Positions 1 to 64,000 of a stretch of 64,000 nucleotides of DNA are shown here, in pieces. Origin of the DNA: Verrucomicrobiota bacterium (GTDB lineage: Bacteria; Verrucomicrobiota; Verrucomicrobiia; Palsa-1439); the NCBI GenBank assembly GCA_003152315.1, contig PLZV01000013.1:1-64000 (forward strand). The letters are read 5' to 3'. Made by a program: the position numbers and the translations under genes. The notes below the pieces were generated by a model, which did not search any database, was not told where the DNA came from, and was given only the letters and a program-made list of their open reading frames with translations. Each line of letters opens with the position of its first letter. Positions within the stretch are counted from its first letter, which is position 1.

Positions 1-838
1 CCAAAATCCAGCTCTCACGCTCGGTCACAATCTGGGCGCGAAATTCTTCCTTGGCCAGCTCGTAGCCCCAATCGCGAAACGAGCCTTCGGTGAACTTCAT
101 GATGTTGCCCTTGTGGACAATCGTGACGCTTTTGCGTTTGTTCGCGATGGCGAAGAGGATGGCGGCGTGAATCAGGCGTATCGTCCCGAGATAGCTGACC
201 GGCTTGAAGCCGATGCCGACATCCACGGCCGCCGGGCGTTTCGGAGCGCCGAGGGCCCGAAGCTGTTTCAGCCACTCCGCTGCCGCCTCTTTGGTTCCAA
301 AACGGATCTTTTTGAATTCCTTGGGAAATTCCTTCTCCAGAAAATCGAGGACCTTCTGGGCTTCGGGTGTGCCGCCGGCCCATTCAATGCCCGCGTAAAT
401 GTCTTCCGTGTTCTCTCGAAAAATGGTCATGTCCACTTTTTCAGGATGCTTCACAGGGGAGGGGACTCCCTTGAACCAGCGGACGGGCCGCAAGCAGACG
501 TACAAATCAAGCATCTGGCGCAGCGCGACGTTCAAACTGCGGATGCCTTTGCCAACCGGCGTTGTGAGCGGGCCTTTGATCCCGACAATGTAATCCTGGA
601 ACGCCTTGACGGTGTCGTCCGGCAGCCAGTTGTTGAACTTCTGGAATGCCGTCTCGCCCGCGAAAACCTCCAGCCATTCGATTTTGCGTTTGCGCCCATA
701 CGCTTTCTTCACCGCCGCATCGAACACGCGTTCGCTGGCGGCCCAGATATCGGGCCCCGTGCCGTCGCCGCGAATGAAGGGAATGGTCGGACTATCGGGA
801 ACGTTCAGCTTGCCGTTTTGAAGGGAAATCTTTGCCAT
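1..838 (-). CDS. icd: NADP-dependent isocitrate dehydrogenase, 3' end outside the window
   Basis: Oxidatively decarboxylates isocitrate to 2-oxoglutarate in the TCA cycle. About 279 N-terminal residues are visible, against roughly 416 in the E. coli enzyme, so the gene runs off the left edge. The start [10 protein letters not shown] is preceded by an AGGAGA Shine-Dalgarno about 11 bases upstream. Family signatures seen are [10 protein letters not shown] near residue 22, the phosphorylatable-serine/substrate loop [12 protein letters not shown] near residue 97, [13 protein letters not shown], and [14 protein letters not shown]. These match the E. coli-type dimeric NADP enzyme rather than the NAD type. 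A long forward ORF opposite it is an antisense shadow. The identity is very secure; only the C-terminal part cannot be checked. Confidence 0.95.
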
Positions 839-999
839 GAATTGTGGTTCTCCTCGCCTAAAAGTGGGGCGATGATAGCAGACGCGCGGTGACGGGCAAT
901 AGAAAGTTCACAGCCCTAGAGGGTGGTAAAAAGCGCGGAGTACCGGTCGCACCCATCCGGCCAATACTCCGCAAACCGAACATTCACCGACCGCGTCCG

Positions 1000-2605
1000 C
1001 TACTTACAACTCAGTGTCGCTTTGACGGCGGCGATCGATGGGAAAAACTGATTAGCCTGGTTAGGCGTGATGAAACCACGACGGATTTGACGGTTGATGC
1101 GGGTGGTCAACTTCTCCAGGTTTCGGCACGTTTGGCCGATGCGTCCCGCGAGCAGCGTCTTTTTCGCGGCGTGCAGACTCGTCAGGATGGATTTTTGGTC
1201 CTTTGCATCCATACCGGCGGCGGTCACCGCCGCAATGGCGTCATCGAGCACCTGATCGGTGCCCCGGATGATCACGGTGAATGTGCAATTGGTCAGCTCC
1301 ATCCCGGAAGCGTCGAGAAGCGTGGCGACGACTGTGTTGGTGCCGATCGGAAACAGGCCGCCCGAGGGAATCGAGGTCTGGACGTTCGCTCCTGGGCACG
1401 TACTGGAGAACGCGGGAGTGTCAAAAAAAGCCCGCCCGCCGCTGGGGTCGAGGGTTGAGCCAATAATATTGATTGTGATGCAGGTGATGGTCGATCCGAG
1501 GTCGGTGCACGCCTGCACTTCGAAGGGGCCGATATCGCAGACCGGCCCCACCGGACGCGGATCCCCGCGCTGATCGGTGAAAGAATTGGTGCAATCGCCA
1601 GCGTTGATGGCCGGGCTGCCCGGCAGCAACTCGAGCGTGAAGGTTGGCCCGCCATTATTCTGCAGTGGTCCGAGCAGGGGATCGAGGAGGAGACCAGCCG
1701 TAGCCGACTTGATCATCATTCACTCCCCCCGCGAAACCGGTGCTGTCATCACCGTCTCCGATAAGGTTGAAGCCGTTTGAGACGAAGTCGCCGATCGCGT
1801 CGGGCGCATTGGTCGTCGCGCTGGTCGCCGCGTTGGTCGCAATAATCGAGTCGGTAACGCTGAACACGCCGTTGGTGTTGGCCACGCCGCCGCCCGCACC
1901 GGCCGCCGAGTTGAGGGCAATCGTGCTGCTGATAAGCACAACCGGGCCGGATTGGTTGAATACGCCACCACCAAAACCATTCGTTCCCTGCGCGGTATTC
2001 GCCGCGATTGTGCTGTTGCTGATGGTCGCGGAACCGCCGGCGTTATAGATGCCGCCACCCGACTCGTCGCCGGCGCCGCCGGTGGCCTGGTTGTTATTCA
2101 GCGTGCTGTTCACGACGACCAAAACGCCCGAGGTCGCATTGAAGATCGCGCCGCCACCGGAAAGGGGAGTACTTGCGCCGGCTTGGCTGCCGGAAATCGT
2201 GCATGCCAAAAGAGTCAGTGTGCCCGCGTTATGAATGCCTCCGCCCGCGCCGGTGGCGTCGGTGCCATTCTTGAGGGTCAGGCCTGAAACCGAAACCGTG
2301 GCGTTGCTGGCAACATTGAAGACGCGGCTGGCGTTGTTCCCGCTGACGGCCAGCGCGTCGGCACCGGGGCCGGAGAGAGTCAGGTCCTTATCGAGCGCGA
2401 TTTCACCGCTGGTCAGCGTGATGGTCCCCGTGACCGTAAAATTGATGGTGTCGCCGGCGGTTGCGCTGGCGACCGCCTAACGGAGCGATCCCGCGACGGT
2501 ATCGGCGGTGGTGGTGACCGTGTTGGTCGCGGCCCAGGTGTGCTGGGTGGTAGCGAGACAAAGTGCGATGAACAGGTACGAGAACGCGCGAGAGAAATGA
2601 CGCAT
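1000..2605 (-). pseudogene. Broken secreted beta-helix (choice-of-anchor-Q type) protein
   Basis: The start is ATG 2605 behind an AAGGAA ribosome site and is followed by a signal peptide (MRHFSRAFSYLFIALCLATT). The mature part begins NTVTTTADTVAGSLR, the typical opening of right-handed beta-helix surface proteins, where the next residue is normally Q (SLRQAV). Here that codon is TAG (complement of 2478-2480), and the same frame then continues AVASATAGDTINF. A second lesion lies near 1700: the frame reading NDDQVG must shift by one base to continue as ATAGLLLDPLLGPLQNNGG. The C-terminal part has a beta-sandwich-like stretch and a helical tail ending ATLSCK. Two independent lesions argue for a pseudogene; sequencing error at one of them cannot be excluded. 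Confidence 0.75.
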
Positions 2606-2868
2606 AACAAGTTCCTTTCTGGCTTGGCCGCTCTTGGAACTGCCGGCTGTTGACGAAGTGGTCATGGTCAATGGGGAGGAGGACGTGTCAGCACTTCCAT
2701 CTTCCGATTCCTGCCACTTGCCTCTGAGTGACACCGGACTCATCCTCCGCTCCTAGCCAGTGCGGAATAAGAGGGAGGAAGGTACAAGTAGGCAAGCAAT
2801 AATTCGAACCGCCAGACCGTTCCAGTGAGGACCGTGGAGCGCGTTTGCCTTCGTGGACGGTTGCAGGT

Positions 2869-3681
2869 ATGGTGCGCCCCGTGAGCCAGGCCATTTTATT
2901 TTGCCGATTTCCGCTCGATCAACTGGACGCGCTCGCACCGGTCGTGGCGCGCGTTTATGGCCTCAATGATTACGACGCGCGCTCGAAGATTCGGAAAGGC
3001 TGGGGGTTTTTGGAGCGGGAGGCCACGGAGGAAGACGCGCAACGAATCGTGGAAGCCATGAGTGATTGCGCGGGCGGCGTTGTGGCCATCGATGGTACCG
3101 CGCTACGCGTTCCCACGACGCCGCTAGTGACCACGGGAGTTGAGTTTGCGCCCAACGGTTTCACGCTGCGGCTGCAATCACCGAAGGATCCGACGCGCTT
3201 CCTCGAATGGACGCAAGTGGAAGTCGTGTCCGCAGGCCAATTCTCGGAGGAGATTATCAAGCGCGCGTCGGGTGGTGACGAAAAGAAAATAGGAACGATG
3301 ATGCTCGGCATGGGCGTGTTTCTCGTCACCGGCATACCGCCCGGCCTGTTGGGCGGCGGCGGCAAGAAAAAGAAGAAGGATGCGAAGCCCGAGAAAACCA
3401 CCCGCACGATTACCTTCGGCCGGATCGTCACGACCACCGGCGAACAGTTTGCCTTCAGTCCCGACCATTTTGATTTTTCCGGGCTGGCCGATAAAAAACA
3501 GTTGAATACCGCCGCCAACTTTCGCGTCCTCCTCGGTCAGTTGGCCAGTCTGACATCCGCCAAGGTCAACGTGGGCGCGCGCCTCCTCCTCGACAACCGC
3601 TCCCTCACCTACGCCAACTACACCGGCCCCCACGACTTCGAGACGGAATTGCAGTGGCTGATGAATAGCACAACCTTGTAG
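2869..3681 (+). CDS. Hypothetical protein with a poly-lysine segment
   Basis: A protein of about 270 residues that I do not recognise. ATG 2869 (MVRPVSQAILFCRF) is preferred over the upstream TTG 2845 in the same frame; no clear ribosome site separates them. The N-terminal half looks globular and charged. A hydrophobic stretch near residues 140-165 (TMMLGMGVFLVTGIPPG) is followed by GGGG and a run of five lysines, then a second globular domain (ITFGRIVTTTGEQFAF). The hydrophobic stretch may be a membrane or flexible segment. The gene is transcribed divergently from the broken beta-helix gene, and its stop codon lies inside an inverted repeat shared with the convergent lactonase gene. Confidence 0.7.
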   Translation: MVRPVSQAILFCRFPLDQLDALAPVVARVYGLNDYDARSKIRKGWGFLEREATEEDAQRIVEAMSDCAGGVVAIDGTALRVPTTPLVTTGVEFAPNGFTLRLQSPKDPTRFLEWTQVEVVSAGQFSEEIIKRASGGDEKKIGTMMLGMGVFLVTGIPPGLLGGGGKKKKKDAKPEKTTRTITFGRIVTTTGEQFAFSPDHFDFSGLADKKQLNTAANFRVLLGQLASLTSAKVNVGARLLLDNRSLTYANYTGPHDFETELQWLMNSTTL

Positions 3682-3733
3682 CGGCGCTCTATGAGCGCCG
3701 AAAGAGCACGACGGTCACAGACCGCCGCTACAA
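3676..3733. repeat. REP-like palindrome with 11-bp perfect terminal arms between convergent genes
   Basis: The arms TTGTAGCGGCG (3676-3686) and CGCCGCTACAA (3723-3733) are perfect inverted repeats. Two smaller hairpins nest inside: GGCGCTC-TAT-GAGCGCC (3683-3699) and CGGT-CACAG-ACCG (3712-3724). Each arm carries the final TTG TAG codons of the gene that enters it, so the element supplies the stop codon of both convergent genes. This layout fits a REP or MITE-like element that may also act as a bidirectional terminator. No second copy was noticed in this window. Confidence 0.7.
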
Positions 3734-4543
3734 GCCCGGGATATTCACACGGACACGGTACAGACCGGTGCGGGCGCAGATGTAGAGCGTTTTGCGGTCG
3801 GGGTCACCAAAGGCAACGTTGGCGGGGCGTTCGGGAAGGGTAATTTCGCCGAGCTTCTTGCCGGTGCGGTCGAAAATCTCGACCGATTTCATGGCGGAAA
3901 TGTAAAGTGTGCCCTCGACATCCACGCGGAAACCATCGGGGCGTTCTACTTTACAGAAAACACGGCTGTTCGTGATGCCGCCGTCGGCGTTTACATCAAA
4001 AGCGCGGATGTGGCCCAATTCCGTGTCCGCAACGTAGAGAATCTTTTCATCGGGCGAGAAAGCGAGGCCGTTGGGTTTGACGAAGTCCCGTACGACCAAT
4101 GTGAGCGTCTTGCCATCGGGCGACACGCGAAATACCCCTTGGAAATCCAACTCGCGCAGTTCGGGCTTCACGCCGTAGGGTGGATCGCTGAAGTACACCG
4201 AGCCGTCACTCCGGCATACGATATCGTTGGGACTATTGAGCCGCTTGCCTTCGTAGTGCGTGGCCAGCGCGCTGACCCTTCCGTCCAACTCAGTGCGCGA
4301 GGTGCGACGGTTCTCGTGTTCGCAGGTGACGAGCCGGCCCTGAGGATCGAGCGCATTGCCGTTGGCCTGCCCGCTCGGCTCGCGAAAAACGCTGACTGAA
4401 TTCGCGGCCGGGGTGTAGCGACAGATGCGGCTGGCGGGAATGTCGCTAAAGAGCAATTCATTCCGCGCGGGAACCCAAACAGGTCCTTCCAGGAATTGGA
4501 AATCACCCGCGACTTTCTCGGCCAGGTTGAAACCCATCGGCAT
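3728..4543 (-). CDS. SMP-30/gluconolactonase family protein
   Basis: A six-bladed beta-propeller enzyme of 271 residues, the usual family size; members hydrolyse sugar lactones such as gluconolactone. The expected divalent-metal ligands are visible: E19 in FLEGPVW, N106 in NSPNDIV, N158 in KPNGLAFSPD and D203 in RPDGFRVD. It starts MPMGFNLAEK behind an AGGAG ribosome site (spacing 6). No export signal is seen, so a cytoplasmic location is likely. The exact substrate cannot be told from sequence. It is convergent with the gene at 2869 and ends within the REP-like palindrome. Confidence 0.9.
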   Translation of the reverse strand: MPMGFNLAEKVAGDFQFLEGPVWVPARNELLFSDIPASRICRYTPAANSVSVFREPSGQANGNALDPQGRLVTCEHENRRTSRTELDGRVSALATHYEGKRLNSPNDIVCRSDGSVYFSDPPYGVKPELRELDFQGVFRVSPDGKTLTLVVRDFVKPNGLAFSPDEKILYVADTELGHIRAFDVNADGGITNSRVFCKVERPDGFRVDVEGTLYISAMKSVEIFDRTGKKLGEITLPERPANVAFGDPDRKTLYICARTGLYRVRVNIPGL

Positions 4544-4555
4544 TTATGACTCCTA

Positions 4556-5581
4556 TTACTTTGTTTTCTCCTGATTTGTGCGCTCACTGAGCAACCGTGC
4601 GAAAGCAGGTTTGTCTTTCTCTTTGCAAGTAACAGTGATCATGGTGATCTCTTCAGGAATTTCACCTTTTTGGGATTTCAGCCAGTCTCCCCATTCTCTC
4701 CACTTGGGAGCGGCCAAGGCCTGCGCTCGGGAGAAGTGTTTTGTCCTGAGACCGTAGCGAAGATTCTCGTTTTGAAACAGGTCGGACAGCTTTTTCTCTG
4801 TTTCCTTGGCTTGGGTCGACGGACATACCAGTGTGTTGATAGGGATCCATTGTTGCACCTCGTATAACGGGAGATAGAGCGCCCCTAGGAAAAGAGAAAG
4901 AAATGCAAAACCGAGGCACCAATCAAGAGGCATTTCCCAGAGCCATCTCCAACGCCGCTTTTGCGATCGCAGAATCCGCATATAGAGAAAACGATCAAGA
5001 ACCAAGAAGGGGAACAGAACAAGCAGACTTGGAAGGAACCATATGTTCACAAGGTTAACAAGAGCAAAGGCGGCCAATGTGACTTGAGGTATTCGGCCAA
5101 ATTTATCGCTCCACCACTCCCGAAAGTTGAGCCCGATGACCAAGAGTGGTACTGCAACGCACACGAACGCGCCGGCACGAAACAGAAGTGCAAAGAGACC
5201 TGCTCTCCGCACTTGGGCAACGTCAGCACTTTGGGAGACGACCGGAGTACATCTCTTCAGAACATCGAACCTGATTATGATTGCCCCGAGGAAGAAAATG
5301 AACAAGCTGACGAAATACACCTTAAATGCCCCAGTCCCCCAGCAGAATTGTTCTCCTCCCAAGTTGCCCAGCATTTCGTAAGTAAAGTAGTTAACTGGTT
5401 GGAAAAACTCCATGTGCTCGTGTATTGGTACGGGTGAATCTTGCGACCAGAATATTTCTCGAGCTGCAGACGTCGCCGCTTGTGTGAGACGATTAGTCGT
5501 TGCATGACGGGTAGCGCCATACAGGAAAACGCCCGCTCCCAACACCAGCAGGGAATACCCGATTGTGACTCCCGCGCGCAT
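4556..5581 (-). CDS. Multi-pass membrane protein of unknown function
   Basis: An unrecognised protein of about 341 residues. A GTG at 5623 would add 14 residues; ATG 5581 is preferred because a membrane segment (VTIGYSLLVLGAGVFLYGA) follows at once, but neither start has a good ribosome site. Further hydrophobic segments are FVSLFIFFLGAIII, AFVCVAVPLLVIGL, FLPSLLVLFPFLVL and GFAFLSLFLGALYLPLY, giving about six spans. The last ~90 residues are hydrophilic (KETEKKLSDLFQNENL onward). Base composition looks AT-richer than its neighbours, which may mean recent acquisition. It lies 12 bases upstream of the lactonase gene and could be cotranscribed with it. Confidence 0.7.
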   Translation of the reverse strand: MRAGVTIGYSLLVLGAGVFLYGATRHATTNRLTQAATSAAREIFWSQDSPVPIHEHMEFFQPVNYFTYEMLGNLGGEQFCWGTGAFKVYFVSLFIFFLGAIIIRFDVLKRCTPVVSQSADVAQVRRAGLFALLFRAGAFVCVAVPLLVIGLNFREWWSDKFGRIPQVTLAAFALVNLVNIWFLPSLLVLFPFLVLDRFLYMRILRSQKRRWRWLWEMPLDWCLGFAFLSLFLGALYLPLYEVQQWIPINTLVCPSTQAKETEKKLSDLFQNENLRYGLRTKHFSRAQALAAPKWREWGDWLKSQKGEIPEEITMITVTCKEKDKPAFARLLSERTNQEKTK

Positions 5582-5702
5582 AATATCATTGTTGGAAGAA
5601 GCCCTGAGCCTGACGCAACTCACGGGTGACGTTTGTACAGCCGTTTCGTCACGTGATCTTTATGAAAGCAGATTGACGGACTGCGATCAAGGATTACCAC
5701 GC

Positions 5703-5717
5703 CCAAGACGGTCTTGG
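5703..5717. repeat. Perfect 15-bp palindrome downstream of the YchF-like gene
   Basis: CCAAGAC-G-GTCTTGG has 7-bp arms around a single central base. It lies in the short gap between the membrane-protein gene and the end of the YchF-like gene. The one-base centre makes an RNA hairpin unlikely and no T tract follows on either strand, so a protein-binding dyad is as plausible as a terminator. Confidence 0.35.
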
Positions 5718-5735
5718 CCCTAACCTTCGTGGACG

Positions 5736-6851
5736 CTAGCTGCTGTGGCGAATATTGATGATGTCGCCATCTTCCACGACGTACTCTTTGCCCTTGATGT
5801 GGAGCTTGCCGGTTTCCTTGAGCTTTACTTCGGCGGCGTGCCACACCTTCGCCGAGGTCTCGGCGGGAACGCTTGCGGCAGCCCCGATCAGGTCGCCGTA
5901 TTTCATCACCTCGGCCCGGATAAAACCGCGGGCGAGGTCCGTGTGAATCGCGTGCGCCGCGTCGACGGACGTGCCGCCGTGGCGAATGGTCCAGGCGCGC
6001 ACTTCGTCTTCACCGCTTGTGAAAAACGAGATGTAGCCGAGAGCTTTGTAGAGACAGCGGGTGAGGATGTTGATGGCCGGTTCCGTGATACCCAGGGCGG
6101 CCAGAAATTCGGCGCGCTCGGCGGAATTTTCGATCTGGGCGACCTCGGCCTCGGTTTTGGCGCTGAGTTCGCAGACTTCGGAACGCAGACCGGTGAGCTT
6201 CGCCTTTGCGTCTTCCATTAGCTTCGGGTTCGGAAAATTACTTTCGCCGCAGTTGAGGGCAGTGACAATGCCTTTGACGGTGAGGAACTGAAGCGAACGC
6301 ATACGCTTTTCTTCACCCTCATGCCACGCATACTCGCGGAGCGACTTGCCCGCTTCGAGGTGCGGCTTAAGTTTTTCCAGCAACGCGGCTTCGTCGGCGC
6401 GTTCCTGCTCGAACTTGCGTTTCTGGTCCTGGGCGATGCGGTTAAGGCGCGTCTCGATGAGGCTGAGGTCGCTGATGGCGAGTTCCAGGTTCATCGCCTC
6501 GATGTCCCGCAACGGATCGACGGAGCCGTTCACGTGAAACACGGCCGGATCTTCGAATGTGCGAACGACATGGCAGAACGCATCCATGTCCTTCAACTTG
6601 TTGAGCCATTGTTCGCGCGGCTTCGGCTCGTGGGGTGGGGCGGGGGCGAGCGTGCACTCGATCTCCGCGTACTTTGTCTTTTTTGGCTGGTACATCGCCG
6701 AAAGCTTGTCGATGCGTTGGTCGGCAACCTTGACCGTGCCGACGTGGTATTCGGTGGCGCGGCTGAGCAAGTGGTCAACTCCCACGCCCGTGAGCAGGGA
6801 AAAGACGGTCTTCTTGCCGACTTGCGGCAGGCCGATAAGCGCGATTTTCAT
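5736..6851 (-). CDS. YchF/OLA1-like protein with degenerate nucleotide-binding motifs
   Basis: 371 residues, the normal YchF length, and collinear with it throughout. YchF proteins are Obg-family ATPases that bind ribosomes. The C-terminal TGS-type domain (formerly DUF933) is well kept: ISFFTSGEDEVRAWTIRHG, AHAIHTDLARGFIRAEV and KEYVVEDGDIINI. The nucleotide site is not. The P-loop reads GLPQVGKKT (residues 7-15), with Lys where GKS/T needs Ser or Thr. The switch II DxxG segment is replaced by CTLAPAPPHEPKPREQW. An NxxE-like G4 (NCGE) remains. Catalysis is therefore doubtful and a scaffold or regulatory role is inferred. It is followed 24 bases later by the aminotransferase gene as read on the plus strand. 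Confidence 0.85.
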   Translation of the reverse strand: MKIALIGLPQVGKKTVFSLLTGVGVDHLLSRATEYHVGTVKVADQRIDKLSAMYQPKKTKYAEIECTLAPAPPHEPKPREQWLNKLKDMDAFCHVVRTFEDPAVFHVNGSVDPLRDIEAMNLELAISDLSLIETRLNRIAQDQKRKFEQERADEAALLEKLKPHLEAGKSLREYAWHEGEEKRMRSLQFLTVKGIVTALNCGESNFPNPKLMEDAKAKLTGLRSEVCELSAKTEAEVAQIENSAERAEFLAALGITEPAINILTRCLYKALGYISFFTSGEDEVRAWTIRHGGTSVDAAHAIHTDLARGFIRAEVMKYGDLIGAAASVPAETSAKVWHAAEVKLKETGKLHIKGKEYVVEDGDIINIRHSS

Positions 6852-6875
6852 GGGAAACCCCGTCCGTGGGGAAGG

Positions 6876-8048
6876 TTACGCCTTCAGGCTCTTGCAAAAA
6901 GCTTCGATGCGGTCGAGACCCTTCTGGATATTCTCCATCGAACAGGCGTAACTGAGGCGCATGTGCGCATCACTGCCGAAAGCGATTCCAGGAACCGCGG
7001 CAACCTTCTGTTCATCCAACAGCTTCGAACAGAAAGCGGTCGAGCTGAGGCCGAACTTGGAGATATTGGGTAACATGTAAAAGGCACCCATCGGTTTCAC
7101 GCAGGTGACACCCGGAATCTTCGTGAGCCGATCGTACATGTGCGCGCGACGTTCCGTGAAGGCCTTGACCATCTCCCCGATGAATGACTGGTCGCCCTTC
7201 AATCCGGCGAGCGCGCCCTTCTGCGCAAAACTGGTCGGGTTCGAAGTCGAGTGCGACTGGATGGAGTCGATCGCGGCGGCGATGTGCTCCGGCGCGGCGA
7301 TGTAGCCGAGACGCCAGCCGGTCATCGCATACGCCTTGCTGAACCCGTTGACGGTGATCGTCAGGTCATAGATTTCGCTGCTCAGGGACGCGAGGCTGAC
7401 GAACTCGGTGCCATCGTAGACGATCTTCTCGTAAATCTCGTCCGACAGCATGAGGATGTCCTCTTCCAGCGCCACTTCCGCGAGGGCTTGCAGTTCCTCG
7501 CGAGAGTAAACGGAGCCGGTCGGGTTGCCCGGTGAATTGAGGATGATGAGTTTGGTCGCGGGCGTCATCGCATCGCGGAACTCGTCCGGTGTCAGCTTGA
7601 AGCCGTTCTCCTCCTTGGTTTCGACAATCACGGGTGACGCATCGGCGAGCTTGACCATTTCCGGATAGCTCAGCCAGTACGGCGCAGGAATGATGACTTC
7701 GTCACCTGTCTGGCAGGTTGCGAGGATGACATTGAAACACGAATGTTTCGCGCCGCAATTGACGATGACCTGAGAGGCCTTGTAGTCGAGGCCATTCTCG
7801 TTCTTCAGCTTCTCGGCGATGGCGGCGCGCAATTCCGGGATGCCCGAGGAGGGCGTGTATTTCGTGAAGCCTGCGGCCAGCGCCTGCGCAGCGGCATCCT
7901 TGATATATTGGGGTGTATCGAAATCGGGTTCGCCGGCGCCGAAGCCGCAGACGTCAACCCCTTCCGCTTTGAGCTTCTTCGCTTTCGCGTCGATGGCGAG
8001 CGTTAGCGATGGGGTCAGGGTTGTGGCGCGTTGTGCGAGCTGTTGCAT
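6876..8048 (-). CDS. Aspartate-type aminotransferase, PLP fold type I
   Basis: A 390-residue class I aminotransferase of the thermophile/Rhizobium AspAT subgroup (Ib), whose members use aspartate and sometimes prephenate. The PLP lysine is K238 in NGFSKAYAMTGWRLGY; other cofactor contacts are N175 in NSPGNPTG, D203 in LSDEIYE and the FGAGEPDFDTP substrate loop near residue 36. The start MQQLAQRATTLTPS is typical of the group. It is cytoplasmic and would make aspartate or glutamate for amino acid synthesis, linking to the lysC/thrC/hom block at the other end of the window. The prephenate side activity cannot be judged from sequence. Confidence 0.9.
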   Translation of the reverse strand: MQQLAQRATTLTPSLTLAIDAKAKKLKAEGVDVCGFGAGEPDFDTPQYIKDAAAQALAAGFTKYTPSSGIPELRAAIAEKLKNENGLDYKASQVIVNCGAKHSCFNVILATCQTGDEVIIPAPYWLSYPEMVKLADASPVIVETKEENGFKLTPDEFRDAMTPATKLIILNSPGNPTGSVYSREELQALAEVALEEDILMLSDEIYEKIVYDGTEFVSLASLSSEIYDLTITVNGFSKAYAMTGWRLGYIAAPEHIAAAIDSIQSHSTSNPTSFAQKGALAGLKGDQSFIGEMVKAFTERRAHMYDRLTKIPGVTCVKPMGAFYMLPNISKFGLSSTAFCSKLLDEQKVAAVPGIAFGSDAHMRLSYACSMENIQKGLDRIEAFCKSLKA

Positions 8049-8094
8049 GAATGATCCTTCTGATTAGGCGATTCGAGATTTCAGTGTTGAGACT

Positions 8095-9282
8095 TCAAAG
8101 TTTACAGTTGTAGGACTCCTCGATAAGCGGCTTGAGGCTGTTATCGCGAAGCTTGATGATCTTGATTTCACGCTGCGCATTCTCGGCCGAATCGCTGGCG
8201 TGCGCGGCGTTAATCATAATGTCCTGGCCCAATTCGCGACGGATGGTGCCCGGGGGCGCCTTGCGTGGATCGGTGGGCCCGAGGACGCCGCGAATCTTGG
8301 AAACGGCCTCCGGCCCTTCGTAAACAACCGCCAGGATCTTCTCCATTCCGGGTTGTGACTTGGCGAGCCCCGAGCAATCTTCCGGTCGGCGGCCCGTCAT
8401 GAACTTCACGATCTGGCTGAATTGTTCGTCCGCGAAAAGGGGGCCCATGACTTCGCCGAGCGCTTTCTCGGTCTGCGGATTGAGTCCAAAGCCAAGTTCC
8501 TTCTCCAGGGCAAGACGCGCGCGCTGGCCGGTGATGTCCTTGAGTTTTTCACGGAGGACCGCGCGGACAGGACCGTAGAATTCTTCGGCTTCGCCGACGC
8601 TCATGTGATGGACCTGAATGGCGATGATGTAGAGGCCCGTGCGAGATAGCATGTCGACGATGTTGCCCGGGCGCGCGCTCGGGAAACGGAAATTGTCGGG
8701 CTTCAGCAGGACGAGGGTCTGCTCGATTTTCGCGTTCTTGGGATAGGAGACGACGTTTTCGAGGAAGCCACCGTCGCCCTCCGAGTACTTGGCCCATAGC
8801 TTGAGCTTGGTTTCGGCCTCTTCGGAGTTCGGCGCGGCCAACACAGCCGGCTCAAAGTATTTTACCTGGCCATCGGGGCTGACGATGTAATCACCGTAGG
8901 TATCGCGGATGGTTTCACCCGCAGTGCCTTTGTCAGACTGAAAACTGCCGACGACCTTGCGCACTTTGGCCACGGCGTCCTCGCCGCGGAACAACAGCAT
9001 CATCACCCGGCGTCGTCGGCCCGTCTTCGGGTCGGGCGAATAATTGTCGAGGATGTACTGGCGGATGAGTTCCTGGATCTTGCGGTCCTGCGGGTCTTTC
9101 GTCGAAACGGTGACCTCGGCATAACGTTCGACGAGTTCGCGGCTGGGGGCGAACATCCGCGCGGCAACCAACTCCAACGCCGTGCGCGTGAACAGACGGG
9201 CGATCACGCCGCCGGTGCGCGATTTGTGGACTGTGTACGGGTTGATCAGTACGTAAGCCAACTCTTCTTTTGTAGCGCTCAT
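8095..9282 (-). CDS. Tandem nucleoside diphosphate kinase-like protein, N-terminal domain lacking catalytic His
   Basis: 395 residues, where an ordinary NDK has about 140. Two NDK-like domains are visible: residues ~8-155 (YVLINPYTVHKSRTGG; VMMLLFRGEDAVAKVRKVVG; GTAGETIRDTYGDYI) and ~188-385 (QTLVLLKPDNF; ILAVVYEGPEAVSKIRGVLG; PPGTIRRELGQDI; NAAHASDSAENA). The second keeps the phospho-accepting histidine, H361 in NAAHASDS. In the first, the matching region reads YFEPAVLAAPNSEEA with no histidine. The C-terminal half is therefore probably the active kinase, exchanging gamma-phosphates between NTPs and NDPs, and the first half a structural or regulatory partner. Both domains carry extra inserts relative to standard NDK. 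Confidence 0.85.
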   Translation of the reverse strand: MSATKEELAYVLINPYTVHKSRTGGVIARLFTRTALELVAARMFAPSRELVERYAEVTVSTKDPQDRKIQELIRQYILDNYSPDPKTGRRRRVMMLLFRGEDAVAKVRKVVGSFQSDKGTAGETIRDTYGDYIVSPDGQVKYFEPAVLAAPNSEEAETKLKLWAKYSEGDGGFLENVVSYPKNAKIEQTLVLLKPDNFRFPSARPGNIVDMLSRTGLYIIAIQVHHMSVGEAEEFYGPVRAVLREKLKDITGQRARLALEKELGFGLNPQTEKALGEVMGPLFADEQFSQIVKFMTGRRPEDCSGLAKSQPGMEKILAVVYEGPEAVSKIRGVLGPTDPRKAPPGTIRRELGQDIMINAAHASDSAENAQREIKIIKLRDNSLKPLIEESYNCKL

Positions 9283-9331
9283 TATTACTTGATAAATTGA
9301 AACCGCAGTCTTGTGCCGGCATCATCCTAAT

Positions 9332-9371
9332 GAAAACAAACCACCCTCGCAAGCCGGTCAGCCAGCGAGGG
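9332..9371 (-). terminator. Rho-independent terminator after the DUF5679 gene
   Basis: On the minus strand, CCCTCGC (9371-9365) pairs with GCGAGGG (9350-9344) across a 14-base loop and is followed by TGGTTTGTTTTC. It lies about 50 bases past the stop of the small DUF5679 gene and before the NDK gene, so it should separate the two transcripts. Confidence 0.6.
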
Positions 9372-9423
9372 ACTCAACTCACTCTTCTCCAAGGCCAATC
9401 GGCCCGCTCGGGCGGCGACGCGT

Positions 9424-9573
9424 TTACTTCTTCCCGCCCATGATGCGGAACAACTTCGTGCCGCAATCGGGACAAACCCCCTGCATGGCAGGGCGCCCGT
9501 TTTTCATGGTGACTTCCTGCGCGTTTGCCATTTCCTTCTTCGCCTTGCACTTCACACAATAAGCTTCAGCCAT
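9424..9573 (-). CDS. DUF5679-type small zinc-ribbon protein
   Basis: A 49-residue protein too short for most gene lists. It starts MAEAYCVKCKAKKEM and ends PDCGTKLFRIMGGKK. Cysteines come in two CxxC pairs (CVKC at 6-9 and CPDC at ~34-37), the pattern of the DUF5679 zinc-ribbon family. The middle reads QEVTMKNGRPAMQG. Its function is unknown; similar peptides occur beside topoisomerase or ribosome genes in other bacteria, but here it stands alone with its own terminator. The identification rests on the cysteine spacing and the conserved NGRPA(M)QGVCPxCG core. Confidence 0.85.
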   Translation of the reverse strand: MAEAYCVKCKAKKEMANAQEVTMKNGRPAMQGVCPDCGTKLFRIMGGKK

Positions 9574-9760
9574 TGGCCTTCACCTCCCTTGGGTCCGAAT
9601 CTGACTTGGAAAACCGTGGCGCATCTTACCGGCAGCGCCCGGCGAGCGTCAAGGGGCAAAACTGCGACGAAAATTCGCGACGAAACGACGAAGCGCAGTT
9701 GTGTTTTTGGCCAGACCGTGCTACTGTTCACATCCGTTAGGAGTCCAGTAAACACAAGGA

Positions 9761-10606
9761 ATGGAGACAGCTCTGACGAACCAGCGAGTCCATGTCAAAG
9801 CCTTGAGCGCGCGTCGGTTCCAGCCATTCGCGTTTGCGATGGTGTTCCTTCTTTTGACTGCCTGCGAGCGCTCCGCTCCAGTCTCGGATGCCGCGGCCGA
9901 GCAGGAGGTTAACTACCTGCGCGCCAAGAAGCTTTACGAACAACAAGACTTTCCTGCCTCCGCGGAGTTCTATAAGAAGACACTGTCAGTAAACCCGGAC
10001 TTCGCGAAGGCCCATTTGGAGCTGGGCTTGCTCAGTGACGATAAATTGGGGGACCCGATTGCCGCAGTTTACCATTATCGGCGCTACTTGGAGTTGCGGC
10101 CTGATTCCGAGAAGAGGCAATTGGTCGAGGATTTCGTCGAGCGTGCCAAGTTGTCCTTGGCGGCGAAGCTGCCACAGTCGCCCGTTGTCGACCCGGGCGA
10201 ATTGACGCGATTACAGAACGAGAAGGTGGCGCTCTTGCAGGAAAATGCAATGCTCCGCTCCCGCGTTGCCGAACTGGAGAAAGCAGCAACCATGGCTGCA
10301 GCGGCGATCGCCGAGACGCCGACCGCGTCGGTCGTTTCGACGCCGGCACCGGCCAGTGTGGTGACGCCGAGTCCCGCCGCCACCATGGTCATGGCAGCGG
10401 CGCCGGTGACCGCGTTCGCCGAGCCATCCCCCGGGGAAGCCGTGCGGGCGCACACGTATGTCGTGCAAAAAGGTGACACGTTGCAGTCGCTGGCCTTGCG
10501 TTATTACGGCACGCGGTCGGCCTGGGAGAAGATTTATCAGGCAAATCGGAGTGGTCTGCCAAGCAAAGACCAATTGAAGGTGGGCCAACAGTTGGTGATT
10601 CCGTAG
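9761..10606 (+). CDS. Lipoprotein with TPR-like repeats and a C-terminal LysM domain
   Basis: 281 residues. A basic N-terminus and hydrophobic stretch end in the lipobox LLTAC (C35), so the protein should be lipidated and anchored in the envelope. Residues ~50-125 hold two or three TPR-like helical repeats (AKKLYEQQDFPASAEFYKKTL; PDFAKAHLELGLLSDDKLGD). A leucine-rich coiled coil follows (LTRLQNEKVALLQENAMLRS) and then an Ala/Pro/Thr linker. The LysM domain at ~231-281 (YVVQKGDTLQSLALRYYG) binds peptidoglycan GlcNAc backbones. It probably tethers a complex to the cell wall. ATG 9761 is the upstream start; ATG 9839 would begin directly at the hydrophobic core. Confidence 0.85.
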   Translation: METALTNQRVHVKALSARRFQPFAFAMVFLLLTACERSAPVSDAAAEQEVNYLRAKKLYEQQDFPASAEFYKKTLSVNPDFAKAHLELGLLSDDKLGDPIAAVYHYRRYLELRPDSEKRQLVEDFVERAKLSLAAKLPQSPVVDPGELTRLQNEKVALLQENAMLRSRVAELEKAATMAAAAIAETPTASVVSTPAPASVVTPSPAATMVMAAAPVTAFAEPSPGEAVRAHTYVVQKGDTLQSLALRYYGTRSAWEKIYQANRSGLPSKDQLKVGQQLVIP

Positions 10607-10640
10607 TCGGTTGAGCGAGTCGGATCGTAGCGAGACTGGT

Positions 10641-11498
10641 ATGTTGAACAGGGTATTGTCAGGGTTGGTGGTTGCGTTTTGGGTGGCCATGATGGCCGCC
10701 CTTGTGCGCGTCGAGATTTTCCCCAGCCCGACGGTCCTCGAAACCGTCCCGAATGAACGTATCTTGAAAAAAATATTCGCGAACCCCGACCCGGCGCGCC
10801 TGGATGTGTACTATCACAAGATGGCCATCGGTTTTTGTTCCATTGGCATTCAACCTCGGGTAAATGGCAGACTGGTCGAGCAATTGCAACCGGGGCAGCA
10901 ACCAGATAGCTACGAGGCCACCACCGACTTGAAGATGGACCTCTCCACGTTCGCCACACAAACGCGATTTCACCTGAGCGGCAAGAGCGAGTTTAGCACG
11001 AACCTGGAGCTGGGTGGTTTCGATATCACTACGACCGTCGGTGACAGTCGCGTCGACATCACCGGAAACGATCTCACGAAAAAGGTAAAAGTAGTTTTCA
11101 ATTATGACGGTATTCGTGATGAGCGCACTTTTGACTTCGACCAGGTCAAAGGCGCCGGCTTTGCCAGCGCTTTCGGCATGCCAGGACTGGGGAACGCGGG
11201 CTTTCTCGGCGGCATGCCCGGTTTGTCTGCGGCATCGTCGGGCAACGGGCAGGCGGGGACACGGCCGGTGACCATTACTTCTTTCGACCGTCTCGAGATC
11301 GCGGGCGATTCACAACGGGTTTACCTGATCGATACGAAGGTCGATGACCAAATGTGGATGAAGATGTGGGTCGATGATTCGGGCCAGGTGCTGAAAGTGA
11401 CTACGTCACTCGGATTGGAAATGGTCAGCGATGGATTGACGGATGGGACAGATTATCCGCCGAGACGACCAATGCACCGGATGCACCGAATGGAGTGA
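10641..11498 (+). CDS. Membrane-anchored protein of unknown function linked to the ABC exporter
   Basis: 285 residues with one N-terminal membrane segment (VLSGLVVAFWVAMMAAL) and a large extracytoplasmic part that looks mainly beta (ATTDLKMDLSTFATQTRFHLSG; ITTTVGDSRVDITGNDL). A glycine/methionine-rich insert (GMPGLGNAGFLGGMPGL) sits near residue 185, and a second strand-rich domain follows. I do not recognise the family. ATG 10641 is chosen over the upstream TTG 10611. The stop is only 4 bases before the ABC ATPase start, so all three genes are probably one transcript and this protein may be a periplasmic partner of the exporter. Confidence 0.75.
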   Translation: MLNRVLSGLVVAFWVAMMAALVRVEIFPSPTVLETVPNERILKKIFANPDPARLDVYYHKMAIGFCSIGIQPRVNGRLVEQLQPGQQPDSYEATTDLKMDLSTFATQTRFHLSGKSEFSTNLELGGFDITTTVGDSRVDITGNDLTKKVKVVFNYDGIRDERTFDFDQVKGAGFASAFGMPGLGNAGFLGGMPGLSAASSGNGQAGTRPVTITSFDRLEIAGDSQRVYLIDTKVDDQMWMKMWVDDSGQVLKVTTSLGLEMVSDGLTDGTDYPPRRPMHRMHRME

Positions 11499-11502
11499 GC
11501 GG

Positions 11503-12246
11503 ATGATTCGGACAGAACACCTGACGAAAAGCTACGGCGGCCTGGTTGCGGTCAACGACCTGAACCTGGACATACCGCAGGGGCAGTTCTTCGCTTTCCT
11601 GGGTCCCAACGGCGCGGGTAAGACGACCACGATCAAACTGCTTGCCGGACTGTTAAAGCCTGTCTCCGGTCGCGCGTTCATCGGCGGTTATGACATCCAG
11701 AAAAACCCTGTCGAAGCGCGCAGGATTCTCAGCTACGTGCCGGATATGCCGTTTCTGTACGATAAACTGGAGCCCATGGAGTTTATGCTTTTCGTCGGCC
11801 AGCTGTTCGGAATGGGTCGGGCTGAGGTCGTGCGCGCGAGCGATGAACTGTTCGATGTCTTTGGCCTCGACGAAACACGCCGACAAGTCATTGAAAACCT
11901 TTCGCACGGCACGCGACAACGGCTCGTGATCGCCTCCGCACTGCTGCACCAGCCAAAGGTGATCATCATTGATGAGCCGATGGTCGGGCTCGACCCACGC
12001 AGCGCGCGCGTCGTGAAGAACGTGCTTAAGGCGCGCTCGCGCGCCGGTGTGACGGTATTCCTCTCGACGCACGTTCTCCACATTGCCGAGGAACTGGCGG
12101 ACCAGGTGGGCATCCTAAACCGCGGCCGGCTGATTGCCGTGGGCACTATCGACGAATTGCGCGAGGTGAGCGGCGAGAAGGGCGAACTGGAAGATGCGTT
12201 CCTGGCGTTGACGCGCGGGGAGGAGACAGCGTCCGAGCTACCATGA
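11503..12246 (+). CDS. ABC transporter ATP-binding protein (ABC-2 exporter type)
   Basis: 247 residues, a single nucleotide-binding domain. Walker A is GPNGAGKTT (~34-42), the signature is LSHGTRQR near residue 137, Walker B is VIIIDEP followed by the D-loop GLDPRS, and the switch histidine is in LSTHVLH. The layout matches the CcmA/NatA class that powers ABC-2 export of drugs, polysaccharides or lipids. The start MIRTEHLTKSYGG is chosen because the upstream in-frame region belongs to the preceding gene. Its stop overlaps the permease ATG by 4 bases (ATGA), implying translational coupling. Confidence 0.92.
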   Translation: MIRTEHLTKSYGGLVAVNDLNLDIPQGQFFAFLGPNGAGKTTTIKLLAGLLKPVSGRAFIGGYDIQKNPVEARRILSYVPDMPFLYDKLEPMEFMLFVGQLFGMGRAEVVRASDELFDVFGLDETRRQVIENLSHGTRQRLVIASALLHQPKVIIIDEPMVGLDPRSARVVKNVLKARSRAGVTVFLSTHVLHIAEELADQVGILNRGRLIAVGTIDELREVSGEKGELEDAFLALTRGEETASELP

Positions 12247-13985
12247 ATACGCTACAGTTCTTTCGTTTGCTGGCCGGGGTGAATACCCGCATTTTGCGCC
12301 GCCACATTCTCGCGGTGCGGGAAAAGTCGTTTTTAATGGTTTCGGTGATCACGCTGTTTGTGGTCGGCTACTGGTTTGCGGGTTACACGGTGTTCTTCAT
12401 GGGCTTCCATCGGCTGGGGGAATTGCCGGGAATGCAGGGGATGGTAGTGGATCGAATGCTGTACCTGTTCTTTGCCTTCTTGTTCCTGATGTTGATGTTC
12501 TCCAACATGATCATCGGCTACTCCACGCTCTTTAAGAGCCAGGAAACGCAGTGGATGCTTACGTTGCCGGTGCGCAGTCTGGATGTGTTTCGGTGGAAAC
12601 TAATGGAGACCACCCTCCTGGCAAGTTGGGCATTCCTGTTCCTGTCAGCGCCCCTGATGGCAGCCTACGGGAACGCGCGGCATGTGTCGGGAGGTTTTTA
12701 TCTGAAGGTCTTCCTCTTGTTCATACCTTTCACGGTGATGCCTGCGGCCATCGGCTGCATCGCGATCTTGATCGTCACGCGCTACCTGCACCGGCGCATT
12801 TTCAAGTGGGTGCTCTTTGGCGTGAGTTTTGTCGGGATTTGGTGTGCGATCCTCTTCCTGAAACCGATGCAGGCGGAAGATCTGGAGAAGGCGCAGATCG
12901 TGGCGGCATTGCACCAGTTGCTCCACACCAGTCGCGTGGCGGTGCAACCGATCTTGCCTAGCTACTGGGTCGCCTCGAGCATGATTGCGTGGGGCGAAGG
13001 GTGGTCGGGGCGAGGGGCTTTCTTCTTCTTGGTTCTCTTGAGCAATGCCATGATGGCCACCTTGGTGAGCGTTACCCTCAGCCGCCATTTATACTACGAA
13101 GGCTGGTCCCGCAATCACAGTCAGGGTCACTTTGAACTTGGCGTCCCGTTGCTGGACACCCCCATTAGCCTGCCGCACACCGCGCTCGTCGAGCGCTTCG
13201 TGAACTTGTGGCCGCGGATGCACCATGCGACCCGCGCCCTCGTGATCAAGGACATTCGCGTGTTCTGGCGTGACACGTCGCAGTGGAGCCAGTTCGTCAT
13301 TTTCTTCGGCCTACTGGGGTTGTACGTGCTCAACCTCCGCAGTGTTGCCTACGACCGGAACACGGAACTCTGGGCGACGTTTGTTTCCTTCCTCAACCTC
13401 GGGGCCTCGAGCATGACGCTGGCGACGCTCACGACGCGCTTTGTGTTCCCGCAGTTCAGCCTGGAAGGCAAACGGTTGTGGATGATCGGGATGGTGCCCT
13501 ACGGGTTGAAGCGGGTGCTGCTGGAGAAATTCTGGCTCAGCAGCGTCTGTACGGCGGCCATCACGCTGGTCCTCATGCTCACGTCGAGTTGGATGCTCCA
13601 GATACCGGGCGGGCTCACGCTGCTGTTCGCTTCCACGGTGGTCGTCATGAGTTTTTCGTTGTGCGGCATTGCCGTGGGCATTGGCGCCCTGTTCCCCAAC
13701 TTCAGTTCGGGTTCGACAGCCAACCGTCGCGACGATAATCCCGCAAAGATCGTCTCGGGTTTTGGCGGCACGTTCTGTTTTATCCTGAGTCTCATCTATG
13801 TTGTGATCGTCATTGGTGCGGAAGTGACGCCGATGTACGCAGGCTTTGCCGTGGGCGGCCTCGGCGAGCGCGCTCAGCCATGGGGATTCGTCCTTTCCTG
13901 GATCTTCGTCTCACTCCTCAGTCTTGCGGCCACCACCATTCCCATGTCGCTCGCCTTGAAGAAGGTCGAGTCACTCGAAATCTGA
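12243..13985 (+). CDS. ABC-2 type exporter permease, large
   Basis: 580 residues, roughly twice the usual ABC-2 permease. About twelve hydrophobic segments are visible, for example SFLMVSVITLFVVGYWFAGY, LFFAFLFLMLMFSNMIIGYS, FLLFIPFTVMPAAIGCIAIL, FFFLVLLSNAMMATLVSV and FSLCGIAVGIGALFP. A central cytoplasmic region around 300-345 separates two bundles, so it may be a fused double half-transporter. The cargo is unknown. It pairs with the ATPase just upstream (4-base overlap) and probably with the anchored protein at 10641. Confidence 0.88.
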   Translation: MNTLQFFRLLAGVNTRILRRHILAVREKSFLMVSVITLFVVGYWFAGYTVFFMGFHRLGELPGMQGMVVDRMLYLFFAFLFLMLMFSNMIIGYSTLFKSQETQWMLTLPVRSLDVFRWKLMETTLLASWAFLFLSAPLMAAYGNARHVSGGFYLKVFLLFIPFTVMPAAIGCIAILIVTRYLHRRIFKWVLFGVSFVGIWCAILFLKPMQAEDLEKAQIVAALHQLLHTSRVAVQPILPSYWVASSMIAWGEGWSGRGAFFFLVLLSNAMMATLVSVTLSRHLYYEGWSRNHSQGHFELGVPLLDTPISLPHTALVERFVNLWPRMHHATRALVIKDIRVFWRDTSQWSQFVIFFGLLGLYVLNLRSVAYDRNTELWATFVSFLNLGASSMTLATLTTRFVFPQFSLEGKRLWMIGMVPYGLKRVLLEKFWLSSVCTAAITLVLMLTSSWMLQIPGGLTLLFASTVVVMSFSLCGIAVGIGALFPNFSSGSTANRRDDNPAKIVSGFGGTFCFILSLIYVVIVIGAEVTPMYAGFAVGGLGERAQPWGFVLSWIFVSLLSLAATTIPMSLALKKVESLEI

Positions 13986-14037
13986 CCGCGCTCCGCGTTG
14001 AAGGCGACCAGTTTTGCCGCCCACAAGACGAACAGCC

Positions 14038-14065
14038 TTTACTTTTCTTTGCGCCTTGCTATACT
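14038..14065 (+). promoter_or_regulatory. Sigma70-type promoter candidate for the coiled-coil gene
   Basis: TTTACT (14038-14043) and TATACT (14060-14065) are separated by 16 bases, 26 bases before the start codon. A strong Shine-Dalgarno AAGGAGGAGG lies between them and ATG 14091. The position just after the exporter operon suggests an independent transcript for the two coiled-coil/membrane genes. Confidence 0.5.
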
Positions 14066-14090
14066 CCCTTTTAACAAGGAGGAGGTTTGT

Positions 14091-14732
14091 ATGAAACAGG
14101 GGGGAGGTGGCGCTGCCACCATTATGCCCGAATCCAATATCGGGCCGACGCTTTCCGTTGTCGAACTGCCGCAACACCGCGAGGAGGTCGATTCCAAACT
14201 CGACCAGGCCCGTGAACATTTGCTTACGTTGCGCCGCCAACAGGAAGAACTTGAACGCCAGAAGAGCGAACTCGAGGAACTGCGCCGTAAGCAGGAGGAA
14301 TACAGCCGCGGTCGCGCCGAAATCACCGACAATCTTGCTCGCGGCCTGTTGGCGCTGGAACGCCAGCAGATCGAATCTCAGCGTCTCGTCGAACTGAGCG
14401 GCACGGCCATCGCGGCGTTCCGTGATTACGCCGAGCAGATTCAGCAAATCAACGACGGAGACTGGAATAGCGGCAACGTTCGCGCCGAATTGGGCCGCGC
14501 GCTTGGCGTCCTCGAGGGCGCGCGTCTCGAGTATAACCGCGCCCGCACCAAACTCGATTGCCTCAATCCGTCGGCCGGCCAGGACAATGCGATCCTCCCC
14601 CCAGGGACAACAAAGAAGCCTGTCACCAGGAATGAAATCATCCGGTACGCGTGTCTTGGCGCCGCCGCTTCGGCACCGTTGATTCTGGCGGGCACGATTT
14701 GGCTCATTGCACTGCTCGCTGTGAAACATTAG
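14091..14732 (+). CDS. Coiled-coil protein with a C-terminal membrane anchor
   Basis: 213 residues, unrecognised. The start is set by a very strong AAGGAGGAGG ribosome site 6 bases upstream. Residues ~35-105 form a charged coiled coil rich in Glu, Gln and Arg (LTLRRQQEELERQKSELEEL), followed by a helical domain (VRAELGRALGVLEGARLEY). The protein ends in one membrane span (AASAPLILAGTIWLIALLAV) with only KH after it, the layout of a tail-anchored protein. The next gene has the same topology, so the two may form a membrane-tethered complex facing the cytoplasm. Confidence 0.75.
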   Translation: MKQGGGGAATIMPESNIGPTLSVVELPQHREEVDSKLDQAREHLLTLRRQQEELERQKSELEELRRKQEEYSRGRAEITDNLARGLLALERQQIESQRLVELSGTAIAAFRDYAEQIQQINDGDWNSGNVRAELGRALGVLEGARLEYNRARTKLDCLNPSAGQDNAILPPGTTKKPVTRNEIIRYACLGAAASAPLILAGTIWLIALLAVKH

Positions 14733-14746
14733 CCCGAGGGACCGCC

Positions 14747-15307
14747 ATGGCATTGCACTGGAAACACCCTGACCCCATCGATCGTGCGATCAGCGATCTG
14801 GACCAGCAGATTGCCACCGTGCAGCGCCAGATGCGTGAGGTTGCCAGCGGTCCCGCGCGCACCCGGGGGATTCGCCGGGTGGATACGCCTTCGGGGGGAC
14901 AGACCTCCGCATCAGTCGTAACTTTCGTCGGATTTGTGAAGGGTATGCTGGTACCGGCCAAACGCGAGCTTCGCGCCTCCAATCGTGTGCGCCAGGACTT
15001 GTTCGATGTCAATGCGGAGCCCCTGAAGGAACTGGAAGCGGAACCGATTGCCTTCGCGAAGAAGCCTGAACCCGATCTCTTCGCGCACCCATCTTCGTCT
15101 GGGAACCTCCCCATTACAGGCACGGCGGCCCTGGAAACGGCCCAGGTGGTCCCGCCGCAGGAAAAACTTGCGGCTTATCTCGGTGCAGGAAGCATCCGGA
15201 GTTATAAGCCCCTCAAGCGGGTGCAACGACAAACGCGGAATCGCTTTTTTATGTGGATTGGGTTATCCTTCTTCGCGTTATGGATAATCTGGTTCGTGAT
15301 CCGGTGA
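14747..15307 (+). CDS. Small tail-anchored protein of unknown function
   Basis: 186 residues, beginning MALHWKHPDPIDRAIS 14 bases after the previous stop. A short coiled coil (AISDLDQQIATVQRQMREV) leads into a low-complexity, proline-rich middle. The C-terminus is a single aromatic membrane span ([18 protein letters not shown]) that ends the protein. Shared topology with the preceding gene and close spacing point to joint function. No known domain was recognised. The last 28 bases overlap the start of the methyltransferase gene. Confidence 0.72.
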   Translation: MALHWKHPDPIDRAISDLDQQIATVQRQMREVASGPARTRGIRRVDTPSGGQTSASVVTFVGFVKGMLVPAKRELRASNRVRQDLFDVNAEPLKELEAEPIAFAKKPEPDLFAHPSSSGNLPITGTAALETAQVVPPQEKLAAYLGAGSIRSYKPLKRVQRQTRNRFFMWIGLSFFALWIIWFVIR

Positions 15308-15765
15308 TCATCCAGACGAAGCTGGGCGCGTTTCGGGCCCAGTTCTCTCCCCGTGGACTCGCTCGCTTGGAGTTTTGTAAGGCGGGCGCTTCATCTGTCC
15401 GGTCCAAACAACAGCAGGTGGTGAGTCTGCCATACGACCTGAGGCGTCAATTACAGCGATACGCCGCCGGCAAATCCGTCCGCTGGAACGTTCCTCTTGA
15501 CCTCTCTTCGGGCACCAAGTTTCAACAGAAAGTGTGGCACATCCTGACGAAGATCCCCCGTGGCGAGACGCGCTCGTACGGTTGGGTCGCACAAAGGATT
15601 GGCAAGCCCAGGGCCTCGCGCGCGGTCGGCGCCGCCTGCGGGGCAAATCCGATTCCCGTCATCGTCCCCTGTCACCGCGTCATCGCCGGCGACGGCTCGC
15701 TCGGCGGCTTTGGCGGTGGGTTGCCGATGAAACGGCGATTGCTCGCGTTGGAGAGCGATCACTGA
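15280..15765 (+). CDS. ogt: Methylated-DNA--protein-cysteine methyltransferase
   Basis: 161 residues. It repairs O6-methylguanine by transferring the alkyl group irreversibly to its own cysteine. The acceptor C131 is in the diagnostic PCHRV motif ([15 protein letters not shown]). The DNA-binding helix-turn-helix and arginine finger precede it ([23 protein letters not shown], positions ~100-122 in two parts). ATG 15280 is used; an upstream GTG-like extension would overlap the previous gene further. The N-terminal domain is short, as in Ogt-type proteins lacking the Ada regulatory part. Confidence 0.93.
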
Positions 15766-15829
15766 TGCTGTGCGCGCTTTTGCAGCTGGGATACAATGCC
15801 TTCAATCGAGGAGTGACCCGGCCGGGAAC

Positions 15830-16426
15830 GTGACGAAGCGCAAGAACACGTTGGTTGAAGTGCTTGTGGCACTCACAATTATCTTTCTGCTGGCAGCACT
15901 TCTCCTCCCGCAATTAGGGAGGGCTAGAGAAAGCGCTCGCCGGATGAACTGCGCAATCAACCTTAAGCAACTCGGCTTGGCCATCATGATGTATGCCGAG
16001 ACGAATCGAGGGCAATGCCCTGTGGATTCAGAGCCCCCTACACTCGCAGGAAGTTGGCAACTACTCGGTAATCTGTTAGTTACTCCAAGAATTCTGTTTT
16101 GTCACAGCGATCGCCGAGGATACGGGCCCGCACAATCGTTCGACGTGCTGACGACAACGAATATCAGTTATTCATACGTGCCTAACATGATCTGGCGGTC
16201 AGCGAATTCAAACTCGATTCTCGCTCTGGACCGCATTTATGCTACCACGAAAGGAGGTCAGTGGCCCTCTAATGGCAACCACGGCCCGAGGCCTCTTTGG
16301 GAGTTGGATTTCACAGGGGAGCAAGGTGGAAATGTTCTCTTCTGTGACGGGCACGTGGAGTTTCATAAGACGCTTCCCTCTGATCTCAAGGACAAAGACG
16401 GTCGATTAAGAGTATTGAGTCCCTGA
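15830..16426 (+). CDS. Prepilin-like H-X9-DG protein
   Basis: 198 residues. The N-terminus [20 protein letters not shown] resembles a type IV prepilin (normally GFTLVELLVV) and keeps Glu at position +5, but the glycine needed at -1 is lysine and the usual Phe is Asn, so peptidase processing is doubtful. The body follows the pseudopilin pattern seen in planctomycetes and Verrucomicrobiota ([22 protein letters not shown]). The C-terminal motif is H-x9-DG-like ([14 protein letters not shown]). The GTG start at 15830 sits behind GAGGAGTG at a long spacing. The gene looks AT-richer than its neighbours. Confidence 0.8.
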
Positions 16427-16500
16427 CTCTAATGACTGCTAAAAGAGTTGCCGCACCCGGTTGAATCTGCGATAAACCACCGCACTTGGAGGACGGGTTT

Positions 16501-17898
16501 TTGCTGAATCTACGGTACGATTTCAATAATTTGATGGAGGAACGCGTCGGCGAACACGGTGTCACCGACGCGGAGCTGCGTGCCCTTGGGCCGAAGCTGG
16601 TTGCCGCCGCGAGCGCGGTTGAGAAAGCGCCGCTCGGTTTTCGCAAGCTACCGCACGATCCGAAGCTCGCCGATGAAGTGGCCGTTCTCGCCAACGAAAT
16701 CCAGGGGCGTTGCGACAGTTTCGTCGTCGTCGGCATCGGCGGTTCGGCGCTGGGCAACATTGCCCTCCACAGCGCGCTCAATCATCCCGAATACAATCAA
16801 CTTCCTCGTCCGCCGCGGCGCGGGCCGCGATTGTTCGTGCCGGACAACATCGATCCCGATCGCATCGCCGCGTTGTTGGAGGTCGTCGATCTTGAGAACA
16901 CTGTCTTCAATGTGGTCAGCAAGTCCGGCAGCACCGCGGAGATTATCAGCGAGTTTCTCGTGTTCCGCGACGCGCTAATCAAGAAACTCGGGACGGAGCG
17001 GCATGTCGAACGCATCGTCATCACGACGGATCCGGAACGGGGCGAACTGCGTGAGATTGTGAAGCGGTTCGGTTACGCGTCGCTGCCGATTCCGTCCGAC
17101 GTGGGAGGACGCTTTTCGGTGCTCAGCGCCGTCGGTTTGCTGAGCGCGGCGGTCACGGGCATCGACATCCACAAATTGCTGAAGGGTGCCGTGGAAATGG
17201 ATGCGCTTTGCCGGAAATCGAAGAAGTTGTGGGAGAATCCCGCGCTCACGGGCGCGGCCCTGCATTACCTGATGGATAAGGCAAAGGGCAAGAACATCCA
17301 GGTGATGATGCCCTACGCGCACGCGTTGCGCGACGTGGCGGATTGGTTCTGCCAACTCTGGGCCGAGAGCCTTGGCAAGCGGGTAGACCGCGCGGGCAAG
17401 ACCGTGCATGCCGGGCAGACGCCCGGGAAAGCGCTGGGCGTGAGCGATCAGCACTCGGTCCTGCAGCTTTACCTCGAAGGGCCGTTCGACAAAGTCGTGA
17501 CCTTCCTGACGGTGGAAGAATTTCGCACGACAGTTCCGATTCCGCCGGCGTTCCCTGGTTTCGAGGCAGTGAAGTATCTCGGGGGACATACGCTGAATGA
17601 ATTGATCAGGGCCGAACAGCGCGCGACCGAATTGGCGCTGACGCAGAGCGGCAAACCGAACTGTGCGATCCGTCTCCCGCGTGTGGACGAGGAAACCGTC
17701 GGCGCATTGCTCTATCTGCTCGAAATGCAGACGGCCTACGCCGGCGAACTGTACAATATCAACGCATTCGACCAGCCGGGTGTGGAATTGGGAAAGAATT
17801 TCACGTACGGCTTGATGGGCCGCAAGGGTTACGACGCGAAACGCCGCGAGGTTGAGCAGGCGAGCAAGGCGAATTCGCAATGGGTGGTGAACACGTGA
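16501..17898 (+). CDS. pgi: Glucose-6-phosphate isomerase
   Basis: 465 residues; interconverts glucose-6-phosphate and fructose-6-phosphate. Sugar-phosphate binding segments are VVVGIGGSALGN and NVVSKSGSTAEI; the catalytic glutamate is in LWAESLGK, and histidine in SDQHSVLQLYLEGP. The shorter bacterial form lacks the PROSITE-style ending of the E. coli enzyme. The start is taken as TTG 16501 because TGGAGGA ends 7 bases before it; TTG 16486 in the same frame would lie on that ribosome site. It overlaps pyrE by 19 bases and probably leads the pgi-pyrE-secA transcript. Confidence 0.92.
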   Translation: MLNLRYDFNNLMEERVGEHGVTDAELRALGPKLVAAASAVEKAPLGFRKLPHDPKLADEVAVLANEIQGRCDSFVVVGIGGSALGNIALHSALNHPEYNQLPRPPRRGPRLFVPDNIDPDRIAALLEVVDLENTVFNVVSKSGSTAEIISEFLVFRDALIKKLGTERHVERIVITTDPERGELREIVKRFGYASLPIPSDVGGRFSVLSAVGLLSAAVTGIDIHKLLKGAVEMDALCRKSKKLWENPALTGAALHYLMDKAKGKNIQVMMPYAHALRDVADWFCQLWAESLGKRVDRAGKTVHAGQTPGKALGVSDQHSVLQLYLEGPFDKVVTFLTVEEFRTTVPIPPAFPGFEAVKYLGGHTLNELIRAEQRATELALTQSGKPNCAIRLPRVDEETVGALLYLLEMQTAYAGELYNINAFDQPGVELGKNFTYGLMGRKGYDAKRREVEQASKANSQWVVNT

Positions 17899-18461
17899 CG
17901 GACGAAGAGGTTCTGCAGATCTTTCGCGACACGCGGGCATTGCTCGATGGACATTTTGTGCTACGTTCGGGGCTGCACAGCCCCCAGTATTTCCAGTGCG
18001 CGATGGTGCTGCAACATCCCCGCATCGCCGAGCAGTTGTGTGGAGACCTGGCGGCGAAGTTAAAAAACGCGGGAGCCCAGGTGGTGATCTCGCCGGCGCT
18101 GGGCGGGTTGTTCGTCGGTCACGAAGTCGCCCGAGCGCTGGACGTGCGCCATATTTTCGTGGAGAAGAATTCGGCGGGAAAACTGGAGTTGCGGCGCAGC
18201 TTCCAGGTCGCCCGGGGCGAAAAGGTGCTGGTGGTTGAGGACGTTGTGACCAAGGGCGGCCGTGTGCGGGAGACCCTCGACATTGTGCAGGCCCTCGGCG
18301 GCGAAGTGGCCGGGGTGGGCACGCTGGTGGATCGATCGGGTGGCAAAGTAGGTTTTGGCGTACCGCTGGAAAGTCTGCTAAGATTGTCGATTGACACATT
18401 TGACCCGGCGACGTGTCCGCTCTGTCAGGCGGGCACGCCGGTGATCAAACCGGGAAGCTGA
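17880..18461 (+). CDS. pyrE: Orotate phosphoribosyltransferase
   Basis: 193 residues. Converts orotate and PRPP to OMP in pyrimidine synthesis. The PRPP-binding motif reads [14 protein letters not shown], close to the canonical form. [20 protein letters not shown] near residue 20 is the conserved substrate-entry region, and [15 protein letters not shown] the second phosphate loop. The tail has a CPLCQ pair, common in this subgroup. ATG 17880 gives the overlap with pgi; an in-frame GTG lies at 17895. Confidence 0.93.
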
Positions 18462-18480
18462 CGCGAAGCGAAGGATCTGT

Positions 18481-21477
18481 ATGGTTAGTTGGATATTGAA
18501 GAAAATCCTGGGTTCGAAGAACCAGCGCGAAGTAAAGCGTCTCTGGCCGCTGGTTCAGCGCGTGAACGAGGTCGAGGCGGAGTACCAGAAACTCAGCGAC
18601 GAGCAGTTGCGCGGGAAGACCGAAGAGTTCCGGAAACGGCTTGCCGACGGCGCGTCCCTCGACGATCTCCTCCCGGAAGCGTTCGCCGTGGTGAAGAACG
18701 CGTGCCGCCGTCTCTGTGGCAAGGAATGGCCCGTGCGCGGTCAGCCTTACAAGTGGGACATGGTGCCGTTTGATGTCCAAATTCTTGGCGGCATCGTGCT
18801 GCACCAGGGCAGAATTGCGGAAATGGCCACGGGCGAAGGCAAGACCCTCGTCGCCACGTTGCCGCTCTACCTGAACGCCCTCGCCGGCAACGTCCATCTG
18901 GTCACGGTCAATGATTACCTCGCCGCGCGCGATGCGGAGTGGGTGGGTGAGGTGTATAAGTTTCTCGGGTTGACGGTGGGCTGCATCCAGCACGATCAGC
19001 CGCCGCCCCTCCGTCGGGCGCAATACGTCTCCGACATCACGTATGGCACGAACGCGGAGTTCGGTTTCGACTACCTCCGTGACAACGGCATGGCCACCAG
19101 CATCGAGACGCAGGTGCAGCGGGGTTATTTCTTCGCGATTGTTGACGAAGTGGACTCGATTCTCGTCGACGAAGCGCGGACACCGCTCATTATTAGCGGC
19201 CCCTCCACGGTTTCCACACACGCCTACGACAAGTACAAGCCCCAGGTCGCCGAACTCGTCCGCACGCAGACGATGCTATGCAATCGGTTCGTGAGTGAGG
19301 CGAAACAGTTACTCGAAGGCCGCAGCGCCGACAAGAACGCCAACGACGACTTCGACCGCGAGGAGAAAGCGGGCCGTCTGCTTTATCAGGTCAAGCTGGG
19401 AACCCCGAAGAACAAGCAGTTGCAGAAGATGATGGAGGAACCCGCGATTCGGCAGCTCGTCGATGAAGCGGAGCTGGAGGTAATGAAGGATTCGAGCAAG
19501 AAGGAGATGCACGATCTGAAGGAAGAACTCTTCTTCACCATCGACGAAAAGCAGCACGACTCCGATCTTGCCGAGAAGGGCCGCAATTTTCTGAGTCCGG
19601 ATGACCCGGATACGTTCGTGATCCCCGACCTCGTGACGGCCCTGCAGGAGATGGACACCCAGCAGTTGCCCGACGGCGAGAAGGAAAAGAAGAAGCAGCA
19701 AATCCAGCAGGCGTTCGATGAGCGCAGCGAGAAGATTCACAACATTTCGCAGTTATTGCGCGCCTACTGCCTGTTCGAGAAAGACGTCGAATATGTCGTT
19801 CAGGACAACAAGGTGATGATCGTCGACGAATTCACCGGTCGCCTCATGCCGGGCCGCCGTTGGAGCGATGGGCTGCACCAGGCAGTCGAGGCCAAGGAAG
19901 GCGTCGCCATCGAGCGCGAGACCCAGACGCTCGCGACCATCACGATCCAGAATTATTTCCGGCTCTACAAGAAACTGGCGGGCATGACCGGTACCGCCGA
20001 AACGGAAGCCACCGAGTTCGAGAATATTTACAAGCTCGGCGTCATCGTCGTTCCCACCAACAAGCCGTGTGTGCGCAAGGATGAAAACGACGTGGTCTAC
20101 AAGACGCGTCGCGAGAAGTACAACGCGATCATCGAGGATATCGTAGCGCGTCATCGCCACGGCCAGCCCTCCCTCGTGGGCACGGTCAGCGTCGAGGCCA
20201 GCGAAGTGCTGTCCCGCATGTTGGGGCGCCAGAAGGTCCCCCACAATGTCCTGAATGCGAAATACCACCAACGGGAGGCGGAGATCATCGCCCGCGCAGG
20301 CCAGAAGGGCTCGGTGACCATCGCGACCAACATGGCCGGCCGAGGAACCGACATCAAACTCGGCGAGGGCGTGTCCGAGGTGGGTGGCCTGCATGTGATT
20401 GGCAGTGAACGTCACGAAGCGCGGCGCATTGACCGTCAGCTTCGCGGACGTTGCGCGCGCCAGGGTGATCCCGGTAGTTCACGCTTCTATGTCTCGCTCG
20501 AGGACGATCTGATGCGGTTGTTCGGCAGCGGACGGATTGCCACGATCATGGAAAAGCTGGGCATGAAGGAAGGCGAAGAGCTGGAGCACCCACTCCTCAA
20601 TCGCTCGATTGAGACCGCCCAGCGCCGCGTCGAAGAGCACAACTTCTCCATCCGCAAACGCACGTTGGAATATGACGACGTGATGAACAAGCAGCGCGAA
20701 GTCCTCTACGGCTTCCGCAACGACATCATTCGCGGCGAGAACCCCCGCGAGGCGATCTTCAATATTATCGAGGAAGTGGTCGAAGCGCGCGTCGTCGAGT
20801 ATTGCCCCGAGGACAAGCAAGCGGACGAATGGGAACTCGACGCGCTGCTGCGGTGGTCGAACCAGGCATTCCCGATTGGGTTGCGTCCGGAGCATGTCAG
20901 CGACAAAACGCGGGACGAAGTTTTGCAGGTCATCCTCGATAAAGTCACCCGCGCCTACGAAGCGAAGGCGGCCAATGAGAACGCCGAATCGCTCAAGGCC
21001 ATCGAGCGCCTGATCGTTCTCAACGCCCTCGACCGTCTCTGGCAGGAACATCTCTACAACATGGACCAGCTTCGCAACGGCATCGGCCTGCGCGCGTACG
21101 GCCAGAAAGACCCGTTGGTGGAATACAAGACCGAGGCGTTCGCGATGTTCGAAGAGATGATGGACAACGTGAAAAACGAAATCGCCAACAACGTCTTCCG
21201 CTCCGCCAGTTCACTCGCCGCATTTGAAAACTTCCTGCGCGCCCTGCCGACGCAACTCAGTGGTCCCAACCTGGATTCGGGTGCCTCATTCAGTTCATCT
21301 CCGAAGCCACCCGGACCCAACGCACCGGCCGGTGCGGGTAGTAAAGACGTTGTTGATGAGGCGATTGAAAAGGCGACCATGCCGATCAAGCGCGAGGTCC
21401 CGAAAGTTGGCCGCAACGAGCCTTGTCCGTGCGGCAGCGGCAAGAAGTACAAGAACTGTTGCGGGAAGAATGCGTGA
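18481..21477 (+). CDS. secA: Preprotein translocase ATPase SecA
   Basis: 998 residues, longer than the ~900 of E. coli. Drives export of unfolded proteins through SecYEG. Walker A is [11 protein letters not shown] near residue 117 and Walker B/DEAD region is [18 protein letters not shown]; helicase motifs [18 protein letters not shown] and [18 protein letters not shown] are all present. A charged insert of roughly 100 residues ([21 protein letters not shown] region, ~280-420) enlarges the preprotein cross-linking domain, as in Bacteroidota and PVC SecA. It ends in the zinc-binding SEC-C motif [15 protein letters not shown]. The ribosome site is AAGGA upstream of ATG 18481. Confidence 0.97.
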
Positions 21478-21528
21478 CGCGCAGTCCGTAGCCGCGAAAC
21501 AATGTTGCGGCATCAATAGGAGCCGCGA

Positions 21529-23127
21529 ATGAGATCTGCGGCTGTAAAACTTCTGGTGGGCCGCTGGCTTCTGCCTGTCGCCACCGGCGCTCTACTGGCG
21601 TTTGCCCTCCCGCCGTACAACAGTGGCGAGTTGGGCTGGTTTTCACTCGTGCCATTGTTGTTCGCCGTGGAAGACTGCCGGCTGGAGGAAGCGTTCCGTC
21701 GGGGCTATATCGCCGGGCTGGTTTTCTTCGGAATGACGATCTGGTGGATTTATCATGTCACGGCCGCCGGTACGGTGGGGCTGATCGCTTTCCTCGCACT
21801 CTACTTCGGTGTGGGAGCGCTGATGTTCGTAATGGTGAACAGCCTCATCCCCGGCTTGACGAATTCCGAGAACCAATTCGGCGCCGGGGCCGCAATCCGC
21901 AACGTACTCGTGGCGGCCGTTGGCTCCGCTGGTTGGGTGACGCTGGAATGGCTGCGCGGAAAATTGTTGTTTGGCGGGTTCCCCTGGAATTTTCTGGGGG
22001 TGACCCAATGGCGGGCCGGGCCGCTCATCCAATTCGCCAGCGTGACAGGTGTCTATGGTGTGTCAGCACTGGTGTGCTTTGTGAATGTCGTCCTTTATTT
22101 TACCATCCGCCGATTTATCGTGCAGGTGCGAACCCGTGACCGGCAGTGGCGATTGAGCTGGGAGTTCTACGTGGCCATGAGCTTGATCTGCCTTGCGTTC
22201 TGGCACGGCGTGCCACAGGTTTTCCCGCACAACGAGGCGAAGCAAAGAATTGTCCGTCTCGCGCTGGTGCAGGGTGATATTCCCCAGACGTTGAAGTTTG
22301 AGCCGGAACAAAAGCCCATGATTCTGGAACGGTATCGGACACTGACCGAAGCGGTCATGGCGGCCCGGCCCGAGATGATCGTGTGGCCCGAGACGGCGAC
22401 GCCCGACGCGTTGCGATACGATCGCGAGTCGTTTGAATTGGTGACGAATCTGGCCGTGAAGTCCGGTGCGTACCTCTTCACCGGCACTGTCGACATCACA
22501 GCGTACTCGACAAACGCCGAAGCCTTCAACGGGGCGATCCTGGTGCGTCCGGACGGCAGTCTGGGTGAGATCTACCACAAGGTTCACCTTGTGCCATTTG
22601 GCGAATACGTGCCGCTCGGAAAGATTTTCCCGTTTATGAAATGGCTCACGCCCATCGATGGCAGCTTTGAACGGGGCCGTGATTTCACGGTGTTTCACGC
22701 GGGCGAGCTGCGGTTCGGCGCGGTCATTTGCTTCGAAGACACGGTGCCGGATTTATACCGACATTTTGTGCAGCGTGACGTCGACTTCATGGTCAATGTC
22801 ACGAACGATGCGTGGTTCAAGACATCGCCCGCCGCTGAAATGCATCTGGCCAACGCGGTCTTTCGCGCAGTCGAGAGCCATCGTCCGCTGGTCCGCGCCT
22901 CGAATAATGGTATGACATGTGTCATCAACGAGCATGGCATTATCCGCGCGCGGTGCGCGCCGTTTGGTAAGGGAAGCCTGAACTTCGATTTGCCGTTACC
23001 GAATGATCACTCCCAGACGTTTTACACGCAGCACGGCGATGTGTTTGTCGGGGGCTGTGCGGCCGTCTCCGTTGTCGCAATCGGGCTTGCCGCGTTTCGC
23101 CGCAATCGGCTACAGTCGCGAGTATGA
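21529..23127 (+). CDS. lnt: Apolipoprotein N-acyltransferase
   Basis: 532 residues. Adds the third acyl chain to the N-terminal cysteine of lipoproteins at the inner membrane. About six N-terminal membrane spans precede a nitrilase-fold periplasmic domain whose triad is visible: E288 in WPETATPD, K351 in YHKVHLVPFGEYVP and C401 in VICFEDTVPD. A final hydrophobic segment follows (VGGCAAVSVVAIGLAAF). AGGAG lies 8 bases before the ATG. It would mature the several lipobox proteins seen in this window. Its 3' end overlaps plsY by 4 bases. Confidence 0.95.
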   Translation: MRSAAVKLLVGRWLLPVATGALLAFALPPYNSGELGWFSLVPLLFAVEDCRLEEAFRRGYIAGLVFFGMTIWWIYHVTAAGTVGLIAFLALYFGVGALMFVMVNSLIPGLTNSENQFGAGAAIRNVLVAAVGSAGWVTLEWLRGKLLFGGFPWNFLGVTQWRAGPLIQFASVTGVYGVSALVCFVNVVLYFTIRRFIVQVRTRDRQWRLSWEFYVAMSLICLAFWHGVPQVFPHNEAKQRIVRLALVQGDIPQTLKFEPEQKPMILERYRTLTEAVMAARPEMIVWPETATPDALRYDRESFELVTNLAVKSGAYLFTGTVDITAYSTNAEAFNGAILVRPDGSLGEIYHKVHLVPFGEYVPLGKIFPFMKWLTPIDGSFERGRDFTVFHAGELRFGAVICFEDTVPDLYRHFVQRDVDFMVNVTNDAWFKTSPAAEMHLANAVFRAVESHRPLVRASNNGMTCVINEHGIIRARCAPFGKGSLNFDLPLPNDHSQTFYTQHGDVFVGGCAAVSVVAIGLAAFRRNRLQSRV

Positions 23128-23756
23128 CGGTGGCGATTTTTATTAGTTGCGCAGTCGCTTCCTATTTCCTTGGCTCGATTCCAACCGGCTTTCTATGGGC
23201 CAAAGCGCGTGGAATCGATATTCGCAGGGTCGGTAGCGGTAATATCGGCGCGACCAACGTAATGCGCGCGCTCGGCAAGGGCCCGGGCGCGGTCGTGCTG
23301 TTTCTGGACGCAGCGAAGGGCTTCCTCCCGGTGTTCGTAGCGCCGCGCCTATTTCCCAACGCCAACCCTGCGGCGTTGCAGATCACCTGTTGTATCTTCG
23401 TACTCACGGGCCACATCTGGACGTGCTGGTTGAGATTCAAAGGCGGCAAGGGTGTGGCCACCAGCGCTGGCGCCTTGTTGGCATTTCTTCCGCTGCCATT
23501 GCTTTGCGCTCTCGGGGTCTGGGGAATCGTATTTGCCATCGGACGCTATGTGTCGCTGGCCTCCATCTGTGCTGCGATTGCCATGCCGATCGCAACGTGG
23601 TTCCTGGCGAAGGACAGGACACTTTTCGTTTTCACGGTCATTCTTGGCGCCGTCATCATCTACAAACACAAATCGAACATCCAGCGGCTGTTGGCGGGGA
23701 CCGAGAACCGCATTGGCCAACGAAAAGAAGCGGGCGGAAAGGGTGCCGTGGCATGA
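23124..23756 (+). CDS. plsY: Acyl-phosphate glycerol-3-phosphate acyltransferase
   Basis: 210 residues with about five membrane spans. PlsY makes lysophosphatidate from acyl-phosphate and glycerol-3-phosphate, the first step of phospholipid synthesis. Conserved motifs seen are GSIPTGFLWAKARG, RRVGSGNIGATNVMRALGKG and the FKGGKGVATSAG loop. It overlaps lnt upstream and gpsA downstream by 4 bases each, so the three are translationally coupled. The pairing with GpsA, which makes its substrate, is biochemically direct. Confidence 0.95.
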   Translation: MTVAIFISCAVASYFLGSIPTGFLWAKARGIDIRRVGSGNIGATNVMRALGKGPGAVVLFLDAAKGFLPVFVAPRLFPNANPAALQITCCIFVLTGHIWTCWLRFKGGKGVATSAGALLAFLPLPLLCALGVWGIVFAIGRYVSLASICAAIAMPIATWFLAKDRTLFVFTVILGAVIIYKHKSNIQRLLAGTENRIGQRKEAGGKGAVA

Positions 23757-24748
23757 ACGTCACCGTGATCGGCACAGGCGGGTGGGGGACGGCACTGGCA
23801 GTGCTCTTGCATGGCAACGGGCACAAAGTGACCTTGTGGGGACGGCTCAAGGAAGAGGTCGAGCCGATCCTTGCCGCTGGGGAGAACAAGGCATTCCTGC
23901 CCGGCGTAAAGATTCCGAAGGAGATTGTACTCACGCTTGATACGAAGTCGGCACTGCAAGGAGCCGAGTTGGTGGTTCTCGCCGTTCCCTCGCACGGGAT
24001 GCGGCCGATTTGCGAGAAGATTCATGATTACCTCCCCACAGATGTTCCGGTGGTCAGCGTTGCCAAGGGAATTGAGAATGGAACGGGCGCGCGGATGAGC
24101 GAGGTCATCACGGAAGTGCTCAAGACCGAACACATTGTTGTTCTTTCCGGGCCCAGCCACGCGGAGGAAGTGGGACGGGGGATTCCGACGGCGGTGGTGG
24201 TTGCCTCGCGGCAGGCGCACCATGCGGCGTGCGCGCAGAAGGCATTCATGAACGAACGCTTCCGCATCTATACGCACGACGACGTCATCGGGGTTGAGTT
24301 GGGTGGCGCGCTCAAGAACGTCGTCGCCATCGCGGCCGGCGCATGTGATGGGATCGGGTTTGGGGACAACACAAAGGCGGCCCTGTGCACACGCGGGCTG
24401 GCGGAGATGACGCGGCTCGGCGTGGCGTTGGGCGCGCGCCGCGAGACGTTCTTCGGACTGAGCGGCGTGGGTGACCTGATCGTTACCGCGTTCAGCCGTC
24501 ACAGCCGCAACCGCAGTTTCGGCGAACGGCTGGGGAAAGGCGAGACGCCCGAGCAAATCGCCGCGAGCACCCAGATGGTGGCCGAGGGCGTGAAGACGGC
24601 CAAGTCAGCCTGGCAACTGGCGCAACGCCATGGCGTGGATGTGCCCATTACGCGCGAGGTGCAGGCCATCCTTTACGAAGGCAAACCGCCGAAACAAGCT
24701 GTTCGCGACCTGATGACGCGGGAGGCCAAGCCCGAGTTTAGTGGGTGA
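23753..24748 (+). CDS. gpsA: NAD(P)-dependent glycerol-3-phosphate dehydrogenase
   Basis: 331 residues. Reduces dihydroxyacetone phosphate to glycerol-3-phosphate for PlsY. The N-terminal Rossmann motif is VIGTGGWGTALAVLL; other signatures are SVAKGIENGTG, LSGPSHAEEV, LGGALKNVVAIAAG (with the catalytic Lys) and GLSGVGDLIVTAFS. ATG 23753 overlaps the plsY stop (ATGA). A longer in-frame extension upstream runs through plsY and is rejected. 18 bases downstream lies the sigma factor gene. Confidence 0.95.
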   Translation: MNVTVIGTGGWGTALAVLLHGNGHKVTLWGRLKEEVEPILAAGENKAFLPGVKIPKEIVLTLDTKSALQGAELVVLAVPSHGMRPICEKIHDYLPTDVPVVSVAKGIENGTGARMSEVITEVLKTEHIVVLSGPSHAEEVGRGIPTAVVVASRQAHHAACAQKAFMNERFRIYTHDDVIGVELGGALKNVVAIAAGACDGIGFGDNTKAALCTRGLAEMTRLGVALGARRETFFGLSGVGDLIVTAFSRHSRNRSFGERLGKGETPEQIAASTQMVAEGVKTAKSAWQLAQRHGVDVPITREVQAILYEGKPPKQAVRDLMTREAKPEFSG

Positions 24749-24766
24749 GAACGGGAACTTTTTCCC

Positions 24767-25375
24767 ATGGAGCGTGTCTTACACCCGGATGCCAAAGCTG
24801 AGGCAAGCGATCGAGAATTGCTGGAACGCTGCCGGGCGGGCGATGAGACGGCGTTTGATGATCTGGTGCTGCGCCACCAGCAGCGCGCGTTCAACGTCGC
24901 CTTCCAACTGCTTCGCGACCACGAGGATGCCACGGAAGTGGCGCAGGACGCGTTTGTGAGAATCTACCGGAGCATTGGCGACTTTCGCGGGGAATGCGAG
25001 TTCACGACCTGGCTGCACCAGATCGTCGTGAATCTGGCCCGCAACAAACATCGCTGGTGGAAAAGACGTGGCCGACAGGCAAGTGTGTCCCTTGATGGCA
25101 CCGTTGAGACCGCCGATGGGGAAGTGCCCGTGCAGATCGCCGACAACACCGACGCGCCCGATGTGCAAGCGGTGAGGACGGAGTTTGTTGAGTTATTGCG
25201 CCGACACATGAACGAATTGCCGCGCAAGTTTCGGGAGGTATTGGTGCTGCGGAACGTCGACAATCTGAACTACGAACAAATTGCCGAAGTGCTGGAGTGT
25301 TCCGTCGGCACGGTCAAATCGCGGATCGCGCGCGCGCGCGAGGCGTTGCGCAAAAGCATCAAGGATGAGATGTGA
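24767..25375 (+). CDS. ECF RNA polymerase sigma factor
   Basis: 202 residues of the SigW/RpoE type. Region 2 reads FDDLVLRHQQRAFNVAFQLL then EDATEVAQDAFVRIYRS and TWLHQIVVNLARN; region 4 reads LPRKFREVLVLRNVDNLNY and the helix-turn-helix YEQIAEVLECSVGTVKSRI. The two are joined by an acidic linker around residues 105-140. The anti-sigma gene starts 10 bases after its stop, the standard arrangement for membrane-controlled ECF sigma factors. Location behind lnt-plsY-gpsA suggests control of envelope functions; its targets are not known. Confidence 0.93.
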   Translation: MERVLHPDAKAEASDRELLERCRAGDETAFDDLVLRHQQRAFNVAFQLLRDHEDATEVAQDAFVRIYRSIGDFRGECEFTTWLHQIVVNLARNKHRWWKRRGRQASVSLDGTVETADGEVPVQIADNTDAPDVQAVRTEFVELLRRHMNELPRKFREVLVLRNVDNLNYEQIAEVLECSVGTVKSRIARAREALRKSIKDEM

Positions 25376-25385
25376 GGGCGGGAGA

Positions 25386-26423
25386 ATGAAGAACTGCCGG
25401 GACATTCGAGGGGACTTGTCAGCTTACATTGACGACGAGTTGACGTCGCCACAGCGAGCGGAAGTCGAAGCGCATCTGGCATCATGCTCGGATTGTCAGC
25501 GAGAGTTGTTGGAAATTAAGACGTTGGTCACCGGCGTGGTGGCGCTGCCAAAACTGCAACCGCCCCCGCGTTTCCTCACTGAAGTGCGCCGCAAGATCGC
25601 GTGTGCTGATAAGCCCGAGGCGCTGAACTGGCAGGACCATGTCTTCCGACCGCTTTGGCTGAAGGTTCCGCTCGAAGTTGCGGCGCTCGTCGTGATCATC
25701 GGTCTTGTCATGAGAGGCGAGCATCCTTTGCCGACACCGAAGGTCACCCCGCTCAAGCTCGCAAAAGCAGAAGGCGGCGAGAGTGCTGTTTTGTCGGAGA
25801 CCGAGTTAAAGACGGCAACGGCCGACAACCGAAAGGCAACCATTGCGGATCAAACCGCGGCGGGCGCAAGCGGAATGGGGGCCGGCGGTGCGGACAATCG
25901 ACCGACGGCTGGCGCAAGGAGGATTCCAGTGGTTCGCGGCAGCGACGAGTTGGCAACGACCCCGCCGTCAGCGCCTTCGCCCGTTGTCGGCTTGATCCGG
26001 AACATGGAATTCCCCCGGTCAAAGCTCAGTGAAACGGTGACCTTTCACGGACGCGACTTTGATGATGTGCGGAATCGAGCGCAGCAACTTGCGGCGAGGT
26101 GCAGCGGGAGGGTGGTTGTCGTTCCCCAATCAAAAGACGCGCCGGAACAGACCTTGTTTGTCGAATTGCCGCAGGAGTATGTAGCGGCATTCAAGTTGGA
26201 ACTATCGAAGGCGCCTGGGCCGTCCGCGGCGCTGGCCAAGGGTGGGAACGCCGGTCAGTCAGGTTCAACGAACGCAGGTACACCTTCAGTCGGGGTACTG
26301 ACTGGCAAAGTGGCAACGAACAGCATCGTCGACGGTGTGGTTCCGCCTAGCCTGAGGGATGACGCCCCGGCAGCGGAGCCAAAAACAGTCCTGGAGATCC
26401 GGGTCGTCACGCCCGCGAACTAG
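25386..26423 (+). CDS. Zinc-finger (ZAS-type) anti-sigma factor with one membrane span
   Basis: 345 residues. The cytoplasmic N-terminus carries the zinc anti-sigma pattern with H30, C34 and C37 (HLASCSDCQREL) and C4 nearby, which binds and silences the sigma factor encoded upstream. A membrane span lies near 95-111 (VPLEVAALVVIIGLVM). The large outer part has an Ala/Gly/Thr-rich stretch and a structured region (FHGRDFDDVRNRAQQLAARC; TLFVELPQEYVAAFKLEL) that may sense the signal or be cleaved. The start follows GGGAG. Its stop shares the palindrome CTAG with the convergent TPR gene. Confidence 0.85.
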   Translation: MKNCRDIRGDLSAYIDDELTSPQRAEVEAHLASCSDCQRELLEIKTLVTGVVALPKLQPPPRFLTEVRRKIACADKPEALNWQDHVFRPLWLKVPLEVAALVVIIGLVMRGEHPLPTPKVTPLKLAKAEGGESAVLSETELKTATADNRKATIADQTAAGASGMGAGGADNRPTAGARRIPVVRGSDELATTPPSAPSPVVGLIRNMEFPRSKLSETVTFHGRDFDDVRNRAQQLAARCSGRVVVVPQSKDAPEQTLFVELPQEYVAAFKLELSKAPGPSAALAKGGNAGQSGSTNAGTPSVGVLTGKVATNSIVDGVVPPSLRDDAPAAEPKTVLEIRVVTPAN

Positions 26424-28132
26424 TGGACGGAGGACTGGTTGCCCTTCAGCTTCTGGAGTTTTTCGGAAATCTCTTTATTAACCGGATCCAACTCGCTGGC
26501 GTGGTGCAACACCGTGAGCGCTTCCTCGGTCTTGCCGACTTTCAGGAGCACATCGGCGAGGTGGCCGCACAGGGTCGCATCGTCCTTAATTAAATCGACC
26601 GCGCGCCGCAGTTGTACCAGCGCCTCCTCGTTGCGCCCGAGTTTGAATAATACCCAGCCGAGACTGTCGATATAGGCGCCGTTATCGGGATCGAGCTTCA
26701 CGGCCTTCTGGACCAGGTCGAGCGCTTCCTGCAAATGAACGCCTTTGTCGGCCCACATGTAACCGAGATAATTGCACGCGGCGTGATCTGCCGGGTCGAG
26801 TTGCAGGCACTTTTGGAAAAACGAAACGGCCTTGTCGTAATCACCGGCGCGCTCGGATACGGCGCCGTACGAGAAGTAGAACTTGCTGCTCAGCTTGACG
26901 TCCGGGCCCGATTCCTTAGCCAGGGACTCCGCGTCGGCGAAGGAGGCCACCGCGTCGGCGTACTGTTTCCGGTCGGTTTGGATAAGACCCGTGAAATAGG
27001 GCACACGGAAATCAGCCGGATACTTTCCTTTCCAGGTGGCCAGGGTCTGCTGCGCCAGATCGACCTGCTTGGAATCCAACTGCAGGGCGGTAATGAGGGA
27101 GTAGTTTTCCGGCTGGTTGGGGTTGACGACGAGCGATTGCTGATAATTTGAAATGGCCTTTTCGTGCTGACCCAGATCCTCATAAACCTCACCAAGGTAG
27201 TTGTAGATCGCAAATTGCAGCGGCTCGCGCTTGATGATTTCCTCAAGCACCGCGGCGGCCTTCTCCTTCTGGTCGGCGCGGATGTAATTGGCCGCCAGTC
27301 GCTCGCGAATACGCGGAGTATCGGGGTTCTGGATCAGTAGCTTGGCATAGGCGTCCGCGGCCTTCTGGAACTCGCCATTGTCGGCGTAGGTGTCGGCCAG
27401 CCGTATCTCAACTTCGGTGTCGTCGGGTGTCAGGGCCCGCGCCTTCTCGTAGCATTGCTGGATCCGCTTCCGATCAATCTTCTGCGCCCACGTCGGCTTT
27501 TGCCGGGAGACTGCCGTGTAAAAGTCGCCGAGTCGCATCCAATAGCTGCCCACGTCCACCTTTTGGTGGAAGGCGCGATCAAACAGTTTGACAGCTTCGG
27601 CGGACGAATCTTTCAGGGAGTAAATGTCGAGCAACCCGCCCAGGGCATTGAGGTTGGTCGGGTCGAGCTTCAGCGTGCCCTGGAACGCCGTGATTGCTTT
27701 CTCGTTCTGATTGTCGCTGCGATAGATGTAACCCAGCCAGTAAGAGAGTTCCGCATTGTTGGGATTGGCTTTGACGGAGGACTCCAGCACACTCACCGCG
27801 TTGGTGATGTCGCGGCGGGTCGCGTAGATTTGTCCGAGGCGAATTGCCAGGGCGGCGTTCTGCGGATCGAGCTGCAGCGCCTGTTGGTAGCGGTCCAGGG
27901 CGTTGTCCATTTCGCCACGGAATTCTGCCGAGACGCCAGTGGCATATTCCGCAAGAGCCTCGGCATGTCGTGTTTGTGCCGGTGACAGGTCCGCCGCCCC
28001 GTCCAACGGCCCGGCCGCCGGACCTTTGAAGGCAGCAGGGCGCGCCATGCCCATGCTCAAGCTCGCGACGGCAGACAACACAACCGTCAGCGCAGCCGCG
28101 CGACTGCGCGCACTTGCTCTTGGGCGAAACAT
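26420..28132 (-). CDS. Exported or membrane-anchored TPR repeat protein
   Basis: 570 residues. A basic N-terminus and hydrophobic segment (ALTVVLSAVASLSMGMA) suggest export. From about residue 60 to the end the protein is TPR repeats of the 34-residue kind, for example ALDRYQQALQLDPQNAALAIRLG, ISNYQQSLVVNPNQPENYS and ALDLVQKAVKLDPDNGAYID, at least ten in all. Such arrays scaffold protein complexes, often in outer-membrane or secretion machinery. The specific partner is unknown. It overlaps the anti-sigma gene end by 4 bases. Confidence 0.85.
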   Translation of the reverse strand: MFRPRASARSRAAALTVVLSAVASLSMGMARPAAFKGPAAGPLDGAADLSPAQTRHAEALAEYATGVSAEFRGEMDNALDRYQQALQLDPQNAALAIRLGQIYATRRDITNAVSVLESSVKANPNNAELSYWLGYIYRSDNQNEKAITAFQGTLKLDPTNLNALGGLLDIYSLKDSSAEAVKLFDRAFHQKVDVGSYWMRLGDFYTAVSRQKPTWAQKIDRKRIQQCYEKARALTPDDTEVEIRLADTYADNGEFQKAADAYAKLLIQNPDTPRIRERLAANYIRADQKEKAAAVLEEIIKREPLQFAIYNYLGEVYEDLGQHEKAISNYQQSLVVNPNQPENYSLITALQLDSKQVDLAQQTLATWKGKYPADFRVPYFTGLIQTDRKQYADAVASFADAESLAKESGPDVKLSSKFYFSYGAVSERAGDYDKAVSFFQKCLQLDPADHAACNYLGYMWADKGVHLQEALDLVQKAVKLDPDNGAYIDSLGWVLFKLGRNEEALVQLRRAVDLIKDDATLCGHLADVLLKVGKTEEALTVLHHASELDPVNKEISEKLQKLKGNQSSVH

Positions 28133-28149
28133 GTCCTGAGTTGCGACTC

Positions 28150-28242
28150 CTACTTTCTCTTCTTGTGACGCATTGCCTTCAAACGCTTGCGGCGCTTGTG
28201 CTTGTTGATTTTCTGCTTGCGTCGTTTCTTCAGCGAGCCCAT
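28150..28242 (-). CDS. AURKAIP1/COX24-domain mini ribosomal protein (bS22-like)
   Basis: A 30-residue, almost entirely basic peptide: MGSLKKRRKQKINKHKRRK then RLKAMRHKKRK. The MGS(x)KKRRK(x)KxxKHKxRK layout is that of the COX24/AURKAIP1 domain, known as mitochondrial mS38 and as bS22 on mycobacterial ribosomes, where it sits near the decoding region of the small subunit. An AGGAGG ribosome site lies 6 bases before ATG 28242. It is easily missed because of its size. The 17-base distance to the TPR gene start suggests joint transcription. Confidence 0.85.
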   Translation of the reverse strand: MGSLKKRRKQKINKHKRRKRLKAMRHKKRK

Positions 28243-28285
28243 CCGGGCCTCCTTGTTGGTTGCGGCATCAGTCCTCGGGCCAAAT

Positions 28286-29176
28286 TCAGTAAATCACCTT
28301 GTTCAACGGATACTCAATGATACCCTCTGCGCCCGCGTCTTTCAACTGCGGGATGATTTCACGCACTGTTTTCTCGTCAATGATCGTCTCCACCGCCACC
28401 CAGTCCTCACGCGAAAGCGTCGAGATCGTCGGGTTGCGCAGGGATGGCAATTCCTTCAACAAAGTAGCGAGCTTCGCGCGCGGCACGTTCATTTTCAATC
28501 CAACCTTCTCCTCCGCCGCGAGTGCACCCCGCAGCATGAGCGCGATCGTCTCTATCTTCTTGCGCTTCCACTTGTCGGCCCACGCCTGCTTGTTGGCAAT
28601 GAGCTGTGGGTAACTCGAGACGATGGTCTCGACGATGCGCAGGTTGTTCGCTTTCAGCGACGAACCCGTTTCCGTCAATTCGACAATCGCATCGACCAGT
28701 TCCGGCGCCTTCACTTCGGTCGCACCCCAGGAGAATTCCACTTCCGCCGTCACGCCATTCTTCTTCAGCCAGCGCCGTGTCATCTCGACCAACTCGGTCG
28801 CGATGCGCTTGCCCTGTAAATCCTTCACTGACTTGACGGGCGAATCATTCGGCACGGCCAGCACCCAGCGCGCGGGATTTGTAGTCTGCTTGCTGTAGGC
28901 GATTTCGCAGACGACGTGCACGTCGCTATCATTCTCGGCAATCCAGTCGGCCCCCGTTAGACCGACGTCGAGGAATCCGTGTTCAACGTAACGGCTGATT
29001 TCCTGGGCGCGGATGAGTCGCAACTCCAAATCCGCGTCGTCAGTTCGCGGCACGTAGCTGCGGCTGCCGGTGGAAACTTTCCAGCCTGCCTTCGCCATCA
29101 AGGCGAGGGTTGATTCCTGCAGGCTGCCTTTCGGCAACCCGAATCGCAACACTCGTTTCGCTGTTTTCTCACTCAT
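28286..29176 (-). CDS. hisG: ATP phosphoribosyltransferase, long form
   Basis: 296 residues. Catalyses the first step of histidine synthesis, joining ATP and PRPP. The core has [18 protein letters not shown], the [10 protein letters not shown] substrate loop and the PRPP motif region [20 protein letters not shown]. The C-terminal ~75 residues ([40 protein letters not shown]) form the ACT-like regulatory domain of the hexameric, histidine-inhibited long form, so HisZ is not needed. Its start overlaps the purN stop by 4 bases. Confidence 0.94.
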
Positions 29177-29799
29177 GATTCAATAATCCTGACCGTCCGT
29201 CCGTCGATCTTCAACTTCCCTTCTGCGAACAGGCGTATCGCCTCGGGATAAATCTCGTGCTCCACCCGTTGGATCCGCTCGTGCAACGATTCGGGCGTAT
29301 CGTCGTCGCGCACTGCCACTTCCCGCTGGAGGATGATCGGCCCCGAATCCACGCCTTCCTCCACAAAATGTACCGTGCAACCCGTGACCTTCGCGCCGCT
29401 CATTAACGCCTGCTCCCACGCGCGCAACCCGGGGAACTTGGGCAACAACGACGGATGTACGTTGAGCATCCGCCCTGCAAACGCCCCCAACAGCGGCGCC
29501 TTCACCACGCGCATGTAACCCGCCAGCGCAACCAATTGCACCCCGGCATCGCGCAGCATCCGCGCCGCCTGTTCTTCCAACTCCGGTTCCAACTTCGTCT
29601 TGAACCGGCTCGGCCCGATAAAACGCGCTTCGATTCCGCGCCTCTGCGCCCGCTCCTGAATAAACGCGTCGGCGACATCCGTCAATACCAACACCACCTG
29701 CCCGGGAATCCTCCCGCGCGCGCACGCCTCGAAAATCGCTTCGCCGTTGGAGCCATTGCCCGAGCCGAGCACCCCGATGCGGAAATCGCCACCTCTCAC
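29173..29799 (-). CDS. purN: Phosphoribosylglycinamide formyltransferase
   Basis: 208 residues. Transfers a formyl group from 10-formyl-THF to GAR in purine synthesis. Catalytic residues are in place: N113 and H115 in [12 protein letters not shown] and D151 in [10 protein letters not shown]; the GAR-binding GSGNGSN loop is near residue 12. The start is GTG 29799, giving [12 protein letters not shown]. Coupling to hisG fits the metabolic link between the two pathways through AICAR and PRPP. Confidence 0.93.
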
Positions 29800-29886
29800 A
29801 CAAAGTTTCTAATCGAACCCCCCGGAAAACACAAGCGCCGATGCGGAGCGCGCATTGGCGGGGAGACAGCGGAATCTGCTGGCTTG

Positions 29887-30231
29887 CTAGTGGTGCCCAA
29901 AACTGGTCCCGAACCCGAAGGAGAAGCTGGAGCGAGGCTCCGCGTCCCGGCGGCGTTGCTCGGCCGCGGCGGCGCGCGCGTAGGTGTCGAGCATGAAACT
30001 GACGAGTCGGTCGGAAAGGCCTTCGTTGCGCAAACGAACCACGTCCTCGGAGGAAAGGCGGAAGACGGTGCGGGTCTCATCGATGCGACGCATGATCTCG
30101 TCGTCGGGTACGCTCACCTTGACCATCGAAATGACGTCAGACTGGGTGAGCGGAGGGGGAGGCGCCGGCTTGTGGGTGGCGCAACCCATCACGAAGAGCA
30201 GAAGTAGAGTCACATAGAACATGCGTGCCAT
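29887..30231 (-). CDS. Small lipoprotein of unknown function
   Basis: 114 residues. The N-terminus MARMFYVTLLLLFVMGC ends in a lipobox (VMGC, C17). A proline run (KPAPPPPLTQSD) follows, then a helical segment (VISMVKVSVPDDEIMRRI; LSSEDVVRLRNEGLSDRLV) that recurs in Verrucomicrobiota and resembles a short helix-turn-helix-like module often found in envelope proteins. The tail is Gly/Phe-rich (FSFGFGTSFGHH). An ATG at 30279 exists upstream but would bury the signal peptide. Function unknown. Confidence 0.75.
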   Translation of the reverse strand: MARMFYVTLLLLFVMGCATHKPAPPPPLTQSDVISMVKVSVPDDEIMRRIDETRTVFRLSSEDVVRLRNEGLSDRLVSFMLDTYARAAAAEQRRRDAEPRSSFSFGFGTSFGHH

Positions 30232-30295
30232 GGTGCTGCCAACATAACGGATATCCCGGTGATTGCAAATTACGACCACGTGCTGTTAGCGGCGC

Positions 30296-30688
30296 CTACT
30301 TGGCCTTCACGTTCACCGTGCCGGTCTGGGTGAACGAATACTGAGGAGTTTTGAAGCGGGAGCAGTTGACGTCGTAGCGGATTTGAACGCTGCCGTCTTC
30401 CAGCGCGGCGAAAGTGACGTCGTTGAAGTCGGTCGGATCAAACGGCAGGCGGTTACCGAAGGGAAATCCTGCCAGCTCAGTAAGCGTCTGTGGCCAGTGA
30501 CCAACCGATGTCTGGAACGCCATCGTGGCCATGACGAGTTGTTTGACTTTGGCGCGGGCGAAGTCAACCACGACCGCATTGGTGCGCTTGTAGTCGTTGA
30601 CGGCGGAGCGGTACGCCTTTTCGCGGGGCGACGCGCAAGCGATGAGGTTCAGAGCCAGCAGACCGACGAGTACCAGCCGCGCACGCAC
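30296..30688 (-). CDS. Small lipoprotein, hypothetical
   Basis: 130 residues. MRARLVLVGLLALNLIAC is a lipoprotein signal with lipobox LIAC (C18). The mature part has a helix (FARAKVKQLVMATMAFQTSVG) and a beta-rich end (SVQIRYDVNCSRFKTPQYSF). WPQTLTEL resembles the short segment seen in pilin-like proteins after their helix, but the prepilin start is absent. GTG 30688 is the only start in range. It lies next to the RfaE2-type gene with little spacing. No firm family. Confidence 0.65.
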   Translation of the reverse strand: MRARLVLVGLLALNLIACASPREKAYRSAVNDYKRTNAVVVDFARAKVKQLVMATMAFQTSVGHWPQTLTELAGFPFGNRLPFDPTDFNDVTFAALEDGSVQIRYDVNCSRFKTPQYSFTQTGTVNVKAK

Positions 30689-30689
30689 G

Positions 30690-31187
30690 TTAACACCCGG
30701 CTCTACGAATTTTTGCGATCAGCCGCGTGGTCGAAAAACCCTTTACGAACGGCAGGATGCGAACCTTGGAACCAATCGCGGTGAGCACGGCACGTTCGCG
30801 CGCATCCAAGGTCTCGGGCCGGTAATCGCCACCCTTGACGTATATGTCGGGTTGGACGGTTCCCAGAAAGCGGTGAGCGCGTCTTTCGGGGAAAATGACC
30901 ACGGCATCGACGCAGGCCAGGGCGGCGAGGACCTTGGCGCGCTGCTGTTGCGGGACGAGCGGTCGACCGGGGCCCTTGAGTTGGCGAACCGATTTGTCGC
31001 CATTGAGCCCGACGATGAGGACATGCCCGAGGTTCCTGGCACGTTGGAGATAGCTGACGTGGCCGAAGTGCAGCAGATCGAAACACCCGTTCGTGGCGAC
31101 AATCTTCCGGCCGCGACGGCGCGCCGCGGCGGCCCAACGAGCCACTTGGGGCAAAGTTAAGACTTTGGGGGGAGGTGCTTTAGGCAT
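30690..31187 (-). CDS. rfaE2: D-glycero-beta-D-manno-heptose 1-phosphate adenylyltransferase-like
   Basis: 165 residues of the cytidylyltransferase fold. The nucleotide-binding HxGH motif is H40-F-G-H43 in ATNGCFDLLHFGHV; VKGGDYRPETL is typical of RfaE domain II (HldE C-terminal half). The enzyme activates heptose-phosphate with ATP for LPS inner-core synthesis, which fits the lipid A genes just upstream. It stands alone, without the kinase domain of HldE. ATG 31187 is preferred to the longer frame starting 31268. A glycerol-phosphate cytidylyltransferase-like role is a less likely alternative. Confidence 0.85.
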   Translation of the reverse strand: MPKAPPPKVLTLPQVARWAAAARRRGRKIVATNGCFDLLHFGHVSYLQRARNLGHVLIVGLNGDKSVRQLKGPGRPLVPQQQRAKVLAALACVDAVVIFPERRAHRFLGTVQPDIYVKGGDYRPETLDARERAVLTAIGSKVRILPFVKGFSTTRLIAKIRRAGC

Positions 31188-31339
31188 TGGTTTTTGGGCT
31201 TGATTCCGTGTTGCGCTCTGACATGATGACGCCGTGTGAGAATGGCTCACCCGAAGAAGGTCGGTCAAGGGTGATTTTTAGCGGGCCACTGTGGATGCCG
31301 AGAGCAGCGGCCTTTGCTCCAGGGGTCAACTAGGAGGTT

Positions 31340-32857
31340 ATGGCGGTACTGCATTTGGTTGGAACAATATTCTATTTTGCGATGCTGGTGTGTCTTTCGT
31401 GTTACGGAATTCATCGCTATTGGATGATTTTCCTTTACCTCCGCCATCGTCGGGAAGTGCCGCAACCGGCCGGCCAGTTGCCCGAACTGCCGAAAGTGAC
31501 CGTGCAGTTGCCGTTGTATAACGAAATGTACGTCGCTGACCGGTTGCTCGACGCGGTCGCGGCGCTGGATTACCCGCAGAACAAGATCGAGGTGCAGGTG
31601 CTCGACGACTCGACGGACGAAACGACCGGCATCGTTGCCCGCAAAGTTGCGCAACTACGCGAGCGCGGCTTTGAAGTTTACCACATCCATCGCACGAATC
31701 GCCTCGGCTACAAAGCCGGTGCGCTCGAAAACGGCTTGCATCAGGCCAGCGGCGAGTTCATTGCGATTTTCGACGCCGACTTTGTCCCGCAGCCCGACCT
31801 GTTCCAAAAGACGATCCATTACTTTTCCGATCCGAACATCGGCATGGTCCAGACACGTTGGGGGCACCTCAACGAGCAGTACTCGTTGCTGACCAAAATC
31901 CAGTCGATGCTGTTGGACGGTCATTTTCTCATCGAGCAGACCGCGCGCGCCCGCTCGGGCCGGTTCTTCAACTTCAACGGCACGGCCGGCATCTGGCGGC
32001 GGACTTGCATCCAAACCGCAGGAGGCTGGCAACACGACACCCTCGCCGAAGATCTCGATCTTAGTTACCGCGCGCAGATCAAGGGTTGGCGGTTCTTGTT
32101 CCTGCCGGAAATCGTGACGCCCGCGGAATTGCCCATTGAAATGAATGCGTTCAAGTCGCAACAGCACCGCTGGGCAAAAGGCTCGATCCAGACGAGCAAG
32201 AAAGTGCTGCCGCTGCTCTGGAACAGCGATTTGCCATTCAAGATCAAGTTCGAAGGCACCGTGCATCTTACGAGCAATTACGGCTACCTCGCGTTGTTGG
32301 TGCTTTGCCTCTGTTTTCATTCTTCAGCCGCCGCCGGAACAAATCACGCGACGGGCGGAAATCCGTGGACCAAGCTGCTGCTCGTGGACGTGCCGTTGTT
32401 CATTGCCGGGTCGTTGTCGATCAGCGCATTTTATTTTTGCGCGCAACGCGATCTGCACGCGCAATGGTGGAAGCGGCTGGTGTACCTGCCTGTGTTGATG
32501 GCCGTGGGCGTTGGCCTCTCCGTCAACAACGCGCGCGCGGTGCTCGAAGCGATGTTTAACCATCGCAGCGAGTTCATTCGCACGCCGAAGTACGGTACCG
32601 CACGCGCCGCGGGGAGTCGGTCCCGCAGCAAGTATCAGGCATTGCGTGGATTGGTCCCGTACATCGAGTTGGCCTTTGGTATCTACTTCACGTGGCTGGT
32701 CGTGCAGGCGATCGACACCAATCAATGGATGTTTCTTCCCTTCGTGGTGGTGTTCCAGGCGGGATTTCTCTATGTCGGCCTCATGTCGCTCCTGCAAACC
32801 ACCGTGCGGGCCATGTGGCAAGTGGAAGAGCCGGAACTGGCCGTCGCTGGGGCGTAA
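31340..32857 (+). CDS. Membrane-bound family 2 glycosyltransferase (cellulose synthase-like)
   Basis: 505 residues. An N-terminal membrane segment is followed by a GT-A catalytic domain with the processive-type D, DxD, ED, QxxRW set: D89-D90 in VLDDSTDE, DAD at 145-147, ED at 237-238 in LAEDLDLSY and QQHRW at 274-278. About four C-terminal spans follow (LALLVLCLCFHSSAAA; LFIAGSLSISAFYFC; LVYLPVLMAVGVGLSV; FGIYFTWLVVQAI). It could polymerise or transfer a sugar for surface glycans. AGGAGG is only 2 bases from ATG 31340, an unusually tight spacing. The gene opens the lipid A block. Confidence 0.9.
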   Translation: MAVLHLVGTIFYFAMLVCLSCYGIHRYWMIFLYLRHRREVPQPAGQLPELPKVTVQLPLYNEMYVADRLLDAVAALDYPQNKIEVQVLDDSTDETTGIVARKVAQLRERGFEVYHIHRTNRLGYKAGALENGLHQASGEFIAIFDADFVPQPDLFQKTIHYFSDPNIGMVQTRWGHLNEQYSLLTKIQSMLLDGHFLIEQTARARSGRFFNFNGTAGIWRRTCIQTAGGWQHDTLAEDLDLSYRAQIKGWRFLFLPEIVTPAELPIEMNAFKSQQHRWAKGSIQTSKKVLPLLWNSDLPFKIKFEGTVHLTSNYGYLALLVLCLCFHSSAAAGTNHATGGNPWTKLLLVDVPLFIAGSLSISAFYFCAQRDLHAQWWKRLVYLPVLMAVGVGLSVNNARAVLEAMFNHRSEFIRTPKYGTARAAGSRSRSKYQALRGLVPYIELAFGIYFTWLVVQAIDTNQWMFLPFVVVFQAGFLYVGLMSLLQTTVRAMWQVEEPELAVAGA

Positions 32858-32881
32858 CCGGCTCTGACTCGGGTAGCCTTT

Positions 32882-33613
32882 ATGCCAAACTCACTGGCGC
32901 TGCAACTCTATAGCCTGCGCCATGAGACTGCCGCCAACGCGGAAAGCGTCGTGCGCAGCGTGCCGTCGCTGGGATTTGATGGCGTTGAAACCGCCGGCGC
33001 CTACGGTTGGTCAACCGACCAGTGGAAGAACATTCTCGCCGAAACGAAACTCCAGATCATTGCCGCGCACATCGGTTTGGAGATGCTCGAAAAGGAATGG
33101 GACGCACAGACGAAGTTCCAGCGCGCCATCGGCAACCATAGGCTCGTTGTCCCTTCGCTTCCCAAGAACTTGCAGACGGTGGAAGGCTTCTCGGAAGCGG
33201 CTCGGCGATTGAACGCTCTCGGCGACCGCGCCAAATCCGAGGGGTTCGCGTTGCTCTACCACAATCACGCCTACGAATTCATGCCGGTCACAGACGGTCG
33301 TTGCGGCATGGACATTCTGCTCGCAGAAACTGACCCGCAACTTCTCGGTCTTGAAGTGGACACGTATTGGGTCGAGCGGGGCGGACGCAATAGTCGTGAA
33401 TTCATCCAGCAAAACGTGTCGCGCGTCGGTTTGCTCCACGCCAAGGAGTTTTGCCGTGACGGACGCGATGTGCCGGCGGGACAGGGTGACGTGGATTGGA
33501 AAGTCATCGTTCCGCTCCTACGAAGCCGCGATTGTCCGATCATCGTCGAGTATGAAGCGGCCAACGCGGTGGAAGCGGTCGCCGCCAGCGCGCGGTATTT
33601 ACGGAAACTCTAA
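32882..33613 (+). CDS. Sugar phosphate isomerase/epimerase-like TIM-barrel protein
   Basis: 243 residues of the AP endonuclease 2/xylose-isomerase-like superfamily. Metal-binding and barrel motifs visible: GFDGVETAG near the second strand, LLYHNHAYEF, GLEVDTYWV, LLHAKEF and IIVEYEAAN. Such proteins isomerise or epimerise sugars, inositols or hydroxypyruvate. The substrate cannot be assigned. It lies between the glycosyltransferase and lpxI on the same strand, but with 24 and 65 base gaps, so operon membership is plausible rather than certain. Confidence 0.85.
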   Translation: MPNSLALQLYSLRHETAANAESVVRSVPSLGFDGVETAGAYGWSTDQWKNILAETKLQIIAAHIGLEMLEKEWDAQTKFQRAIGNHRLVVPSLPKNLQTVEGFSEAARRLNALGDRAKSEGFALLYHNHAYEFMPVTDGRCGMDILLAETDPQLLGLEVDTYWVERGGRNSREFIQQNVSRVGLLHAKEFCRDGRDVPAGQGDVDWKVIVPLLRSRDCPIIVEYEAANAVEAVAASARYLRKL

Positions 33614-33678
33614 CCTGCGATCCGGGTGAATGTTTCCTTGCCATCGGCTTGCGAAGCGGCAAGAATCTGCGCACACGG

Positions 33679-34497
33679 ATGGAGCCACTCGGCATTATTG
33701 CAGGAAACGGCGATTTTCCCCTGATCTTGGCCCGCTCGGCGCGTCAGCTTGGCAGCGGACGGACCGTCGCGGCGGCGTTTGAGGGGGAAACGAAGACGGA
33801 AATCGACGGCGCGGCTGACGAGGTTGAATGGATCAAGCTCGGTCAACTCAACAAGCTGATCGAAGTGTTCACCTCGCGCGGCGTGAAGCGCGCCGTGATG
33901 GCCGGTGGCATCACGCCTTCCAATCTTTTCAAGAACCTGCGCCTCGATCTCCGGATGACGACTGTCGCCTTGCGCCTCAAGGAGCGCAATGCCGAGACCA
34001 TCTTCGGCGCGATTGCCGCGGAGATGGCGAAGGACGGCGTCGAACTCATCGACCCGCGTCCGTTTCTCGGCGACTCCATTCCGAAGCCCGGTGCGCTAAC
34101 CCGTCGGAAGCCGGACAAGGAACAGCAGGAAGACATCGAATTTGGACTGAAGATCGGCAAGGAGGTCAGCGCGCTCGATATCGGCCAGACGGTTGTCGTC
34201 AAGAAGGGCACGGTGCTGGCGGTGGAAGGTTTTGAGGGCACGGACGAATGTATTCGCCGCGGCGGCGCGTTGGCGGGCGAGAAGGGCGGCGCGGTGGTCG
34301 TGAAGGTCAGCAAACCGAAGCAGGATTTTCGGTTCGATATCCCGTGCATCGGGGAAAAGACGATCGAGTCGTGCCGGGTGGGAAAGATTTCCGTGTTCGC
34401 GATGGAAGCGGGACGGAGCCTGCTGCTCGACAAGGACAAGTTACTGAAGGCCGCGAATGAAATTGGACTGAGCCTGGTGGCGGTGCCCTCGGCATGA
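33679..34497 (+). CDS. lpxI: UDP-2,3-diacylglucosamine pyrophosphatase LpxI
   Basis: 272 residues. Hydrolyses UDP-diacylglucosamine to lipid X and UMP, replacing LpxH in many Gram-negative groups. The N-terminal domain begins LGIIAGNGDFPLILARSARQ; the C-terminal catalytic domain carries EGTDECIRRGGALAGEKGG, with the family aspartate, followed by VKVSKPKQDFRFDIPCIGEK. ATG 33679 is preferred to the upstream in-frame start at 33649, which lies before the conserved N-terminus. Its stop overlaps the oxidoreductase ATG by 4 bases. Confidence 0.92.
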   Translation: MEPLGIIAGNGDFPLILARSARQLGSGRTVAAAFEGETKTEIDGAADEVEWIKLGQLNKLIEVFTSRGVKRAVMAGGITPSNLFKNLRLDLRMTTVALRLKERNAETIFGAIAAEMAKDGVELIDPRPFLGDSIPKPGALTRRKPDKEQQEDIEFGLKIGKEVSALDIGQTVVVKKGTVLAVEGFEGTDECIRRGGALAGEKGGAVVVKVSKPKQDFRFDIPCIGEKTIESCRVGKISVFAMEAGRSLLLDKDKLLKAANEIGLSLVAVPSA

Positions 34498-35519
34498 GCG
34501 ACATTCTCAAAGTTGGCGTGGTCGGAGTCGGGCATCTCGGCTCGCAGCACGCGCGCATTTATTCCGAGCTTGCCAAGCGCTCCTACGGCCAAGTTTCTTT
34601 CGTTGGTGTGTTTGATACCGACAACATTCGCCTGCGCGCGCTGACGGAAAAAGTCGGCGGCGGCGCGTTCGAGAGCGCGGTGGAGTTGGCGAACTTTGCG
34701 GATGCCGTCAGCGTGGCCACGCCCACGGAGACGCATTACAAAGTCGCGCGCGTTTTTCTGGAGCGCGGCAAGCATGTGCTCGTGGAGAAGCCGATCACCG
34801 ACAGCCTCAGTGAAGCCGAGGAACTGGTCGCGCTCGCGCGGAAGAATAAGTGCGTATTCCAGGTTGGCCACGTCGAGCGCTTCAACCCGGTTATGCGCTA
34901 CTTGAATGAAGTGCTGGAAGAGGCGCGCTTCATTGAAGTGCACCGCCTCTCGCCGTATCCGGGCCGCTCGACGGATATCGGGGTGGTCCTCGATCTAATG
35001 ATTCACGATCTCGATGTGGTGTTGTCGCTGGTGAAATCGCCGCTGGTGTCCGTCGATGCGGTCGGCATCCCCGTGCTCAGCGAGAGCGAAGATATTGCCA
35101 ATGTGCGGTTAAAGTTCGCCAACGGCTGCGTGGCCAACATCACGGCCAGCCGCGTGTCGGCGGAAAAGATGCGGAAGATTCGGGTGTTTGGGCGCACCTC
35201 GCACGGTGCCGCCTACGTGTCGCTCGACTACATGAAGCAGGAGGGCGAGAGTTATCGGGTCGCCGCCGAAGACGCGCAGGAGTCCGGTTTACTGAAGAAA
35301 CTGCTGGCGGGCAAACACGCGAGCATTGTCAGCGAATTCGGCGGCAGAAAGATTGTCCGCGAACCGGTCCCCATCGAACGCGACGAGCCGCTCAAACTGG
35401 AATTGCAGCATTTCCTCGACTCGATCCGCTTCCACCGCGACCCGCTGGTCACCGGCGAAGCGGCCAAGCAGGCGCTGGAAGTCGCCATGGAGATCACCGA
35501 GCAGGTGCGGCGGCAGTGA
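34494..35519 (+). CDS. Gfo/Idh/MocA-family oxidoreductase in the lipid A cluster
   Basis: 341 residues. The N-terminal Rossmann fold begins KVGVVGVGHLGSQHARIY; the EKP cofactor motif is VEKPITDSLSEAEEL, and the family histidine region is GHVERFNPVMRYL and LMIHDLDVVL. These NAD(P)-dependent enzymes act on sugars or nucleotide sugars. Overlap with lpxI and lpxB on both sides means it is translated together with lipid A enzymes. A nucleotide-sugar step, such as 3-oxidation of a UDP-GlcNAc derivative (GnnA-like), is a guess; no GnnB aminotransferase is seen nearby. Confidence 0.85.
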   Translation: MSDILKVGVVGVGHLGSQHARIYSELAKRSYGQVSFVGVFDTDNIRLRALTEKVGGGAFESAVELANFADAVSVATPTETHYKVARVFLERGKHVLVEKPITDSLSEAEELVALARKNKCVFQVGHVERFNPVMRYLNEVLEEARFIEVHRLSPYPGRSTDIGVVLDLMIHDLDVVLSLVKSPLVSVDAVGIPVLSESEDIANVRLKFANGCVANITASRVSAEKMRKIRVFGRTSHGAAYVSLDYMKQEGESYRVAAEDAQESGLLKKLLAGKHASIVSEFGGRKIVREPVPIERDEPLKLELQHFLDSIRFHRDPLVTGEAAKQALEVAMEITEQVRRQ

Positions 35520-36595
35520 CCTTAATGTTCATCGCCGGCGAAGCCTCGGGTGACGCCCATGCGGCGGAACTTATCAAGGCGCTGCGGGCGCAAAGCCCCG
35601 ATGTAACGGTCTTTGGCGGGGGCGGGGCGAAGATGCAGGCGGCGGGGATGGAATTGCTGTTGGACCTCACCGAGCATGCGGTGGTCGGGCTGGTCGAGGT
35701 GCTGAGGAATTACGGTAAGTTTCGCGAGATCTTCTGGGACCTGGTGGAAGAGGCGGAGAAGCGGAAGCCGGATGCGGTGGTGCTGGTGGACTTCCCGGGA
35801 TTCAACCTGCGGTTTGCCGCGCAAATGAAGGAGCGCGGGATCAAGGTCATCTACTATATCTCGCCGCAGTTGTGGGCCTGGCACGCGAGCCGCGCGAAGC
35901 AGATCGAGCGCGACGTGGACTTGATGCTCTGCATTTTTCCATTCGAGAAGGACTGGTACGCCAAACATGCGCCCAAGTTGCGCGTGGAGTTCGTCGGCCA
36001 CCCGTTCGCCGAGCGGGTCGGTGAAAGCACGAAATCCGAAACACGAAATCCGAAACTCATTTTATTGCTGCCCGGAAGTCGCGAACGGGAAGTGGCGAAG
36101 ATTTTTCCGATCATCGCGGGCGTTGTGGATCGAATGCCGAATGACCTGGAGTTCATTGCGGCGGCGGTGAATGAACAGTCAGCGGCAATGATGATGAGTC
36201 ACCCGCGCATCAAGGTGGAGTTGGGCACCGCGCATGAATTGATGCAGCACGCCACGCTGGCGATTACCGCCAGCGGGACAGCCACGATGGAGTGCGCGTT
36301 CTATGGCTGTCCGATGATCGTCGTCTACAAAGTGAATTGGCTGACCTATCTCATTGGTCGCATGGTCGTGAAGGTCAAGTGGCTTGGCATGCCGAATGTC
36401 ATCGCCGGTCGCGAAATTGTGCCGGAGTTCATCCAGCACGACGCAAAACCGGAGCGCATCGCTGCCATGGCGCACGACTTGTTGGAGAACGACGAAAAAC
36501 GGGAAGTGATGCAGCGAGAGCTGGCGTCAATTGTTGCAAGCCTCGGCGGTGCCGGTGCCAGCGAACGAGCCGCCAAGCTAATTCTTTCGAGTTAG
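35516..36595 (+). CDS. lpxB: Lipid-A-disaccharide synthase
   Basis: 359 residues of GT family 19. Condenses lipid X with UDP-diacylglucosamine to form the lipid A disaccharide. Diagnostic segments are FIAGEASGDAHAAELI at the N-terminus, ADAVVLVDFPGFNLRFA-type motif (VLVDFPGFN), YYISPQLWAWH, LPGSREREV and MECAFYGCPMIVVYK. The start is taken as GTG 35516, overlapping the upstream stop (GTGA); ATG 35525 would remove three residues. The last 18 bases overlap the convergent prenyl synthase gene. Confidence 0.94.
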   Translation: MTLMFIAGEASGDAHAAELIKALRAQSPDVTVFGGGGAKMQAAGMELLLDLTEHAVVGLVEVLRNYGKFREIFWDLVEEAEKRKPDAVVLVDFPGFNLRFAAQMKERGIKVIYYISPQLWAWHASRAKQIERDVDLMLCIFPFEKDWYAKHAPKLRVEFVGHPFAERVGESTKSETRNPKLILLLPGSREREVAKIFPIIAGVVDRMPNDLEFIAAAVNEQSAAMMMSHPRIKVELGTAHELMQHATLAITASGTATMECAFYGCPMIVVYKVNWLTYLIGRMVVKVKWLGMPNVIAGREIVPEFIQHDAKPERIAAMAHDLLENDEKREVMQRELASIVASLGGAGASERAAKLILSS

Positions 36596-37477
36596 GAAGA
36601 AATCGGCGATGGCGCGGAGGGGGTCGGCGGGCTTGCCGAAGACGGACAGTTGTTTGTGGGCGTCGGCGATGAGGTCGGCGGCGTATTGGCGCGACTTGTC
36701 GAGGCCGAGGACGGTGGGGAAGGTGGACTTTTTATTTTTCTCGTCGGCACGGACGCTCTTGCCCATGATTTCCTTGGTGCTCGTCGCGTCGAGGATATCG
36801 TCGATGACCTGAAACGCGACACCGAGGTCCAGACCGTAGCGGGTGAGGCGTTTGAGTTCGGACGGCGTGGCATTGCCCGCCATCGCGCCGAGGCGGATCG
36901 ACGTGGTGATGAGCGCGGCGGTTTTGTTCAGGTGAGTGGTTTTGACTTCCTCAAGGCTGGCGCGGCGCTCTTCGTTCTCGAGGTCCTGCACCTGTCCCGC
37001 GATGAGCCGCAGACTGCCGGCGGCCATGGCGAGGTCGCTTACCAAGGCGCCGACGGGATAGCGTTTCGGCGGATTACTCTTTGCCACCATGGCGAACGCC
37101 TCGGTCAGCAATGCGTCACCGGCCAGCACGGCGATGCCTTCGCCGAAGACTTTATGGTTCGTGGGTTTGCCGCGACGCAGATCGTCGTCGTCCATGCTCG
37201 GCAGATCGTCGTGGATGAGCGAGTAGGTATGGATGCATTCGACGGCGCAGGCCAGCGGCATGGCGGTCGCGGGCTTGCCGCCAACGGCTTCGCACGCGGC
37301 GAGGCAGAGGACGGGCCGGATGCGTTTCCCGCCCGCAAAGATCGAGTAGCGCATCGCCTTGTGAATCGTGGGCGGCGCGGCGGTTTCGGGCGGCAGAAGT
37401 TGGTCGAGCGCCGCATCCACGCGCACGCACGCGCGGTCGAGATACTGTTTTAGATTAAACGTAACAGGGGGTTTCAA
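36578..37477 (-). CDS. Polyprenyl (geranylgeranyl/farnesyl) diphosphate synthase
   Basis: 299 residues, the short-chain bacterial IspA class. Builds isoprenoid diphosphates from IPP and an allylic starter. The first aspartate-rich motif DDLPSMD is at residues 90-96 and the second DDILD at 226-230; FAGGKRIRP is at ~48-55 and GKPTNHKVFGE follows. Two small residues before the first motif hint at a C15-C20 product but chain length is not reliable from sequence. It is convergent with lpxB and overlaps it by 18 bases. Confidence 0.92.
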   Translation of the reverse strand: MKPPVTFNLKQYLDRACVRVDAALDQLLPPETAAPPTIHKAMRYSIFAGGKRIRPVLCLAACEAVGGKPATAMPLACAVECIHTYSLIHDDLPSMDDDDLRRGKPTNHKVFGEGIAVLAGDALLTEAFAMVAKSNPPKRYPVGALVSDLAMAAGSLRLIAGQVQDLENEERRASLEEVKTTHLNKTAALITTSIRLGAMAGNATPSELKRLTRYGLDLGVAFQVIDDILDATSTKEIMGKSVRADEKNKKSTFPTVLGLDKSRQYAADLIADAHKQLSVFGKPADPLRAIADFFLTRKN

Positions 37478-37569
37478 TCGCCTCCTCGGTTGGCGAGGTA
37501 TCGTACGGGGCGGGGCCTATTTTTCAAGAGAAAGTTTTGCGCGCCATCGTTCAAAACAGGCGGAGAGAC

Positions 37570-37590
37570 AACAAGACGCTGCAGCGAACA
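37570..37590 (+). repeat. attC-like half-site tract (reads NKTLQRT)
   Basis: A short tract translating as NKTLQRT closely resembles the left half of integron attC sites, which often read NKxLQxT. No convincing right half with the GTTRRRY core was found: only a short complement (GTTCGC near 37624) follows. It lies in the 156-base gap between the prenyl synthase and the first of the small reverse genes. Suggestive only. Confidence 0.3.
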
Positions 37591-37633
37591 GGAACCAACC
37601 GATGCGCTCGGAGGTGAGACACCGTTCGCCCCA

Positions 37634-38047
37634 CTATTTTGGATTCAGATACAACCAGATCGATGCAATAACAATAATGTCACCAATTATGTGGCCGATT
37701 ATCGCCGCGGGCACGGTAAACCGAAAATCAAGATTGGAAATGATTACAGCGGCCGGCTCGCACTTATTTTCCTTCACATGCCTACGGAGCTCCGCAGACG
37801 CTTCCGTCAAACGCCGTGCAAACTTCACAAGCCCCTCAACGTTTCCAATCACAAACAAGGCAAAGAGCGTGGTGACCGCTCCTTTCACCGCGAAATTACC
37901 GGAGACGTTGGGGGTTTTGTCGGTAACAGATGCAACAAAAGCCAGCAAGGCCAAGCATGTTCCAAAGTAGAAGTTCCAGAAGAACTGCAGGCGTTCCTGC
38001 AATGCCAGGACAAGATCGGAAAGTTTGTCGCTGGGATTCGCATTCAT
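37634..38047 (-). CDS. Small membrane protein of unknown function
   Basis: 137 residues with four likely membrane segments: FGTCLALLAFVASV, KGAVTTLFALFVIGNVEGL, VPAAIIGHIIGDIIVI and the terminal ASIWLYL. Between the second and third is a charged helix (FARRLTEASAELRRHVKENK). No family recognised. It is the first of a run of small unrelated reverse-strand genes with lower-GC composition than the rest of the window. ATG 38047 is the only reasonable start. Confidence 0.65.
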   Translation of the reverse strand: MNANPSDKLSDLVLALQERLQFFWNFYFGTCLALLAFVASVTDKTPNVSGNFAVKGAVTTLFALFVIGNVEGLVKFARRLTEASAELRRHVKENKCEPAAVIISNLDFRFTVPAAIIGHIIGDIIVIASIWLYLNPK

Positions 38048-38085
38048 CGTGTTTTGGGAGCGAATCGGAAGCGACTGACTGGCGG

Positions 38086-38103
38086 TGGTTCCAGTGATTG
38101 ATT
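38086..38103 (-). repeat. attC-like tract (reads NQSLEP)
   Basis: On the minus strand this gap reads NQSLEP, a sequence pattern repeatedly produced by cassette-recombination sites in environmental genomes. It sits between the stop of the Nudix gene and the start of the small membrane-protein gene, where a cassette attC site would be expected. A matching right arm was not identified. Confidence 0.3.
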
Positions 38104-38114
38104 GGTCCGCATTT

Positions 38115-38570
38115 TCAGTCTCTTGGTCCCAAGCCGAGAAGTCTTTGATTCAGTTCCCACAATGCGGTTCGGTTGCCATCGTATCGGAGTTTCTTTTCTG
38201 CGTCCTCGAAGCTGAACCACGCGAATGTTGAATGCTCCGGAGAAAGTCGGATCTCCCGTCCATCGGCGTGGACCCCGAAAGCATACTCGGGTATCACGTA
38301 GACGTCTTCTCCCCAAAGATGACTATCTGAAAAGCAGGTGACTGGCACGGAGGAGACGGTGTCCAATTTCACAAAGGTCGCAACGGGTGGGATGCCACTC
38401 TCTTCCTGGGTCTCTCGGATGGCCGCTTGCAGAGGTGTCTCACGGTCTTCGCCGCCGCCAGCGATGCTCTGCCAGTTGCCATCGTCCGCTCGCTTGAACA
38501 AACCGAACTCGAATCGGTCACCCATGCGGCGATACGGGAAAACGAGAATTTGAAATGGTGCTCTTGCCAT
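38115..38570 (-). CDS. Nudix hydrolase
   Basis: 151 residues. Nudix proteins hydrolyse nucleoside diphosphate derivatives. The Nudix box spans residues 38-60 and keeps its key residues: GGGED, then E, with RETQEES (52-58) giving the REUxEE metal-binding helix. The start MARAPFQILVFPYRR and VYVIPEYAFGV recall the NudB-like dihydroneopterin triphosphatase group, but the substrate is not certain. It is followed after 15 bases by another small gene, so these two would form one unit. Confidence 0.88.
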   Translation of the reverse strand: MARAPFQILVFPYRRMGDRFEFGLFKRADDGNWQSIAGGGEDRETPLQAAIRETQEESGIPPVATFVKLDTVSSVPVTCFSDSHLWGEDVYVIPEYAFGVHADGREIRLSPEHSTFAWFSFEDAEKKLRYDGNRTALWELNQRLLGLGPRD

Positions 38571-38585
38571 GTTTAGGCCATCGAA

Positions 38586-38816
38586 TCACTTTTTGGTCTT
38601 GTCTCTCATCACGTTTCGAGCCGTGAGAGCCGCAAACAATCCGATTTGAAAAAGAATACAGCCGAGCCATCCGAAGGCCAAGAGGTAAGCGGCGGCGAAC
38701 CACAGCCCGATGCTGACGGCAGCGAGCACGATGCCCGAAGAATGCTCCTCCTCGGCGGCGCGATAGAAAAATGCAGCGCACGCCAGCATGATCACCAGCC
38801 CAAACCCCGGAATCAT
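38586..38816 (-). CDS. Small membrane protein, hypothetical
   Basis: 76 residues. Two to three hydrophobic stretches (GFGLVIMLACAAFFY; GIVLAAVSIGLWFAAAYLLAFGW; ILFQIGLFAALT) and a basic end (RNVMRDKTKK). GGAGG lies just before ATG 38816. No family was recognised; similar small membrane proteins are common cargo in gene cassettes. Confidence 0.6.
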   Translation of the reverse strand: MIPGFGLVIMLACAAFFYRAAEEEHSSGIVLAAVSIGLWFAAAYLLAFGWLGCILFQIGLFAALTARNVMRDKTKK

Positions 38817-38832
38817 CTTTACCTCCGTTTCT

Positions 38833-38850
38833 CGGCGTTGGCTCCAGCGA
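38833..38850 (-). repeat. attC-like tract (reads SLEPTP)
   Basis: On the minus strand, 20-40 bases after the stop of the gene at 38869, the sequence reads SLEPTP, another attC-like pattern, with a small CTCCA/TGGAG stem overlapping it. Together with the tract at 38086 it recurs in the same position relative to the genes. The evidence is pattern similarity only. Confidence 0.3.
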
Positions 38851-38868
38851 GGCTTGGAGTTGTTCCAG

Positions 38869-39219
38869 CTACTGCTTAAACTTTATCCAAGGTTCCTGAT
38901 CTCGTGACTCGCCGTAATACTGTCCATAGAGCATCCATCCAAGGAGTGGAAGAACGAGAACAATCGTCCAAAGCACTTTCTTGCGGTATTTGTCCTCCGG
39001 GTGTGTTTTCCAGAGATGAAACATCAAGTAGCCCGAGCCGCACATCCAGACAAGGAGAGGGGGAATTCCCAGTATTCCCCAATGCCACTTGACGACGTTT
39101 CGCAACCAAACCCTCACCGGGCCGTCGTTCTGGACGGCTTCATTAGTCTGCACAGCCAGTTTATACTGCCACGCGGGAATGATCACGGTCGTTTCTCCCA
39201 ACGGCGAGAATGGAGCCAC
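38869..39219 (-). CDS. Small two-span membrane protein, hypothetical
   Basis: 116 residues from GTG 39219. Hydrophobic segments are WGILGIPPLLVWMCGSGYLMFHL and VLWTIVLVLPLLGWMLYG, divided by a charged loop (WKTHPEDKYRKK). The tail is acidic to basic (YYGESRDQEPWIKFKQ). The start is uncertain, since the first ~20 residues have no support beyond the open frame. No family recognised. Same strand and size class as its neighbours. Confidence 0.55.
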   Translation of the reverse strand: MAPFSPLGETTVIIPAWQYKLAVQTNEAVQNDGPVRVWLRNVVKWHWGILGIPPLLVWMCGSGYLMFHLWKTHPEDKYRKKVLWTIVLVLPLLGWMLYGQYYGESRDQEPWIKFKQ

Positions 39220-39247
39220 GGCGGGCCGAGAATGTCAACCGTCGAGT

Positions 39248-39778
39248 CTACGAGGGCGGCGGCAGTGTCTGGTTCGGCTTTTCGGCCGCCATGATATGCT
39301 CTTCCTCGCCGTCGTTGGCCACCACGGTCCTGACGTGTCTGAAGCCGCATTTCTCAAAGCAACGAATGGCGCGCTGGTTCTCTGGCGATGGTCCCACCAG
39401 ACAGCGCTCCGCATTGGCTTGTGCGAAGATCAGTTCCTTCAGCGCCGCCGCAACGATCCGTGTGCCAACGCCACGCCCGATCCGATCGTCACGACCGATG
39501 AACAGGTCCATGCCGTAATCGTGTGGCCCCGCGCCGACCAGAGAGCAATATCGGGGATAATCGCTGATCCGGTAGTACTGAAGGTAACCGATGGGCTCTT
39601 GATCATACTGGACGATGAAGCAGCGTGTCCCCGTCCTGAGCTTTGTGATCAGGTACTTCTGGCGGATGCTCTCTTCGGTGGTGAGTTGTCGGGCGTACCA
39701 CCGCAATGCTTCGCCAGCGCTCAACCAACTGTGCATGAGCGAAACATGTGACTCATCGAGTGGGACGAACGTAATCAT
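39248..39778 (-). CDS. GNAT-family N-acetyltransferase (aminoglycoside 6'-acetyltransferase-like)
   Basis: 176 residues. The acetyl-CoA binding core is visible around GMDLFIGRDDRIGRGVGTRIV, the R/Q-x-x-G-x-G/A loop, followed by CLVGPSPENQRAIRCFEKCGF. The early part LMHSWLSAGEALRWYA and PIGYLQYYRI recall AAC(6') and related enzymes that acetylate amines, but small GNATs are too divergent to assign a substrate. Resistance should not be assumed. It belongs to the run of small reverse genes. Confidence 0.85.
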   Translation of the reverse strand: MITFVPLDESHVSLMHSWLSAGEALRWYARQLTTEESIRQKYLITKLRTGTRCFIVQYDQEPIGYLQYYRISDYPRYCSLVGAGPHDYGMDLFIGRDDRIGRGVGTRIVAAALKELIFAQANAERCLVGPSPENQRAIRCFEKCGFRHVRTVVANDGEEEHIMAAEKPNQTLPPPS

Positions 39779-39847
39779 TGGTTCTTTCCGACCGGTTTCG
39801 CGGACGATGCCGTGGTCGTTTTCTCTGGTGCGGTCTTGCGCTCCCGA

Positions 39848-40672
39848 TCAGACCGCTGGCTTGCGAGCACTGAATGTCAAAATGGAGCCAGATACTTCGG
39901 GCTGGAAGTCCTTAAAGCCGGAAGCGGTCAAGATCTGCTCCATCTCAGAAAGGTCGAATACATGAAGGCCGTGATTCCTGAGACTCCACTCGCGCACACG
40001 GCGAAACTTCAGGATACCTCCGCGACCGGCGACGAAAGTGAAGACGGCAAGAATGGCTCCGGGCTTCATCACGCGAGCCATCTCGCGCAGAGCGATCACG
40101 GTATCCGTAAAGAGATGAAGCGAGCCACAACAGAGGACGGCGTCGAAAAGGCCATCTTCAAATGGCAGGGCCTCGACCCTGGCACGTGCGAAATGGACGT
40201 TGGGAGTGCCTTCTTTGGCAACGTAAGCTGCGCCTTGCCGGAGCATCCCTAGGGATACGTCGATCCCGAAGACCTCCTTCGACGGTGAGGTAATCCGCCG
40301 GCCAAAGGTACCGGGGCCACAGGCGATATCCAGCACGCGGCCTTTGGTCGATTGGACTTTCTGAGACACGGAACTGACCAGTTGTTCAAGAGATGGGCTG
40401 TGAAATCCACCGTAGACCATGAGAACGAGGGGATACCACAACCTCGTCTCGTAAATGCGTGCCATCCGATCGATGAAGCGCATTCTCCGCAGCACGGGGT
40501 CCGCACTTTGGGATAGTTCTTCCAGAATGAAGTCGGGGATACCGTCCCTGACTGGGTAGGCTCGGGAACAAACGGGACACTGAAGCAGACCCTCTTCCTG
40601 GCGCAAGAGACGCTTGCAGACGGGGCACGCGTAGATTCCGAGTTCGCTGGTTACGGATGTGTCAGCGGTCAT
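39848..40672 (-). CDS. SAM-dependent methyltransferase with an N-terminal zinc ribbon
   Basis: 274 residues. Four cysteines (C16, C19, C32, C35; CPVC and CPVC) form a Trm112/RlmA-like zinc ribbon, here followed by AYPVRDGIPDFI. The class I methyltransferase domain has SAM motif I VLDIACGPGT at 113-122, then FGIDVSLGML and LPFEDGLFDAVLCCGSLH. Small-molecule or quinone-type methylation (UbiE-like) is plausible; the target is unknown. ATG 40672 overlaps the upstream gene's stop by 4 bases. Confidence 0.87.
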   Translation of the reverse strand: MTADTSVTSELGIYACPVCKRLLRQEEGLLQCPVCSRAYPVRDGIPDFILEELSQSADPVLRRMRFIDRMARIYETRLWYPLVLMVYGGFHSPSLEQLVSSVSQKVQSTKGRVLDIACGPGTFGRRITSPSKEVFGIDVSLGMLRQGAAYVAKEGTPNVHFARARVEALPFEDGLFDAVLCCGSLHLFTDTVIALREMARVMKPGAILAVFTFVAGRGGILKFRRVREWSLRNHGLHVFDLSEMEQILTASGFKDFQPEVSGSILTFSARKPAV

Positions 40673-40962
40673 AATCGGTTTCCCAAGTATTTCTGAATTT
40701 CGGGCAGCTTCTCGGTAATCCAGTTGGCGGCGCGACCGCTCTGGATGCTGATCCAGGCCCGGTGTTGTTGAGGCCAGAGGGTCAGTTCCAACGTGCCCGA
40801 CTGACCGGGGCTCTTCGCGTGCCAGTGTGTGCAACCGGGGAACTTCTTGAGCGTTCCGCGCAGGGAAACCTGCAAGCCAACTGCCGCGAGGGTGGCATCA
40901 ATTGTCTTCTCCACTTTGGCGAGTTTCGCTCCTCGTGGTAATTCAATTTCGATGTTCTGCAT
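40669..40962 (-). CDS. Small hypothetical protein coupled to the methyltransferase
   Basis: 97 residues: MQNIEIELPRGAKLAKVEK then beta-strand rich segments (AVGLQVSLRGTLKKFPG; LELTLWPQQHRAWISIQ) and a C-terminal helix (WITEKLPEIQKYLGNRL). No domain recognised; it has the feel of a small alpha/beta sandwich. The 4-base overlap (ATGA) with the methyltransferase start suggests translational coupling and joint function. Confidence 0.65.
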   Translation of the reverse strand: MQNIEIELPRGAKLAKVEKTIDATLAAVGLQVSLRGTLKKFPGCTHWHAKSPGQSGTLELTLWPQQHRAWISIQSGRAANWITEKLPEIQKYLGNRL

Positions 40963-41340
40963 CAGGGCTCTTGGTTCTGGTTCACGCGGAACGCAAGAAA
41001 ACGCCTATTGATGAGAACTGAGCCACGCCGGGGTGGTGATGTCAATCGCGAAGGCGGGACGGAAGAGGGGAGACGGTGTTGGTTGGAGTGACGGCTTGGG
41101 AATTGAGACATCCTCCTTCGCTAAAGCTTCCGTCGTCGGAACCTATAGCGGAGACTACGGCGGACAGGAAGCACGCGCCTCTGTTTCCTCTTCAGGGAGG
41201 GGAACAGGCGCAAGTATCGTAAGACGATAATTTTGCTGGACATGGTGAGGTGGAGGGGGTAAAGTCGTGGAAACAGATGAGCACGGAACTTCCAACTTTC
41301 AGAGCGCTGCAAAGGAGAAGGATCAAGGGGAGGGAGGGGC

Positions 41341-41458
41341 GCAAAAACATGTGTTTCTGCGAAACGAACCGGATTCGTCACGATGCATTTTTCGATGTAA
41401 AACCCTATGCAGATGATAGTTACAACAGAGCTGCGCAAAAAGTGAATCCGGTTCGTTT
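41341..41458 (-). repeat. Dispersed inverted-repeat element, copy 1
   Basis: Perfect 15-bp terminal arms AAACGAACCGGATTC (41362-41376) and GAATCCGGTTCGTTT (41444-41458) enclose 67 bases. Next to the left arm is a conserved tract GCAAAAACATGTGTTTCTGC that can itself fold. The same arrangement recurs at 52240 on the other strand, including the tract and a TGTAAC block inside. This is therefore a small repeat family, MITE-like or RNA-encoding; its mobility is not shown. Confidence 0.75.
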
Positions 41459-41628
41459 GGAGAGAAATGAAGCCAGAGGGGAGTCGCGATGGTAATGTTT
41501 CTCCCACATTCCAGCTGGCCATTGGTTGCAGGAACCGTGACAGGGAAGCCGCTCCCACGAGGATGGGGGACGTCGCCGGATGGGGCCTTTACCGTATGGC
41601 GCGGGTGCTGGAAAGTTCAGTGCGGGAA

Positions 41629-41637
41629 TGGTATACT
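41629..41637 (+). promoter_or_regulatory. Extended -10 promoter candidate for the zinc-ribbon genes
   Basis: TGG-TATACT matches an extended -10 element (TGn plus a near-consensus hexamer) about 60 bases before the FmdB-family gene. No convincing -35 is visible, as is usual for extended -10 promoters. A weaker TTGACT...GATAAG pair lies downstream at 41651-41680. Confidence 0.45.
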
Positions 41638-41697
41638 ACCGAATTCAAGGTTGACTTGAACCAAGGAGTTGTTCGATAAGAAAGCGCGTTTTCACAC

Positions 41698-42036
41698 ATG
41701 CCGACCTACGAATACGAGTGCCAGAAATGCGGGCACCACTATGAGTTGTACCAGTCGATCAAGGATGGGCCGAAGAGAACCTGTCCGAAGTGTCGTGGTC
41801 GGGTGAAGCGATTGCTGGGAACGGGGGCCGGGCTGATCTTCAAGGGCTCCGGATTTTACTCAACGGATTATCGAACGCCAAACTATGCGGAGGGTGCGAA
41901 GAAGGACAGCCCTGCAACGGCCCCCCCCGCAGCCAGTCCCAAGACGAGTCCGACAAAGCCGGGCGATGCACCCGCGAAGTCGACCGGCACGCCGGCGAAG
42001 TCGGGCGACGCAAAGGCAACGACAAAGAAGGATTAA
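41698..42036 (+). CDS. FmdB-family zinc-ribbon protein
   Basis: 112 residues. Begins MPTYEYECQKCGHHYELYQS; the four zinc-binding cysteines are C8, C11, C29 and C32 (CPKC). The lower half of the ribbon leads into RVKRLLGTGAGLIFKGSGFYSTDY, a conserved ending of this family (formerly linked to formamidase regulation; role unknown). The tail from ~80 is Pro/Ala/Lys-rich low complexity. It is followed 3 bases later by another zinc-ribbon gene. Confidence 0.9.
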   Translation: MPTYEYECQKCGHHYELYQSIKDGPKRTCPKCRGRVKRLLGTGAGLIFKGSGFYSTDYRTPNYAEGAKKDSPATAPPAASPKTSPTKPGDAPAKSTGTPAKSGDAKATTKKD

Positions 42037-42039
42037 CCC

Positions 42040-42777
42040 ATGGTCATTTGTTCAAAATGCGGGTACGACAACGAATTGGGCCGCATCTTTTGCCATTCCT
42101 GCGGGGCCAAACTCAATCTTAGTGAAATCAAGTCCCCCAGCCAGGGTGGCAAGGACCTGACCAAGAGGAAGAGCAGCGACAAGCGACGGATGCTCCGACG
42201 GACGATCAACATTGTAATCCTCCTGGTGATCGTTACGGCAATCGTCCTCGCCCTGCAGATCCCGGCGTTGCGCCCCATTAGCACCTCGAGTGAGGATTTG
42301 ACTTCCATTGACAAGAAGCGGTTCGAGTTGGATGGGCTCAACCTGCAGAAGGGTCCGCGCACGATCACGATCAGCGAGACGGAGTTGAACGCTTTCATCG
42401 ACACGTTGGGTCTGCAAAAGAGCGAAGCGAAGGCTCCATCCATAACCCCGACCAAGCTGCAGATCGAGCTTGGCGATGGTTTCGTGACGGCGATTTATAT
42501 CAGCAAGATCCATTTGGGGGGCTCGTTTGAGAAGCAGCTTTACCTCACCTACTCGGGGGTGCCCAGCATGGAGCACGGCCATCTCGTCTTCAACCCCATC
42601 GGCGGGGCAGTAGGTTCCCTGCCGATCCATCCGTGGATTCTGGAAAAGACGGGCATCTTCGATCGCTATTATGCGAAACCCTTTGGGGACCTTGGCCAGG
42701 AGAAGCAAATGCTCGATACCCTCGCCTCAATTTCGGTGACGCCGAAGGAAGTTCGGCTGACGTATCAGCCACACTAG
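42040..42777 (+). CDS. Zinc-ribbon membrane protein of unknown function
   Basis: 245 residues. Zinc-ribbon cysteines C4, C7, C18 and C21 at the N-terminus (ICSKCGYDNE; FCHSCGAKL), a basic juxtamembrane stretch, one membrane span near 56-73 (NIVILLVIVTAIVLAL) and an extracytoplasmic domain (ITISETELNAFIDTLGL; VTAIYISKIHLGGSFEKQLYL). Only 3 bases separate it from the FmdB-like gene, and the next gene starts 17 bases after its stop. The three probably form one operon with an envelope task that is not known. Confidence 0.78.
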   Translation: MVICSKCGYDNELGRIFCHSCGAKLNLSEIKSPSQGGKDLTKRKSSDKRRMLRRTINIVILLVIVTAIVLALQIPALRPISTSSEDLTSIDKKRFELDGLNLQKGPRTITISETELNAFIDTLGLQKSEAKAPSITPTKLQIELGDGFVTAIYISKIHLGGSFEKQLYLTYSGVPSMEHGHLVFNPIGGAVGSLPIHPWILEKTGIFDRYYAKPFGDLGQEKQMLDTLASISVTPKEVRLTYQPH

Positions 42778-42794
42778 ACCCGTTTGCGGCGGCT

Positions 42795-44126
42795 ATGAAC
42801 GCGCGACACTGGAGCCGGTTTCTCGCAGTCGCGGGCATTGCGCTGGGGCAACTCCGCGACGTCCGTGCGGCGTCCACCGTCACGAACGCCCTCGCGACCA
42901 CCATCAGCGCGTCGCGGCAGTTCACCGCCTATGCCAACAATCAACTTCTACCGTCCGCGTTGTGCGTGTACGCGGAGCGTGTCAAGCGCGAGTGGCTGCG
43001 ACGGATGGACATGGCTGATAATTGGCGGGACCCGATTCTACTCGTTGTGCGCACTCGAGAGCCGGCACAGGCCAACACACCCGCGATCTCGATGGCAATG
43101 TTCCAGACAGACACCCATCTCAAGTATCAGATTCGTTGCCTGATACCGCCACCGCTGGACGAATCCGAGTTGCTGGTGATGATAATCGAGACCTTGTCCT
43201 CGGAGTGGGCGAATCGCGGCCAACCGATCGGTCGTGGGCGGTTGTATGCGGCACCCGTCATGCCGCCATGGCTTGTCGAGGGGCTCGCTGCGTCGATTCA
43301 GGGTCGCTTCGAGTTCCTGTTGGCGATTGCGCGACGATCGGTGGCGGCGGGCCGGCCGCAGCAGGTTGCAGACGTGCTGGACGTCAAGATCCTCCCGGGC
43401 GATCCGGCTGACCGACAGCTTTTTCAGGCCAACGCGTGGCTGCTCACGGAGAGTCTGCTTGCGCTGCCGGATGGTTCCCGGAAGTTACGAAATTTCCTGT
43501 CGGAACTGGGCGCACAAAAGGCGGCCAGCAACGCGTTCGGGACGGTTTATCATCAGGATTTTCCACAGGACGCAACCTTGGAGGAATGGTGGAGCCAGGA
43601 GCTGGCCCGGCGCACGTCCGTGACCGTGGCGCAAGACCGCTCCGCCGAGGAGACGGCGCGCCAACTGGGCGCGATTCTCGTCGCGAAACTCGGACCGATA
43701 ACGGGGCGAAAAGGAATGCCCGAACAAACAGAGGCGACCCTCGACAAGCTCTGGCTGTATACCGAAGAGCCGTGGCTGAGTGACGTATTGAAACTCAAGA
43801 TCGACCAGTTGGGGGCGTTGCGCAGCCAGGCGCACCCCTTCTATCAACCTGTGCTGGACGAATACATCAACGCAGTGAAGTGGCTGCTTCATGGCAGCAT
43901 CGTCCATTTTCGCCGCACGGTCAGGCATGCTGCCGCGATGCAAGCCGCGGTCGAGAAGCAGTCGCGCGCAGTCGCCGCCTACCTGGATCAAGCCGATCGG
44001 GTCTATGCGCCGGAGGAACTTTCCCAGGTGTTCAGTGGCTACTTCCAGGCGTTCGACCAGGCGCAGAAGCTGCAGGAGGAACGAAGCAGTCCCATCAGCG
44101 ACTACCTCGACAAATTCGATCACTGA
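42795..44126 (+). CDS. Exported protein of unknown function
   Basis: 443 residues with an N-terminal signal-like segment (FLAVAGIALGQLRDVRAAS). The body is helix-rich, with FYSLCVY-free plain text segments such as VYAERVKREWLRRMDMADNW and a C-terminal helical bundle (LLHGSIVHFRRTVRHAAAMQ; YAPEELSQVFSGYFQAFDQA). APWLVEG-like MPPWLVEGLAASIQGRFEFL recalls the zinc-metalloprotease style of peptidase MA domains, but no HExxH is seen. ATG 42795 is preferred. It ends 7 bases into the convergent valS gene. Confidence 0.7.
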   Translation: MNARHWSRFLAVAGIALGQLRDVRAASTVTNALATTISASRQFTAYANNQLLPSALCVYAERVKREWLRRMDMADNWRDPILLVVRTREPAQANTPAISMAMFQTDTHLKYQIRCLIPPPLDESELLVMIIETLSSEWANRGQPIGRGRLYAAPVMPPWLVEGLAASIQGRFEFLLAIARRSVAAGRPQQVADVLDVKILPGDPADRQLFQANAWLLTESLLALPDGSRKLRNFLSELGAQKAASNAFGTVYHQDFPQDATLEEWWSQELARRTSVTVAQDRSAEETARQLGAILVAKLGPITGRKGMPEQTEATLDKLWLYTEEPWLSDVLKLKIDQLGALRSQAHPFYQPVLDEYINAVKWLLHGSIVHFRRTVRHAAAMQAAVEKQSRAVAAYLDQADRVYAPEELSQVFSGYFQAFDQAQKLQEERSSPISDYLDKFDH

Positions 44127-46696
44127 AGAGCGCGCAGCAGCGCCTGAATTTTCTCCCGTTGCTCGCGCAACTGCTGCTGCCGGTCGCGCTCGCGCTGCAC
44201 GGCGATGGGCGCGGCCCGGCTGGTAAAGTTCTCGTTGGCCAACTTCGCATCCGTCGCGGCGAGTTGCTTTTCGGTGTCCGCCAGCTGTTTGGTGAGACGC
44301 ACGCGTTCGGCTTCGGGATCGACAGCGCCGACCATGAAAATGGTTGCCGCTTGGGTCACCAGACTGGGTGTCAGTCCCGTCGCCTGGTAATCCGCTGCGA
44401 TGGTCAAACTCTCGGCCGAGAGGATCTGCGTAAGAAATGGAATCTCTGTCGCAATGAAATCTGGATGTCGGCTTGGCTTAATCACGAAAGAGACCTTCTG
44501 GCGGGGCTCGATTCCGTAGTCGCTGCGCAATTGCCTCCCAGCCGTCACGATACCGTATAGATCCTGTACCTTCGGCATGACGTCGGCGATTTCACCATCG
44601 ATCATGTCGGCTTGCGGCCACGAGGCAAACTGGATGGTTTCCGAACCGTATCCCATGCCGTGCCACAGCTCTTCCGTGATGAAAGGCGCGAAGGGATGCA
44701 GCAATCGCAGCGTGGTGCCAAAGACAGTATCGAGCACGGCGATGTTGGGAGAGACTTTGCTGGCCTCGATGTACCAATCGCAGAAATCACCCCACACAAA
44801 ATCGTAGAGTTGCTTCGCCGCCTCATTGAACTTGTACGCATCAAGGGACGTTGTCACTCGCGAGATGGTGTTCGCCAGCGCCCCGAGAATATTCCAGTCA
44901 TGCGCGTTGTGGGGACGACCGGGCGGATTGGCGGCGCGTTGCATCTGGATAAACCGCGCAGCGTTCCAGAGCTTGTTCATGAAGTTGCGGCCAACTTCGC
45001 AGCGTTTTTCGTCGAACAAGATGTCCTGACCCTGCGGCGCGATCAGCATGAGGCCGAAACGCAGGCCGTCCGCGCCGTACTTCGCGATCAGATCGAGCGG
45101 GTCGGGGGAGTTGCCGAGTGATTTCTGCATCTTGCGGCCTATGGCATCGCGGACAATGCCGTGGAAGTACACGTTGCCGAATGGCTTTTTATCCATGTAC
45201 TCGTAGCCCGCCATAATCATGCGCGCGACCCAGAAGAAGATGATGTCGGGCCCGGTGACGAGATCGGTAGTCGGGTAAAACTTCTGCAGCAGCTCGGTCT
45301 TGTCGGGCCACCCCATCGTGGCGAACGGCCAAAGCCACGAACTGAACCACGTGTCGAGCACATCGGGGTCTTGCTGCCAATCGTCGCCGTTTGGCGGTTC
45401 GACGCCACAGTAAACTTCCTTGCCACGATACCACACCGGTATCCGGTGCCCCCACCAGAGTTGGCGTGAGATGCACCAGTCGCGGATGCCGTCCATCCAA
45501 TGTGCGTAGGTCCTTGTCCAGCGCTCGGGATAGAAGATGATCTCGCCTTTCTCGACCGCTTCGGTGGAGCGGGGGACTTGCGGATACTTGAGGAACCACT
45601 GTTCACTCAGGTGCGGCTCGATGGGCACATTGCTGCGTTCGCTGTAACCGACGTTGTGAGTGTAATCCTCGACTTTGAGCAACAGGCCCTCGCGTTTCAA
45701 TGATTCCACGACCACTTCGCGCGCCTCCAGGCGGTCGAGGTCTTCGTAGTCGTCGCCCGCTTCCTCGGTCATCTTGCCATCGGGACCGATGACGACGGTG
45801 AGGGGCAGGTTGTGACGCAGCGCCATCTCGTAGTCAGCAACGTCGTGCGCGGGCGTGACCTTGACGCACCCTGTGCCGAATTTTGGATCGACCGCATCAT
45901 CGGCGATGATTGGAATCTGCTTGTTCCGCAGAGGCAGCAGCAACTTCTCGCCGACTAGATGCCGGTACCTCGGGTCGTTCGGATTGACCGCGACCGCTTC
46001 GTCGCCGAGCATCGTCTCGGGGCGCGTCGTGGCGACGACCACGAAGTCGTCGCTGCCGACGATGGGGTATTGAATGTGCCAGAGATGCCCCTGCGTCTCG
46101 GTCATGATGACTTCTTCGTCGGAAAGGGCGGTGCGGGCGGCTGGGTCCCAGTTGACCATCCGCTTGCCACGGTAGATCAGGCCCTTCTGGTAGAGATCGA
46201 CGAAGACTTGCAGGACACAGCGCGAGTACGCTTCATCCATCGTGAAGCGTTCGCGCGTCCAATCGCACGAGCAGCCAAGCTTCTTGAGTTGCTGGATAAT
46301 GATGCCACCGTGCTTCTCTTTCCATTCCCAGACCTTTTCGACAAACTTTTCGCGACCGAGATCATCGCGGTGCTTGATGACGCCCTGTTTGCGCAAGGAC
46401 TTTTCAACAACAGAGTGGGTCGCGATACTTGCGTGGTCGGTGCCCGGCAGCCAGAGCACCTGGTAGCCCTGCATGCGTTTGCGACGGGCAAGAATATCTT
46501 GAATCGTGTTGTCGAGCACATGCCCCATGTGCAACACACCCGTGATGTTCGGCGGTGGGATGACGATGGAATACGCCGGCTTCGTGGACGCCGGGTTGGC
46601 GGTGAAGCAACCCTTCGCCAGCCAATCGGCGTACCACTTATCTTCAACGAGCCTCGGCTCGTAAGCCTTTGAAATCTCTGTCGGTGCAGTGCCCAT
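44120..46696 (-). CDS. valS: Valyl-tRNA synthetase
   Basis: 858 residues. Charges tRNA-Val. The class I HIGH motif is HMGH at 56-59 in ITGVLHMGHVLD; the KMSKS loop near residue 521 reads KMQKSLGNSPDP, with Gln replacing Ser, which is unusual. The editing domain (TTRPETMLGDEAVAVNP) and the C-terminal coiled coil (RVRLTKQLADTEKQLAATDA) are complete. ATG 46696 (MGTAPTEISKAYEPR) is chosen over a much longer in-frame extension overlapping the neighbour. It ends within 7 bases of the convergent exported-protein gene. Confidence 0.95.
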   Translation of the reverse strand: MGTAPTEISKAYEPRLVEDKWYADWLAKGCFTANPASTKPAYSIVIPPPNITGVLHMGHVLDNTIQDILARRKRMQGYQVLWLPGTDHASIATHSVVEKSLRKQGVIKHRDDLGREKFVEKVWEWKEKHGGIIIQQLKKLGCSCDWTRERFTMDEAYSRCVLQVFVDLYQKGLIYRGKRMVNWDPAARTALSDEEVIMTETQGHLWHIQYPIVGSDDFVVVATTRPETMLGDEAVAVNPNDPRYRHLVGEKLLLPLRNKQIPIIADDAVDPKFGTGCVKVTPAHDVADYEMALRHNLPLTVVIGPDGKMTEEAGDDYEDLDRLEAREVVVESLKREGLLLKVEDYTHNVGYSERSNVPIEPHLSEQWFLKYPQVPRSTEAVEKGEIIFYPERWTRTYAHWMDGIRDWCISRQLWWGHRIPVWYRGKEVYCGVEPPNGDDWQQDPDVLDTWFSSWLWPFATMGWPDKTELLQKFYPTTDLVTGPDIIFFWVARMIMAGYEYMDKKPFGNVYFHGIVRDAIGRKMQKSLGNSPDPLDLIAKYGADGLRFGLMLIAPQGQDILFDEKRCEVGRNFMNKLWNAARFIQMQRAANPPGRPHNAHDWNILGALANTISRVTTSLDAYKFNEAAKQLYDFVWGDFCDWYIEASKVSPNIAVLDTVFGTTLRLLHPFAPFITEELWHGMGYGSETIQFASWPQADMIDGEIADVMPKVQDLYGIVTAGRQLRSDYGIEPRQKVSFVIKPSRHPDFIATEIPFLTQILSAESLTIAADYQATGLTPSLVTQAATIFMVGAVDPEAERVRLTKQLADTEKQLAATDAKLANENFTSRAAPIAVQRERDRQQQLREQREKIQALLRALQ

Positions 46697-46730
46697 CGCA
46701 CAGGGGTTGTAGCGGAGAGTCGCGGACAAT

Positions 46731-48863
46731 TCAACTACAGAGAGATTTGGAGCGATGGCAGATGACAAGCGGAACCAGCAACAGAAGGCTGACCAGGGAA
46801 ATGGCGGCTCCGGTTCTCGCGCCGGGGGTGTCGTATTGCAGGTGCACCTCGTGGATACCGGGATCCAAGCGGATGGCGAGAGCAAAATCGTCGGCGGGAA
46901 GGACCGGAGTGAGCACCCCGTCGACATTGGCGCTCCAGCCGGGATCGAATGACTCGAGGACGCGGAGAAAACCGGACTGGTTGGTTCTGACTTTCAACAC
47001 GATGACATCGCTCGACGGGCGCTCGTAGGTGACTGCGTCGTCGAACGCGGTAACAACAGGAGGTGGCGGCGCAAGTTTGTCCGTGTTGGGGGGTAGCATG
47101 ATCCACCCCGTCAAGTCGACCCTTGGATCTCGAAGCCGTTCGTGAATCTCTCGCTCATCCAGGAAACTGGCCTGCGAAAATGGGAGAAAGGACGCACGGG
47201 GTACCCAAGAGGGAACTCCGTAGACACGTACGCGATCGTTGCCGCCGATGCGCGGCAAGTCGTCCAATTGCACGTAAGTGACGACCACTTTCGTTGCCGT
47301 GGCGACCAGGGCGCGGAGACCCATCTGCGAGCCATCGAGCTTTTGGACATTGAAAGTCGGCGGTTTTTCGGTGAGATCCAACAGGGCGCGATAGGGCCGG
47401 GCCAGTATGACGGAGTCAAAGAAACCGATGTCGTCAACCTCGCGATTCAGAGGCGAGGCAATTGCGGAATCCATGGCGATTCGCCCATCACCAATTTGCG
47501 TTCGCCATGTGTCATTGACGGTATGCGAGCCAAAGCTGGGCGCCGGAAGCACGCGAACGAAACGCAAATCGTGTCGGCCAAGATCAAGGGCATGCGCGGC
47601 CAACGCCAGAACTGCTACCCCCAAGGTCAATGTGTGTGCCCTTGGCGGCGGATTGCGCAGCCAGGAATCCAAGGCCCCACCCAAGGCCAGGGCCAAGGCG
47701 AAAGTGGTCAGGTAAATCTGGCGCGATGGGCTGCGCAAGATGGTACCAGGAATCAAAGATCGGAGAGACTGCGTTACGGGCAAGGCAAGAATCAGCGCCA
47801 AACTCCCCAAGACGAAGAAAAACGGCCAGGGGTGATCGCGCCATTTTCCCCGCAACATCAGGAAGGTCAGTGCCAGGAGCGGCAACCAACCGACGTAGCA
47901 GACGGTGTCCCAAAAATACGCGGTGTTGGGATAATGGGTAAACGTCAAGGTCGTGCCAAAAGGGTCTGGGAATCCATCCTTCCAAGGGAAGAGATAGGTG
48001 GCCAGCCGTCCATAAGGAAAAGAGATGTCGTTTTGCGGCGCGTCCAGCGGAAGCAGGCGGGTGCTGCGGCAGACGAGTTGGAACATGGGCCAAAGGACAA
48101 AGCCGGCCGAACCGATGCCCAGAGTGATCGCGCCCAGCGGCTTGAGGGCTCGTGCGTCGCGAGTACGGTAGAGGAGGTACAGAACCGCGGTAACAAGAGC
48201 GTAAGCGGGGAGTTGCGGATGACCGGCCATGACAATACAGGCGCAAGCGACACTCAGAGCCAGGAGCCGAAGTTTGAACCGCCGGCTCGATGATGGCTCT
48301 TGAAGTGTTGTCTCGATCAGCCAAAGCAATAAAGGCAGTGCGGGGTAGGCTTCCAAAAGAGGCAGGTGCCCCGCCATGGTACGGGAGGCGAAGAAGCCCG
48401 ACGCGGCGAAGGTCCAACCGCTGCTTGCCGCGGGCACGGGTGCCAGACCGATGCGGCGGCAGTACAAATACATGAACAAAGCGGCCAACCCGGCGGCCAG
48501 ATTTACCCCCAGCGCGTACGCTCGCAGCGGATCGACGAGCAGGAGCAACAAGCGCGTGGGGATAAAGGGGAAACTCTGCATGTTGGACCAGAATGGCGCG
48601 CCCAGCAGTTCGCGCGAATACCAGGCTGGCAGGTACGGATGCGGACCGAAGAGAGCCTCACCGGCGTAGCGTATGCGGTGCGTATGAAGTTGAAGGTAAT
48701 CGAACCCGAAGAGTGTTTGGCTGCCGCCCATCACAAGCCACGGACGGTAGAGAGCGGCGACCGCCACCAGCATCACGCTGACGGCGAGCAAGTCGCGGAC
48801 GCGCCGGGAGTCGAGCCAACCATTCATTTTGGGATCGGCGGAGGGTTGGTTGGGGGAATTCAC
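46731..48863 (-). CDS. YfhO-like multi-pass membrane protein
   Basis: 710 residues with about ten to twelve membrane spans (LLAVSVMLVAVAALY; ALGVNLAAGLAALFMYLY; LRLLALSVACACIVMAGH; FFFVLGSLALILALPV) and a C-terminal extracytoplasmic beta domain (TYERPSSDVIVLKVRTNQSG; LDPGIHEVHLQYDTPGA) ahead of a last span. Architecture matches YfhO/GT-C-like glycosyltransferases that use lipid-linked sugars to modify surface polymers. The catalytic acid in the first loop may be D55 in FGFDYLQLH. Function inferred from fold only. Confidence 0.8.
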   Translation of the reverse strand: MNSPNQPSADPKMNGWLDSRRVRDLLAVSVMLVAVAALYRPWLVMGGSQTLFGFDYLQLHTHRIRYAGEALFGPHPYLPAWYSRELLGAPFWSNMQSFPFIPTRLLLLLVDPLRAYALGVNLAAGLAALFMYLYCRRIGLAPVPAASSGWTFAASGFFASRTMAGHLPLLEAYPALPLLLWLIETTLQEPSSSRRFKLRLLALSVACACIVMAGHPQLPAYALVTAVLYLLYRTRDARALKPLGAITLGIGSAGFVLWPMFQLVCRSTRLLPLDAPQNDISFPYGRLATYLFPWKDGFPDPFGTTLTFTHYPNTAYFWDTVCYVGWLPLLALTFLMLRGKWRDHPWPFFFVLGSLALILALPVTQSLRSLIPGTILRSPSRQIYLTTFALALALGGALDSWLRNPPPRAHTLTLGVAVLALAAHALDLGRHDLRFVRVLPAPSFGSHTVNDTWRTQIGDGRIAMDSAIASPLNREVDDIGFFDSVILARPYRALLDLTEKPPTFNVQKLDGSQMGLRALVATATKVVVTYVQLDDLPRIGGNDRVRVYGVPSWVPRASFLPFSQASFLDEREIHERLRDPRVDLTGWIMLPPNTDKLAPPPPVVTAFDDAVTYERPSSDVIVLKVRTNQSGFLRVLESFDPGWSANVDGVLTPVLPADDFALAIRLDPGIHEVHLQYDTPGARTGAAISLVSLLLLVPLVICHRSKSLCS

Positions 48864-49000
48864 AAATCTGGTCCTGTCGAAAAGGAGGAAGTTTCACTTC
48901 CCCTGTTGGACGAGTCTATTCTTTGGAGAGTCAGTCAGACAATCCAAATCATCCTTAGGCCGGTCTTGAGTGCGGGGCCGGTTGCGTGTAGTCTTGCACC

Positions 49001-49495
49001 ATGACCAATGAGGAACGCAAGCCGATCGTCAAGGAACTGCTGGCCAAGGGGCTCACGCTTTCCCAAATCCAGGATTACCTCCACAAAGAGAAGAACGACC
49101 CGATCAAGTACATGGATTTGCGGCTGTTATTGTCGGAGATGCCGGACGCCAAGTTGCCGGAAAAGGAACTATTGAAGATCGTGTTGCCGCCAGCCGCTCC
49201 CACGGCCGGCGCGGGCGGAACGTTTACTCCGAACGCCGCGGAGCCGGCGGCTGGGTTACCGGAACCGGGAACCGGCGGCAAGCTTTCGATCAGTGTCGAT
49301 CAAGTCCCCGCACCGGGCTCGATGCTGAGCGGGTACGCGCGGTTTTCCTCCGGAGCGAAAACGCATTGGTTCCTCGATGAGATGGGACGGTTGGGACTCG
49401 AGCCCGAACTGGGCTCCAGCAAGCCGACGCCGCCAGACATGCAGGAGTTCGGTACGGAATTGCGCCGCATACTACAGCAGACAGGCGGAATGTAG
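49001..49495 (+). CDS. Hypothetical protein with a helical N-terminus
   Basis: 164 residues. The N-terminal 55 residues are helical and helix-turn-helix-like (PIVKELLAKGLTLSQIQDYLH; YMDLRLLLSEMPDAKL). A Pro/Ala/Gly-rich linker follows, then a short beta segment (GGKLSISVDQVPAPGSMLSGYARF; THWFLDEMGRLGLEP). I have no family name for it. It may bind nucleic acid through the first part. It is flanked by divergent and convergent genes, so it is probably a single-gene transcript. Confidence 0.65.
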   Translation: MTNEERKPIVKELLAKGLTLSQIQDYLHKEKNDPIKYMDLRLLLSEMPDAKLPEKELLKIVLPPAAPTAGAGGTFTPNAAEPAAGLPEPGTGGKLSISVDQVPAPGSMLSGYARFSSGAKTHWFLDEMGRLGLEPELGSSKPTPPDMQEFGTELRRILQQTGGM

Positions 49496-49510
49496 TCAGG
49501 CCGGCGTTAG

Positions 49511-50068
49511 TTACACAAACTCCGAACGCAAGATCCCGTAGGCTTCCACATCGAAGAACTCTCCCCACTTTTTTACATGCTGGCGGAGACGACCTTCATG
49601 GCGCATGCCGACTTTCTGCATGACGCGCCCCGAGGCCGGATTATGGCTGAAATGGTGAGCATGGACACGGTTCAAGCTAAGTTTGGTGAACGCGAAGTGT
49701 AAAATCTCGCGCGCCGCATCCGTGCAGTACCCGCGACTCCAATACGGTTTCCCAATCCAGTAGCCCAACTCCGCAATCTCCTGATCGAGGTTGAGAACCA
49801 GTCCCATTGCGCCAATGAGTTCGTGGTTGTTTTTGAGGGTGATGGCAAAGACCACTTGCTTACTCTTCTCGAAGCCTTCCTGATGTGTCGCAATCCAGTT
49901 CTCGGCCGAGCTGACTTCGTATGGGTGCCCGAGGGCCAGTGTCGTCTTGGCGACATCGCGGTCGCCGGCCAGAAGCGCCACGCGCGGTGCGTCATTCAGC
50001 GCAAACGGGCGGAGGATGAGCCGCTCGGTCTTAAGCGTGGGACGCTTCTTTGAGGATCGTGTCGCCAA
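49511..50068 (-). CDS. RimJ/RimL-type GNAT N-acetyltransferase
   Basis: 185 residues. Starts with the typical TERLILRPFALNDAPRV; the cofactor loop is YWSRGYCTDAAREILHFAF, and NRVHAHHFSHNPASGRVMQK followed by GMRHEGRLRQHVKKWGE completes the family pattern. Such enzymes acetylate ribosomal proteins L12/S5 or small molecules; the target is not assignable. Its 5' end overlaps the MOSC gene by 38 bases, so a shorter start is possible, though TERLILRPF must be kept. Confidence 0.9.
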   Translation of the reverse strand: MATRSSKKRPTLKTERLILRPFALNDAPRVALLAGDRDVAKTTLALGHPYEVSSAENWIATHQEGFEKSKQVVFAITLKNNHELIGAMGLVLNLDQEIAELGYWIGKPYWSRGYCTDAAREILHFAFTKLSLNRVHAHHFSHNPASGRVMQKVGMRHEGRLRQHVKKWGEFFDVEAYGILRSEFV

Positions 50069-50552
50069 GCCGCACCTCCCCTCCTTGAATTACCCGTGCG
50101 AGCACGCCGCGCAGATGCATCGCCGAACCTTCCGGGGTATTGGTGAGGTCCAGCGCGGCCTTTCCGTAGCGTCGTTCAAACTTGCTGCAACCCGTGTGTG
50201 GAACATCTGTGACTTCCAGCACGACCTCGCCAATACGCAAACGCGTGCCCGGGGGGACGTTGTCCTCATGCAGGTCGAGATCCACGATTAAATTGTCGCC
50301 GGCGAGGTTCATGCGTTTGGATCCACCGGCAATGGCTTCGAGAAACCGGAAATTCATCACCGAGATTTGCGAGAGCGGATTGCGGCTGGTCTTCAGGCTC
50401 CAGCGGTCGCCCGCAACGCCGCGCTCTGTGCTGAGAGTCGCCCGCGGCGGCGTCCGACGTTGATCGTTCGGCAATCGAAGCACAATGAGCTTCAGCACGC
50501 CCGCGTCTTGTGGGCTGGCGCGAACCAAATCAAGAAGAGCCTGGGAATCCAT
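50031..50552 (-). CDS. MOSC-domain protein
   Basis: 173 residues. The MOSC fold carries sulfur or molybdenum-cofactor chemistry; the conserved cysteine is C122 in VPHTGCSKFERRYG. Other family segments are STERGVAGDRWSL, VMNFRFLEAIAG and GDNLIVDLDL. It is a stand-alone MOSC domain of YiiM-like type, likely cytoplasmic. Overlap with the downstream GNAT gene suggests coupled expression. The exact reaction is unknown. Confidence 0.87.
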   Translation of the reverse strand: MDSQALLDLVRASPQDAGVLKLIVLRLPNDQRRTPPRATLSTERGVAGDRWSLKTSRNPLSQISVMNFRFLEAIAGGSKRMNLAGDNLIVDLDLHEDNVPPGTRLRIGEVVLEVTDVPHTGCSKFERRYGKAALDLTNTPEGSAMHLRGVLARVIQGGEVRLGDTILKEASHA

Positions 50553-50576
50553 TTGGCGGGAGATCTTTCGCTTCGC

Positions 50577-52154
50577 TCACTTCCGCTTCTCGTCCTGGAA
50601 CAGTTTGTACTCGACGGAATCCACGAGGGCTTCCCAACTGGCCTCGATGATGTTGTCGTGCACGCCGACCGTGCCCCAGGTGTCCGTGCCGTCGGTACTC
50701 TCGATGATGACGCGCGTCTTGGCGGCGGTGCCGCTCGCGCCGTCGAGGATGCGCACCTTGTAGTCGATGAGCTGCACATTGGCGATCTCAGGGTAAAAAT
50801 TCAGGAGCGCCGCGCGCAAGGCCTTGTCCAGGGCGTTGACGGGGCCATCGCCACCGGCCACGGTGTGAACAATCTCGCCGTTGATTTCGAGTTTGACGCT
50901 GGCTTCGATGGTATTGGTACCGTCATCGCCATGCTTGTCCATGATGACGCGGTAGGCCAGCAGCTTGAAGAACGGTTTGTGGCTCTTGAGCAGCTTCTGC
51001 ACAAGGATATGAAAGCTGGCATCGGCCGCTTCGTATTCGTAACCCGCGTGTTCCAGTTGCTTGAGTTGTTGAAGAATGTCGCGCACTTCGGGTGTGTCTT
51101 TGCTGAGATCCATGCCCAGTTCGTGCGCCTTCATCAAAATATTACTGCGACCGCTCAGTTCACTCACCAATACGCGACGATGGTTGCCAACCTGTTCCGG
51201 CTCGATGTGCTCGTAACTGCGCGCCACTTTTTCGATGGCGTTGACGTGGATGCCGCCTTTGTGCGCGAATGCCGTCGCGCCGACGAACGGTTGGCGGATG
51301 TCATGCCGGACGTTTGCCAGGTCATCGACAAACATCGACAGATCGCGCAGGCGGCCAACATTCTCCTTCGAAATGCAGTCGTAACCCATTTTCAGCACGA
51401 GACAGGGGATGACAGTGGTCATGTTGCAATTGCCCGTGCGCTCACCATAACCGTTGATCGTGCCCTGCACCTGCACCGCACCGGCTTCGATGGCGGCCAG
51501 CGCGTTCGCGACGCCGACGCCGGAATCGTTGTGCGTATGGATGCCGACCGCGCACTTCATTTGTTTGATGATTTCCGCGGTGACGCGGCTGACTTCACCA
51601 GGCATCGTGCCGCCGTTGGTGTCGCAGAGCACGACGATATCGGCGCCCGAATCCTGCGCGGCTTGCAGCGTGGCCAGCGCGTAGCGCGGGTCGTCCTTGT
51701 AACCGTCGAAAAAATGCTCGGCGTCGTAAACGACTTCCTTGCCGTGCTCCTTGAAGAAGCGCACGGAGTCGGCGATCATCGCCACGTTTTCCTCGGGCGT
51801 GGTGCGGATCACCTCGCGGACGTGCAACGACCACGTCTTGCCCACCAGCGTGACGACGGGCGTGTTGGCCTTGAGCAGCATGTCGATCTGCGGGTCGTCG
51901 TTGCACTTGGTATTTGCGCGGCGCGTGCTGCCGAACGCCGCGACCTTCGCCTGTTTAAACTTCCGCTTGGCCGCTTCGGTAAAGAAATCCATATCCTTGG
52001 GGTTTGAGCCCGGCCAGCCACCTTCAATGTAATGGATGCCAAACGCGTCGAGCCGTTCGGCAATACGAATCTTGTCACCGCTCGAAAACGAGATGCCTTC
52101 GCCCTGCGCCCCATCACGGAGCGTCGTATCGTAGATCTGGATTTTCCTGCTCAT
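50577..52154 (-). CDS. cimA: (R)-citramalate synthase
   Basis: 525 residues of the HMG-CoA-lyase-like family. Condenses pyruvate and acetyl-CoA to citramalate, giving 2-oxobutyrate for isoleucine without threonine. Signatures: YDTTLRDGAQGEGISFS at the N-terminus, IEGGWPGSNPKD, and the metal HxH region CAVGIHTHNDSGVGVANAL, plus GTINGYGERTGN. The C-terminal regulatory (LeuA dimer) domain is present with SVKLEINGEIVHTVAGGDGPVNAL and ends VEYKLFQDEKRK. The second type of citramalate synthase, not isopropylmalate synthase, is indicated by GWPGSNPKD. ATG 52154 chosen over TTG 52160. Confidence 0.93.
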   Translation of the reverse strand: MSRKIQIYDTTLRDGAQGEGISFSSGDKIRIAERLDAFGIHYIEGGWPGSNPKDMDFFTEAAKRKFKQAKVAAFGSTRRANTKCNDDPQIDMLLKANTPVVTLVGKTWSLHVREVIRTTPEENVAMIADSVRFFKEHGKEVVYDAEHFFDGYKDDPRYALATLQAAQDSGADIVVLCDTNGGTMPGEVSRVTAEIIKQMKCAVGIHTHNDSGVGVANALAAIEAGAVQVQGTINGYGERTGNCNMTTVIPCLVLKMGYDCISKENVGRLRDLSMFVDDLANVRHDIRQPFVGATAFAHKGGIHVNAIEKVARSYEHIEPEQVGNHRRVLVSELSGRSNILMKAHELGMDLSKDTPEVRDILQQLKQLEHAGYEYEAADASFHILVQKLLKSHKPFFKLLAYRVIMDKHGDDGTNTIEASVKLEINGEIVHTVAGGDGPVNALDKALRAALLNFYPEIANVQLIDYKVRILDGASGTAAKTRVIIESTDGTDTWGTVGVHDNIIEASWEALVDSVEYKLFQDEKRK

Positions 52155-52239
52155 TGGCAAGGAAGGAGACTAAAACCAACCGCCCCGCCCGTCAACTGCG
52201 CGAGTAGAGCAAAAACGCCGCGAGGGTGTGTTCCCGGGA

Positions 52240-52395
52240 AAACGAACCCGATTTGGTTTTTCGGCAGTTTTGATGTAACACCTTTCGCCTCCGAGGTATA
52301 CAACCGTTTTGCCTGTCTCAAGATTCGGGTTCGTTTGGCAGAAACGCATGTTTTTGCACGGCTGCCCCTCATCAAAAAACGGACCCGGTTTCTTC
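52240..52395 (+). repeat. Dispersed inverted-repeat element, copy 2
   Basis: Left arm AAACGAACCCGATTT (52240-52254) and right arm AGATTCGGGTTCGTTT (52321-52336) are inverted, followed by GCAGAAACGCATGTTTTTGC (52338-52357), which equals the tract flanking copy 1 apart from one base. Inside, GCAGTTTTGATGTAAC matches the copy 1 interior. A third degenerate arm, CGGACCCGGTTTC, lies at 52380. Arm sequence, tract and spacing are the same as at 41341 in reverse orientation. Confidence 0.72.
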
Positions 52396-52455
52396 CTTCG
52401 GCCGTTTGCCTTCGATGTCTCAACATGCCCGACTATACCATTATCGATAAACGAT

Positions 52456-52469
52456 TGCAAGCGCTTTGT
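52456..52469. promoter_or_regulatory. LacI-family/cre-like operator candidate
   Basis: TGCAAGCGCTTTGT has the AAGCGCTT palindromic core and matches 12 of 14 positions of the catabolite-repressor consensus TGNAARCGNWWWCA. It lies ~185 bases before the beta-helix surface gene. A LacI-type regulator controlling a carbohydrate-related exported protein is plausible; no LacI gene is in the window. Confidence 0.35.
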
Positions 52470-52651
52470 CGTGGCTCGCCGGTTACATCCCGGCGATCTG
52501 TCCTTGCCTGGCCCAATGATACCGAGATTGCCCTTGTGAAATTAGGATACCGTAAAGGCTCGACTTTTCCTGGTGTTCGTGGGAACAATCGTATCCACAG
52601 TTCCAGGGTCGCAGCAGTGAGAAGCGCGGTAATCGTCCAACGGAAGGCGTT

Positions 52652-55267
52652 ATGAGAATGAAGGCTGTTTGGAATTGTTGCCGTAGATTTTGCCTTGCGC
52701 TCTTCTTGAGCGGGGCGCTGGCAACAACTGTTCACGGGCAGGCGAACAGTTGGGATAGCGGAGCCGGCGGCAGGTGGGAGTCGGGAGCGCATTGGTCGCT
52801 GACCGTTCCGCCCACCAACTCGCAGTCGGGTATTTTCATCACCAACGGTTTCGGGTTAATGGTCTTTTCCAAGATTGTGACCGCGGATGCCACGTCGGCC
52901 AGCTCTCCCGGGACGATGACGATCAGTAATCTGACGTTGTCGGCGGTCACTCACCAGAACATATTGCTCGTAACCAATACAGGCGCCGTGGCGTTGCACG
53001 TGATCAACAGCTTGACGATCAGCAATGGCGGGGTGCTGCGGGTCTTCAGTTCACCGCTGCAGGTGACCGGGCACTTCGTCGTTCCGTTGTTTCTCGGCAA
53101 TCTCCTCGACGACGGGAGTTTGACCCTGAACGGCTCGGGCGCGCTGGGGGTGATTACCGTGGGGAGCATCCCGTTTATAGTGGGTCACAACGGTACAGGG
53201 GCTTATCTCCAAAACAGCGGCACGCTGTCGGCCGTGAGTTTGGTTGTCGGTGACAACTCGGGTGCGCAAGGCACGGTCACGTTGGCGGGTGGCTTGACGA
53301 CGCTTTCCTCCGACCTGACGCTTGGCTACGCGGCGGGTTCAATAGGTAACATTGCGATTAGCGGCGGGAACTTGGTCGCTACCAACGGCGAAATGATCGT
53401 CGGTAACGCGGGAAGGGGAAACTTCAACATATCAACCGGCATGAGTACTTTAGGATCCAATGTCACAGTCGGCAATTTGGCCGGTTCGGACGGAACCCTG
53501 TTAGTTGAAGGCGGTACGTTGACCATTGGTGAAGGTGTCGCAGGTTTCAATCTCATTTATCCAAATCTCATTATCGGGAACTCCGCGGGAGCAACGGGTG
53601 CGGTGTGGGTGACGGGTGGACAGCTTACGATGAACCCTTGTTTTGCCAACGGCATAAGCTCCGTGTATCTGGGCCTCAATGGCGTCGGCCAGTGTACGCT
53701 GTCGAATGGTATCGTTTCCTTGTGTGAGGTGTATGTTGGAGAGAATCCCGGCTCGCAGGGAACTCTGACTGTGGCCGGTGGCGTCGCTTGGGCCTCTTCA
53801 CTTCTCGTCGGCACGGGGTCCGTTTTGGTGACAGGCGGCCAGTTAAACGTAGCGCATCTCGATTTCGGATCGGGTCAACTCACGATCTCCGACGGCACGG
53901 TCAATGCCAGTACTTATATTAGACTGTCGGACAAATCAGCAGCATGGGTAAATGGTGGTGAGCTTCTCGCTGCGGGTGATAGTGAGGATGTTGCACTAGA
54001 AGTTGGTGGCACGATGTCTGTCTCCAACGGAACAGTGCAACTGTTTAGTCTAGACGTTACGGGGACCTTCAGCTTGGCGGGTGGAGTGGTACTCCTGTAC
54101 ACCACGCTAAGTGGAGGTTCGTATTTTAACGCCAATGGCTCCGTTTGGATCACAGGTGGGCAATTGATTACGACAAATGTAGACATAACGGTTGCTAGTA
54201 ATGTTAACACCGCTCAAATCACCGTTTCTAACGGTTTGGTGAACGCTCGGAGTATTGCCGTTGGTTCCTCGTCTCTGGGCGCGCTAACGGTAGCAGGTGG
54301 CACGACTGTATTATCGTCAAATCTTACATCTGGCGATTTGGGCGCAACCGGCCTTGTATGGGTAACCGGCGGACAGCTCGTGGTGACGAATGCGCCGACC
54401 ATCATCGGCAACTCCCCATCGTACTTCGGCAACACTAGCTACGGCCAAATGACACTGTCCAATGGCACATTCTTGGCACGCGATGTGATCATCGGAAATA
54501 GCAATACCGCGCAAGGCGCGCTCATCGTTCCGAGCGGCAATTGGACGGTGCTCTCCAATATCATCGTTGGAGCGAGCGGTGCTGGCCAAGTCCAAATAAC
54601 CGGCGGTCAACTGACTGCCCTGTCCGGTGTAACGGTCGGCAACTGCGCCGGCAGCGGCGTGGGCACGGTGACCATCGCCGGCGGAAGTTTGTACGTGACG
54701 AATTCGACGGGCACCGCCGTGCTTGACGTCCGTCACGGACAACTCATCCTCAATAGCGGACTGTTGCAAGTGGACAAACTGGTGATGACCAACTCCTGCG
54801 GCCTGATCATCCACAACGGCGGCACGCTTCTCTACAACAGCTTGGTGCTTGATCCCACGCTCGATGCGGACGGCGATGGATTGCCGAACGGATGGGAACA
54901 GGGCCATAACCTTGACCCGCTCAACCCCAACGGCAATGACGGCGCGAGCGGCGACCCGGATGGTGACGGAATGAGCAACTTGCAGGAGTACCTCGCGGGC
55001 ACTGATCCGCACAACAGAGCCTCCGTCCTGCGCATGATTTCGGTGGTGCGCCAGGACCCCGATATCCACCTCACGTGGACGAGCGCCGGTGGCAAAACCA
55101 ACGCCGTTCAAGCTGCAAGCGGCTCGGGCGGAAGCTACGCAACCAATTTCACCGACCTCGCCTCATTCGTCATGGGCGGCTCCGGCGACGTGACCAACAC
55201 TTACATCGATCCCGGCGGCGCGACCAACAAGCCCGCCCGTTACTATCGTGTTCGTCTGGTGCCATAA
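52652..55267 (+). CDS. Exported repeat protein with C-terminal TSP3 calcium repeats
   Basis: 871 residues. A signal peptide (FCLALFLSGALATTVHG) is followed by NSWDSGAGGRWESGAHWS, the opening of autotransporter-like beta-helix adhesins, then irregular strand repeats rich in VxxGGQLxV/VAGG units; TGGQL alone recurs five times. Near residue 735 a calcium-binding thrombospondin type 3 region begins (DADGDGLPNGWEQGHNLDP; DPDGDGMSNLQEYLAGTDP) and leads into a terminal domain ending PARYYRVRLVP. The last ~125 residues closely parallel the protein at 58275. A cell-surface polysaccharide or adhesion role is inferred. Confidence 0.85.
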   Translation: MRMKAVWNCCRRFCLALFLSGALATTVHGQANSWDSGAGGRWESGAHWSLTVPPTNSQSGIFITNGFGLMVFSKIVTADATSASSPGTMTISNLTLSAVTHQNILLVTNTGAVALHVINSLTISNGGVLRVFSSPLQVTGHFVVPLFLGNLLDDGSLTLNGSGALGVITVGSIPFIVGHNGTGAYLQNSGTLSAVSLVVGDNSGAQGTVTLAGGLTTLSSDLTLGYAAGSIGNIAISGGNLVATNGEMIVGNAGRGNFNISTGMSTLGSNVTVGNLAGSDGTLLVEGGTLTIGEGVAGFNLIYPNLIIGNSAGATGAVWVTGGQLTMNPCFANGISSVYLGLNGVGQCTLSNGIVSLCEVYVGENPGSQGTLTVAGGVAWASSLLVGTGSVLVTGGQLNVAHLDFGSGQLTISDGTVNASTYIRLSDKSAAWVNGGELLAAGDSEDVALEVGGTMSVSNGTVQLFSLDVTGTFSLAGGVVLLYTTLSGGSYFNANGSVWITGGQLITTNVDITVASNVNTAQITVSNGLVNARSIAVGSSSLGALTVAGGTTVLSSNLTSGDLGATGLVWVTGGQLVVTNAPTIIGNSPSYFGNTSYGQMTLSNGTFLARDVIIGNSNTAQGALIVPSGNWTVLSNIIVGASGAGQVQITGGQLTALSGVTVGNCAGSGVGTVTIAGGSLYVTNSTGTAVLDVRHGQLILNSGLLQVDKLVMTNSCGLIIHNGGTLLYNSLVLDPTLDADGDGLPNGWEQGHNLDPLNPNGNDGASGDPDGDGMSNLQEYLAGTDPHNRASVLRMISVVRQDPDIHLTWTSAGGKTNAVQAASGSGGSYATNFTDLASFVMGGSGDVTNTYIDPGGATNKPARYYRVRLVP

Positions 55268-55350
55268 TCGGCTGGTGATCGGGCTCGGTTCTCCCACCAC
55301 CCCGACCGTCAACTATGCACTTCCATGCGGGACCGTTCGGGCTTCCAGAT

Positions 55351-58071
55351 TTATCGTAGCACGAAATACGGCTGATTTGACAAGGTGGCTCCCAATCCGG
55401 GATACAGCCAGGATCGGCCCGCTTCGTCACTCAACTCGAAGTAATACTCCAGCGGATAGGGTGAGTCGGTGTAATCCCCGGGGATGGCGGCATGGCAACT
55501 GCCCGCCTCCATCTGCATCGGCGTCATGCGCCACGGCTCGGATTGATTTGTGTGGCGATAATATAACTGGACCGCTTTCGGCCGGGCCTGCCCGTTGGAG
55601 AGAGCCAATCCAATGGCCACCGGTTGGCCCCGGTGGAAAGCCGCAGGCGTGACATGCGTCACGTTCTGTGTGGGGCGATGGGGTCGGCCCAGTGCGCTGC
55701 GGACAAGAACTGCGACCTTCTCCGTCGTGATGTCCGACACTGACGGCTCCGGAGCGGGCCCAGCGACCTTCTGTTCCAGGGCAGTGATGTCCTGATCGAC
55801 TGCCGCCAAACGGTCAGACCAATGGCCACGTTGAAACCAGCTTTCTCCGTATGTCACGTCGGCGACATAGACGCCGGTAGTGACTTCCGCGATGTTTGCC
55901 CAAGCATCTCGCGCTAAGCGGTACGCTTTGATCGATTCCTCCAAGGCGGCGCGGTTACCCGTGCGATCGTACAAACCGTACAACACGGCGGCGCGAAGCT
56001 TTTGCCCAAAGAACCGACCCAACCCGATTTGAACCTTCACGTCGATGGCGAATCGGCGGAAGGCGGGCGCGTTGTGGTCGACGGTTTGGGCTTCCGCCTG
56101 CGCCAGATTTTTGGCGGCGACGGCGGCGAAATCCTCCAACCATTGTGCAACCTCAACGGGTGAGTACTTACCGCTGACTTGACCCTTCAACAGTTCGTCG
56201 ACGTAATCGTCCACGCGAGCGAAGAGCTGCGGATCGAGCGGGCTGACGTTGCCGAATCTCCGGGGGCTGGGTGTTTCGGAGTAGGGTTGCGGACGGGAGT
56301 CACCAATCAACGACATATTCACGTACATCTCGGGCCAGTAATTATTGTTGGCAGCCGACGGAGTATGCGCCGTGGTGAACAACGGCAGGATGCGGCTTGC
56401 ATGCGCCAGCGCCGTTTCCGCCGCGGGTGCAGCCCGCCCATAGTCATGGCGAAGTTGCCGTTGCCACGTCTGCGGCTCGGCGTCGGGGTTGAAGAGCAGT
56501 CGGCCCCAGAGCCGGTAGGTGTACCGGTATTTCTCGAAATCTCCTCCCGCCGGCCGTAGCGATGCATCGCCATACCCATCGCGTCCGCCCGGCAGGCCGG
56601 ATCCTTTGCGACCTTTGAACGACAATGGATCGAAAATCTCGCATCCCGAACTTCCGCAGAACTTGAAGGCGCGTCCGTAGGCTGCCCCGAATGTCGGATC
56701 ACCCCAAAGCAACACTCGCTGTGTGCCGGGCCAGATGCGGTGGACGATGCTGAACCGTCGATCTTCCGTCAGCAGGTCGCCGTAGCCGTAGCGAAGGAAA
56801 CTGCGCGCACCCTCGCTCTGGGCAAACAACCCGCCGCCTCGTTCCCGTTTCGGTAATTCGGTGGCGCGGATCGCCGCTTGGTGGTAGGGCAACCCCATGT
56901 GTTCGGCCCAGAACTTCGGCGAGATCGTGAGCGGTAAGCCTGTCCCCAACGCGGTGTCGATCATGCCTTGATCCATGCCCTTGGCATGCATGTCGATCTC
57001 GACGCGCCGCCCGCTACGGACACAGCCGTCAAAAATCGTTTTCCACAGGTCGTAGTTGCCTTCGGCGACGCCGCTTTCGCCGTGGATGCGGAACGTCACG
57101 CCTGTGATGTTCGGGCATTCCTTTAGTAGCAAAGCCAGTGCATCGCGACAATACGGTGCGTGTGTCTGCGGCGTAAGCCCTTCAATAACGTGGTTGACGT
57201 CAGGACTGTTGGTCCACCGGTAAGCATGGGTCCACAGGCCCAATTGGAACTGGAGCCCGCGAGCGGCGGCCTCATCGCTAATGAACCGGAGCATCTCCAG
57301 GTTCCGATCACGTTCCGCGTCCGGCAGATTCGTCGCGCGGACATCGTAACCGGGCACGGACAGCAAAAACGGATAGGCAAAATAAAAATACGTATCGCGG
57401 AGATTGCTCGCAAAATCGTAGCCCAGGCCGAGGGCGAGATTGAAACGGTTGAACCGCTCGGCCGCGAGCATCGAGAGATACCGCTGCCAGAAATCACGGT
57501 CGTTGAACCAGGCTTTGTCTTCGACATCGCTCGCGAACAGACGCATGACACTGCGGACGGCGTTGGCAGGGCGCTCGATGATGTATTTGACCGGACGTAG
57601 CGCTGGCCACGGATCATCGCGCAGCGCGACGGCATCGGCGATCTCGGTCAACGCGTAGACGAGCCCGCGAACGTCACTGCCGCTGGCAAGCAACACTTCT
57701 CGTCGACCCAACCTTCCGGGAGCAATGGCCAACGCTTCGGGGTCGGCTGGCGGCAGGACACCAACATCGCGCGTCATGGAGGAAGTTCCACCCGCCGCGA
57801 CAATGCAGACATCACCCGGGTCGGCTTCGTCCAATCGTTTACAGATCCGAACAGCGAAACCGCGTCCAGCCAGCGATTGCCGCAGTTGTTCCATGGCCCA
57901 TTGCGCTGGTTTCGCGGACGCAATCGGGTCACTGGGATCAAACACGATCGACACACCCCGTGCCGCAAGTCTTGTCCCCAGAGCACCAACGTGTGCGCAA
58001 CCTGTCAGAATGCCCCCGGCAACGCATCCACTGGCGGCCGCGATCTGTCTCAAAAACTCGCGTCGGTTCAC
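55351..58071 (-). CDS. Tat-exported glycoside-hydrolase-like lipoprotein
   Basis: About 906 residues from GTG 58071, which puts the twin-arginine signal NRREFLRQIAAASG at the start; a lipobox GGILTGC follows, so it may be Tat-exported and lipidated. TTG 58107 would add 12 residues. The N-terminal ~150 residues resemble the non-catalytic domain of GH20/GH67-like enzymes; the central part (YIIERPANAVRSVMRLFASD; DFWQRYLSMLAAERFNRFNL; LGLWTHAYRWTNSPD) looks like a TIM barrel. Acidic candidates include E in TFRIHGESGVAEGNYD. A C-terminal beta domain ends the protein. Exact GH family unknown. Confidence 0.7.
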   Translation of the reverse strand: MNRREFLRQIAAASGCVAGGILTGCAHVGALGTRLAARGVSIVFDPSDPIASAKPAQWAMEQLRQSLAGRGFAVRICKRLDEADPGDVCIVAAGGTSSMTRDVGVLPPADPEALAIAPGRLGRREVLLASGSDVRGLVYALTEIADAVALRDDPWPALRPVKYIIERPANAVRSVMRLFASDVEDKAWFNDRDFWQRYLSMLAAERFNRFNLALGLGYDFASNLRDTYFYFAYPFLLSVPGYDVRATNLPDAERDRNLEMLRFISDEAAARGLQFQLGLWTHAYRWTNSPDVNHVIEGLTPQTHAPYCRDALALLLKECPNITGVTFRIHGESGVAEGNYDLWKTIFDGCVRSGRRVEIDMHAKGMDQGMIDTALGTGLPLTISPKFWAEHMGLPYHQAAIRATELPKRERGGGLFAQSEGARSFLRYGYGDLLTEDRRFSIVHRIWPGTQRVLLWGDPTFGAAYGRAFKFCGSSGCEIFDPLSFKGRKGSGLPGGRDGYGDASLRPAGGDFEKYRYTYRLWGRLLFNPDAEPQTWQRQLRHDYGRAAPAAETALAHASRILPLFTTAHTPSAANNNYWPEMYVNMSLIGDSRPQPYSETPSPRRFGNVSPLDPQLFARVDDYVDELLKGQVSGKYSPVEVAQWLEDFAAVAAKNLAQAEAQTVDHNAPAFRRFAIDVKVQIGLGRFFGQKLRAAVLYGLYDRTGNRAALEESIKAYRLARDAWANIAEVTTGVYVADVTYGESWFQRGHWSDRLAAVDQDITALEQKVAGPAPEPSVSDITTEKVAVLVRSALGRPHRPTQNVTHVTPAAFHRGQPVAIGLALSNGQARPKAVQLYYRHTNQSEPWRMTPMQMEAGSCHAAIPGDYTDSPYPLEYYFELSDEAGRSWLYPGLGATLSNQPYFVLR

Positions 58072-58274
58072 GGTCGACAGTTTAGGAACGCGGAGATTCC
58101 CCAACAAGTCTCAAATTCTCAGCGGCAAACTCGGCGTGATGGGGGTGAACCCCTACAAGCCGGCGGTCTTGGCGGTGCGGCGGACCACATCGAACAGGCT
58201 ATCTTCGGCGATGACGTGGTCGGGCATTCAGCCCTACAACACTGCTAATTGCAGCTTTACAAGGAGATACGCCT

Positions 58275-60251
58275 GTGGTACCCTTAATTTTTGCAAGAAA
58301 AAGGTCGCAAAGGGTGAAAAGGGCAATCATTTTGGTTTTCGTTTGTCTCGCCGCAAACGCGCATGCGGCGCGCTTCCTTTTCGATGCCGATCACGGCGAG
58401 AGCGCGGGCAACGCGGACTGGGTCATCGACGCCGATCTGCATAATCTCACGTGGAACAGCTCGGGTACGTTCACGGTAAATACAGGCGGCACCGAATCCA
58501 ACGCCCAACGAATCCCGACGCCTCCCGCCAGCGGTATCACATCCAACACGCCGGAGACCTACTGGTCCGGGGCCATTTCCGCGTGGGCCGTTGACCTCGT
58601 GAAGCGCGGGCATTCGGTCGAGACCCTGCCCGCGGGCACGACGCTCACGTATAACACGGCCAACGTTCAGGATCTCACGAATTACGACGTGGTTATCATC
58701 GATGAGCCGAACATCCTGTTCGCTTCGAGTGAGAAGCAGGCGCTGGTGAACTTCGTGCAGCATGGCGGCAGCCTGTTCATGATTTCCGACCATGCGGTCT
58801 CGGACCGCAACGGTGACGGGGAGGACTCGGTAATGATCTGGAATGACTTCCTCACGAACAACGGTCTAACGAACAACCCGTTCGGCATCACGTTTCGCTC
58901 CACCGGCACTGGGAGCAATTCCAGCGGCGTGAACACCTTCAATCACAGTATCATCGGCGATCCCATCCTCAATGGACCGGTGGGGTTGGCGACGAACGTG
59001 GCCTATTTCAATGGCAATGAGTTCCAGATCGACAATACGAAAAACCCCACGGTGATCAGCCGCATGTGGTTCGGCCTTTCCAGCGATTCCAATAACTTCT
59101 GTGCCCTCGCCACGCTCCAGTATGGCAGCGGACGTGTCGTTGTGACTGGTGACAGTTCGCCGATTGACGACGGAACAGGCGATCCGAACGATTCCTCGAT
59201 CATTAATGGCTACACGGGAGATGCTGGCGGCGTCCAACACATCTGGATCGTCAATGCCAGCGAATGGCTTGCCGCGCCGTTTGCCGCGCTTCCACCGGCT
59301 GCCGTCGGTGTGACCAACGTAACGCCCGCGTGCGGCTCGGCTGCCGGCGGGACAGCGGTGACGATTACGGGCAGTAACTTCCTGAGCGGTGCGACCGTCC
59401 TGATTGGCGGAGTCGCCGCCAGCAACGTGGTGATTGTCAGTAGCAACGCGGTTACAGCGTTTACGCCCGCCAACACCGTGGGAGCGAAAATTGTTTCGGT
59501 GACCAACACCAACGGCAATTTTGGCGCACTGACCAACGGGTTCACCTACGTGACCGCGCTGAGCTTCGGGGGCCTGGGGAGTGTTACGCCCGCCATTGAA
59601 GCCGCGACTTTGACCTGGTCCGCGGGGACCGGTGCGGTGTCGTACCGCGTCTTTCAAGCAACGGCGACCGGAGCGGAGAACTTTAACGCGCCCGTGTTGA
59701 CCACCAACAGTCTCGCGGCGTTCCTCGCGCCCTTGTATCCGGGGAGCAACAGTCCCATCACCTACTTCTTCGTGGTGCGCGCGGTGGATGGTTGCGGCAA
59801 TAGCGAGACCAACACCGTAGAACAATCCCTGCAACCGTTGCTCGACCCGAACAAGGATCAGGACGGCGACGGTATCCCGAATGGATTTGAACAGGCGTAT
59901 GGGTTGAACCCTTTCAATGCCGGGGACGCAAATCTGGATAGCGACGGTGATGGAATATCTAATCTGCAGGAGTTCCTGGCGGGAACCGATCCGACGAACC
60001 CCGTTTCGGCGTTTCGTATTACCAGCGTCACAGTTACTGGCATCGATGTTCTCATCAATTGGATGACAGGAATCGGCAAGACCAATGCACTGCAGTGGAC
60101 AGCCGGTGCCGCCGACGGAAGTTACAACACGAACAGTTTCGCCGATCTCTTTATCGTCACCAACACTACGGGGACAGTCACGAACTACCTGGACGTCGGC
60201 GCCGCAACGAATTTTCCCGCCCGTTACTACCGAGTCCGCTTGGTGCCGTAA
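58275..60251 (+). CDS. Exported protein with IPT/TIG domain and C-terminal TSP3 repeats
   Basis: 658 residues from GTG 58275, supported by AAGGAG 8 bases upstream. Signal peptide AIILVFVCLAANAHA. Residues ~35-320 resemble a glutamine-amidotransferase-like flavodoxin fold (YDVVIIDEPNILFASSEKQA; HGGSLFMISDHAVSDRNGDG; GSGRVVVTGDSSPIDDG). An IPT/TIG domain follows (VTNVTPACGSAAGGTAVTI) and a Fn3-like region. TSP3 repeats (KDQDGDGIPNGFEQAYGLNP; DSDGDGISNLQEFLAGTDP) precede a terminal domain ending PARYYRVRLVP, as in the protein at 52652. Function unknown. Confidence 0.82.
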   Translation: MVPLIFARKRSQRVKRAIILVFVCLAANAHAARFLFDADHGESAGNADWVIDADLHNLTWNSSGTFTVNTGGTESNAQRIPTPPASGITSNTPETYWSGAISAWAVDLVKRGHSVETLPAGTTLTYNTANVQDLTNYDVVIIDEPNILFASSEKQALVNFVQHGGSLFMISDHAVSDRNGDGEDSVMIWNDFLTNNGLTNNPFGITFRSTGTGSNSSGVNTFNHSIIGDPILNGPVGLATNVAYFNGNEFQIDNTKNPTVISRMWFGLSSDSNNFCALATLQYGSGRVVVTGDSSPIDDGTGDPNDSSIINGYTGDAGGVQHIWIVNASEWLAAPFAALPPAAVGVTNVTPACGSAAGGTAVTITGSNFLSGATVLIGGVAASNVVIVSSNAVTAFTPANTVGAKIVSVTNTNGNFGALTNGFTYVTALSFGGLGSVTPAIEAATLTWSAGTGAVSYRVFQATATGAENFNAPVLTTNSLAAFLAPLYPGSNSPITYFFVVRAVDGCGNSETNTVEQSLQPLLDPNKDQDGDGIPNGFEQAYGLNPFNAGDANLDSDGDGISNLQEFLAGTDPTNPVSAFRITSVTVTGIDVLINWMTGIGKTNALQWTAGAADGSYNTNSFADLFIVTNTTGTVTNYLDVGAATNFPARYYRVRLVP

Positions 60252-60266
60252 GAATTGTTCGCCCGA

Positions 60267-61481
60267 CTACTTGCCCAACTCGAACGCGTCGTGAACGGCG
60301 CGGGCGGCTTTGTCGGCATCCTTCAGCCCGATGATGACAGAGAGTTTGATCTCGCTGGTGGAGATCATGTCGATGTTCACGCCGGTGGCGGCGAGTGTTT
60401 CAAACATTTTGGCGGCCACGCCCGGGTGCGAACGCATCCCGATGCCGACGACGGAGAGTTTGGCGATTTCCGTCGTGGCAGTGACGTCGCGCGCGCCGAT
60501 TTCCTTGACGGTAGGCTGCAAGACCTTCGTGGCCCTGGCCGCCTCGTTGGAGGCGACGGTGAAGGAGATGTCGGTGAAACCCTTCTCGCTGACATTCTGG
60601 ACGATGACGTCGATGTTGATTTGGGCGTCAGCGATCGTCTTGAAGACTTTCGCCGCGATGCCGGGTTTGTCGGGCACGCCGGCGATAGTGACTTTGGCCT
60701 GGTTCTTGTCAACCGCGACTCCGCGGATGACCACATCTTCCATTTTTGCGGTTTCTTCTTTCACAATAGTCCCCGGGTTGTCGTTGAAGCTGCTGCGGAC
60801 CTCGAAAATGACACCGAACTTCTTGGCGAATTCGACCGAGCGCGCCTGCATCACCTTCGAGCCGAGCGCGGCCAGTTCCAGCATCTCGTCATAACTGATT
60901 TCCGCGAGTTTGCGGGCGTTGGGCACGACGCGCGGGTCGGAAGTATAGACGCCGTCGACGTCGGTGTAAATCTGACAGAGGTCGGCTTTGACGGCGGCGG
61001 CGATGGCGATGGCGGTCAAATCGCTGCCACCGCGTCCCAGCGTGGTGATCTGTCCGTCAGCCGTCGTGCCTTGGAAACCGGCGATGGTCACGATGTTGCC
61101 GTCGTCGAGGAACTCGTGGACGCGTTTCGGCGTGATGTTGGCAATCTTGGCCTTGGTATGGAGGCCGTCGGTGACGATACCGGCCTGCGCGCCGGTCAAC
61201 GACACGGCTTTTGCGCCGAGCGAATGCAGCGCCATGGCCAGCAGCGCGATGGTCGTCTGTTCGCCCGTGGCGAGCAACATGTCCATCTCGCGCTCGTTAG
61301 GCTCAGGGTGGACTTCCTTGGCCAGTTTGATAAGGCTGTCGGTCACGCCACTCATCGCTGACACCACGGCGACGACTTTGTTGCCGGCTTGTTGCGTGGC
61401 CAGCACACGCCGCGCGACGTTCTTGATTCGCTCGGGATTGCCGACCGAGGTCCCGCCATATTTTTGTACGATCAGTGCCAT
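60267..61481 (-). CDS. lysC: Aspartate kinase
   Basis: 404 residues. Phosphorylates aspartate, the entry to lysine, threonine, methionine and isoleucine synthesis. The kinase core starts VQKYGGTSVGNPERI and has LLATGEQTTIALLAMAL, TTLGRGGSDLTAIA and VDGVYTSDPRV; the C-terminal third carries two ACT domains (AKVTIAGVPDKPGIAAKVF; LSVVGIGMRSHPGVAAKMF) for feedback control. It is monofunctional, as no dehydrogenase domain follows. It lies downstream of thrC on the same strand. Confidence 0.95.
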   Translation of the reverse strand: MALIVQKYGGTSVGNPERIKNVARRVLATQQAGNKVVAVVSAMSGVTDSLIKLAKEVHPEPNEREMDMLLATGEQTTIALLAMALHSLGAKAVSLTGAQAGIVTDGLHTKAKIANITPKRVHEFLDDGNIVTIAGFQGTTADGQITTLGRGGSDLTAIAIAAAVKADLCQIYTDVDGVYTSDPRVVPNARKLAEISYDEMLELAALGSKVMQARSVEFAKKFGVIFEVRSSFNDNPGTIVKEETAKMEDVVIRGVAVDKNQAKVTIAGVPDKPGIAAKVFKTIADAQINIDVIVQNVSEKGFTDISFTVASNEAARATKVLQPTVKEIGARDVTATTEIAKLSVVGIGMRSHPGVAAKMFETLAATGVNIDMISTSEIKLSVIIGLKDADKAARAVHDAFELGK

Positions 61482-61511
61482 GGGTAGTTGCCGGAAGCGG
61501 CGTGTCGCCGC

Positions 61512-62570
61512 CTAAATTCCGATTATGTTCAAGACCTCATCCGCATTTGCGCCACAGGTGGTCGGCGAGGAGGCGTTGGCCATCGCGGTGTCGGGGTCCT
61601 TCAATCCGTGTCCTGTCAGGGTGATTGCCACAACCGCGCCGCGCGGGAAAAGTCCCTTTGCCATGTGTTTGCGCAGGCCGGCGAGGCCGGCGGCGGAGGC
61701 AGGCTCGACGAACACACCTTCCTTCGCGGCGAGAAGTTTGTAGGCGTCGATGATCTCGGCGTCGCTCACCATGTCGATCAGACCGCCCGATTCGTCGCGA
61801 GCGGTTTCGGCGAGCTTCCAACTGGCGGGATTACCGATGCGAATGGCCGTGGCAATGGTCTCGGGCTTCTCGACCGGGTGCCCGCGAACGATGGGTGCGG
61901 CGCCCTCCGCTTGAAAGCCGATCAGTTTAGGGGCGGAAGAAATTATCTTGTGCGCCCGATACTCTTGATAGCCCTTCCAGTACGCCGTGATGTTGCCGGC
62001 GTTGCCGACGGGTAATAGATGGAAGTCCGGTGCGCGACCGAGCGCATCGCAGATCTCGAAGGCGGCGGTCTTTTGGCCTTCGATGCGGTCGGGGTTGATC
62101 GAGTTGACGATCTGGATATTGGAGCGTTCACCGATCTCGCGGACGATGCGCAGGGCGTCATCGAAATTCCCGCGCAACGCGATCACGGTCGCGCCTTCCA
62201 TCATCGCCTGGGTCAGCTTGCCCATGGCGATGGCGCCCTTGGGGAGAAGCACCACGCATTTGATACCCGCGCGCGCGGCGTAGGCCGCGGCCGAGGCGGA
62301 AGTGTTGCCGGTGCTCGCGCAGATCACGGCCTTCGCGCCGCGTTCCACGGCGAGCGAAACCGCCACCGTCATGCCGCGGTCCTTGAACGATGCGGTCGGA
62401 TTCAAGCCCTCGTACTTGAGCCAAATTTCCAACCCGCCGCCGATGATCTTCTCCAGATTATAGGCGTGGATGAGGGGCGTGTTGCCTTCGCACAGGGACA
62501 CGACGGGCGTCTTGTCCGTAACGGGCAAGTACTTGCGATATTGTTCGATGACTCCACGCCAGGCGCTCAT
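61512..62570 (-). CDS. thrC: Threonine synthase
   Basis: 352 residues, the short class. Converts O-phosphohomoserine to threonine with PLP. The cofactor lysine is K63 in NPTASFKDRGM; STGNTSASAAAYAARAG is the phosphate-binding loop, LPVGNAGNITAYWKGYQEY a second conserved segment. It starts 2 bases before the stop of the preceding secreted-protein gene, so translation is coupled. Together with lysC and hom it gives a nearly complete threonine branch; homoserine kinase is not in the window. Confidence 0.95.
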   Translation of the reverse strand: MSAWRGVIEQYRKYLPVTDKTPVVSLCEGNTPLIHAYNLEKIIGGGLEIWLKYEGLNPTASFKDRGMTVAVSLAVERGAKAVICASTGNTSASAAAYAARAGIKCVVLLPKGAIAMGKLTQAMMEGATVIALRGNFDDALRIVREIGERSNIQIVNSINPDRIEGQKTAAFEICDALGRAPDFHLLPVGNAGNITAYWKGYQEYRAHKIISSAPKLIGFQAEGAAPIVRGHPVEKPETIATAIRIGNPASWKLAETARDESGGLIDMVSDAEIIDAYKLLAAKEGVFVEPASAAGLAGLRKHMAKGLFPRGAVVAITLTGHGLKDPDTAMANASSPTTCGANADEVLNIIGI

Positions 62571-62572
62571 GT

Positions 62573-63238
62573 TTAGTCCCTATAGGCTGTCGGTCCAAAG
62601 TCGATGGAGGCATTCACTGTGCCACCGGTGGTGACCTGAATTTGATTGAAGCGAATCTTACCGTTGCGGTCGCGCGCCGCAAGGCCATTCGCGCGCGCGC
62701 TTTTCGCGACCAGCAGATACGGGCCGGTGGCCACGTTGATGAAAGAGAATCTGCCGTCCTCATCCGCGATCGCATGCGGAAACAGGAACGTTTCGGTCAA
62801 CTTCGCGTCCCAACCGGTTTGGTTTTTCGGGATGGGTTCCGCGATGGTTCCGCCGGCTGCGCGGGCGAGATCGCGCACTTGCGAATCGGTCAACAACCAC
62901 GCCTGCGCGCCGGAGTCAGGTTTCCGCGGTTCCCAGACATTGTTGTACCAGGTGAGTCGGCCTTTAACCGTGGGGGCAATGGGTGTTGCCGCTGCCATCA
63001 CGGGAGCGGGCGGCTCGGACCGTTCGACATGCACTTCGCCGCGTTCAATCCTTACGTCCGCGCCGAGCGCTTTCCCGATGGCGTCGATGGGAACATAAAC
63101 AGTCCCATTGGACTCGATGACGTTGACGGGAATCGTCTGGCCGTTCACGAGGACCCGGATGGCAGACTCGTCCGCGCGCGCCAGCGAGGCGCTGGCCAGT
63201 AGCGCACTGAGGACAATTATTGTTGAGTGCCTGGACAT
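62573..63238 (-). CDS. Secreted protein with a copper amine oxidase N-terminal-like domain
   Basis: 221 residues. Signal peptide IIVLSALLASASLARA ends near residue 22. Residues ~27-72 (IRVLVNGQTIPVNVIESN; VYVPIDAIGKALGADVRI) match the copper amine oxidase N1 domain found in many cell-wall proteins. The C-terminal half (IADEDGRFSFINVATGPYLL) has the carboxypeptidase-regulatory-like beta-sandwich pattern. Its location between hom and thrC, 2 bases from thrC, is unexpected for an exported protein. Role unknown. Confidence 0.8.
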   Translation of the reverse strand: MSRHSTIIVLSALLASASLARADESAIRVLVNGQTIPVNVIESNGTVYVPIDAIGKALGADVRIERGEVHVERSEPPAPVMAAATPIAPTVKGRLTWYNNVWEPRKPDSGAQAWLLTDSQVRDLARAAGGTIAEPIPKNQTGWDAKLTETFLFPHAIADEDGRFSFINVATGPYLLVAKSARANGLAARDRNGKIRFNQIQVTTGGTVNASIDFGPTAYRD

Positions 63239-63262
63239 TGAAACATCCGGTTCGTTACGCTT

Positions 63263-64000
63263 TCACTTCGTGGTCGCGTCGAAGTTCTCGACGCGAATGA
63301 CGACGGTCTTGTACTTGACGACACTGAGCCCGTCAATTTTGGCCACCGCTTCCCGAACGGCGCGGTCCTTCGCGGTGTGCAACATCATGATCAAGGGGAC
63401 CGTGCCGCTACTGGCTTCCGTGTGTCCGGCTTTCGGCTCGGGAGCTTCGCGTTGGAGGACGGAAGCGATGCTGATATCGGCGTCACCGAGAATTTGTGAA
63501 ACCTTGGCGATCACGCCCGACCGATCCTCGACGGTCAATCGCAGGTAATACCGCGATTCGACATCATCGATGGTGCGCACGCGCGCGTGGAGGCGATGCG
63601 CCACAAATGCGGGCACGCGTTGCTTGCTGCCAAATTTCAAATTCAATGCGGCGTCGGCCAAATCCGAGATGACGGCGCTTGCCGTCGCGTCCGCACCCGC
63701 GCCGCGCCCGTAGAACATGGTGTCGCCGACCACGTCGCCGTTGACGACGACACCATTGAAGACACCATTGACGCTGGAAAGGACGTGGCTGTGCGGAATG
63801 AGCGTTGGATGCACGCGCACCTCGACGGCGGGCGAGTTGCCGTCCCCGTCGCTTTTGACGACCGCCAGTAGTTTGATCGTGTAACCGAGTTCGCGGGCAA
63901 TCTGGATGTCGAGGCGCGAGACCTGGCGGATGCCTTCGACGTAGGTGTTCTCGAAGCCGGTCCAAAATCCGTGCGCGAGGGAGGCGAGGATCGTCGCCTT
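63263..64000 (-). CDS. hom: Homoserine dehydrogenase, 5' end outside the window
   Basis: About 245 C-terminal residues are visible; the open frame reaches the right edge, so the ATG at 63820 is internal. Reduces aspartate semialdehyde to homoserine. The substrate domain segments LASLAHGFWTGFENTYVEGI and YGRGAGADATASAVISDL fit this enzyme, as does the C-terminal ACT domain (YYLRLTVEDRSGVIAKVSQI; VLQREAPEP). Sits upstream of the secreted protein, thrC and lysC on the same strand. Confidence 0.92.
   Translation of the reverse strand, partial: KATILASLAHGFWTGFENTYVEGIRQVSRLDIQIARELGYTIKLLAVVKSDGDGNSPAVEVRVHPTLIPHSHVLSSVNGVFNGVVVNGDVVGDTMFYGRGAGADATASAVISDLADAALNLKFGSKQRVPAFVAHRLHARVRTIDDVESRYYLRLTVEDRSGVIAKVSQILGDADISIASVLQREAPEPKAGHTEASSGTVPLIMMLHTAKDRAVREAVAKIDGLSVVKYKTVVIRVENFDATTK

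Follow-up and report, generated by a model that had tools for sequence, protein, structure and literature searches.

P-loop NTPases hold Mg2+ and the gamma-phosphate through the Ser/Thr of the P-loop, a Thr in switch I and an Asp in switch II. In YchF, the residue at the Ser16 position (E. coli numbering) is presumably the Mg2+ ligand of the P-loop, and His114 is critical for hydrolysis in the E. coli enzyme. Titles and passages of the literature describe YchF/OLA1 as a universally conserved ATPase. Ser16 of E. coli YchF is phosphorylated, the ATPase domain is apparently a major ribosome contact with ribosome binding stimulating the ATPase, and the exact roles of the helical and TGS domains have been called unknown (PMC8779481). 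The roles of adenine/base-recognition residues, including Phe127 of hOLA1, have been tabulated (PMC10144078). A comparable set of changes has been discussed for the yeast septin Spr28, where a Lys in G1 and the replacement of the acidic residue of G3 by Leu were put forward, in a computational study, as a possible reason why GTP was predicted to be less favoured than GDP (PMC10731463).

The window analyzed here (64,000 nucleotides of a contig from a Verrucomicrobiota bacterium) encodes a full-length YchF homolog with an altered nucleotide site (Table 1). The product matched PF06071 with 97.8 bits (cut-off 27) and the TGS domain with 28.8 (cut-off 22.2; both Pfam), and it matched TIGR00092 over residues 3–368 with 253.6 bits, which is below the equivalog cut-off of 279.2; the other proteins of its type, called K-type below, score on either side of that cut-off. 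Seven solved-structure sequences were matched, all of them YchF or Obg-like ATPase 1 (E 1.1e-57 to 2.7e-36). The protein is a confidently predicted YchF fold: an AlphaFold2 model based on a 22-sequence alignment had a mean pLDDT of 89.1 and a pTM of 0.86, and in Foldseek it gave a query TM of 0.84 to OsYchF1 (5ee0) and 0.85 to ribosome-bound YchF (8kie_y). Full-length homology across the G, helical and TGS domains together with the NxxE form of the G4 motif places it in the broad YchF/OLA1 family, while it falls outside the canonical YchF ATPase (the TIGR00092 equivalog), both by its score under the curated cut-off and by its lack of the complete set of G1 Ser/Thr, switch I Thr and G3 DxxG. 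The original prediction of a length-preserved protein with lost catalytic motifs is borne out.

Table 1. Coordinates of the features discussed, in window positions.
Feature	Position	Strand	Basis
K-type ychF gene, 371 aa (ATG at 6851, stop ends at 5736)	5736..6851	-	ORF; PF06071, TGS, TIGR00092; AlphaFold2 model; Foldseek
P-loop GLPQVGKKT, residues 7-15	6807..6833	-	sequence reading
Lys14, at the Ser16 position of E. coli YchF	6810..6812	-	alignment
Former switch II (DxxG), now LAPAPPH, residues 68-74	6630..6650	-	alignment
Phe99, probable equivalent of the base-recognition Phe (hOLA1 Phe127)	6555..6557	-	equivalence inferred from numbering offset
His106, equivalent of catalytic His114	6534..6536	-	alignment; 2nd percentile of site rate
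G4 motif NCGE, residues 200-203 (N200, E203)	6243..6254	-	alignment
YchF C-terminal / TGS domain	5745..6032	-	PF06071 residues 274-369
Class I/II aminotransferase, 24 bp upstream of ychF	6876..8048	-	PF00155
NDK-like protein, 395 aa, 46 bp upstream of the aminotransferase	8095..9282	-	PF00334, 3 stretches

The same prediction had noted a P-loop that departs from the GKS/T rule and the loss of DxxG, with the TGS domain and NxxE kept; each of these was found in the window protein, and the same state recurs in 39 of 117 aligned proteins and in 31 proteins from Omnitrophota. The GxxxxGK of the P-loop is intact, the change being confined to the next residue, the Mg2+-binding Ser. At the switch II position the sequence is TLAPAPPHEPKP, in which L68 replaces the Asp of canonical YchF, and the switch I Thr is also missing from its canonical offset. 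A genome-wide GTPase defect was considered as a cause and rejected, as Obg of the same genome has an intact GFPNAGKST and DIPG.

The alignment comprised 117 distinct full-length YchF proteins, from which truncated and X-containing sequences, sequences outside 330–420 aa and identical copies had been excluded. By motif, the proteins fell into 46 canonical, 39 K-type, 24 'D' and eight 'I' sequences, where the 'I' class has the P-loop Ser/Thr and DxxG but an altered switch I; the loss of switch I in these eight is uncertain, because five of them carry a Thr one residue off the canonical position. The switch II Asp and Gly were each absent from 39/39 K-type proteins and both present in 46/46 canonical ones, the latter count following from the definition of the canonical class by these motifs themselves. 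At its canonical offset in switch I, Thr was found in 0/39 K-type versus 46/46 canonical proteins; in the alignment, the column for this residue is a Thr in 3/39 K-type proteins, rising to 13/39 when a Thr anywhere in the loop is counted. At the P-loop Ser position the K-type proteins have Lys (32), Arg (5), His (1) or Ala (1), i.e. a basic residue in 38 of 39, with the apparent conservation of Lys inflated because two of the searches supplying K-type loci demanded Lys at this position. Among the 14 K-type proteins found by a weak YchF score, with the pattern-found genomes set aside, the corresponding counts were seven Lys, five Arg, one His and one Ala (13/14 basic), and all eight K-type members from the window's family, found by similarity, have Lys. 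On these counts the basic residue at the P-loop Ser position is not only a selection artefact.

Other elements of the nucleotide site were conserved. Among the 39 K-type proteins, GxxxxGK was found in 38 (P-loop glycines 39/39, P-loop Lys 38/39), Gln at residue 10 in 38, Phe in the Phe99 column in 39, the equivalents of His114 and Arg105 in 38 and 39, respectively, and the G4 Asn in 39, with Glu (34), Asp (4) or Val (1) at the last position of G4. Site rates estimated within the K-type placed G7, G12, K13, T15, F99, H106 and N200 at or below the 14th percentile; Lys14 was intermediate (32nd percentile), and the column of the switch I Thr lay at the 78th. In a set of 34 distinct Omnitrophota proteins (31 K-type, chosen by P-loop pattern and including one, L061 from genome G420, that was already among the 39, plus three canonical), the His, Arg, Phe and G4 Asn columns were kept in 34/34 and the switch II Asp and Gly in 3/34, equal to the canonical count. 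The earlier description of the catalytic half as disabled therefore holds for the Mg2+ and switch elements, which are gone, and fails for the phosphate-loop, base-recognition and His114 residues, which are among the slowest sites.

The His114 equivalent present in 38/39 K-type proteins also fits a different account, in which these proteins are still NTPases with a rearranged active site, where His106 and a displaced acidic residue would give metal coordination and catalysis. The column of the old DxxG Gly is occupied by Asp in 26/39 K-type proteins (LxPD motifs), and this Asp could be a displaced Mg2+ ligand in those proteins, not in the window YchF, since the window protein and its family have LAPAPPH or near variants without an Asp. 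With no Thr at the switch I offset and a Lys at the Ser position, which as a matter of general knowledge should repel Mg2+, we consider retained catalysis by a rearranged site to be quite unlikely.

The distribution of the type was explored with the degenerate pattern G-[LF]-P-Q-x-G-K-K, which matched 19/387 genomes of the window's phylum (reversed control 1/387). The match lies inside a ychF in 18 of the 19; in the exception, G193, it is not in ychF and the only YchF is canonical, and this genome was left out of the K-type count, whereas for G318 (gene cut by a contig end) and G297 (gene broken into two frames) the pattern was taken as sufficient for assignment to the K-type. With TIGR00092, 371 of these 387 genomes had a match (E up to 1e-20), scoring being limited to five candidates per genome, so that second copies may be missed. 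Re-searching 49 weak-scoring genomes of the phylum yielded 14 with K-type, 20 with 'D', ten with mini-YchF and five others (four incomplete, and G418, which is canonical in its motifs). Two further K-type genomes, one from a spirochaete and one from Omnitrophota, came from named contigs. In Omnitrophota, the K-type P-loop pattern was found in 34/285 genomes (control 4/285); one of the two pattern matches in G696 is not in ychF (L243). G513 was counted among the 33 Omnitrophota genomes discussed below on the P-loop of one copy only, the one bearing the pattern, even though stop codons interrupt that copy. In this genome the K-type ychF with internal stops stands beside a second divergent copy (the two loci being C65:30647-31722 and C120:851-1927), possibly a recent loss.

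A canonical ychF, for which the original prediction had proposed a check, was not found in the window genome (4.89 Mb in 62 contigs, 95.8 percent complete; all 12 candidates scored), where, apart from the K-type gene, the YchF matches were limited to a short fragment of the C-terminal end and weak hits in other GTPases. Among 11 genomes searched from the same family, eight including the window's carry the K-type, and the seven other proteins are 67–92 percent identical to the window YchF; no second YchF was found in these eight genomes besides the fragment in the window genome. The remaining three encode a canonical-like YchF, one complete and two as pieces at contig ends, so that one type has replaced the other within the family. 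Across the first 41 K-type genomes (eight from the family, 17 by pattern, 14 weak-scoring and two named), 40 had no canonical partner, the sole exception being G347. The same held for 30 of 33 further Omnitrophota genomes, the exceptions being G688, G696 and G639, and G596 contained an additional TGS-only match. In total, a canonical partner was not found in 70/74 K-type genomes, while four also carry a canonical YchF. All candidates were scored in the window-genome, family, K-type co-occurrence, 49-genome and Omnitrophota partner searches. Most K-type genomes are drafts, and absence from any one of them is for that reason no proof; an assembly gap hiding a canonical copy was nevertheless rejected, since 40/41 and 30/33 genomes agree and G120, one of the K-type genomes in which no canonical partner was found, is assembled as one contig of 5.7 Mb. 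As no canonical copy was found in its own genome or in 70/74 K-type genomes, the window protein is the resident YchF, rather than the paralogue beside a canonical ychF that had been proposed.

The fragment mentioned above repeats the 3' end of ychF over 99 bp with 95 percent identity; it lies on contig C5 of the window genome (C5:13109-13222, L196) and corresponds to about 38 C-terminal residues.

A maximum-likelihood tree was constructed from 89 of the 117 aligned proteins, thinned by identity. The K-type formed one clade (support 100/99) with members from the window's phylum, Omnitrophota and a spirochaete, nested in a deep divergent YchF branch (100/100, 61 rows), and a separate canonical branch held 28 rows, including four Bacteroidota 'I' rows. 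K-type ychF is under purifying selection, with a dN of 0.038 versus a dS of 0.645 for the closest family pair and a dN of 0.139–0.167 versus a dS of 0.86–1.93 (near saturation) for three pairings of the window gene with more distant family members; residues 1–128 had the lowest dN of three segments in 6/8 pairs. We regard it as very improbable that the gene is an inactive paralogue of recent origin or a decayed canonical ychF, a reading that draws on the broken motifs and on the C-terminal fragment elsewhere in the genome, which shares 84 percent identity with the window YchF. Against this reading, the window genome yielded no canonical copy, the K-type occurs in 8/11 family genomes searched and in a second phylum, and dN is far under dS within one deep clade. 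Nor is the window YchF a single damaged copy, the outcome named earlier as the alternative, because homologs share its motif state; a single damaged copy was rejected on the 8/11 family genomes, the phylum-wide pattern matches, the clade support and the low dN relative to dS. The suggestion of an inactive decoy likewise fails, as no canonical YchF was found for it to decoy for and its N-terminal segment shows the lowest dN in most pairs under purifying selection.

The mini-YchFs provide a case in which the nucleotide site is missing altogether. The 14 examined (L182-L195; 229–235 aa, with start codons chosen by hand) are without the P-loop, the His114 loop and the G4–G5 region, and the column beside His106 and its surroundings are gapped in 14/14, while T278, G280, W287, H303, G309-F310-I311, G348 and Y357 are kept in 14/14; the TGS motif columns are invariant or nearly so across all YchF groups in the 117-protein alignment. 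A mini-YchF is the only YchF-like match in 10/387 genomes of the phylum, and two genomes (G021 and G045) have one plus a longer YchF match. These genomes, and the apparent role of the ATPase domain as a major ribosome contact (PMC8779481), are consistent with a nucleotide-free scaffold, in which the K-type G domain would be kept only as a ribosome-contact surface while the coiled-coil and TGS domain do the work, making the K-type functionally like a mini-YchF. However, the P-loop Gly, Gly, Lys and Thr together with F99, N200 and His106 are among the slowest K-type sites, and base-recognition residues would be needless in a pure scaffold. In a second tree, built from 51 of the 89 rows and the 14 minis, the K-type was again one clade (100/99) and the minis fell outside it, grouping together at weaker support (84/88) and with a loose placement within the divergent branch. 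The scaffold reading is thus considered unlikely, if not negligibly so. Because the minis lost the nucleotide motifs yet kept those of the TGS domain, the retention of nucleotide motifs in the K-type looks selected.

A second divergent YchF, the D-type (e.g. IGAPRAGKTAVF), was the sole YchF match in 20 genomes of the phylum (L145, L147-L149, L156, L157, L159-L161, L163, L165-L169, L171-L174 and L177). The P-loop Ser/Thr is present in 24/24 D-type proteins and the switch II Asp in 23/24, while the DxxG glycine is mostly lost and His114 is found in only 2/24; by its motifs, the D-type is the complementary case to the K-type.

The gene neighborhood was also considered as a functional clue. The order NDK-like gene, aminotransferase gene and K-type ychF on the same strand is found in the window and in 7/7 other K-type genomes of the family, but no NDK or aminotransferase match was found in the 9–14 kb stretches around eight K-type genes outside the family, and the clue was rejected on this ground: being seen only in the family, the block says little on general function. 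The NDK-like protein, with its three Pfam NDK stretches, is possibly a double NDK. Directly downstream of ychF on the same strand lies a 355-aa ORF (4556-5623, minus strand) without a Pfam match.

Taken at moderate confidence, our preferred reading is that the K-type is a resident YchF subfamily that has left the Mg2+-dependent NTPase cycle, binding adenine nucleotide, probably free of Mg2+, with little or no hydrolysis, and associating with the ribosome. The positions for coordination of Mg2+ and the gamma-phosphate (P-loop Ser, switch I Thr, switch II Asp and Gly) are dismantled together, with a basic side chain, usually Lys, in place of the P-loop Ser and probably supplying positive charge, while the phosphate loop, the putative adenine-recognizing Phe, NxxE and the His114 loop are retained. 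From the joint loss of the P-loop Ser/Thr, switch I Thr and switch II Asp, no conventional hydrolysis is predicted; from the kept phosphate loop and adenine-recognition residues, nucleotide binding is predicted, and the basic residue in place of a Mg2+ ligand suggests that it is Mg2+-free. We thus infer from motifs that the K-type does not hydrolyze nucleotide, retains Mg2+-free binding and associates with the ribosome, the last because of its family membership and intact TGS domain. Adenine nucleotide would most likely still be bound, probably without Mg2+, and hydrolysis would be very slow or nil; an unconventional mechanism of hydrolysis is possible because His114, critical in E. coli YchF, is kept. 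The input by Ser16 phosphorylation would be lost in the K-type, as the Ser16 position is changed. Rather than a cycling ATPase, the K-type may be a constitutive or ligand-sensing ribosome factor acting through its coiled-coil and TGS domain, and its role is most likely that of a non-cycling ribosome-associated regulator, either constitutive or gated by nucleotide binding alone. The earlier idea of a specialized regulator survives in this form as a proposed role, while the labels of paralogue and decoy attached to it fall. Its premise that ribosome binding of YchF depends on the nucleotide cycle is not stated in section 2 of the review, which has the ATPase domain as a contact and the ribosome stimulating the ATPase (PMC8779481).

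A broader reading, which we offer as tentative and rather doubtful, is that YchF was replaced in many lineages of two phyla by a resident form with a Lys standing in for Mg2+, a cycling NTPase having become a Mg2+-free ribosomal nucleotide sensor, and that, to judge from the minis without a P-loop, the conserved job of YchF would lie in the TGS and helical domains and be independent of nucleotide. A lineage in which the sole YchF is missing its Mg2+ site, or its entire P-loop, amounts to a loss-of-function experiment made by nature, in which the dependence of each YchF function on nucleotide can be tested directly. We take COG0012 to be YchF; profiles and trees that rely on this marker could then be distorted in these phyla by a deep divergent type standing in for the canonical gene. 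COG0012 is among the ten marker genes of mOTUs2 (PMC6399450). Keyword searches of an open-access PMC collection showed no description of a degenerate YchF of this kind among the entries listed.

When compared to known systems, the K-type is closest to YchF/OLA1 (Obg-family ATPase, TIGR00092), with which it shares the three-domain fold, the TGS motifs, GxxxxGK, NxxE, His114 and the base-contact Phe, and the predicted fold of the window protein has a TM of about 0.85 to YchF structures. It differs by the change of Ser16 to Lys, by the missing switch I Thr and switch II Asp and Gly, by the score of the window protein under the TIGR00092 cut-off and by its place in a separate deep clade. With catalytic motifs lost in a conserved lineage under selection, it is a candidate pseudoGTPase/pseudoATPase. 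Among the septin pseudoGTPases, yeast Spr28 likewise combines a G1 Lys with an acidic-to-Leu change in G3 within a P-loop GTPase fold (PMC10731463), yet it is a eukaryotic filament protein of another P-loop GTPase branch, and the likeness of the G1 Lys is one of motif. The p190RhoGAP domains have a GTPase-like fold reported as a pseudoGTPase (PMC5593906), like the K-type; unlike it, they are embedded in a eukaryotic protein and are neither TGS nor ribosome proteins.
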